Below are positions 1 to 35,224 of a stretch of DNA of 35,224 nt, piece after piece. Position 1 is the stretch's first letter. The number at the start of each line of letters is the position of its first letter. Origin of the DNA: Rhodospirillales bacterium (GTDB lineage Bacteria > Pseudomonadota > Alphaproteobacteria > Rhodospirillales > Magnetospirillaceae); the NCBI GenBank assembly GCA_014379805.1, contig JACMLB010000034.1, positions 1-35,224 of the forward strand. The letters run 5' to 3'. The position numbers were made by a program, and so were the translations under genes. The notes beneath the pieces were generated by a model. The model ran no database searches. It was not told where the DNA came from and worked only from the letters and a program-made list of their open reading frames with translations.

Positions 1-1
1 G

Positions 2-169
2 GTCGGTATCTCGGGTGCCATCCAGCATCTGGCCGGCATGAAGGACTCTAAAGTCATCGTCGCCATCAACAAGGACGAAGAGGCGCCGATCTTCTCGGTG
101 GCCGATTACGGCTTGGTGGCGGATTTGTTCAAGGCGCTGCCGGAGTTGGACGAGGGGTTGACCCCATGA
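2..169 (+). CDS. etfA: Electron transfer flavoprotein alpha subunit, C-terminal fragment
   Basis: The window opens inside this gene, and only the last 55 codons are present. The visible end reads [17 protein letters not shown] and then a [18 protein letters not shown] stretch. These are the hallmark FAD-binding motifs of the ETF alpha C-terminal domain. ETF is the soluble heterodimer that takes electrons from acyl-CoA dehydrogenases and passes them to ETF-ubiquinone oxidoreductase. Its stop codon overlaps the start of the next gene in an ATGA arrangement, so the two are translationally coupled. The context fits, because an acyl-CoA dehydrogenase that would use ETF lies two genes downstream. 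etfB probably lies just upstream, outside the window. Confidence 0.93.
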
Positions 170-1086
170 CCCATATGCGCCCCGCCACCACCACTACAAC
201 GCCCGACGTCACCGCCATCCGCGACGTGGGCATCATCGGCGCCGGCCAGATGGGCACCGGCATTGCCCAGGTGTTCGCCCAAGCCGGATTCAACGTGCAC
301 CTGCTGGACATGGCCGAGGACCGCCTGTCGGCTGCCATGGGCACCATCACCAAGGGCCTGGGCCGTCTGGCCGAAAAAGGCAAAATCTCGGAAAGCGACA
401 AATGGGATGCCCTGGCCCGCATCCGCGTGGGCGTCGCCTATGATCTGCTGGCCGATTGCGATCTGGTGATCGAAGCCGCCAGCGAGAATGAACAGGTCAA
501 GCGCGCCATCTTTGCCCAATTGTGCCCGGTGCTGAAGCCCGAGGCGCATATCGCGTCCAACACGTCCTCCATTTCCATCACCCGCCTGGGGGCAAGCACC
601 GACCGCCCCACCAAGTTCATGGGCATGCACTTCATGAACCCGGTGCCGGTGATGCAACTGGTGGAACTGATCCGGGGTATCGCCACGGACGAGACCGCCT
701 TCGCCTTGGTCCGCGAAGTGGTGCTGAAGCTGGGCAAGTCACCGGTATCGTCGGAAGATTTCCCCGCCTTCATCGTCAACCGCGTGCTGCTGCCCATGAT
801 CAACGAGGCGGTCTACACCTTGTATGAGGGCGTGGGCTCGGTGGAATCCATCGACACCGCGCTACGATTAGGTGCCAACCATCCCATGGGACCGCTGCAA
901 CTGGCGGATTTCATCGGGCTGGATACCTGCCTCGCCATCATGCAGGTGCTGCACGAGGGGCTGGCGGACTCCAAATACCGGCCTTGCCCGTTATTGGTCA
1001 AATACGTGGAAGCGGGCTGGCTGGGTCGCAAGACCGGCCGCGGCTTCTATGACTATGCCGGCCCTGCGCCGGTCCCCACTCGCTGA
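166..1086 (+). CDS. 3-hydroxybutyryl-CoA / 3-hydroxyacyl-CoA dehydrogenase
   Basis: This 306-residue NAD(P)-dependent dehydrogenase interconverts 3-hydroxyacyl-CoA and 3-oxoacyl-CoA, probably the short-chain hydroxybutyryl form. The Rossmann dinucleotide motif GAGQMG lies at residues 25-30. The SNTSS segment and the HFMNPVP motif, with catalytic His155, follow. The C-terminal helical domain carries [16 protein letters not shown] and ends at [11 protein letters not shown]. The size is normal for a single-function Hbd/PaaH-type enzyme. It lacks the hydratase domain of FadB. The start overlaps the etfA stop, and the N-terminus is about 18 residues longer than usual, with a Thr run. M4 at 175 is an alternative start. 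Coupling with etfA and the acyl-CoA dehydrogenase suggests beta-oxidation or butyryl-CoA/polyhydroxybutyrate metabolism. The exact substrate cannot be read from sequence. Confidence 0.93.
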
Positions 1087-1097
1087 CGGAGCCCCCA

Positions 1098-2867
1098 ATG
1101 TCCGCCTATATCGCCCCCGTTCGCGAGATCAAGTTCATGCTGGCCGAAGCCGGACTGGACACCATCGCCGCCCTGCCCGGCTTCGAGGAAGCCACCCCCG
1201 ATCTGGTGGACAGCATCCTTGAAGAAGCCGCCAAGATCGCCGAAGAGACCATGGCGCCCATGAACCGCAGCGGCGACATCCAAGGCGCCCGCCTGGAAGA
1301 CGGCGTGGTGCATTCGCCCGATGGCTGGCCGGAAGCCTGGAACGTGCTGGTGGACGGCGGCTGGATCGGCCTGCCCTTCGCCCCCGACCATGGCGGCATG
1401 GGCCTGCCCAACCTGCTGAACACCGCCGTGCACGAGATGTGGCAATCGGCCAACATGGCCTTCGCATTGAATGCCACTTTGGTCCAGGGCGCCGCCCACG
1501 CTTTGGAACTGTTCGGCAGCGATGCCCAAAAGGCGGAGTATCTGCCCAAGCTGGTGTCGGGCGAGTGGTGCGGCACCATGAACATCACCGAGCCCCAGGC
1601 CGGTTCCGACATGGCCGCCATCCGCTCGCGCGCCGTGCCCGAAGGCGACCACTATCGCATCAGCGGCCAGAAGATTTTCATCTCGTATGGCGACCATGAG
1701 ATGAGCGAAAACATCGTTCATCTGGTGCTGGCCCGCACGCCCGACGCTCCGCCCGGACTGAAGGGCCTGTCCCTGTTCGTGGTGCTGAAAGTTTTGGAAG
1801 ATGGCACCCGCAACGACGTCCACTGCGTCTCGCTGGAACACAAATTGGGCATTCGCGGCGCGTCGACCGCCGTGCTGTCCTATGGCGACAATGGCGGCGC
1901 CGTCGGCACCCTGGTGGGCGAGCTCAATCGCGGCGTGGAATACATGTTCGCCATGATGAACCATGCCCGCCAAGCCGTTGGTTTGCAGGGTCTGTCCATC
2001 GCCGAGCGGGCCTATCAGCAGGCGCGGTCCTATGCCCGCGAGCGTGTGCAGGGCAAGCCCGTGGGCTGCAGCGGTCCCATGCCCATCGTCCACCATCCCG
2101 ATGTGCGCCGCATGCTCATGGGCATGAAGGCGCGCATCGAGGCCATGCGCGGCCTGATCTACACCGCCGCCGCCGCCATCGACGTTGCCCACGCCCACAC
2201 CGACGAAGCCGCCCGCGCCAAGGCCCATCAATTGGTCGAGCTGCTGACCCCCATGGTCAAGGGTTGGTGCACCGAGACCGGGCAAAGCGTCGCCTCAATC
2301 GGCGTGCAGGTTCATGGCGGCATGGGCTACATCGAAGAAACCGGCGCCGCTCAGCATTTGCGTGACGCCCGCATCACCACCATCTACGAAGGTACCACCG
2401 CCATCCAGGCCAACGATCTGCTGCACCGCAAGGTGCTGCGTGACGGTGGCCGGGCCATCAGCGAATTGCTGGATGACGTCATGCTGTCGGCCGAAGCCAT
2501 GCGCACCGGATCGGATGCCTCGTTGCGGGTGGTCGGCGGTGCGCTCAAGGACGCGGCGGGCCAAGCCTCCCATGTGGTGGCGTGGCTGCTGGCGGCGGCA
2601 CCCAACGACGCCCGTCAACCCAGCGCCGGCGCGGTGCCGTTCCTGGAATTGATGGGCATCATCGTCGGTGGCCATTGCTTGGCGAAATCCGCCCGCGCAG
2701 CCGCCACCGCGCAGTCGGAACTGGCGGAAGCCGATCCGTTCCTGACCGCCAAGCCCATCCTTGCCCGGTTCTATGCCGAGCACGTGTTGCCGCAAACCCT
2801 AGCGCTTGGCGCCGCCATCATGTTCGGTGGGGCTTCGGTCATGGCGTTGGACGAAGCGCAGCTTTGA
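1098..2867 (+). CDS. Acyl-CoA dehydrogenase, long form (DmdC-like)
   Basis: This 589-residue FAD-dependent dehydrogenase introduces the alpha,beta double bond into an acyl-CoA and donates electrons to ETF. The N-terminal helical region is followed by the middle-domain motif MNITEPQAGSDMAAIR, the HKLGIRGAST segment, and a C-terminal domain with VHGGMGYIEE and IYEGTTAIQANDL. The Glu of YEGT is the expected catalytic base. The protein is about 200 residues longer than classical short-chain enzymes and has an extra C-terminal helical domain, as in the 3-methylmercaptopropionyl-CoA dehydrogenase (DmdC)/AcdA-like group. That group also contains ordinary fatty-acyl-CoA dehydrogenases, so a DMSP role should not be assumed. 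It starts 11 bases after the previous stop, preceded by a GGAG motif, so it is the third gene of the operon. Confidence 0.9.
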   Translation: MSAYIAPVREIKFMLAEAGLDTIAALPGFEEATPDLVDSILEEAAKIAEETMAPMNRSGDIQGARLEDGVVHSPDGWPEAWNVLVDGGWIGLPFAPDHGGMGLPNLLNTAVHEMWQSANMAFALNATLVQGAAHALELFGSDAQKAEYLPKLVSGEWCGTMNITEPQAGSDMAAIRSRAVPEGDHYRISGQKIFISYGDHEMSENIVHLVLARTPDAPPGLKGLSLFVVLKVLEDGTRNDVHCVSLEHKLGIRGASTAVLSYGDNGGAVGTLVGELNRGVEYMFAMMNHARQAVGLQGLSIAERAYQQARSYARERVQGKPVGCSGPMPIVHHPDVRRMLMGMKARIEAMRGLIYTAAAAIDVAHAHTDEAARAKAHQLVELLTPMVKGWCTETGQSVASIGVQVHGGMGYIEETGAAQHLRDARITTIYEGTTAIQANDLLHRKVLRDGGRAISELLDDVMLSAEAMRTGSDASLRVVGGALKDAAGQASHVVAWLLAAAPNDARQPSAGAVPFLELMGIIVGGHCLAKSARAAATAQSELAEADPFLTAKPILARFYAEHVLPQTLALGAAIMFGGASVMALDEAQL

Positions 2868-2959
2868 AACTTCGGTGCCGGATGGCTCGTCCGGCTCCGC
2901 TAGTCCCGTAGTCACACACGCCCACGGGGCTGGTTGTCTCCCTCTACGAGCCGCGCCTT

Positions 2960-2990
2960 GGGGCCGAGCTTATTGCTCGGCCCCCTTTTT
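2960..2990 (+). terminator. Rho-independent terminator after the acyl-CoA dehydrogenase operon
   Basis: A perfect 10-bp stem (GGGGCCGAGC at 2960-2969 and GCTCGGCCCC at 2975-2984) encloses the loop TTATT. It is followed by one C and five T residues. It lies 93 bases after the acyl-CoA dehydrogenase stop and 62 bases before purC, so it separates the two transcription units. Confidence 0.92.
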
Positions 2991-3052
2991 ATTGCCCGCC
3001 CGCCGCGCGGCTGCGATACTCCGCATCCCTTATTTCCTTCGGATGCCGATCC

Positions 3053-4027
3053 ATGCTTTCCAGCGCCGTAATCCGCGCAGCCATTCCCGGCGTGCTCACC
3101 GAGGCCGCCATTCCCGAATTGCCCAATTACTACCGGGGCAAGGTGCGTGAGAATTACGACCTGCCGGACGGGCGGCGCATCCTGATCTCGACCGACCGCC
3201 AAAGCGCCTTCGATCAGGTGCTGTCGGCGGTGCCGTTCAAGGGTCAGGTACTGACCCAGACCGCCCGCTTCTGGTTTGAAGCCTGCGCCGATATCTGCCC
3301 CAACCATGTGATCGAATACCCCGATCCCAACGTGGTGGTGGGTCGCCGTCTGGACATGCTGCCCATCGAGATGGTGGTGCGCGATTACCTGACCGGCTCC
3401 ACCGACACGTCCGTGTGGTCCATGTACAAGGCGGGCAACCGCACCATGTACGGCGTGGATTTCCCCAACGGCTTGGTCAAGAATGACAAGCTGCCCGGCA
3501 CCATCCTGACGCCCACCACCAAAGCCGATGTGGGCGGCCACGACGCCCCCATTTCGCCGAAAGAGATCGTCGCCACCGGTTTGCTGACCCAGAAGCAGTG
3601 GGACGAACTGGCCGAACTGTCCCTGGCCCTGTTCGCCCGTGGCCGCGACATTGCCGCCAAGAACGGCCTGCTGCTGGTGGACACCAAGTTCGAGTTCGGC
3701 CTTGACCCCCAGGGCCGCATCACCCTGGCCGACGAAATCCTGACCCCGGATTCCAGCCGTTATTGGCGGGCGGAAGGCTTTGCCGCGCGCCATGCCAAGG
3801 GCGAAGAGCCGGAGAGCCTGGACAAGGAATTCCTGCGCCTGTGGATTGCCGCGCGCTGCGATCCCTACACCCAGCCCATCCCGGCCATCCCCGACGACAC
3901 GTTGGTGGAATTCAGCCAGAAATACATCTCGCTGTTCGAAGCCGTCACCGGCCAATCCTTCGACGCCCCGCCCGCCGGGGAATCGGTGAAGGAGCGTATC
4001 CGCCGCAATCTGGCTAAATATTTCTAG
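3053..4027 (+). CDS. purC: Phosphoribosylaminoimidazole-succinocarboxamide synthase (SAICAR synthase)
   Basis: This enzyme joins CAIR and aspartate with ATP to make SAICAR in purine biosynthesis. At 324 residues it belongs to the longer, yeast-like branch and not the roughly 240-residue E. coli type. Family motifs include YYRGKVRENYDL near the N-terminus (nucleotide binding), TDRQSAFDQVL, MVVRDYLTGSTDTS, LPGTILTPTTKAD, LLLVDTKFEFG and ADEILTPDSSRYW (active-site segments), in the expected order. The start at 3053 gives a normal N-terminus, although no strong ribosome binding site precedes it. The gene is preceded by a terminator and has no obvious operon partner, so it is probably monocistronic. 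Confidence 0.95.
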   Translation: MLSSAVIRAAIPGVLTEAAIPELPNYYRGKVRENYDLPDGRRILISTDRQSAFDQVLSAVPFKGQVLTQTARFWFEACADICPNHVIEYPDPNVVVGRRLDMLPIEMVVRDYLTGSTDTSVWSMYKAGNRTMYGVDFPNGLVKNDKLPGTILTPTTKADVGGHDAPISPKEIVATGLLTQKQWDELAELSLALFARGRDIAAKNGLLLVDTKFEFGLDPQGRITLADEILTPDSSRYWRAEGFAARHAKGEEPESLDKEFLRLWIAARCDPYTQPIPAIPDDTLVEFSQKYISLFEAVTGQSFDAPPAGESVKERIRRNLAKYF

Positions 4028-4129
4028 AGGGTCATAGACCTACGGCCAAAAGCCCCAAATCCTCCGCTCCCATGCCTACGGGCACGCGCTCTGCTAGCGT
4101 AATCCCGCGCGGACATGGGAGGTCGGGCC

Positions 4130-4633
4130 ATGAGGATTTTGGTGTTTGCCGCTGTGATGTCGGCCATGGCGGTTCAAGCACAGGCGGCGGAGCCCGAGCA
4201 CGGCTTTGCACCGGCGCTCGCCGCCAGTTCCATCACCGACGTCCAGCAGCAACTGACTGCACGCGGCTATTACGGCGGGATGATCGACGGGCGCATGACC
4301 CCGTCGCTGCGCACGGCCATCTCGGTCTATCAAAGCGATGTGGGCCTCAGGGTGACCGGCATTCCCGATCTCGCCGTGCTCAACATGCTGAAATTCGGGC
4401 CTGACATAAAGGCAACCATCCAGCCGCTGGGTCAGCGCCCACCCGCCCCGGCGCCCCGCACCGCAGGCGTGCCGCCCTATGAGGCACCCGAGCCCTACCG
4501 CTATCCCCAGCCCGCGCAGGACATTGACGAGGCGGCGAAACCATCCTGCCCCATCACAAAAACAGAGGAGCCGCCTTTGCCCAAGGCGGCCCCTCAACAC
4601 CGGGTGGTGTCATCTCCGCTCAAGGCGGGATGA
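4130..4633 (+). CDS. Exported peptidoglycan-binding-like protein
   Basis: The start was placed at 4130 because GGGAGG lies 7 bases upstream and the product then begins with a clean signal peptide (MRILVFAAVMSAMAVQAQAA). An in-frame ATG at 4115 is less likely. The 167-residue product has one PG_binding_1-type module at about residues 35-85. It runs from SSITDVQQQLTARGYYGGMI through DGRMTPSLRTAISVYQSDVGL to GIPDLAVLNML. A proline-rich tail of about 80 residues follows. No catalytic domain is attached, so it could be a cell-wall anchor or an accessory to a wall enzyme. That role is inference. Its stop abuts the stop of the convergent peroxidase gene with no bases between. Confidence 0.75.
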   Translation: MRILVFAAVMSAMAVQAQAAEPEHGFAPALAASSITDVQQQLTARGYYGGMIDGRMTPSLRTAISVYQSDVGLRVTGIPDLAVLNMLKFGPDIKATIQPLGQRPPAPAPRTAGVPPYEAPEPYRYPQPAQDIDEAAKPSCPITKTEEPPLPKAAPQHRVVSSPLKAG

Positions 4634-5626
4634 TTACTTTTCGAACGGCTTCGGACGCGGGGTCGCATCCGAGGACGGCGGCAGGATCGGCAGCTTGAAG
4701 TTGGGCTGGTCGCCGGTCAGCGTCTTCAGGAACGCCACGATCTTGGCGTTCTCATCGGCAGTGAACTGCTTGCCCAACTGGATACGGCCCATGGTCTCCA
4801 CCGCCTGGGTCAAGGTGGCGGCCTCGCCGTCGTGGAAGTAGGGATAGGTCAATTCCACGTTACGCAGGGTCGGGACCTTGAAGTTGAAGCGGTCGGCTTC
4901 ATCCTTGGTCACGGCCACGCGGCCTTCCGCCGGGCTGGTGGCCTTGTAGGCCTCGACCACGCCCATCTTCTGGTAGGAATTGCCACCCACCGCCGCGCCG
5001 TTATGGCACGACACGCAGCCGCTATCCTTGAACAGGGTGTAGCCGGCCTTTTCGTTGGCGGTCAGCGCCTTCTTGTCGCCCTTCAGCCACTTGTCGAAGC
5101 GCGAGTTGGGCGTAACCAGGGTCTCTTCAAAGGCGGCGATGGCCTTGGTCACTTCCTCGATGGTGACCTTTTCCGAGCCGAACACCTTCTTGAATTGGGT
5201 GACGTAGCCGGGAATGGACTGCAGCACCTCGACCGCCAGTTCATGGGTGAAGCCCATCTCGCCGGGATTGGCGATGGGGCCGCCGGCCTGGGCCTGAAGG
5301 TCCTTGGCACGGCCATCCCAGAACTGAGCCAGATTCATGCTGGAATTCAGCACGGTCGGCGCGTTGATGGGGCCTTGGTTCCAGTTGTGACCGATGGAGG
5401 TCTTGAGGTTATCCGTGCCGCCCAAAGAGAGGTTGTGGCAGGAATTGCACGAGATGAAACCGGATTTGGAAAGCCGGGTATCGAAGTACAGCTTCTTGCC
5501 AAGCTCGGCCAGACCCGCATCCTTGACCTTCGCCGGGGCGATGGCCTCAATGGGCTCGCCACTGGCATGGGCGGCGGTGGAGATCGCCAGCACGGCAGCA
5601 AGCGACAGCGTCGTCAGTTTCAACAT
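4634..5626 (-). CDS. ccpA: Di-haem cytochrome c peroxidase
   Basis: This periplasmic enzyme reduces hydrogen peroxide to water with electrons from small c-type cytochromes. A signal peptide covers about residues 1-22 (MLKLTTLSLAAVLAISTAAH). Two haem-binding CxxCH motifs are present: C60-C63-H64 (ISCNSCHNLS) and C204-C207-H208 (GCVSCHNGA). The segment TYPYFHDGEAATLTQAVETM near the C-terminus is typical of the CCP/MauG family. The length of 330 residues is normal for bacterial CCP. The start is supported by a GGGGGA ribosome binding site. A palindromic FNR-type box lies 57 bases upstream, consistent with the known low-oxygen control of ccp genes. A soluble cytochrome c gene at 30910-31284 is one possible electron donor. 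Confidence 0.93.
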   Translation of the reverse strand: MLKLTTLSLAAVLAISTAAHASGEPIEAIAPAKVKDAGLAELGKKLYFDTRLSKSGFISCNSCHNLSLGGTDNLKTSIGHNWNQGPINAPTVLNSSMNLAQFWDGRAKDLQAQAGGPIANPGEMGFTHELAVEVLQSIPGYVTQFKKVFGSEKVTIEEVTKAIAAFEETLVTPNSRFDKWLKGDKKALTANEKAGYTLFKDSGCVSCHNGAAVGGNSYQKMGVVEAYKATSPAEGRVAVTKDEADRFNFKVPTLRNVELTYPYFHDGEAATLTQAVETMGRIQLGKQFTADENAKIVAFLKTLTGDQPNFKLPILPPSSDATPRPKPFEK

Positions 5627-5682
5627 TGGTAGTCCCCCTGAGATTGCCGAGAGACACTTTCCGCCCGATCAACAAGGGAGCG

Positions 5683-5700
5683 CATTGAGATGGATCAATG
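5683..5700 (-). promoter_or_regulatory. FNR/Crp-type binding site upstream of the cytochrome c peroxidase
   Basis: The sequence CATTGAGATGGATCAATG has perfect 6-base arms (CATTGA and TCAATG) around a 6-base spacer. Its core, TTGAG-N4-ATCAA, matches the FNR consensus TTGAT-N4-ATCAA at 9 of 10 positions. Its centre is about 65 bases upstream of the ccpA start codon, which fits activation of that gene from a start site near 5650. No convincing -10 box was identified. Confidence 0.7.
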
Positions 5701-5776
5701 AATAGAGATATTCTAAAGAACACCGCACTGCGCTATAGCAATTTGCTTTTTCCAAATATGCGGCATTCCCGAGGTG

Positions 5777-6445
5777 ATGGTGCTACAACCCGCACCGAGT
5801 ATGGTTTGCAAGAGAAATACCGCCGTGGACGACACCGCCCAACCAAACCTCACCATTGATTTTGTCGGTGGCGCCGTCGGCCACCGCTTCCGCTCCAGCG
5901 GCGGCCACAGCCAAGCGCTGCATAAAGCTGTCGGCTTTAGCCACGGCAACATACCGACCATCATCGACGCCACCGCCGGGCTGGGCCGCGACGCCTTTCT
6001 GCTGGCCACCATGGGCGCGCAGGTCACCCTGCTGGAACGTTCGCCCGAGGTTTATGCCCTGTTGCGCGACGGGCTGGAGCGCGCCAGTGCGGCGGGGCCG
6101 GACTACGCCGCCATCGTCGCCCGCATGACGCTGATCCACGGCGACGCCAAGGTTCTGCTGCCCGGCATGCAGACCGATGTGGTGGTGGTCGATCCCATGC
6201 ATCCGCCGCGCAAGAACAGCGCCCTGGTGAAAAAGGAAATGCGGGTGCTGCGCCAATTGGTCGGCCCCGATCTGGACGCCTTCGAGTTGATGCAGGCGGC
6301 CTTGGCCTGCGCCCGCAAGCGGGTGGTGCTGAAATGGCCCCTGCGCGCCGATCCCCTGCCCGGCCTGCCGAAACCATCCCATCAGATCATCGGCAAGACC
6401 ACCCGGTACGACGTATTCATGAGGAATAGCGCCGTCCTCGATTGA
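5777..6445 (+). CDS. rsmJ: 16S rRNA (guanine-1516-N2)-methyltransferase RsmJ
   Basis: This SAM-dependent methyltransferase modifies G1516 of 16S rRNA. The RsmJ family signatures are unmistakable: IDFVGGAVGHR near the N-terminus, the SAM-binding IDATAGLGRDAFLLATMG, LLERSPEVYALLRDGLERA, VVVDPMHPPRKNSALVKKEM (family form DPMxPxRxKSALVKKEMR) and RVLRQLVG. The product is about 222 residues, shorter than E. coli RsmJ at about 250 because the N-terminal extension is reduced. The start is uncertain: ATG 5777, ATG 5801 and GTG 5828 are in frame and none has a strong ribosome binding site. It is divergent from ccpA. Confidence 0.88.
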   Translation: MVLQPAPSMVCKRNTAVDDTAQPNLTIDFVGGAVGHRFRSSGGHSQALHKAVGFSHGNIPTIIDATAGLGRDAFLLATMGAQVTLLERSPEVYALLRDGLERASAAGPDYAAIVARMTLIHGDAKVLLPGMQTDVVVVDPMHPPRKNSALVKKEMRVLRQLVGPDLDAFELMQAALACARKRVVLKWPLRADPLPGLPKPSHQIIGKTTRYDVFMRNSAVLD

Positions 6446-6496
6446 TTTCTTCCACTACCTGTGCACTCTAATGATGGAACCGGGAGGGGGACGGGC

Positions 6497-8701
6497 GTGG
6501 ACGCGGATGTAATTCTCCAATTACGGGGCGAAATGAGTGCAATGCGCACACATATCGCCAATTTGGAGCAGCAGAATTCCGACCTAGAACTCGAGCTTCA
6601 GGCCGCCATCGAGCATGGCGATGCCATTGAGGCCGAATTGGCCTTGGCCAATGACCAGATGCGCGGCGAGATCGCCGAACGCATCCGCGCCGACGTCAAA
6701 CTGCAACGCCTGCTGACCGCCCTGAAGGAACAGAAAAGCGACCTGGAGCTTCTGGTCCACACCATCACCGAACACAGCGACGAAATCGATGTCGAGCACG
6801 AGCTGACCAACGAACAGCTGCGGCTTGAGAATGAACGCATCCGCCTTGCCAAGGAACAGGCCGAAACCATGGCCCGCATCAAGGCCGAGTTCGTGGCCGT
6901 GGTGTCGCACGAAGTGCGCACCCCCATGAACGGCTTACTGGGCATGGCGCGCCTGCTGCTGGACACCGAACTGACTCACGAACAGCGCGATCTGGCCGAT
7001 ACGGTGGTGTCATCGGGCCGGCTGTTACTGAACATCCTGGACGACATCCTGGACCTTTCCAAATTGGAGGCCAGCCGGCTTCATCTGGAAAACATCGACT
7101 TCAATCTGGTCCAGTTGGTCGAGGAAAGCCTGGGCCTGATGAGCATGCGCGCCAGCGAGCGCGGCCTTGCCGTCGCCCATGTGATCGCCCCGGACATCGC
7201 CGTCATGGCCAAGGGCGACCCCATGCGCCTGCGCCAGGTGCTGACCAATCTGATCGGCAACGCCACCAAATTCACCGAAAAGGGCAGCATCACCGTCAGC
7301 GTCTCGCCGACGGAGAAGGGCCATGTGCGCTTCGCCATCAGCGACACCGGCATCGGCATCAGCCCCGAAGTCCAAGAACGCCTGTTCAACCGCTATGTTC
7401 AGGGCGACACCTGGGTGTCGCGCAAATTCGGCGGCACCGGCCTGGGACTGTCCATCTGCAAGCAGTTGGTCGAACTGATGGGCGGCGAGATCGGCGTGGA
7501 CAGCACGCCGGGGGCCGGCAGCGTGTTCTGGTTCGAGATGCCGCTGGGACACGCCGGCGAAACGCGCCCGCGCGCCCATCCCACCGCCGCGCCCAAGCGC
7601 GTTGTCCTGGTGGAGCCCGATTTCTCCATCCGCACGGCCATGGCGTCGCGTCTTGGCGCCTGGGGCGTGCCGGTCGTCACCGCCCTGCCCGATTCCATTA
7701 CCAGCCTGCGCCAGCCCGGCGACGTGTTGCTGGTGGGAGCGCGGCTGGCCCGTACCGCAGCATTGGCCTTGTCTGCCGCCCATGGCCTGCCCACCATCAT
7801 CTCGTCTCCCGCAGGAACCCTGCCGCAGCAGGCCGCCGGCGGCGACACCCTGACCCTGGCCGAGCCCGTGGCCGAAGCCGCTCTGGCCGCCGCCCTGGAT
7901 TGGTCCGCCCGATCCATGGAGGCGCGCAAAACGCCGCCTTGCGCTCCCGCCCCCATGCCGCGCCGCACCGATCCCGGCCATTGCGGCGTGTCGTTGCGCA
8001 TTCTGGTGGTGGAAGACAATCCGGTGAACCAGCGTGTGGCGGTGGGCATGCTGGCCCGCCAACGCCATGTGGTGGTCACCGCCGATAACGGCGCGGAAGG
8101 CATTGAACGCCTTCAGGCCGAGCCCTTCGATCTGGTGCTCATGGACCGCCACATGCCGGTGATGGACGGGCTGGAAGCTGTCCGCACGCTGCGCGCCTTG
8201 CCCCCGCCTTTGTGCGATTTGCCCGTGGTCGCCCTGACGGCGGCGGCGTCCCAGGCCGAGATCCGCGAATGCCTGGATGCCGGCATGAACGATTTCGTGC
8301 CCAAACCGTTCTCGCCCGAACAATTGGTGGAAGTGATCGACCGTATGATGGCGCAACAAGCGGGCCGCGACGGCGATCTGGACCCCACCGTGCTGGCAAC
8401 CTTGCGCGACGTGCTGGGTGACGAGACGGTGGCCGAGATCGTCGCCGAATATGGCCGCACTGCCAAATCCCTACTGAACGACATCACCGCCGCCACCACC
8501 ATGCGCGACGGTAAGGCGCTGGCCTATGCCGCCCACAGTCTGAAAAGCTCGTCGGCCATGCTGGGCCTGGTTGCCATGGATCACATGTGCGCCGGTATCG
8601 AAGCCGCCATCCGCGTGGGCAAGCTGGAAGACGCTCTGGCCCTGGCCGCACGGCTGCCCGAAGGTTTCGCGCGCGCCCAGGCAAGACTACAGCGCCGGTG
8701 A
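6497..8701 (+). CDS. Hybrid sensor histidine kinase with receiver and Hpt domains
   Basis: GTG 6497 was chosen as start because GGGAGGGGG lies 6 bases upstream. The in-frame ATG at 6461 has no ribosome binding site. The 734-residue protein has no signal peptide or membrane segment, so it should be cytoplasmic. An N-terminal coiled coil covers about residues 10-130, with no recognised PAS or GAF domain. HisKA follows with [15 protein letters not shown], phospho-acceptor His138. The ATPase domain has N box [15 protein letters not shown]1 DTGIGI and G2 [14 protein letters not shown] degenerate receiver starting at KRVVLVEPD lacks the acceptor Asp. A complete receiver follows with [15 protein letters not shown] and Asp550 in [15 protein letters not shown]-terminal Hpt domain has His680 in AAHSLKSSS. 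This is a full phosphorelay in one chain. The genes immediately downstream make a partner-switching set, so this kinase may feed into it; that link is inference. Confidence 0.92.
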
Positions 8702-8790
8702 CGGGCGTTCACCCGCTTGCGGTAAAGCCAGTCGGGTGGCAAAGTTCGGGGGTTGTTGGGCACCAAGATCGTGCGGGGGAGATTTGGGGA

Positions 8791-9357
8791 ATGTCGGATA
8801 TGGTCGGTCGGTATCGCGAATGCGGTGCCGCAACTAAAGAAGGGCTGGAGCTATCGTTTTCCGCCAGTTCCATTCCGTTGAAACAGCGTTGGCGCAATAA
8901 CGGCCTGTCGGCCGATTTTCTTGCCGATTACGTAACGACGTTCTTTCCGCGCGTAGAGAACGACCCGAAAAGCTTGGCGCGTCAGCAGGAAATCCGTGGG
9001 GCGGTCAATTACATCGCCAACGAACTGCTTGAGAACGCCATGAAGTACAGCGATGAGCATCTGACCCAACCCATCTCCATTAAGCTGGTGATGGAAGCCG
9101 ACTCGATCCTGTTCGTCGAGTCCAACGCCACCAACGCGGCGCGCGGGCGCGCCTTCCAGGCGTTCGTCACCGAATTGGCGACCTCGGACCCGACCGAGCT
9201 GTACGTCACCCAACTGGAACGGGGGGTGGAGACCGGCGGATCGGGCCTGGGACTGATCACCATGGTCAATGATTACGGGGCTCAGCTTGGCTGGAAATTC
9301 GACGACCTGGGTGACGGCGCCATGCGCGTGACCACCCAGGTGCTGCTTGAGATATAG
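8791..9357 (+). CDS. GHKL-type serine kinase / anti-sigma-like regulator (slr1658- or SiaB-like)
   Basis: The start at 8791 follows GGGGGAGA by 8 bases and gives a 188-residue cytoplasmic protein. The ATPase N box is NYIANELLENAMKYS with E78 and N82, and the G2 box GGSGLGL begins at residue 149. The G1 DxGxG motif is not recognisable, because the equivalent region reads LFVESNATNAARG. This pattern fits the divergent GHKL proteins of partner-switching systems (slr1658-like regulators, SiaB-type kinases), which phosphorylate a STAS partner. That partner is encoded 13 bases downstream, followed by a SpoIIE-type phosphatase, so the three genes form an operon. Assignment to a named subfamily is from memory and less certain than the kinase fold. 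Confidence 0.72.
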   Translation: MSDMVGRYRECGAATKEGLELSFSASSIPLKQRWRNNGLSADFLADYVTTFFPRVENDPKSLARQQEIRGAVNYIANELLENAMKYSDEHLTQPISIKLVMEADSILFVESNATNAARGRAFQAFVTELATSDPTELYVTQLERGVETGGSGLGLITMVNDYGAQLGWKFDDLGDGAMRVTTQVLLEI

Positions 9358-9370
9358 GTAGGAAATCCAC

Positions 9371-9715
9371 ATGGAAATCGTCGTCAGCGGGGAACAATAT
9401 TCGGTCGAATGGGACGCTCCCACCCGAACCGCCGCCTTGAAAGGCATCCTGCGGCTCAATGGGCTGGAGGAATACGGGCCGATCGCCCGCTTCCTGTCCT
9501 CGGCGGTGCCTGAGGGAAAAATGACCCTGGATGTGCGCTCCCTGGAGTTTCTCAACAGCTCCGGCATCGCCATGCTGTCCAAGTTCGTCATTGAGATTCG
9601 CAACCGCAAGACGGTCGATCTCAACGTGGTGGGCTCGACGGCCATCTCGTGGCAGGGCAAGTCGCTGGCAAATCTGTGCAAGCTGATGCCCAGCCTGAAG
9701 ATGGAAATCATTTAA
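9371..9715 (+). CDS. STAS-like anti-sigma-factor antagonist (slr1659-like)
   Basis: This 114-residue single-domain protein has the STAS hallmark LDVRSLEFLNSSGIAMLSKF. Ser63 or Ser64 is the expected phosphorylation site. In known partner switches the phosphorylated STAS protein is inactive. Dephosphorylation by a PP2C enzyme allows it to bind and change its partner. Here the kinase-like gene lies just upstream and the phosphatase just downstream. The N-terminus (MEIVVSGEQYSVEWD) is not that of SpoIIAA/RsbV but recalls the cyanobacterial slr1659-like group. A TAGGAAA ribosome binding site precedes the ATG. Confidence 0.78.
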   Translation: MEIVVSGEQYSVEWDAPTRTAALKGILRLNGLEEYGPIARFLSSAVPEGKMTLDVRSLEFLNSSGIAMLSKFVIEIRNRKTVDLNVVGSTAISWQGKSLANLCKLMPSLKMEII

Positions 9716-9738
9716 CGCGTATGGGCCGGAGGCACAGG

Positions 9739-11433
9739 GTGAATTCATTTGCGGCATCGGTGGTTGATCCGGCCACGGCAGTGGCGCCGACGGCCCGCTT
9801 CCGCAGCCTGACCGCCAAGCAGGCCATCGTTACCGTGGTGGTGGTGCTGGTCCTGAGCCTTCTCGGCAGCTTCCTGGAACTGTTCATCGCCTGGAACCAC
9901 ATCCGCGGTCAGGTGCGCGAGCAGGCCTCGCAAATGCTCAACACCGTGGACGGTTCGGCGGCAGAGGCGGCCTATCAGCTGAGCAGCGAACTGGGCCAGC
10001 AGGTGGTGACCGGGTTGCTCGGCTACCAAGTGGTGGACACCGTCGAATTGCGCGACAATTTCGGCGACGCGCTGGGCAAAGCCTCTCGCAGCCGCGAACC
10101 CGACATGTTCGCCGGTTTGGCACGCCATCTGTTCGGTGACGTGACCACCTATCACCGCTCGCTCATGCGCTCACGCAACAACGGCCCGGTCACCGAGGTC
10201 GGACGGCTTGATCTGGTGCTGTCGCCCGAAGCGGTGGCCCATAGCTTCTTCGACCTTGCCTTGGTCAATGGCGGTCTGGGCCTGTTCCGCTCGCTGGCCA
10301 TCGTCGGGCTGGTGGTGGGCATCTTCTACGCCATGATCACCCGCCCCCTGGTGCGGCTGTCGCAAGTGGTGTCCCAAGTCGATCCCGACCACCCCGGCGC
10401 CCGGCTGATCACCGTCCTGCCCGGCCATGGTCAGGACGAATTGGGCCAGTTGATCGGCTCGCTCAACGCCATGCTGACCTCGTCGCAGCGCGGCCTGGAC
10501 CAGCGCGACCGCGCCCAAGCCGATCTGACCGCCCTGACCCATGATCTGGAACGCCGGGTGGCCGAGCGTACCGCCGAGCTTGAAACCGCCAGCAACCAGA
10601 TCCACTCGCTCAATCTTCAGCTCAAAGCCGACAATCTGCGCATGGGCGCCGAGCTGGACGTGTCGCGCCGCATCCAGCAGATGATTCTGCCCACCGAGTT
10701 GGAGCTGGCCCAAATCAAGGGCCTGGATGTCGCCACCTTCATGGAACCGGCCAGCGAGGTCGGCGGCGATTACTACGACATCCTGCAAGCTGGCGGCGGA
10801 CGCCTGCGCATCGGCATCGGCGACGTCACCGGCCACGGGCTGGAAAGCGGCGTGGTCATGCTGATGACCCAAAGCGCCGTGCGCACCCTGGTGACCAGCG
10901 ACGAAAACGACGCCGTGCGCCTGCTCGACGTGCTCAACCGCACCATCTACAAGAACGTCGAGCGTATGGGCAGCGACAAGAACCTGACCCTGGCCCTGCT
11001 GGACTACCGCCCCGAAGCGCCTATGGACATGGTTGACGACGGGACCGGACAACCCGTCACCGGCCATCTGCGGGTCAGCGGCCAACACGAATCGGTCATC
11101 GTCATCCGCCAGGGCGGCATCATCGAGCTGATCGACACGGTGGATTTGGGCCTGCCCATCGGCATGATCGACGACGTCAAAGAATTCATCGCCGAGGTCA
11201 CCATCCTGCTGCATCCCGGCGACACCGTGGTGCTGTACACCGACGGCATCACCGAAGCGGCGGATTCGACCCACACTCTGTACGGTCTGGAACGGCTGTG
11301 CGAGGTGGTGGCGTCCCATTGGCAGGCCGAGGCCGAAGCCATCAAGGCGGCAGTGGTCGCCGACGTGCGCCGCCATATCGGCAGTCAGGCGCTGTATGAT
11401 GATTTGACGCTGATCGTGCTGAAGCAGGGGTAG
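9739..11433 (+). CDS. Membrane-anchored SpoIIE/RsbU-type PP2C serine phosphatase with HAMP domain
   Basis: GTG 9739 was chosen because GGAGG (9728-9732) lies 6 bases upstream. The 564-residue protein has a first membrane helix at about residues 28-50 (IVTVVVVLVLSLLGSFLELF) and a periplasmic sensor region of about 140 residues. A second helix (SLAIVGLVVGIFYAMI) follows, then a HAMP domain beginning TRPLVRLSQVVSQVDPD, a coiled coil (LERRVAERTAELETASNQ) and a SpoIIE phosphatase domain. Metal-binding signatures are GGDYYDI (D344), GDVTGHG, LYTDGITEAAD (D502) and LYDDLTLIVLK (D554, D555). It should dephosphorylate the STAS protein encoded just upstream in response to a periplasmic signal. A similar layout occurs in the SiaA-type phosphatases of Pseudomonas. 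The ligand is unknown. Confidence 0.9.
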   Translation: MNSFAASVVDPATAVAPTARFRSLTAKQAIVTVVVVLVLSLLGSFLELFIAWNHIRGQVREQASQMLNTVDGSAAEAAYQLSSELGQQVVTGLLGYQVVDTVELRDNFGDALGKASRSREPDMFAGLARHLFGDVTTYHRSLMRSRNNGPVTEVGRLDLVLSPEAVAHSFFDLALVNGGLGLFRSLAIVGLVVGIFYAMITRPLVRLSQVVSQVDPDHPGARLITVLPGHGQDELGQLIGSLNAMLTSSQRGLDQRDRAQADLTALTHDLERRVAERTAELETASNQIHSLNLQLKADNLRMGAELDVSRRIQQMILPTELELAQIKGLDVATFMEPASEVGGDYYDILQAGGGRLRIGIGDVTGHGLESGVVMLMTQSAVRTLVTSDENDAVRLLDVLNRTIYKNVERMGSDKNLTLALLDYRPEAPMDMVDDGTGQPVTGHLRVSGQHESVIVIRQGGIIELIDTVDLGLPIGMIDDVKEFIAEVTILLHPGDTVVLYTDGITEAADSTHTLYGLERLCEVVASHWQAEAEAIKAAVVADVRRHIGSQALYDDLTLIVLKQG

Positions 11434-11441
11434 ACCCTAGT

Positions 11442-11543
11442 TGTCATCCCGAACGCACGTGAGGGATTTCCGCTTGGCACACCGCGTCAGAACTAGCCTC
11501 CGACCTGCCAGGATGAGATCCCTCACATGCGTTCGGGATGACA
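11442..11543. repeat. Dispersed palindromic repeat, copy 1
   Basis: This 102-bp element is bounded by TGTCATCCCGAACG and its near-complement CGTTCGGGATGACA, and further inverted matches inside (GAGGGAT and ATCCCTC) allow a long hairpin. A second copy in opposite orientation lies at 34224-34331 and shares internal stretches such as CCGCTTGGCACACCG and GCCAGGATGAGATCCCTC. The element fills most of the gap between the convergent phosphatase and solute-binding protein genes, so it may also act as a bidirectional terminator. Confidence 0.85.
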
Positions 11544-11580
11544 ATCCTGCGCTGGGTCAACCGCTTACCCTACGGGATGC

Positions 11581-12360
11581 CTACTTCGCATACTTCGCGT
11601 AAAGCTTGGCGCCATCCCGCTCGCGGACTTCACCGATCTTGGCCCACAGCCGTTCGGCCAAGGCGCGTTTGTTGTCGTAGAATTGGTGGCTGAACATGAG
11701 GAAGTAGTCTTTCGTCACCAGCGGCGGAAATATCTTTTCGATCTCGGGGAAATCGCCCGAGGCCAACAGGAAATCGCCATTAACGTCCTGGGCCGCCACG
11801 GCCGGAATGCGCTTTGACGTCAGCTTCTTGAAATTGGTCGAAGACGCCTGGGCTTCCTCGGTCTTGACCCCCATGCGGGTCAAATCGTCGATGATGGAAT
11901 AGCCAGTTTGCGCGCCCACCGGCCCATCCAGTCCGCCGATGGTTTTGCCGTTCCAGGTCACCGGGCTGCCCTTGAGGCGATAAAGGGAATAACTCAGGGT
12001 AGCGATACGCCGCGACGGATCGGGCTTGGAGCCAACCATGGGGTAGGTGCCATATTCCAGCCGGTCTTCCTTGAACGACGAATTGAAGATGGCGTCCACC
12101 TCGCCCATCTGCAGGGATTTCTGGCAGCGCACCCACGGCATGCGCACGAAGTCCACTTCGATGCCGATTTCCTTGGCGGCAATGCGGATCAGGTCGATGG
12201 AAACGCCCGGCCGTTCGGCGTCCACCACCGTGGAATCATCCATGTAATAGGGCGGCTGAGGCTTATCCTCATAGGCCAAGCGCACCATGTCCGCCGCCTG
12301 TGCCCCACAGGTCCACAGCGCGCCGACGATGACGGCAGACAGCCATCTCCCATATCCCAT
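11581..12360 (-). CDS. Periplasmic solute-binding protein (SBP_bac_3 family)
   Basis: The start was set at ATG 12360, with AGGG about 13 bases upstream. A TTG codon 21 bases further upstream is less likely. The product is about 259 residues with a signal peptide ending near ALWTCGAQAADM. It resembles polar amino-acid-type binding proteins: VRLAYEDKPQPPYYMDD at the N-terminus, GVSIDLIRIAAKEIGIEV, WVRCQKSLQMGEVDAIFNSS and the hinge-return region VGAQTGYSIIDDLTRMGV. No permease or ATPase gene is adjacent. It could therefore be an orphan binding protein, or one of the amino-acid-binding-like proteins that serve as stand-alone sensors. The ligand cannot be predicted. Confidence 0.82.
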   Translation of the reverse strand: MGYGRWLSAVIVGALWTCGAQAADMVRLAYEDKPQPPYYMDDSTVVDAERPGVSIDLIRIAAKEIGIEVDFVRMPWVRCQKSLQMGEVDAIFNSSFKEDRLEYGTYPMVGSKPDPSRRIATLSYSLYRLKGSPVTWNGKTIGGLDGPVGAQTGYSIIDDLTRMGVKTEEAQASSTNFKKLTSKRIPAVAAQDVNGDFLLASGDFPEIEKIFPPLVTKDYFLMFSHQFYDNKRALAERLWAKIGEVRERDGAKLYAKYAK

Positions 12361-12442
12361 AACGCCCACCCTACATTTCAAAACCTACGAAATTCATTTT
12401 GACGGCGGAACCCCTTCTCGCCAATAGAATTTGAGTGAACGT

Positions 12443-13168
12443 TTAACGACCGCGCGCAAGGTCGAGCACAGCGTCCTCCACCGGCAGCTTGCGGCGGGGC
12501 CGGTCGCCGCCGCGCCGGCTGCGCAGAGTGATAAAGGCAACGGCGATCCACGTGCCATGGAACAGCAGCCCACACAGCAAGACCACCTCACCGGGGATGG
12601 GGCCGATGGCGGCGCGGGCCACGATCATATGGATGCTGTCCACCGGAACCGGGTGGATGACCAGTTTGCCCACATACGAAATCAGCTGGATCAGGAATAT
12701 CCAGCCATAATTGCGCCGCAGCCGCCGCCCGACGGCCTGGGCGAAAGTGATGTGGAGCTGCGGATTGACGTAATCCTTGTACAGGATCTCGTTCCAGCCG
12801 CTGTCGAAATTGAGACCCTTGCCCAGCAGAATGGGACCAAAGAAGTTCAGTTCCAGGATGTGGGCACGGATGCGCCAGAAATCGAAGAAACGGTAACGCC
12901 GTGCCTCAATGGCCAAAAACACCGCCACCAATAATCCCACCAACACCAAGGGCAGCGGCGAGGCGCTGGCATTGCTGAAGGTCAGCGACAGCGCCAACCC
13001 AGTGGTGACCACCGCCCAATTGGTGGTGGTATCCAACCGGGTCCGCCATACCGTGCTGCGGTACAGCTCGCCCCGATAAAGATGGGCCAACGCGGCAATG
13101 TCCGCCGCACTGACCCGGTTCTCGTTGGCACGGTTCTCGCTGGCACGGTTCTGGGATTGCTCGCTCAT
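12443..13168 (-). CDS. DUF2270 membrane protein
   Basis: This 241-residue integral membrane protein matches the DUF2270 pattern: LYRGELYRSTVWRTRLDTTT, NWAVVTTGLALSLTF, LPLVLVGLLVAVFLAIEARR and YRFFDFWRIRAHILELNFF. About four hydrophobic segments are visible, two in the first half and two near the C-terminus (IFLIQLISYVGKLVI and VVLLCGLLFHGTWIAVAFI). The C-terminus is Arg-rich. The function of the family is not known to me. The N-terminus contains a short tandem repeat (NRASE, NRANE, NRVSA). It may be co-transcribed with the frameshifted DyP peroxidase, which ends 43 bases upstream on the same strand. Confidence 0.82.
   Translation of the reverse strand: MSEQSQNRASENRANENRVSAADIAALAHLYRGELYRSTVWRTRLDTTTNWAVVTTGLALSLTFSNASASPLPLVLVGLLVAVFLAIEARRYRFFDFWRIRAHILELNFFGPILLGKGLNFDSGWNEILYKDYVNPQLHITFAQAVGRRLRRNYGWIFLIQLISYVGKLVIHPVPVDSIHMIVARAAIGPIPGEVVLLCGLLFHGTWIAVAFITLRSRRGGDRPRRKLPVEDAVLDLARGR
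13117..13146 (-). repeat. 15-bp tandem repeat within the DUF2270 gene
   Basis: Two consecutive 15-base units (GGTTCTCGTTGGCAC and GGTTCTCGCTGGCAC on the + strand) are followed by a third, partial unit. They encode repeated Asn-Arg-containing pentapeptides near the N-terminus, so gain or loss of a unit would keep the frame. Confidence 0.8.
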
Positions 13169-13210
13169 GTGGCGAACAACACCCTGCGGAAGCGTGCGTT
13201 CCGTGGCGCC

Positions 13211-14120
13211 CTAAACCTGCCCGCGCAGGAAATCCTCGGACGGGACAAAGAACGAAGCGCCGGTGACCGCGCGGGTGAAGTCCAGCAACCGGTCGGCATG
13301 ACCGTGGCGGTCACGGCGGACCATGCTGTCCAGCATCAGGTTGAACACCCGTGGAGTGGTGCGGCCATAGGCGACGAAGTACAGGCCGCTTTCGACGGTG
13401 GTGCCGTAGGGCACTGTGGCGCACCACCTGCAATTCCTCGCCGTCTTCCTCGATCACCACGCGGGCGATATGGGCCGAGGGCGGTTTGACCTCGCCATCC
13501 AATTCCTCGTCGTCGTCCTTGGTACGGCCCACCGCCGCTTCCTGTTCGGCCCGGCCCAAAGCCTCCCATTTGCATAGGTTGTGGACGTAGCGCTGGATGC
13601 TCACATAGCTGCCACCCGCGAAGGCCGCATCTTCCGCCCCTACCAGCGCCACGTCTGGGCGTTCATCACCCTTGGGGTTCTCGGTGCCGTCCACGAAGCC
13701 GGTCAGATCGCGCCCGCCGAGATATTTGAAGCCGTGGACTTCCTCCACCAGCCGCACCGCGCCGTCCAATGCGCCCATGACCGCGCGGGCCAAGGCGAAG
13801 TTGGCGTCATGACGGCCGGAATGAATGTGCAGGAACATGTCGGCGGGTGTCGCCGGAGCCACGCGCGGACCATCTTCCAGGGGCTGGAACGGTGCCAGTT
13901 CCGCCGGGGCGGCGGGGCCGAACATTTGGGGCCAGCACGCGGCGCCGAAGCCCATGGCGCTGACCAAAGCGGGCTCGCCCACCATGGACGCCACCTGGGC
14001 GGTCAGGACCGGCAGATTTGCCGCGACGAGCCGGATGATGGCAGGCTCGACCACGGTAAGCGTGATGAAAATGCCGAAATTCTCTCCTTCGGCGCAGATG
14101 GCTGATTGCGGCTGGGCCAC
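13211..14120 (-). pseudogene. DyP-type peroxidase, interrupted by a frameshift
   Basis: Reading from GTG 14120 (preceded by GGGGGAGG), the product starts VAQPQSAICAEGENFGIFIT. It contains the DyP signatures HIHSGRHDANFALARAV, LTGFVDGTENPKGDERP and FAGGSYVSIQRYVHNL, so the haem-peroxidase core is present. Near 13414 the frame breaks. The text HIARVVIEEDGEELQVVRHSA continues out of frame, and the expected remainder (PYGTTVESGLYFVAYGRTTP through FFVPSEDFLRGQV) is found in another frame down to the stop at 13211. The conserved motif would normally read RHSMPYG, and two bases (the CA of AGCATG) appear missing. The break removes about 70 residues, including part of the haem pocket. A sequencing error remains possible. 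The gene is divergent from copC. Confidence 0.83.
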
Positions 14121-14240
14121 GGCCTCCCCCTGGACTGGTCCCCGGCACCATAATCCAAGCGCGTGTGGGGCAAAGCGGGGGTGACGCGTATGACTGCAGG
14201 ACTTAGACTGCCCCGCCCGTATTCCGCCGGAGTTTCTTAT

Positions 14241-14594
14241 ATGGTCATTCGCCTGCTGTTGGTCCTGCTGACGGTGCTGACCTTCCACGGCACCGCCTTC
14301 GCCCACGGCGCCCTGGAGCGCGCCACGCCCAAGCCCGGCAGCGTCGTCAAGACCGCCCCCGCCCAGGTCACCCTGCGCTTCAACGAAAAACTGGAACCCA
14401 AGTTCAGCACCGTGGAGGTCATTAACGCCAGCGGTGAGCGCATGGATGCCGCCCCCGCCCAAGTGAAGTCCGGCACCACGCTGGAGGTGGCGCTAAAGCC
14501 CGTGCCGGCGGGCACCTATACGGTGAATTGGCAGGTGGTTTCCATGGACATTCACACCACGTCCGGCAGCTTCACCTTCGAGGTCCGGCCGTAA
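14241..14594 (+). CDS. copC: CopC-family periplasmic copper-binding protein
   Basis: This 117-residue protein starts at ATG 14241 with GGAG 8 bases upstream. A signal peptide ends at FHGTAFA, leaving His22 as the first mature residue (HGALERATPKPGS). That is the N-terminal Cu(II) ligand position of CopC proteins. A second conserved cluster is VSMDIHTTSGSFTF with D103 and H105. The beta-sandwich segments APAQVTLRFNEKLEP and AGTYTVNWQVV are typical. The Met-rich Cu(I) loop of plasmid CopC is not evident, so it should bind Cu(II) only. The stop overlaps the start of the copD fusion by one base (TAATG), so the pair is translationally coupled and probably handles copper import or delivery. Confidence 0.9.
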   Translation: MVIRLLLVLLTVLTFHGTAFAHGALERATPKPGSVVKTAPAQVTLRFNEKLEPKFSTVEVINASGERMDAAPAQVKSGTTLEVALKPVPAGTYTVNWQVVSMDIHTTSGSFTFEVRP

Positions 14595-16008
14595 TGACCG
14601 TCTCTGCGGTGCTGATCCTGGCCCGCACCCTTCACATCATCGCCATCCTGCAATTGGCCGGCTTGGCATTGGCAATAGTGGTCCTGCCCGTCCCAGCCCC
14701 AGCGCTTGCCCGCATGCGCCGGCTGGCATGGGGTTGTCTGGCCGTGGCGTTGGCCTCGGGCGTCGCCTGGGTGGTCACGCCGACCGCGCAGATGAGCGGC
14801 CATGGGATGACCACCGTGCTGGTCGATACTCAGTTCGGGCACTCCATTGTCCTGCGTGCGGCCTTACTGGCCGCGCTGGCGCTGCTGATGGCCTGGGGCC
14901 GGTGGCGCTGGCTCGCCGTGGTGTTGAGCGCTACAGTCGCCGCTACCCTGGCTTGGTCCGGTCATGCGGGTGCTGGCGAGGGCCTGCTGCACCCCGCCAG
15001 CGACGTCATCCATGTGCTTGCCGCCGCCGCATGGCTGGGCGGATTGCTGCCCCTGGCCCTGGTGCTGCATCACGGCGACATGACCGCGTGCAGCTTGGCC
15101 GCCCGACGGTTCTCTCGCCTGGGCATGGCCGCCGTGCTGACAGTGGTGGTCAGCGGCTTGGGTAGCGCCTATTTCCTGATCGGCTCGCTGGCCGGGCTGT
15201 TGGGCACGCCCTACGGCCATCTGCTGCTGGTCAAGCTGGCGTTGTTCGCCGCCATGCTGGCCCTGGCCGCCTGGAACCGCCAAATCCTCACGCCACGCTT
15301 GGCCTCGGGCCGCACGCAGCTGATCCGCAACACCCTGACTGAGGCCGCGCTGGGGGCAATGCTGCTGGGCGTGGTCGGGGCGCTGGGCACCATGGCGCCA
15401 GCCATTCACGGCGAGGTGCGCTGGCCCCTGCCCTATCGTCTGGACGGCGGACATCTGGTGCCCGCCACCCCCCTGAGTTTCGCCCGTCCGGCCACCCGTC
15501 TAACCACTGAAGCGGTGGCGCAAGGCCGCCGCCTCTACGTTGAAACCTGCGCAGGCTGCCACCCCACCGGGCCGCAGACATCCAACCAAGGCGACACCTA
15601 TTGGTGGGCGACCCAAGGGCACGCCGCACCGCCCTTGGCCGGCGACGACGGTTGGAGCGTGGTACATTACCTGAGGGTCCGCGCCCACGGCGCCAGTGGA
15701 CCGGCCCCCGATTTCGACTTCGAGACACCCGGCGGCGACCAGGGCTCGCTGGTGGACGACTTGGTAACCTTGCTGGTGTTTTACGACGACAGCCCGGCAT
15801 CGCGGGCACGCCTAGGCCAGCTGGAAAACCAAACCGACGACTGCCGCATCCTGGCCAGTCCCCTGCAATCCCCCGCCACGTCTCCGTTGTCGGTGACCGT
15901 GACGCCTGACGTGGCGGAAGCCTATGGCGTGACCAGCCACACCGAACTGCTGGTGGACGAGGCGGGACAGATACGGGCGCGCTGGTCGCTGGCGGACGGG
16001 AACAGTCC

Positions 16009-16012
<4 letters not shown>
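14594..16012 (+). CDS. copD: CopD copper permease fused to cytochrome c and a thioredoxin-fold domain
   Basis: This 472-residue protein has three parts. Residues 1 to about 285 form a CopD-type membrane domain with about eight helices and His-containing segments such as [14 protein letters not shown] and [21 protein letters not shown] mono-haem cytochrome c-like region follows, with C319-A-G-C322-H323 in [13 protein letters not shown]. The last 80 or so residues ([39 protein letters not shown]) look like a truncated thioredoxin/SCO-fold domain without a CxxC pair. CopD proteins move copper across the inner membrane with CopC. The added haem and thioredoxin-like parts suggest a redox role, perhaps in supplying copper to an oxidase, which is inference. 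The stop overlaps the convergent hydantoinase stop by 4 bases. Confidence 0.85.
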
Positions 16013-19587
<3,575 letters not shown>

Positions 19588-20092
19588 ACCCGCCCTCCCG
19601 GGGATTGAGGTTCGATGCTAACGCAGGATTGCCCGGTGCGAAAGCCGGACCTCCAAAGCAGGGAACAAGGGGTAGGCCGGAAGGGGGAGATGGCAAACAA
19701 AAGGTTCTTCGCGGAAGTCCGGGGAGCGGCAGCGCTACCGACGCCGTTTTATTACCACCAAGGGCGCGAAGCTATCTGCTGTGTGGCTGGCTGGGCGCAT
19801 TCCTCGCCGCCCTCTTGGTGCCCTTGGTGGTGAAAACTATGCTTAGGCAAACTCGCTCGCCGACGTTCCCCGCCAATCCGCAATGAACCTTTTTCGGCGG
19901 GCACTTCTTCCGAGGTGCCTCGCCGGTAAGGGGGTTGGCGCGCTGGCACAATTCAACCCGCACGCAACGGGACGGGCGATGTGCGAAGGCGGAGGGGGGA
20001 GTTTGCTTAGAACCGGACGCCTTCCCAGCTGCGCTTTTCAGTGACGATGCATCTAGCAGCATTGGGCATCTGGCAGCATTTGGAGGGTCCCT
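19588..20092. other. Long intergenic region between the hydantoinase and DUF4383 genes
   Basis: This 505-bp gap lies between divergent genes and must contain both promoters. Its middle (19703-19888) is a dispersed repeat with terminal inverted repeats. The last 50 bases hold two near-identical 17-base units built on GCATCTAGCAGCATT and GCATCTGGCAGCATT (about 20048-20080), just before the DUF4383 ribosome binding site. No conserved coding frame was recognised. Short open frames here are mostly translations of the repeat. Confidence 0.7.
19703..19888 (+). repeat. MITE-like dispersed element with terminal inverted repeats, copy 1
   Basis: This 186-bp element begins GGTTCTTCGCGGA and ends TCCGCAATGAACC, an inverted repeat with two mismatches. 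It is closely similar along its whole length to 30689-30893 in the same orientation. Inside, TTACCACCAAGGGC near the left and GCCCTTGGTGGTGAAAA near the right form a second inverted pair. Compared with the other copy it lacks one 9-bp unit of the CACCAAGGG type in each internal arm, plus one C. No transposase is encoded, so it would depend on an enzyme from elsewhere if it moves. Confidence 0.85.
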
Positions 20093-20527
20093 ATGAGAAC
20101 GCGCTATTTCGCCCTGATCATGGGCATTGGGTTTTTGGCGGTAGGTATCCTCGGCTTCGTGCCACGGCTGCTGACTGCGCCCGAGGGCCAGCCCTCGCTG
20201 ATGATCGAGGCCGGCCATGGCAATCTGTTCGGTCTGTTCCCGGTCAATGTCTTGCTCAATCTGGTTCACCTGATCTTCGGCATCTGGGGCGTGGTGGTCT
20301 GGCGCGCTTTCGCCGCCTCGCGCGTTTATTCCCGCTCGGTCGCCATCATCTACGGCGTGCTGACGATCATGGGACTGATCCCCGGCCTGCACACGGTGTT
20401 CGGGCTGGTGCCGCTGCACGGCAACGACATCTGGCTGCATGCCATCATCGCCATCGCCGCTGGCTATTTCGGCTATGCCTCGGTGCCTGCCGTGGAAAGC
20501 TCTGGGCCGGTGGTGCGCAGGCCGTAA
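20093..20527 (+). CDS. DUF4383 membrane protein
   Basis: This 144-residue protein has four hydrophobic helices. The first is FALIMGIGFLAVGILGFVP, and the next spans NVLLNLVHLIFGIWGVVVW. The third is VAIIYGVLTIMGLIPGL and the last is WLHAIIAIAAGYFGYAS. The conserved pattern GHGNLFGLFPVNVLLNLVHL and the Asn/His-rich loops match DUF4383, a family of unknown function often seen beside stress or envelope genes. The start follows a GGAGGG ribosome binding site. It opens the cluster of five small envelope genes that runs to 23426. Confidence 0.82.
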   Translation: MRTRYFALIMGIGFLAVGILGFVPRLLTAPEGQPSLMIEAGHGNLFGLFPVNVLLNLVHLIFGIWGVVVWRAFAASRVYSRSVAIIYGVLTIMGLIPGLHTVFGLVPLHGNDIWLHAIIAIAAGYFGYASVPAVESSGPVVRRP

Positions 20528-20602
20528 CCGGAAGCGGGGAACTTCGACCGGTTCCGGCTTGTTCCCTTTGGCGGGACGCGATGTTGCAAGAAGGAGCGAG
20601 CC

Positions 20603-21259
20603 ATGGCTGAGAGCAAGATCAATGCGCCGGGTACGTCAAGCGGGTCATCAACTGTTGGGGCATCCACGACCTACACGGGAACGGGCATCACCGGCGACGA
20701 GGCCACCAGGGATGCCGGCGCTTCGGCGCGGTCCACCGTGGATGTGTTGCGGGCTGGCCGCGAGCAGGCCTTGGGCGAGGCCAAGGCCAAGATGCGCGAA
20801 ACCGCCGACGAGCAGCGCCGTCGTGCCGCCGACGCGGTGGGCGGCATGGCGGGTGCGCTGCATCGCGCGGCGTCTGATATGAAAGCGGAGAACGAAACCA
20901 TGGGCCGCTATACCGACATGGCCGCCGAGCGGCTAGAGGAGGTGTCGCATTACCTGCGTGACACCGATTGGAACGAAGTGGTTCACGGCGCCGAGGATTT
21001 CGCCCGCCGTCAGCCCTATTGGTTCGTGGGCGGGGCCATGGCGGCTGGGTTCGTGCTGGCGCGTTTCGTGAAGAATTCGGGCGAGGCGGCACGGCGTTCC
21101 GACGCTACCGCACGGCTGGGCCAGCGCATGGCGGCTTCGTCGGCGGCGGGCTATGGCACCAGCACCGAGGCCGGGCTGTATCCACCGACCACGGCCACCA
21201 CGGCGCCCATATCCTCTGCCGGGGCTGCTGGAACCACCGCGCCTGGACGGGAGGTCTGA
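20603..21259 (+). CDS. YqjD/ElaB-like membrane-anchored stress protein
   Basis: This 218-residue protein has a Ser/Thr/Gly-rich N-terminus of about 40 residues and a long charged helix (VDVLRAGREQALGEAKAKM through ADEQRRRAADAVGGMAG). A single hydrophobic segment follows the motif FARRQPYWFVGGAMAAGFVL, and the Thr/Ala-rich tail is low in complexity. A charged coiled region followed by a single membrane helix near a basic turn recalls ElaB/YqjD proteins, which bind ribosomes in stationary phase, but the similarity is only to that layout. An AAGGAG ribosome binding site lies just upstream. It sits 2 bases before the holin-like gene, so the two are co-transcribed. Confidence 0.68.
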   Translation: MAESKINAPGTSSGSSTVGASTTYTGTGITGDEATRDAGASARSTVDVLRAGREQALGEAKAKMRETADEQRRRAADAVGGMAGALHRAASDMKAENETMGRYTDMAAERLEEVSHYLRDTDWNEVVHGAEDFARRQPYWFVGGAMAAGFVLARFVKNSGEAARRSDATARLGQRMAASSAAGYGTSTEAGLYPPTTATTAPISSAGAAGTTAPGREV

Positions 21260-21261
21260 CC

Positions 21262-21654
21262 ATGGCCGATATTCTTCCCGACCGTCCGCTCAGCAGTTTG
21301 TTCACCGAGCTGACGCGCGAGACTGCTGCCTTGTTTCGCCAGGAAATCCGGCTGGCCCGGGCCGAATTGAGCGACAAGGCGCGTCAGGCCGGGCGCGGGG
21401 CGGCAGAGATCGCCATCGGCGGGCTGCTGCTGTTCGTCGCCCTGCTGACACTGGCGGCCACCGCGGTATTGGCACTGATGAACGTGGTCCAGCCCTGGTT
21501 GGCGGCGCTGATTGTCGCCGTGGCGGTCGGGCTGATCGGCATCGTCGTGCTGTCCAAGGGCCTGTCCAATATACGGACCGGCAATCTGGCACCCAAACGC
21601 ACCATGGATTCACTGCGCGACAACACCCGCTGGGCCAAGGAGCAGCTGAGATGA
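21262..21654 (+). CDS. Holin-X-like (phage holin superfamily III) membrane protein
   Basis: This 130-residue protein starts at ATG 21262, with GGGAGG 7 bases upstream. The N-terminal amphipathic part (SSLFTELTRETAALFRQEIR) is followed by two membrane helices (AIGGLLLFVALLTLAATAVL and WLAALIVAVAVGLIGIVVLS). This matches the Phage_holin_3_6 (Holin-X) family, which in chromosomes is usually not phage-linked and accompanies DUF3618 and YqjD-like genes, as here. No other phage genes are near. The stop overlaps the DUF3618 start in an ATGA arrangement. Confidence 0.83.
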   Translation: MADILPDRPLSSLFTELTRETAALFRQEIRLARAELSDKARQAGRGAAEIAIGGLLLFVALLTLAATAVLALMNVVQPWLAALIVAVAVGLIGIVVLSKGLSNIRTGNLAPKRTMDSLRDNTRWAKEQLR

Positions 21655-22427
21655 CCGCGACCGAGCACATCGAAGACGAGATCGAGCGAACCCGCGACGA
21701 GATGGCGAGCACCCTGAACGCCATTGAGCGCAAGCTTTCCCCGAAACAGATCATGGATCAGGCGGTGGACACCATGCGTGAACTTGCAAGCGATCAGTCG
21801 CGTGTCGCTCAGGTGGTGCGCGACAATCCTATTCCTTTGGCGTTGATTGGTCTGGGCATCGGCTGGTTTGCCGTGTCCAGCTCCATGGGGCGCAGGTCCT
21901 CGGCCTCGGAAGGCTCGTATGAGAGCATGGAAGGACTGGCGCCAGCCTGGGGCAGTGGGACGGAAAGCCAGACCTATGGCACCGCCGGCAGCGCGGAATA
22001 TACCAGCGAAGGCCGCGACATGCGCGAGCGGGCCAGCCAACTTGCCGGTTCCGCCCGCGAGTCCGTGTCGCGCGCCGCCGACAGCACCCGTGGCAAGGTG
22101 TCGCAATGGAGCCAGCAGGCGCGTACTTCCGCCAATCAGGCTGCCGGGCGTACCCGAGACGTCTATCAGGATCATCCCCTGACCATGGGGGTGGTGGCGG
22201 CATTGGTTGGAGCGGCGTTCGGCGCCATGCTGCCGCGCAGCCGCGCCGAGTCCGAGACTCTGGGCCAAGCAGCGGGCGATATGCTGCGCCAAGCCCGCCA
22301 AGCCGGTTCTGAGCTGGTGGACAAGGCCGGGCGGGTGGCCGACCGTGCCGTCCAGGCGGCCAAGGAGGAAGGCGAGCGTGCCTACCGTCAGGAAACGCCG
22401 GGGACCACGTCGAGCATGACGCATTAG
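21651..22427 (+). CDS. DUF3618-containing membrane protein
   Basis: This 258-residue protein begins with the DUF3618 signature (IEDEIERTRDEMASTLNAIE, then RKLSPKQIMDQAVD). A short hydrophobic helix follows (IPLALIGLGIGWFAVSS). The central part is Gly/Ser/Thr-rich. The C-terminal third holds charged repeats of LEA-like character (ARESVSRAADSTRGKVSQWS), a second hydrophobic segment (TMGVVAALVGAAFGAMLP) and another charged helix. It is translationally coupled to the holin-like gene by ATGA overlap. The family is of unknown function. Amphipathic repeats of this kind are often associated with desiccation or osmotic stress, so an envelope-protecting role is plausible but unproven. Confidence 0.82.
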   Translation: MTATEHIEDEIERTRDEMASTLNAIERKLSPKQIMDQAVDTMRELASDQSRVAQVVRDNPIPLALIGLGIGWFAVSSSMGRRSSASEGSYESMEGLAPAWGSGTESQTYGTAGSAEYTSEGRDMRERASQLAGSARESVSRAADSTRGKVSQWSQQARTSANQAAGRTRDVYQDHPLTMGVVAALVGAAFGAMLPRSRAESETLGQAAGDMLRQARQAGSELVDKAGRVADRAVQAAKEEGERAYRQETPGTTSSMTH

Positions 22428-22439
22428 CGGAGTTAGCCA

Positions 22440-23426
22440 ATGGCGGGAAGCAGGGCAAGTGCGCGGGGCCGCGAGGCCGAGAAGCCGTCGGATATTCCGA
22501 AGACCGGCTGGTTGGATATCGTCAAGCGCGTCTGGGCCGATATCAGCCGGTTCGAGGTTTCGGTGGTCTCGGCGGGTGTCGCCTTCAACGAGTTCTTTGC
22601 CCTGTTCCCCGCCTTGGCCGCAGGTGTGTCGCTGTATGGGTTGGTGGCCGATCCGGCCACGGTGGAGCGTCAGTTGGGTATCTTGGCCGGCTTCATGCCG
22701 GCGGATGTCCATTCCCTGATCGCCGGTCAGTTGCAGGGGCTGACGCAAGCCTCGGGCGGCGCGTTAGGCCTATCGTTGATTATCGCCGTGGTTATTGCTC
22801 TGTGGGGGGCGACGCGGGGCATCAAGGGCATGATGTCCGGCCTCAACATCGTATATCAGGAGCCGGAACAGCGCGGTTTCTTGAAATATAACCTGACCGC
22901 GCTGGGGCTGACGTTCGGCGCCATCATCTTCGGATTGGTGGCATTGGCCCTGGTGGCGGCGGTCCCGGCCCTGCTGAAGCTACTGCCGGTGGGCGAAACC
23001 ATCCAGTCCCTGCTGTCCTTCCTGCGTTGGCCGCTGCTGGCGGTGTTCGTGCTGATCGGGCTGGCGGTGGTCTATCGCTACGCCCCATCCCGCGACACGC
23101 CGCAATGGCGCTGGGTCAGTTGGGGGGCGGTGGTGGCGGCGGCGCTGTGGCTGATCGGCTCGGGCCTGTTCTCGCTGTATGCCGCCAAGTTTGGCGATTT
23201 CAACAAGACCTATGGCTCCATGGCGGCGGTGGCGGTGACCCTGTTGTGGTTCCAGTTGACCAGCTTCGTGGTTCTGCTGGGCGGGCTCATCAACGCCGAG
23301 ATGGAGCACCAAACCGCCAAAGACACCACCGAAGGTCCCGCCCGCCCCATGGGCCAGCGCGGCGCCAACATGGCCGATACGCTGGGGCCGTCTGGGGAGA
23401 AGGTGAGGAAGCAGCGCGGGCATTGA
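22440..23426 (+). CDS. YihY/UPF0761 family inner-membrane protein
   Basis: This 328-residue protein has about six membrane helices and the YihY family pattern: AGVAFNEFFALFPALAAGVS, LSLIIAVVIALWGATRGIKG, LNIVYQEPEQRGFLKYNLTA and the C-terminal DFNKTYGSMAAVAVTLLWFQ. The family was once called ribonuclease BN, but that activity belongs to a different gene, and the function of YihY is unclear. The C-terminal tail of about 45 residues is charged and probably cytoplasmic. It is 12 bases after the DUF3618 stop and forms the end of the envelope cluster. Confidence 0.9.
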   Translation: MAGSRASARGREAEKPSDIPKTGWLDIVKRVWADISRFEVSVVSAGVAFNEFFALFPALAAGVSLYGLVADPATVERQLGILAGFMPADVHSLIAGQLQGLTQASGGALGLSLIIAVVIALWGATRGIKGMMSGLNIVYQEPEQRGFLKYNLTALGLTFGAIIFGLVALALVAAVPALLKLLPVGETIQSLLSFLRWPLLAVFVLIGLAVVYRYAPSRDTPQWRWVSWGAVVAAALWLIGSGLFSLYAAKFGDFNKTYGSMAAVAVTLLWFQLTSFVVLLGGLINAEMEHQTAKDTTEGPARPMGQRGANMADTLGPSGEKVRKQRGH

Positions 23427-23513
23427 GGAACTAACAGCTATCCCCGTTTGCGCCCGCCCGTCTTTCCTCCTACCGCGCGATAATGGCTTATGTCCAAACG
23501 CGAGGAGGACCCC

Positions 23514-23897
23514 ATGCGAACGGGAGCTCTGACGGTTACGGCCCTGTTGACCCTGTGCGTCGCTTTGCCGGCGCTGGCTGCGGACCCGTTGGCGGCGCTT
23601 GATGGTGATAAAATCATGGACTCGCGGTCTAACGGCAAGCGGCTTAGGGAGAAACTTGATCCCCTGTCCGCCATGGTCCCGGTCAAGCCTCAGGTAACGG
23701 TCACCTTGCCGGCAGCGGCGGCGGAGACCTTGCCGCCATCGTTCAACACCGGCGGCGGGCTCACTCCCATTAGCCCCGTTCCCAGTACTCGACCTGTGCC
23801 CGGCAGCGGTGTTTGGGCTGGTCCCACGGCGCCGACGCCGCCCACCTTGCCTTCGGTTATTGGTCCTACCGGACCCTTGTGGAAATTCGGTGACTGA
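23514..23897 (+). CDS. Small exported proline-rich protein of unknown function
   Basis: The start at 23514 has GAGGAGG 6 bases upstream, and the product (127 residues) then starts with a signal peptide (MRTGALTVTALLTLCVALP, cleaved near LAADP). The mature part is rich in Pro, Thr, Gly and Val (TRPVPGSGVWAGPTAPTPP) and has no recognised domain. It lies 36 bases before the first Crp/Fnr gene, on the same strand. A hairpin in that gap could separate the two units or control translation of the regulator. I do not recognise a family. Confidence 0.65.
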   Translation: MRTGALTVTALLTLCVALPALAADPLAALDGDKIMDSRSNGKRLREKLDPLSAMVPVKPQVTVTLPAAAAETLPPSFNTGGGLTPISPVPSTRPVPGSGVWAGPTAPTPPTLPSVIGPTGPLWKFGD

Positions 23898-23903
23898 TGG
23901 GCT

Positions 23904-23931
23904 AGGGTCCCCTCCAAGTCTGGAGGGACCT
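23904..23931 (+). promoter_or_regulatory. Hairpin covering the ribosome binding site of the first Crp/Fnr gene
   Basis: The left arm AGGGTCCCCTCCA (23904-23916) pairs with TGGAGGGACCT (23921-23931) across the tetraloop AGTC, with one bulged C. The right arm contains GGAGGGA, the ribosome binding site for ATG 23934, so folding would block translation. There is no T-run, so it is unlikely to be a rho-independent terminator. Confidence 0.55.
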
Positions 23932-23933
23932 GT

Positions 23934-24635
23934 ATGTCCGAAAATGGTGTGGATAAGGGCGTTCTGCTGCAATTGCAGTTCACCCCGTTATTCTCGGGAC
24001 TGATGGAGCCCGATATCCGCGATCTGATCGCGGGGGCCGAGCTGATCCAATTCCCCCATGAGCATCAGCTTTACCAGCAGGGGGATGTGGTCGAGCGGTT
24101 CTTCGTGGTCATGGACGGCCATGTGGAACTGTCCATGGATATGGATGGCCGGCGCTCGGTGGTGGAAGTGGCGCGCAAGGGCACCGTGCTGGGCGACGCC
24201 GCCATGTTCGGCGAGGGCCGCTTTTTCATGAGCGCCCGCGTGCTGACCGGCGCCACCGTGCTGGCGGTGCCGGCGGCCTCGTTCCTGGTCAAGCTGGAAC
24301 CGCGCTTCGACATCATCACTCACATGCTGTCCACCATGTCGTTCCGCCTGCGCATGCTGGTGCGTCAGATCGCCGAGCTGAAACTGAAGACCACCGCTCA
24401 GCGCCTGGGCAGCTTCCTGCTGTCCCAGGTGGATGCCGAGGAGGGCCGGGTAACCCTGCGCTTTCCCTACGACAAGAAGCTGGTGGCCGACGAGTTGGGC
24501 ATGAAGCCGGAAAGCCTGTCCCGCGCTTTGGGCAAGCTCGCCAAGCTGGGGGTGGAGTCGCTGCCCGACAACACCGTGGTCATTGCCGATGTGGACGCCT
24601 TGCGCGAATTCTGCGTCGAAGACGATTTGAGGTAG
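23934..24635 (+). CDS. Crp/Fnr family transcriptional regulator, first of a tandem pair
   Basis: This 233-residue regulator has an N-terminal cyclic-nucleotide-binding-like domain (LYQQGDVVERFFVVMDGHVE, RKGTVLGDAAMFGEG) and a dimerisation helix. The C-terminal helix-turn-helix contains DKKLVADELGMKPESLSRAL. The recognition helix reads ESLSR, matching the E-x-x-S-R rule by which FNR proteins contact TTGA half-sites. There are no N-terminal cysteines for an iron-sulfur cluster, so a haem-based Dnr-like mechanism or another ligand is more likely. It lies four bases before a second, similar regulator. Targets may include the FNR-like boxes upstream of ccpA and of the DUF2249 operon, which is inference. 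Confidence 0.9.
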   Translation: MSENGVDKGVLLQLQFTPLFSGLMEPDIRDLIAGAELIQFPHEHQLYQQGDVVERFFVVMDGHVELSMDMDGRRSVVEVARKGTVLGDAAMFGEGRFFMSARVLTGATVLAVPAASFLVKLEPRFDIITHMLSTMSFRLRMLVRQIAELKLKTTAQRLGSFLLSQVDAEEGRVTLRFPYDKKLVADELGMKPESLSRALGKLAKLGVESLPDNTVVIADVDALREFCVEDDLR

Positions 24636-24639
24636 GGAC

Positions 24640-25332
24640 ATGGCCGGATTGAACGCAGCCGATTTGGAATTATGCGCGACCGCGCCCCTATTCGTGGCCG
24701 TCAGCCGCCCCGATTTGGCGCTGCTGCTGGAGCAGGCCCAGGCGGTGAGCTACAACGAAACCGGGCTGCTGTTCAGCCAGGGCGACGCCGCCGACCGCTT
24801 CTTCGTGGTGCTGGAAGGCCGCGTCAATCTGTTCGCCCTGACCGAGACCGGCGACCAATCGGTCATCGAAGTGTTCGACCCCATCGCCACCTTCGCCGAA
24901 GCCGCTATCTTCTCGTCGGGCAAGTTCCCGTTGAATTGCGAAGTGGTGGCCGGGTCCAGGCTGGTGCATGTGCCCGCCGGCCCGTTCCTGCGGCGCTTGG
25001 GCGAGAACCGCAAGCTGGCCTTCCATCTGCTGTCGGGTCTGTCGCGCTGGCAGAAGCGCATGATCCATGAAATCACCGAGCTGAAAAGCAAATCGCCGGG
25101 TCAACGCTTGGCCTCGTTTCTGCTGGCCTTGGCCAAGGGTGAAGAGGGCACGGCCCAGATCAGGCTGCCCATTACCAAGGCAGTGCTTGCCAGCCGAATC
25201 GGCATCGCCCCGGAATCCCTGTCGCGCGCTTTGGGGCGGCTGAAGGCGGTGGGGGTGGAAACTCAGGGGCGCGATGTGGTGCTGACGGATTTGGACGCCC
25301 TGCGGCGGTTGGTGCGTGAAGGCGGCGAATAG
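24640..25332 (+). CDS. Crp/Fnr family transcriptional regulator, second of a tandem pair
   Basis: This 230-residue protein shares the architecture of the gene before it. The sensor-domain motif is LLFSQGDAADRFFVVLEGRV, with IATFAEAAIFSSGKFPLNCE after it. The helix-turn-helix is KAVLASRIGIAPESLSRALG with the same ESLSR recognition helix. The two proteins are clearly homologous but differ over most of their length, so this is an old duplication. The two cysteines (C12 and one near residue 108) do not form an FNR-type cluster motif. Four bases separate it from the previous stop, so they are one operon. The operon with an FNR-like box downstream contains nitric-oxide/oxygen-type genes, so a Dnr- or NnrR-like role is likely. 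Confidence 0.9.
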   Translation: MAGLNAADLELCATAPLFVAVSRPDLALLLEQAQAVSYNETGLLFSQGDAADRFFVVLEGRVNLFALTETGDQSVIEVFDPIATFAEAAIFSSGKFPLNCEVVAGSRLVHVPAGPFLRRLGENRKLAFHLLSGLSRWQKRMIHEITELKSKSPGQRLASFLLALAKGEEGTAQIRLPITKAVLASRIGIAPESLSRALGRLKAVGVETQGRDVVLTDLDALRRLVREGGE

Positions 25333-25356
25333 GTTAAGGCCCGCTTCTTGCTTCCC

Positions 25357-25370
25357 TTGCCCAAGATCAA
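25357..25370 (+). promoter_or_regulatory. FNR/Dnr-like binding site upstream of the DUF2249 operon
   Basis: TTGCCCAAGATCAA matches the TTGAT-N4-ATCAA consensus at 8 of 10 positions. Its centre lies about 41 bases upstream of a plausible start site near 25404, with TAAGCT (25392-25397) as a possible -10 box. This is the class II activator geometry of FNR and Dnr promoters. The two Crp/Fnr genes end just before it. Confidence 0.55.
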
Positions 25371-25422
25371 AGAATTATCGCCGCTTTTTTGTAAGCTTGG
25401 CGACGAAGCAGGGAGTTTGCCC

Positions 25423-25977
25423 ATGAGCGACGTGCAAGGACAAGCGGGGCCGCCGGCATGGCTGGCTTTGGCGTTGGACGCCTCGCCGTTGGACGTCCGC
25501 CCGGTTCTGGCCGGTGGCGAGGACCCGTTCCAGGTCATCATGGCTACCGCCGACCCCGTTGAGCCCAACGGAATCCTTGTCATTGACGCGCCGTTCAATC
25601 CTTCGCCGCTACGCCGCGCTTTGGCCGGGCGCGGGTTTTCCTCCTATGGCCGCAAGTTGGCCGAGGGCCATTGGCGGGTGTTCTTCCACCGCGACGGCGG
25701 CACCGATTGGGAGCGTGACGCAGACGTAACGGTCGGTCCCGAGGGCGCCATGCATTGGCGCGAAGCCGACGGCCTGCACATCGACGTGCGCAAACTGAAG
25801 CCGCCGCAGCCCATGCTGGCGATCCTGCGCCTGTTGGAGCAAACCACTGACACCGTGGTGGTTCACCACGAACGAGTTCCCCAATTCCTGTTCCCCGAAA
25901 TGGCCGAACGCGGCTGGCAGGTGGCGCGCATGGTCGAGGAATTCGCCAATGTGCGCCTGTGGCTGGAGCGCGCCTGA
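25423..25977 (+). CDS. DUF2249 domain protein (two tandem modules)
   Basis: The start at ATG 25423 follows GGGAG by 7 bases and gives 184 residues. The first module covers LALDASPLDVRPVLAGGEDP through ILVIDAPFNPSPLRRALAGR and SYGRKLAEGHWRVFF. The second is shorter (LHIDVRKLKPPQPMLAILRL to FPEMAERGWQVARMV). DUF2249 proteins have a TusA-like small alpha/beta fold and often accompany hemerythrin and nitric oxide-related genes, as here, but their activity is not known to me. The Cys of TusA is not evident. The stop overlaps the start of the membrane protein (TGATG), so the genes are coupled. Confidence 0.78.
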   Translation: MSDVQGQAGPPAWLALALDASPLDVRPVLAGGEDPFQVIMATADPVEPNGILVIDAPFNPSPLRRALAGRGFSSYGRKLAEGHWRVFFHRDGGTDWERDADVTVGPEGAMHWREADGLHIDVRKLKPPQPMLAILRLLEQTTDTVVVHHERVPQFLFPEMAERGWQVARMVEEFANVRLWLERA

Positions 25978-27272
25978 TGTTTGCCGGTCAATTCATGATG
26001 GGCGCGCAAGACCGCCTGTTGCCGCCCTCGATCCCCTTCCGCTTCTTCGCCACCGCCATCGTCTTCCACGTGGCTGGCTGGGCCGTGCTGTTGGCTGGCG
26101 CCGACGAGCTGCCGGGCTTCATGGGCGGGCTTGGCCTTGGTCTGGCCGGGCTGCATCTCATGACCCTGGGTGTGCTTGCTATGACCGCCATGGGGGCCGC
26201 GTTCCAATTGCTGCCCGTGGCCACCAGCCGTCAATTGGGGCCAAGCTGGGCCTGCCGCTTGACGTGGTGGCTGTACACCCCCGGCGTGGCGGTGCTCAGC
26301 CTGGGTCTGGCGAGCCAATTCGTGTGGGCCCTGCATGTGGGCGGCACGCTGGTGGCCGGCGGGCTGGCCCTGTTCGCCGTACTGGTGGGGCGCAATCTGC
26401 TGCAGGTGTCCGAACTGCCCGGCGTCACCCGCCATGCCTGGGTAGCGCTGGTGTCCTTGGCGGGTCTCGCTGTGCTCGGGCTGATGCTGATCGTGGATAT
26501 TCAAGGCGGCTTCCTGCCCAACCGCGCGGCGTTGGCGGCATCCCACGCCATCCTGGCGGGATACGGCTTCATGGGCAGTTTGGCCCTGGGCTTTTCCTAT
26601 GTGCTGGTGCCCATGTTCGTGCTGTCCCAGGGCGTGTCCGACCGCGATGGCCGCCGCACCGCGTGGCTGACTGCCGTAGCGCTGGTTGTGGCGGCGGGCG
26701 GTGCCGCGCTGGGCAACGGCTTGGTGGCGGGTTTGGGCGGTGTGGTCGGCCTGATCGCCATCGGCCTGCATCTGCGGGCCTTGCTGGCGGTGCTGAAGAC
26801 CCGCATGCGCAAACGGCTGGAGACCTTCTTCCGCATGATCAAGGCGGCATGGCTGGTGTTGCCGGCCAGCGTGCTCGTGGGCCTGTTCCTGGCCCTGGGC
26901 GACTCGCCCGAACTGACCGCGCCCTTGTGGGGCTGGCTGCTGGTGTTCGGCTGGCTGCTGACCTTCGTCACCGGCATCCTGCAGCGCATCATGCCGTTCC
27001 TCGCCTCCATGCATTCGGGGGCCAATGGCGGCAAGCCGGCGCTGATGTCGCGCTTGGTGGCCGATCGCCCATTGCTGATCCACGCCATCGCCCATGGCCT
27101 CGCCGTGACCCTGGTGGCTGCCGGTTTGCTGGCCCAGGCGCCGCTGCTGGTGCGTGCCGGAGCCGCCTCGGGCCTGATCGGCGCCGTTTCCTTCACCCTG
27201 TTCGCCATCGAATTGATGCGGCGCTACCGCGCCCATGAAGCCGCTAACCCCAAAGGACCTGCGTCATGCTGA
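25977..27272 (+). CDS. Polytopic membrane protein, haem-copper-oxidase/NnrS-like
   Basis: This 431-residue protein has about twelve hydrophobic helices. Conserved-looking histidines occur in helices: FHVAGWAVLLAG, LHLMTLGVLAMTAMGAAFQL, ASHAILAGYGFMGSLALGFS, MHSGANGG and LIHAIAHGLAV. HLMTLG-AMTAMGA-FQLLPV is a motif I associate with subunit I-like proteins of haem-copper oxidases that lack the active-site set. The WHAHEM motif of true NnrS is not seen. It is translationally coupled to DUF2249 and overlaps hemerythrin by 7 bases, so a nitric oxide-response or haem role is plausible. The start is ATG 25977, because GGAG lies 8 bases upstream. An in-frame GTG at 25959 is less likely. Confidence 0.62.
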   Translation: MFAGQFMMGAQDRLLPPSIPFRFFATAIVFHVAGWAVLLAGADELPGFMGGLGLGLAGLHLMTLGVLAMTAMGAAFQLLPVATSRQLGPSWACRLTWWLYTPGVAVLSLGLASQFVWALHVGGTLVAGGLALFAVLVGRNLLQVSELPGVTRHAWVALVSLAGLAVLGLMLIVDIQGGFLPNRAALAASHAILAGYGFMGSLALGFSYVLVPMFVLSQGVSDRDGRRTAWLTAVALVVAAGGAALGNGLVAGLGGVVGLIAIGLHLRALLAVLKTRMRKRLETFFRMIKAAWLVLPASVLVGLFLALGDSPELTAPLWGWLLVFGWLLTFVTGILQRIMPFLASMHSGANGGKPALMSRLVADRPLLIHAIAHGLAVTLVAAGLLAQAPLLVRAGAASGLIGAVSFTLFAIELMRRYRAHEAANPKGPASC

Positions 27273-27763
27273 GCCAGACCAAGATCGGTACCCTGCTGCA
27301 CGAAGACCACATGGCCACCATCGAGACCCTGCAGGGGCTTGAGGAATTCCTGGGCCGCAACAAGGCGACGCCCAAGCTGGACGATACCGCCAAGGCCTTC
27401 CTGGGCCATCTGGCCAAGACGCTGCGCGAAGAGGTCGAGAAGCATTTCGGCTTCGAGGAAAACCACCTGTTCCCGGTCTTCATCGAGCGCGGCGAAACCG
27501 GCATCGTCATGATGCTGACCCACGAACACCGCGTCATCCTGCCATTGGCCGTGCAAGTGGCCGAACTGGCGACCGCCGCTGCCGAATCGGGTTTTGACGC
27601 GCAGAACTGGCTCGACTTCCGTGACGCGGGAAGCGAGTTGGTCGAGCGTGAAATTTTCCATGTGCAGAAGGAAGAGATGGGCCTGCTATCGGCCATCTCG
27701 GCGCTGGTCGCCCCGGACGTGGATGCCCGTCTGGCGGAAACCTACCGCGAAGTCGTCGGCTGA
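27266..27763 (+). CDS. Hemerythrin-domain protein
   Basis: This 165-residue soluble protein has the hemerythrin four-helix pattern of His and carboxylate ligands. The segments are TLLHEDHMATIETL (H12, H15), LREEVEKHFGFEENHLFPVF (His plus Glu), MLTHEHRVIL and EIFHVQKEEM. These can hold a non-haem di-iron centre that binds oxygen or nitric oxide. Start and previous stop overlap by 7 bases, and AAAGGA lies upstream. Proteins of this family next to Dnr-like regulators often take part in nitric oxide protection or iron-sulfur repair (YtfE-like), but the exact role is inference. Confidence 0.85.
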   Translation: MLSQTKIGTLLHEDHMATIETLQGLEEFLGRNKATPKLDDTAKAFLGHLAKTLREEVEKHFGFEENHLFPVFIERGETGIVMMLTHEHRVILPLAVQVAELATAAAESGFDAQNWLDFRDAGSELVEREIFHVQKEEMGLLSAISALVAPDVDARLAETYREVVG

Positions 27764-27775
27764 CACTTGCGAACT

Positions 27776-27804
27776 CCCTCCCCCATGTCGTGCATGGGGG
27801 AGGG
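27776..27804. terminator. Strong hairpin between convergent genes
   Basis: CCCTCCCCCATG (27776-27787) pairs perfectly with CATGGGGGAGGG (27793-27804) across the loop TCGTG. It lies 12 bases after the hemerythrin stop and 11 bases from the stop of the convergent acidic-protein gene. No T-run follows on either strand, so it may stabilise mRNA ends or work with Rho rather than end transcription by itself. Confidence 0.55.
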
Positions 27805-27814
27805 GCGCAAAACC

Positions 27815-28156
27815 TTATTCGTCGGCCAGATCGGCGGCCGGAAGCACGGTGACGCCGGTGCCGTCCTCGTCTTCAATCAGGACGATGTCGCCGGCAATGC
27901 GCTCTTCCGACTTCGACAAATTGTTGAAGTAGTGCCATAGGAAGGAAACGGCGATGGTCTGATCGATCTGATCGTCCTCGTCCATCTCGTCCTCGTCCAT
28001 GGCCGAGACGTCGCGCAGGATCTCCAGGGAATCGTCGAACATTTCCTCGACGTCGGGATTGTCCTCAAGCACGTTCTTGATGATGTACGCATGCTCGGTA
28101 TCGTCGAGCTCGTACTTCCATTGCGCGTTGCCGGACTTGTAGTAGACGGTGATCAT
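27815..28156 (-). CDS. Small acidic protein of unknown function
   Basis: ATG 28156 was chosen because AGGA lies about 10 bases upstream; the frame remains open further upstream. The 113-residue product starts MITVYYKSGNAQWKYELDD. It has a strongly acidic middle (DVSAMDEDEMDEDDQIDQ) and an AVSFLWHYFNNLSKSEERIA segment. No cysteines, membrane helix or signal peptide are present. I do not recognise a family. The acidic stretch could bind metal ions or basic partners, but nothing in the sequence decides this. It is divergent from purU. Confidence 0.62.
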   Translation of the reverse strand: MITVYYKSGNAQWKYELDDTEHAYIIKNVLEDNPDVEEMFDDSLEILRDVSAMDEDEMDEDDQIDQTIAVSFLWHYFNNLSKSEERIAGDIVLIEDEDGTGVTVLPAADLADE

Positions 28157-28360
28157 CGCGGGGATTCCTCGCAATCGGGCGCGGGGTCGCCGGCCAAGGG
28201 GATAAAGGCTGCGTCCGGTGTCTCAGCAGGGCAGTAGATGCCCCGTACCGGCCGCACGGCCGGACCATGGGCGATTATCGGAAAAAAGGCAAGCAAGCGT
28301 TTGATGCCTTGGCGGCGGGCCCAGGCTCGGCTATCTAGCCTGGGTATCAGGAGGAAATTC

Positions 28361-29221
28361 ATGGCCGACAAGCAGTCCTACGTGCTTACCATCACCTGTC
28401 CGGACACGGTAGGCATCGTTGCCGCCGTCTCGGGTTTTCTGACCCAGCACGACTGCTTCATCACCGAGGCCGCCCAGTATGGCGACCCGCTCAGCCGGCG
28501 TTTCTTCTCGCGCATTGTCTTCGCCGCCGGTGCGCTGACCCCGCCCAAGGCCGAATTCGACAAGCTGTTCGCCATGATAGCCGAACGCTTCCAGATGATC
28601 TGGACCCTGGCCGACCAGTCCAAGAAGCCGCGCGTGGTCATCCTGGTCTCCAAGTTCGGCCATTGCCTGGTGGATTTGCTGCACCGCTTCCATACCGGTC
28701 AGCTCAACATCGACATTCCGGCGGTGATTTCCAACCACCCGGACATGCGCTCCATCGTCGAATGGCACGGCATTCCGTACCATTATCTGGCCGTGGACAA
28801 GCACGACAAGGCCGGCCAAGAATCCCGCGTCATGGATTTGATCGACCGCTCGGGCGCCGATCTGGTGGTGCTGGCGCGGTACATGCAAATCCTGTCCACC
28901 GAGATGTGCGTGGGCCTGAAGGGGCGCGCCATCAACATCCACCACTCGTTCCTGCCCAGCTTCAAGGGCGCCAAGCCCTATCATCAGGCCCATCTGCGCG
29001 GCGTGAAGATCATCGGCGCCACCGCCCATTACGTCACTCCGGATTTGGATGAAGGCCCCATCATCGAGCAATCGGTGGAGCGCGTGGACCACACCCACAC
29101 CCCTGACGATCTGGTCGCCATGGGCCGCGACATAGAGAACGTAGTTCTGGCCCGTGCCGTGCGCTGGCATGTGGAAAACAGGGTTCTTTTGAACGGTTCG
29201 AAAACCGTAGTTTTCAAGTGA
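28361..29221 (+). CDS. purU: Formyltetrahydrofolate deformylase
   Basis: PurU hydrolyses 10-formyl-THF to formate and THF, which balances one-carbon units for purine synthesis and glycine metabolism. The start at ATG 28361 has GGAGGAA 5 bases upstream. An N-terminal ACT domain covers about residues 1-80 (SYVLTITCPDTVGIVAAVSG). The hydrolase part contains VVILVSKFGHCLVDLL, INIHHSFLPSFKGAKPYHQA (active-site His region) and ATAHYVTPDLDEGPIIEQ. The length of 286 residues is normal. The 204-bp region upstream contains a small GC-rich hairpin at 28248-28263 (CCGGCCG, CA, CGGCCGG) of unclear role. The gene appears monocistronic. Confidence 0.95.
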   Translation: MADKQSYVLTITCPDTVGIVAAVSGFLTQHDCFITEAAQYGDPLSRRFFSRIVFAAGALTPPKAEFDKLFAMIAERFQMIWTLADQSKKPRVVILVSKFGHCLVDLLHRFHTGQLNIDIPAVISNHPDMRSIVEWHGIPYHYLAVDKHDKAGQESRVMDLIDRSGADLVVLARYMQILSTEMCVGLKGRAINIHHSFLPSFKGAKPYHQAHLRGVKIIGATAHYVTPDLDEGPIIEQSVERVDHTHTPDDLVAMGRDIENVVLARAVRWHVENRVLLNGSKTVVFK

Positions 29222-29243
29222 TTGCCTCTGATAGACTTTAGTC

Positions 29244-29771
29244 ATGGTCCGCATGAATATCCGTCTTGGGTTCGCGCTGCTGGCTCTGGCCGTGGCATCT
29301 CCCGCTCGCGCTGAGGATTCCGGCTCCGATTGGCTGGGTTCCGTGGGTGACTTCGTTCGCAGTGGCCTGGGGCCGCCGCGTACCCTTGAGGACATCCGTC
29401 GCGAGGAACAACAACGCGTGCTTGAGGGGCTAAAGCCCGCTGAACCCAAGCTGGTGCAGCCCTTGCCGGCACCAGTGCCGGTCGCGGCTCCCGCTCCCGT
29501 GGTTGAGCCCGAGGTCGTGGCTCCTGTCGTCGCGGCGCCCGAAATCATGCCTGCGCCTGAGCCGAAGAAGGCCCAGTTCAAGGCGGTGCCCCCCATGCCC
29601 GTGCCTGAAGCCAAGCCCAAGCCGGTCATTGTCCGCGCGCCCATCGTGCCGCCGCCGCCCGAGCCGCTGACCAGCCGCATTGCCGCCACCGCCACCCTTG
29701 ATCAAGCGGTCAAGCTGGGCGGTTCCGCCGAGATTTACAGCGCGCGGATCAAGAGCCCGCCGCAAAACTGA
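29244..29771 (+). CDS. Exported proline-rich protein of unknown function
   Basis: This 175-residue protein has a signal peptide (about MNIRLGFALLALAVASPARA). A short N-terminal domain (GSDWLGSVGDFVRSGLGPPR) follows, then a long Pro/Ala/Val-rich stretch (PLPAPVPVAAPAPVVEPE and similar). It ends SAEIYSARIKSPPQN. The proline-rich part resembles periplasm-spanning linkers, such as that of TonB, but there is no TonB C-terminal domain or lasting membrane anchor. ATG 29244 and ATG 29253 are both possible starts, and neither has a strong ribosome binding site. I do not recognise a family. Confidence 0.6.
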   Translation: MVRMNIRLGFALLALAVASPARAEDSGSDWLGSVGDFVRSGLGPPRTLEDIRREEQQRVLEGLKPAEPKLVQPLPAPVPVAAPAPVVEPEVVAPVVAAPEIMPAPEPKKAQFKAVPPMPVPEAKPKPVIVRAPIVPPPPEPLTSRIAATATLDQAVKLGGSAEIYSARIKSPPQN

Positions 29772-29788
29772 GTCACCGGAGTCATTCC

Positions 29789-30142
29789 ATGCGGGTTTGG
29801 GTTCTGCTGGCCGGCTTGAACGGCATGGTTGCGGTGGGCATGGGCGCTTATGCCGCCCATGGTTTGGCCGGCGACGCCTTGGCCGAGCGCGCTTCCCATT
29901 ACCAATTGTTGCATGCCCTGGCGCTTCTGGCCGCCGACCGCCTGATTGCCGGGGGCCACCGTGTGGCCCACGGGGCGGCGGCGTTGTTCGTGCTTGGCAT
30001 CATGCTGTTTTGCGGCTCGCTCTACTATAAGGCCATATCCGGCGGCCCATTGCCGGTGCCCATGCTGACTCCGGCGGGCGGCATCGCCTTCATGGCCGGC
30101 TGGCTGGTGTTGGCGGTGGCAGGTTTGCGCCGGGCGAAGTGA
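29789..30142 (+). CDS. DUF423 (YgdD-like) membrane protein
   Basis: This 117-residue protein has four predicted helices and the DUF423 signature (LLAGLNGMVAVGMGAYAAHG, MLFCGSLYYKAIS, LTPAGGIAFMAGWLVLAVAG). The N-terminal Gly-rich helix followed by AHGL is characteristic. The family is widespread and its function is unknown. It starts 17 bases after the proline-rich protein gene, on the same strand, so the two may be co-transcribed. Confidence 0.88.
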   Translation: MRVWVLLAGLNGMVAVGMGAYAAHGLAGDALAERASHYQLLHALALLAADRLIAGGHRVAHGAAALFVLGIMLFCGSLYYKAISGGPLPVPMLTPAGGIAFMAGWLVLAVAGLRRAK

Positions 30143-30161
30143 AGGCTTTGCTTTCCTTGGT

Positions 30162-30190
30162 TTGACACATCGCGCCGAATTGACGATGAT
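30162..30190 (+). promoter_or_regulatory. Predicted sigma-70-type promoter for divK
   Basis: TTGACA (30162-30167) is a perfect -35 box, followed after 17 bases by GATGAT (30185-30190), a 4-of-6 match to the -10 consensus. The divK start codon is 80 bases downstream. No CtrA-type site (TTAA-N7-TTAA) was seen. Confidence 0.5.
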
Positions 30191-30269
30191 GCCGCCCAGA
30201 GGATCGGCGCGCTGGGGGGCGCAATCATTTGCACCGCGCGCCCGGTAATCCGCTTGTCCAGGGGAAGTC

Positions 30270-30635
30270 ATGGCAAAGACCGTTCTGATCGTCGAAGACA
30301 ACGACCTCAATATGAAGTTGTTCAACGATCTGTTGCAGGCCAATGGGTACGACACCCTGCAAACCAAGGATGGCCGCGAGGCCATTGATCTGGCCCGCAA
30401 GCACAACCCCGATCTGATCCTGATGGACATTCAGCTGCCCGAGATCTCCGGCCTGGAAATCACCAAGATGCTGAAGGACGATGCCGAGCTGAAGGCCATC
30501 CCGGTGATCGCCGTGACCGCCTTCGCCATGAAGGGCGACGAAGAAAAAATCCGTGAGGGTGGCTGCGACGGCTATATCGCCAAGCCCATCTCGGTTGCCA
30601 ATTTTCTGCAGGTGGTCGGCAAGTTCCTGAACTAG
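30270..30635 (+). CDS. divK: DivK-type single-domain response regulator
   Basis: DivK is a single-receiver protein that links histidine kinases to the cell-cycle phosphorelay controlling CtrA in alphaproteobacteria. The 121-residue sequence closely follows the known DivK pattern: [40 protein letters not shown] with phospho-acceptor Asp53, and [20 protein letters not shown]. The closing segment carries the conserved Lys ([13 protein letters not shown]). There is no output domain. It is preceded by a TTGACA promoter and followed by a terminator. The downstream pleD gene found in Caulobacter is absent here, so it is a monocistronic copy. Confidence 0.93.
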
Positions 30636-30660
30636 GCTTGGCCGAGCGGTAATGAACGAA

Positions 30661-30684
30661 GGGCCCCCGTCGCGGGGCCTTTTT
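30661..30684 (+). terminator. Rho-independent terminator after divK
   Basis: GGCCCC (30662-30667) pairs with GGGGCC (30774-type arm at 30674-30679), with a 6-base loop and five T residues (30680-30684). It ends transcription about 25-50 bases after the divK stop. A dispersed repeat begins just behind it, at 30689. Confidence 0.88.
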
Positions 30685-30688
30685 GTTT

Positions 30689-30893
30689 GGTTCATCGCGG
30701 AATTCCGGGGAGCGGAAGCGCTACCGACGCCGTTTTATTACCACCAAGGGCACCAAGGGCACGAAGCTATCTGCTGTTTGGCTGGCTGGCCGCATTCCTC
30801 GCCGCCCTCTTGGTGTCCTTGATGCCCTTGGTGGTGAAAAGTATGCTTAGGCAAACTCGCTCGCCGACGTTCCCCGCTAATCCGCGATGAACC
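30689..30893 (+). repeat. MITE-like dispersed element with terminal inverted repeats, copy 2
   Basis: This 205-bp element is bounded by GGTTCATCGCGGA (30689-30701) and its exact reverse complement TCCGCGATGAACC (30881-30893), a perfect 13-bp inverted repeat that extends imperfectly inward. It is the longer of two copies. Relative to 19703-19888 it carries an extra 9-bp unit in each of two internal arms (CACCAAGGG type on the left, its complement on the right) and one extra C. It lies between the divK terminator and the stop of the cytochrome c gene. Confidence 0.87.
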
Positions 30894-30909
30894 AAAAAAT
30901 GGGGTGGGG

Positions 30910-31284
30910 CTATTTCTGCTGGGACAGATAGGCGATGACGTTCGCCCGGTCCTCGGGCTTCTTTAGCCCGGCGAAGGCCATTTTATTGCCGGGCATGGCG
31001 CCCTTGGGATCAGCCAGATACTTGTCCAAATTTTCAGGCGTCCAGGTCATTCCCGAGCTTTTCATGGCGGGGGAGTAGTTGAAGCCCTCGACCGTGCCCG
31101 CCGGCCGCCCGACCACCCCGAACAGGGACGGACCGACACGGTTCTGGCCAGCTTGGACCGTGTGGCAGGCCTTGCATTGGGTGAACACCTTCTCGCCCGC
31201 CGCCGCGTCACCCGCCGCCTGGGCGAAGGCGGTGCCGCTCAACAGCGCAACCGCCGCCGCCATACCGAGCACACGCACAATCAT
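30910..31284 (-). CDS. Class I c-type cytochrome (c2/c550-like)
   Basis: ATG 31284 was chosen, with GGGAGGA just upstream, and the reading frame fits a signal peptide ([20 protein letters not shown]). The 124-residue product has a haem site C37-K-A-C40-H41 ([11 protein letters not shown]) and the axial Met102 in [10 protein letters not shown]. The rest ([36 protein letters not shown]) is typical of small soluble cytochromes c2 and mitochondrial-like c. It would carry electrons in the periplasm, for instance to the cytochrome c peroxidase or an oxidase. It is divergent from murI. Confidence 0.93.
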
Positions 31285-31407
31285 GCCATCCTCCCTAGGA
31301 GTAGTTGTCTGCGCATGCTCAACAGGCCGGCGCCCAACTGGTTCCGTTCCGCTTGCTTTTCGCGTGCAAGGCGGCAAGATGCCGCCCTGCTTAAACGGAG
31401 ACCCATT

Positions 31408-32232
31408 TTGACCCGCGACCTGCCCATCGGCGTATTCGACTCCGGGGTCGGCGGCCTGACCGTGCTGAAGGCCCTGCGAGAGCGCCTGCCCAACGAGTCT
31501 CTGGTCTATCTGGGCGATACCGCCCGCCTGCCCTATGGCACCAAAAGTGCGGCGGCGGTCAGCCACTACGCCGTCCAGGCCGCCCATGCCCTGGTCGCCA
31601 CCGGCATCAAGGCGCTGGTTGTCGCCGACAACACCTCGTCCGCCCACGCGCTGGAGACCTTGCGCGCGGAATTCCCCGGGCTGCCGGTGATCGGCGTGGT
31701 CGAGCCCGGTGCCGCCGCCGCCGGCCATGCCAGCGCCACGGGCCGCATCGTCGTCATCGCCACGGAAAGCACCGTCCAGGCCGGCAGCTATGCGCGCGGC
31801 GTGCTGAACTCGCGGCCCGGTGCCCAGGTTACTTCGGTAGCCTGCCCGCTATTCGTATCCATGGTGGAAGAAGGCATGGTGGACGGCCCCATCGCCGAGC
31901 AGATCGTGCGTCACTATCTGGCACCGCAATTCCTTGAGCCCGAACCGGGCTTGCGCGGCGATTGCCTGCTGCTGGGCTGCACCCATTTTCCGGCCCTGGC
32001 ACCCTTGCTGCACCAGTTGTTAGGGCCTGACGTGACCATCGTGGATTCGGCCACCACCACCGCCAGCGCGGTGGAAGACGTGCTGACCCACCGCCGTTTG
32101 GCCGCCACCCACGGCACGCCCAAAATCCGCTACATGGCCACCGACGCCACCGACCGCTTCGCCCGCGTCGCCGCCATCTTCGTGCCGTGGTCCCTGACGC
32201 CCGAGCAGGTGGAGCTGGTGGATATCGGGTAG
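31408..32232 (+). CDS. murI: Glutamate racemase-like protein with altered catalytic site
   Basis: MurI supplies D-glutamate for peptidoglycan. TTG 31408 fits as start because GGAG lies 7 bases upstream; the frame is open further upstream but has no family similarity there. The 274-residue product keeps [17 protein letters not shown] with the Asp-Ser pair, [15 protein letters not shown], and the second catalytic Cys191 in [11 protein letters not shown]. However, the first catalytic segment, normally ACNTAS, reads [12 protein letters not shown], with Asp74 in place of Cys. The codon is GAC, two changes from TGC. In the known two-base mechanism each Cys removes the proton from one enantiomer, so this protein may be inactive, one-directional or altered in substrate. 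The adjacent Asn-Thr is kept. Confidence 0.85.
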
Positions 32233-32318
32233 CGCGCCAGACGAAACCAACCCGCCCAAGGGAACCCCCCGCGCCCCGCCGCCGTTAACCTTTGCGCAGA
32301 CGGAGTGGAGGGAGTTCC

Positions 32319-32576
32319 ATGGCATTCATCGGCGCAATCATCATCGGCCTGTTGGCAGGCATCGTTGCCAAACTGCTGATGCCCGGCCGCGACCCGGGCG
32401 GGTTCATCATCACCATTCTGCTGGGCATCGCCGGCGCCCTTATCGCCACCTGGATCGGTCGGGCGGTGGGGTGGTACGGCACCGACCAATCAGCCGGATT
32501 CATCGGCGCCGTAGTGGGAGCGGTGGTTATCTTGGGGATCTATCGCGTGGCAGTGGGCCGGCGTCGGGTGGATTAG
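32319..32576 (+). CDS. GlsB/YeaQ/YmgE family stress-response membrane protein
   Basis: This 85-residue protein starts at ATG 32319, with GGAGGGAG 7 bases upstream. It has three hydrophobic segments and the Gly-rich pattern of the transglycosylase-associated protein family (FIGAIIIGLLAGIVAKLLMP, GRDPGGFIITILLGIAGALI, AGFIGAVVGAVVILGIYR). Despite that family name no enzymatic activity is evident. Members are often induced by stress or in stationary phase. The stop overlaps the convergent CCE_0567-like gene by 4 bases. Confidence 0.88.
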   Translation: MAFIGAIIIGLLAGIVAKLLMPGRDPGGFIITILLGIAGALIATWIGRAVGWYGTDQSAGFIGAVVGAVVILGIYRVAVGRRRVD

Positions 32577-32770
32577 CCGGTCACAGCCTTCAACTGCTTG
32601 CGCGCCTCAGTGAGTTTGGCGTGGAGGTCATAGCACTTCTGCGCCACCTCCGGGATGGTCTCCCAATTAATGGGCAATTCCTCGGACAAATCGTGCAGAT
32701 CCATCTTGGCCTGGGTGGCCTGGGTGGACAGCTTTTTCACTTCGGCCTTCAGGGTGTCGATGTCGCTCAT
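32573..32770 (-). CDS. CCE_0567/DUF683-like small coiled-coil protein
   Basis: This 65-residue helical protein reads MSDIDTLKAEVKKLSTQATQ, then KMDLHDLSEELPINWETIPE and a second helix (VAQKCYDLHAKLTEARKQLK). The ATQAKMDLHDL-E-LP-NWE-IPE pattern is that of the CCE_0567 family (DUF683). These small homodimeric metal-binding proteins are usually encoded next to nifX in nitrogenase clusters. No nif gene lies in this window, so either the gene is detached from its usual cluster or the family has a broader role. The assignment is from memory of the motif. Confidence 0.68.
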   Translation of the reverse strand: MSDIDTLKAEVKKLSTQATQAKMDLHDLSEELPINWETIPEVAQKCYDLHAKLTEARKQLKAVTG

Positions 32771-32837
32771 GGGCTGCTCTTCGGTCTGAATGGGGCGGCG
32801 GACAAAGAAATCTAGCCCATAATTTGTGCATTCGCCA

Positions 32838-33206
32838 TCACCGCCTATTACGCGGGCTGCGGTAGTCGCGAAACATCACGGCCCGATCGTCGTCGGTGCG
32901 GGGCCGGTGATAGGTGATAGAGGGCCGGCGCTCCTCGGGCATTTTGTCCGCCCGGCTGGCGGATTTGGATTGCGGGCAGGCGTGGGTCTTGCGGCTGACG
33001 GCCAAGGCACGCTCGGCCTGAGAGCGGGAGGGGAACTCCCCCAAGGTGGTCCAATGATCGCCCCATAGGGGGATTTGGGTGACGATCTCGCACTGGCCGG
33101 TCTTCTTCCAACGCAGCAAGGTGTGCTCGACTGCCCAGGCAGGCCAAGCGGCAACAAGCACCATGGTCATAGCGAGCACTGGCGTCATAGCGAGTGTTGG
33201 GCGCAT
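32838..33206 (-). CDS. Small exported protein of unknown function
   Basis: ATG 33206 follows AAAGGAGG by 6 bases, and the 122-residue product begins with a signal peptide (PVLAMTMVLVAAWPAWA). The mature part includes HTLLRWKKTGQCEIVTQIP and WTTLGEFPSRSQAERALAVS. A basic C-terminal half follows, with ERRPSITYHRPRTDDD and a YRSPRNRR end. Two cysteines are present. The WTTLGEFPSRSQAERAL segment looks like a small repeat-type fold, but I cannot place it in a family. It is divergent from the DUF4142-like gene. Confidence 0.66.
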   Translation of the reverse strand: MRPTLAMTPVLAMTMVLVAAWPAWAVEHTLLRWKKTGQCEIVTQIPLWGDHWTTLGEFPSRSQAERALAVSRKTHACPQSKSASRADKMPEERRPSITYHRPRTDDDRAVMFRDYRSPRNRR

Positions 33207-33365
33207 GGGCGTCCTCCTTTGTCCTTTAGCAGGAATGGGAGTGGCCGCCGCCATCCGCCATTGTCCAGACGGTGGCCCAAAGGGGTGGGCCAATACGCCG
33301 AGCGGCTGATTCCATTCGTCCGTCCCCATTCCAGATAAAGAAGCATCCGGAGAGGAAGGACTAAA

Positions 33366-33941
33366 ATGATGAGGCTCTTCGCCGCTTTCGCGCTTGTACT
33401 GCTGCTTGCCGCCCCCGTTTGGGCGCAGCAGGACGGACTTCCCGCCGATCCACGCGGCGCCCAATCGGGCCGGTTGGAAGCGCGCGAGCGCCAGGCCCTG
33501 GCCGCCTTGGCGCGCAACGCCGCCACCGCGCAGCAAGTGGGCACCTTGGCGACCAAGCGGGCGGGCCAAGGCCGCCTGGGTGAATTGGGCCAATCCATGA
33601 CCGTGACCAATGGCGGACTGACCGAGCAATTAGCCCAGTTGGCCGGGCCGGAAAACATGCCGTTGCGCGAACGCATTGACCAAGGCGAGGTTCAGCGCCT
33701 GCAAGGCATGGCCAGCGCCGACCCGGGCAACTTCAGCCGCGAAGTAATTGCTTGGATCAACAAAAACTACCCCGACACCATCCGCAACATGGAGATGCTG
33801 GGGCGCGAAGACAGCCGCTATACCGCCTTGGCCGACGCGACCCTGCCGCAGTTGCGCGACCAATTAAGCGCCGCCCAGCAATTGGCCCAAGCCGCCATGG
33901 AAGGCGCCCCGCAACAGGCACAACAGCCGGGGCAGCGGTGA
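33366..33941 (+). CDS. Exported DUF4142-like protein
   Basis: This 191-residue protein has a signal peptide (MMRLFAAFALVLLLAAPVWA). The mature part is mostly helical: ARERQALAALARNAATAQQV, GTLATKRAGQGRLGELGQSM and TLPQLRDQLSAAQQLAQAAM near the end. The pattern of a conserved Met after a Gly-rich helix and a closing 'LPxLRxxLxxAQ' helix resembles DUF4142, a ferritin-like predicted periplasmic family of unknown function. The tail is Gln-rich. ATG 33366 and 33369 both follow the GGAAGGA ribosome binding site closely. Confidence 0.7.
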   Translation: MMRLFAAFALVLLLAAPVWAQQDGLPADPRGAQSGRLEARERQALAALARNAATAQQVGTLATKRAGQGRLGELGQSMTVTNGGLTEQLAQLAGPENMPLRERIDQGEVQRLQGMASADPGNFSREVIAWINKNYPDTIRNMEMLGREDSRYTALADATLPQLRDQLSAAQQLAQAAMEGAPQQAQQPGQR

Positions 33942-34019
33942 GGAAGAGGATCACGCCATTCCCGTTGCCGTCATGGCCGGGCTTGACCCACGGCTGTCTG
34001 GTCTAGTTTTTGATGTCGC

Positions 34020-34050
34020 CCGCAAAGGCAGGGGCAGCGTGCCTTTGCGG
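34020..34050. repeat. 11-bp hairpin
   Basis: CCGCAAAGGCA (34020-34030) pairs perfectly with TGCCTTTGCGG (34040-34050) across a 9-base loop. No T-run follows, so it is probably part of the repeat cluster and not a terminator. Confidence 0.8.
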
Positions 34051-34057
34051 CTTCAGC

Positions 34058-34071
34058 TGTCCAATTGGACA
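34058..34071. repeat. 14-bp perfect palindrome
   Basis: TGTCCAATTGGACA is a perfect palindrome within the nested repeat cluster. It could be a remnant end of an element or a protein-binding site. Confidence 0.7.
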
Positions 34072-34081
34072 CGGTTAATTA

Positions 34082-34174
34082 CCACAGAGACACAGAGGCA
34101 CAGAGAGGCTTTGCCAGACGGAGACCGATCGGGTTCTGCCCGCTCGGTATCTCTGTGCCTCTGTGTCTCTGTGG
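34082..34174. repeat. 25-bp inverted repeat of CACAGAGACACAGAGG type
   Basis: Bases 34082-34106 are the exact reverse complement of 34150-34174, with 43 bases between. The arms are built from short units like CACAGAGA and CAGAGG, and TTAA or TTAATT lies outside each arm. The element lies inside the 33968-34378 outer repeat. Confidence 0.9.
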
Positions 34175-34223
34175 TTAATCAAAAACGCCTGTCGAAGGGC
34201 AAGTCGTTGGTTTTCTGATAGTT

Positions 34224-34331
34224 TGTCATCCCGAGCGAATGCGAGGGATCTCATCCTGGCACGTCGGAGTACAGTTCTGACACGGTGTGCCAAGCGGAGA
34301 TCCCTCCTCCCGTTGGTCGTTCGGGATGACA
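34224..34331. repeat. Dispersed palindromic repeat, copy 2 (inverted)
   Basis: This 108-bp element is bounded by TGTCATCCCGAGCG and TCGTTCGGGATGACA. Read on the minus strand it aligns along its length with 11442-11543, sharing CCGCTTGGCACACCG, GTCAGAACT and GCCAGGATGAGATCCCTC. It lies within the nested repeat cluster. Confidence 0.85.
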
Positions 34332-34397
34332 GCCCAATTTTGAACCGGACAGCCGTGGGTCAAGCCCGGCCATGACGGTAAGGGGGTGGACAGGGCA

Positions 34398-35224
34398 CTA
34401 CCGCTCCTCTTCCGGCACACTGGCAAGACCGGCGCACGCCGGATCGCCCGTATTCTGCTGGCAACCCTCGGAGCGGTTGGATAAGGGGAGTTGGGCCGTT
34501 TCTGCGCCCGTCGTGCCCACCGCGCCGTCTAACGCACCGGCAACATCCGAACCGCCTGTCTGCACTGTGGTCGCCGACGAAGAACCGGCGGGCAGGTTGG
34601 TCGCTTCAGCCCCGCTAGGTGTCGTATCGGACGCTGTGTTGCCGCCGCTGAGGCCTTCCGCACCGCCCCCTTCAGCACCATCCACCAAGTTGGGTCCGCT
34701 CCCGCCAACGCTCGATCCACCGGTTTCGCCGTTTGCAATGGCGGCACCAGCCGGTTCTTCCACGAGCACCGAAGACCCACCCGTTTCACCAGTGACAGCC
34801 GCTTGGCCGTCATCCACGGCCGACGGCGTAGCAATAGTCTCGGCCTCGCCCGTGACTGGGAGAGGACTATCGCTGGCCGCGCCGGTCGTTGCGCCGCCGT
34901 TCTCGGCCTCGCCGGATACCGGCGAGGCCCCGGCGCCATTATCCAAATCTCCAGCGCCGCCCGTATCGCTGCCGGTGTCCTGCCCAAAGGGTTCGGCCAA
35001 GGGCGTGCTGGTCATCGGATAGGTGGGCGTCGCCGGTTCGGCCTGTTCCTTGGCGCTGGCACTTTCGGTAGTGGTCGCGGGCGCTGGGCAAGCGGAGACG
35101 CCCGGCATGCCGCACAGGGCAAGCCCTGACGACGTTTGTGCCGCTGGCGCCGTGCTGCTGGCATTGGTCCCGGCACCATCACCGCCGCCGGGCGTGCCGC
35201 CGCCAGGACCGCCGCCCGCCGTAC
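34398..35224 (-). CDS. C-terminal part of a large low-complexity Gly/Ala/Thr-rich protein
   Basis: The frame is open from the right edge of the window to the stop at 34398, so at least 274 residues are present and the start is missing. The sequence is rich in Gly, Ala, Ser, Thr and Glu, with repeated motifs such as GETGGSSV (twice), SGEAENGG and TGEAET, and glycine runs at the edge (GGGPGGGTPGGGDGAG-like). Cysteines occur in LALCGMPGVSACPAP and near the end (SEGCQQNTGDPACAGL). No domain was recognised. Composition and repeats resemble extracellular or surface proteins, for example the tail of an adhesin or exoprotein, but that is inference. An ATG at 35108 is internal. Confidence 0.6.
   Translation of the reverse strand, partial: TAGGGPGGGTPGGGDGAGTNASSTAPAAQTSSGLALCGMPGVSACPAPATTTESASAKEQAEPATPTYPMTSTPLAEPFGQDTGSDTGGAGDLDNGAGASPVSGEAENGGATTGAASDSPLPVTGEAETIATPSAVDDGQAAVTGETGGSSVLVEEPAGAAIANGETGGSSVGGSGPNLVDGAEGGGAEGLSGGNTASDTTPSGAEATNLPAGSSSATTVQTGGSDVAGALDGAVGTTGAETAQLPLSNRSEGCQQNTGDPACAGLASVPEEER

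Follow-up and report, generated by a model that had tools for sequence, protein, structure and literature searches.

What occupies the 456-bp gap between two convergent genes near the right end of a stretch of DNA from a Rhodospirillales bacterium, a gap mostly taken up by a nest of palindromes, and by what route did these palindromes come to enclose one another? The window, that is, the whole stretch of DNA analysed, comprises 35,224 nucleotides (contig JACMLB010000034.1 of assembly GCA_014379805.1) and belongs to an assembly of 3.62 Mb in 439 contigs that is 79% complete. A first-pass annotation had listed the inner elements, and all of them were found where it had placed them. The outer arms, 33968-33998 and 34348-34378, are perfect over 31 bp as it described, with complementarity reaching 42 nt at 93% (33961-34002 / 34344-34385); the 11-bp hairpin (34020-34030/34040-34050), the 14-bp palindrome TGTCCAATTGGACA (34058-34071) and the TGTCATCCCGA element (34224-34331, 108 bp, the other window copy being 11442-11543) are equally real, while the CACAGAGA inverted repeat (34081-34106/34150-34175) exists with perfect arms of 26 bp and not the 25 bp given for it. 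When 60 first-order Markov sequences were generated for this region, their longest inverted repeats averaged 9 bp and never exceeded 16 bp, against 31 bp here. The features are as follows.

33366 to 33941, plus strand: upstream gene for a DUF4142 protein; the REP half starts 27 bp past its stop.
33969 to 33988, plus strand: outer half of a REP palindrome with the CGTC tag (CGTCATGGCCGGGCTTGACC), interrupted at its loop, as read from the sequence.
33989 to 34008, plus strand: left terminal inverted repeat of a MITE-like element, CACGGCTGTCTGG...
34020 to 34050, plus strand: 11-bp hairpin module of the GGCAGGGGCAGCGTGCC type, common to the copies in the window's own genome and in a same-genus genome.
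34058 to 34071, plus strand: 14-bp palindrome TGTCCAATTGGACA, imperfect in 7 other aligned copies.
34081 to 34175, plus strand: CACAGAGA hairpin module with 26-bp perfect arms, which occurs also outside the shell (L036).
34180 to 34223, plus strand: inter-module spacer, its first part common to same-genus copies with another right module.
34224 to 34331, plus strand: TGTCATCCCGAG module of 108 bp, which also stands alone, for example at 11442-11543.
34338 to 34357, minus strand: right terminal inverted repeat of the MITE-like element.
34358 to 34377, minus strand: outer half of a second CGTC REP (GGTCAAGCCCGGCCATGACG on the plus strand), read in the same way as the first.
34398 to 35222, minus strand: convergent gene that runs off the window and matches no Pfam family at E 0.001; in locus L136 the same neighbour is followed by a frame resembling it.

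The nest is very probably a non-autonomous, MITE-like derivative of an ISRel1-type insertion sequence of the IS4 family, inserted in a CGTC-tagged REP pair between the convergent genes. The element itself spans 369 bp (33989-34357), has inverted ends of the consensus CACGGCTGTCCGGTTTAAA with REP halves on both sides, and contains no frame of 100 aa or more. Its ends are those of an autonomous IS, it is short and devoid of a transposase gene, and its copies are dispersed, as in IS4-family MITEs. The copies agree inward from CACGGCTGTCCGGTTTAAAT and diverge outward, and the CACGGCTGTCCGGTTTAAAT 20-mer, at three mismatches or fewer, occurs in 25 of the 55 genomes of the family and 26 times in the own genome, compared with 3 matches over all 55 for the reversed control pattern of the element end. 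The 31-bp arm is accordingly not one repeat; it is a half-REP followed by the first ~10 bp of a transposon end. The two outer arms joined as one 72-base query yielded one-arm matches only and no uninterrupted version, because the arm combines REP and transposon end, and the REP pattern is the right query. With that pattern, uninterrupted CGTC REPs were found in the own genome in 28 matches at two mismatches or fewer (reversed control, 1), many of them as head-to-head pairs about 70-80 bp apart, e.g., at L123. The uninterrupted host repeat that the first-pass annotation proposed to look for is, in other words, the intact REP.

The landing preference suspected at this spot proved to be real and to reside in the outermost palindrome, the REP loop. 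Of 38 element ends chosen by the 20-mer only, 26 are flanked by a REP half at 14/20 or better, versus 12 of 12,000 random 20-mers; the ends were taken at four mismatches or fewer in 30 loci fetched by the end pattern (L076-L105), those with less than 20 bases of flank were excluded and identical flanks were counted once, and some of the 38 flanks are probably chance matches, with L077, L081, L102 and L105 among the lowest scorers. The same preference is marked by target duplications at sister copies. Of 34 element copies, 14 are bordered by a direct repeat of 9 bp in which eight or nine positions agree, compared with a mean of 4.6 and a maximum of 9 in 2000 re-deals of the flanks; inverted flanks (at least 7/9) were found at 9 copies, and 11 copies show neither, among them L081, probably a chance pair of end matches. 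These repeats, exemplified by CGACAAGCG, GACTTGATC, GGACGAGCC and GGCTTGACC, mostly consist of the REP loop. As judged by eye, an outer REP half on one side is paired with an inner one on the other in ten of the 14 copies; L044 and L124 have a REP half on one side only, L095 lies in a divergent palindrome and L155 in another palindrome altogether. Two of the 14 are IS-sized (L154, L155), and one is a short Rhizobium element. The 34 pairs were accepted with no more than three mismatches in all per pair and 22 bases of flank, and many of their loci were found with queries containing a REP arm, which biases the set towards REP flanks. Fourteen loci were left out of it: L001-L008, L085 and L137, which duplicate other loci, and L136 and L138-L140, which are gene-neighbourhood loci. 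An earlier, looser pairing, made before the full scan of the Rhizobium loci, had given 53 pairs, with a direct repeat at 11.

These flanks also bear on a quite different delimitation, by which the whole of 33968-34378, REP halves included, would be one mobile element with its true ends at the CGTCATG tips, so that the reading as a broken REP would be wrong. Eight of the nine copies with inverted flanks (all but L131) have CGTCATG-type or nearly CGTCATG-type flanks on both sides, which gives them the look of one symmetrical unit. Yet 14 of the 34 copies have their direct repeat at the CACGGCTG boundary, ten of them lying between an outer and an inner half of a REP, and the letters of the loop change from one host REP to the next (CTTGACC, CTTGTCC, CGACAAGCG, GACTTGATC). 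This delimitation is accordingly considered very improbable.

The window copy has no target-site duplication. Its flanks match at 4/9 in direct and at 9/9 in inverted orientation, each side being an outer REP half. Under the preferred reading of a MITE-like element within a broken REP pair, an IS4-family transposase would have moved the element in trans, cutting at the axis of the REP palindrome, and the missing direct repeat is most likely the result of recombination or adjacent deletion within the REP pair. Copies present in both REPs of one pair could have recombined so that only the two outer REP halves were left, one at each end of the element; alternatively, a deletion from one REP axis to the other, adjacent to the element, may have left the same two outer halves. 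Such later rearrangement has to be assumed often, for 9 of the 34 copies with inverted and 11 with neither type of flank, and this counts against the explanation, the best one available.

The composite is by no means confined to this gap. At least 85 matches to it were found in the own genome, with 40 of 88 candidate regions scored, and of 297 genomes from the order, among them the own one, 95 matched some part of it at E 0.001; two candidate regions were scored per genome there, and the counts refer to the matches listed. Contig C212 holds a near-complete second copy (1994-2402, 88% over query positions 10-418) with the same inner order, C129 repeats this succession of modules at 83% with altered flanks, and the later part of the succession is kept by C369, which lacks the first hairpin, and by the contig-edge copy on C119; the other copies of the own genome are shortened or cut by contig ends. 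Among the matches listed, the best outside the own genome fall in two places of the same-genus genome G292 (query 6-219 and 209-418). In the plasmid records the TGT module had no match, and the composite matched 2 records and no more, with 10% of the query covered in each.

The interior is a mosaic of palindromic modules, namely a hairpin, the CACAGAGA repeat and a TGTC-REP-like pair, and the right-hand module is a different palindrome in sister copies. In an alignment of four copies from the own genome and four from G292, the left half is common to all (the end, the hairpin, the palindrome region, the CACAGAGA/CACGGAGA hairpin and the start of the spacer), with C369 lacking the hairpin part, and the right half is the TGTCATCCCGA module in one set and the GGACACGAAT palindrome in the other, the same right end closing both. 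A copy of the same kind as that in the window lies at a contig edge in G292 (L132). A third kind of interior (L118, L127 and L135, with fragments in L116 and L119) consists of a ACACGGAGG-type palindrome enclosing a REP-like pair, which is CGTCATCCCCGCGAAAGCGGGGATCCA in L116 and L127, takes variant forms in L118 and L119 and is shortened in L135. The first-pass annotation had held that an identical interior in every copy would make the nest one unit and not a nested structure; the interiors of L044, L118 and, in a same-genus genome, L124-L128 differ from that of the window copy, fully or partly, although the ends are the same. A clean shell without inner modules, with a boundary defined for each of them as that annotation had hoped, was not found among the copies, and exchange of the right module was seen in its place.

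The TGTCATCCCGA module may be read, following the part of PMC3733652 that deals with such repeats, as two REP-like palindromes with TGTC tags, arranged head to head. Among 28 copies of it in the loci collected from the own genome (matches shorter than 85 bases having been dropped), 16 lie in shells, 8 stand alone and 4 are unclear; the script had labelled 15 of the 28 as shell copies, and L018 was moved to the shell group and four copies to the unclear one by eye. In the tree of this module the shell copies are not one clade, and at least 3 changes are forced by the starred branches, in a tree too short for a firm origin and with weak clustering of the labels (45 of 500 label shuffles as low, for the shell group). 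No clear target duplication was seen beside the stand-alone copies. One of these is in the window itself (11442-11543, 102 bp), without a shell or a CACAGAGA module.

Several neighbouring structures were observed besides. In L019 (215-334, G000:C160) the CACAGAGA module is expanded to a run of 8-bp units, as if by microsatellite-like slippage, and the same 8-bp expansion occurs in the copy of another genome (L126, G292:C125, 411-857). A second two-layer nest lies in the window at 30683-30899, with outer arms TTTGGTTCATCGCGGA... (32 nt, 84%) around a ACCACCAAGGGC hairpin (30735-30840); its outer motif is also found directly inside a CACGGCTG end in L130 (G292), and another ACCACCAAGGGC hairpin, at 19749-19836, is flanked by nearly the same letters as the one at 30735-30840.

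At the orthologous locus of the Rhodospirillales MAG ES-bin-250 (L136), 34 bp separate the ends of the two genes, and neither a REP nor the element lies between them. Alignment gives a similar picture in G292 (L138), which may be the same organism, and in G294 (L139) the DUF4142 gene is followed after 2 bp by the end of a convergent glycine-rich frame that BLAST did not align to the window. Since these sites are without the whole structure, the nest is dispensable at this place. They are empty of the REP as well, and the order of REP first and MITE second was not seen at this locus.

The folding of the nest invites another explanation, that of a structured non-coding RNA gene whose palindromes are domains kept for function. 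The predicted RNA fold is a very strong closed multibranch structure of -271 kcal/mol, compared with -156 +/- 5.6 for 100 shuffles (z -20.6), yet inverted repeats by themselves are enough to give a stable fold; no Rfam family reached its gathering score, the best of 8 weak matches being eukaryotic microRNA models far below the cut-off, and a simple scan gave no promoter-like or terminator-like site. The modules are moreover exchanged or lost among copies, and the absence of the structure from the orthologous locus speaks against a needed role, so that such a gene appears highly improbable. Least probable of all, and hardly to be entertained, is true stepwise nesting at this spot with an independent landing of each inner palindrome, as the first-pass annotation proposed, for, although TGTCATCCCGA modules do stand alone (8 of 28, with 4 more unclear) and their shell copies form no single clade, the same modules recur elsewhere in the same order in C212 and C129 and in the later part of that order in C369 and C119; what remains of the proposal is that palindromic elements do lie inside one another, and not their separate arrival here, C212 having the same interior. 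Because C212 is a near-complete copy with this interior, the composite moves as a unit; it was probably assembled earlier and moved as such, and its modules would have entered the shell before the arrival of the window copy.

The autonomous partner of the element is indicated by its ends. L107, a locus in a genome of this family, holds a 1283-bp element with CACGGCTGTCCGG at both ends and a stretch of 432 codons, open from stop to stop and reaching slightly past the element end, whose frame matches the NCBIfam IS4 family transposase model (NF033592, 5e-74), DDE_Tnp_1 and DUF4372 and carries the YREK signature; this complete IS has inverted flanks and no direct repeat. Two genomes of the window's genus, G209 and G094, likewise have ends of this type next to fragments of a transposase, as does G185. 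The last genome (L106, L111-L115) has several copies of the IS end with the start of a DUF4372 transposase, mostly at contig edges and some of them without REP-like or clear REP flanks, and REP targeting looks looser there. In the plasmid records the nearest relatives are those of Rhizobium, three of the ones listed being annotated as ISRel1, at 65-68% over the match. The IS of R. etli IE4771 (L154), with the ends CACTGCTGTCCGGTTTAAA / TTTAAACCGGACAGCCGTG and a length of 1274 bp, sits in a REP with the exact 9-bp repeat GGTCAAGCC, and beside it lies a 267-bp short relative with its own repeat GGCTTGACC; its transposase shares 92% identity with that of an ISRel1 copy annotated in R. etli CFN 42 and 71% with that of L107. 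That annotated copy (L153) shows only its right end, and no REP beside it, within the stretch examined. Neither DUF4372 nor an L107-like transposase was found in the own assembly, as far as its 79% completeness goes, and in the family DUF4372 occurs in only 5 of 55 genomes versus 25 of 55 for the end motif.

The meaning of these findings is that confusing intergenic palindrome nests are explained as layered mobile DNA, and that a short element family is tied to a definite kind of partner IS and to a definite target, the axis of the CGTC REP; no new transposition mechanism is involved. As far as the literature searches reach, no description of this composite in print was found. A testable answer is also offered for the movement of REPs without a transposase of their own, although it is rather doubtful: REP-targeting IS4 elements might be the missing carriers of the CGTC/TGTC REPs, for which no dedicated transposase exists. 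In that case MITE shells would take up whole REP pairs along with other hairpin modules, swap these and set them down in further REPs, each kind of repeat thereby helping the other to spread in a cycle of nested cassettes.

Among the known systems, the CGTC REP superfamily of PMC3733652, as characterised in the cited part of that source, is matched by the uninterrupted genomic REPs (e.g., L123), which have the CGTC tag, AT at the stem base, the CCA tail, head-to-head dimers and an alphaproteobacterial host; the window differs in keeping the outer halves only, with a mobile element between them. The same part of PMC3733652 reports no association of the CGTC repeats with transposase genes. The REPIN/RAYT system was rejected, its tag being GTAG and not CGTC, and PF01797 has no match in the own assembly; this absence, and the presence of PF01797 in only 3 of 13 genomes of the genus, set RAYT aside as the mover of the REPs too. 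The partner ISs appear to fit the IS4Sa subgroup by the sequence of their ends, their size and their repeat length: the relevant part of PMC2266710 gives this subgroup ends of CA------T, 1150-1750 bp, a direct repeat of 8-10 bp and the YREK motif, and L107 and L154 have CACGGCTGT / CACTGCTGT, 1283 and 1274 bp, YREK in L107 and the 9-bp repeat in L154 (none at L107). In S. meliloti, copies of ISRm22, also of the IS4 family, are inserted in REPs at the palindrome axis, and imperfect direct repeats at 3 of 9 copies are explained by recombination or adjacent deletion, according to the portion of PMC1525189 used here; ISRm22 differs in being autonomous and in its 6-bp direct repeat, compared with 9 bp here. 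The IS4-family element on pSymB of S. meliloti 1021 (L155) has CAGGGCTGTCCGG ends and the 9-bp repeat CCGCCTGCG at a palindrome axis, with a transposase only 42% identical and another palindrome as its target; like places in other strains are annotated as ISRm16, and L155 was not told apart from ISRm22. A further close system is the ISRel1-type IS4-family element of L154 (in its record only an 'IS4 family transposase'), which shares the type of ends and the insertion in the REP loop with a 9-bp repeat, and which is autonomous at 1274 bp, in contrast with the window element, where a hairpin mosaic stands in place of the transposase gene. The locus thus holds nested mobile palindromes with a real landing preference and is a mosaic variant of the IS4-family elements, and of their short derivatives, that insert in REPs.
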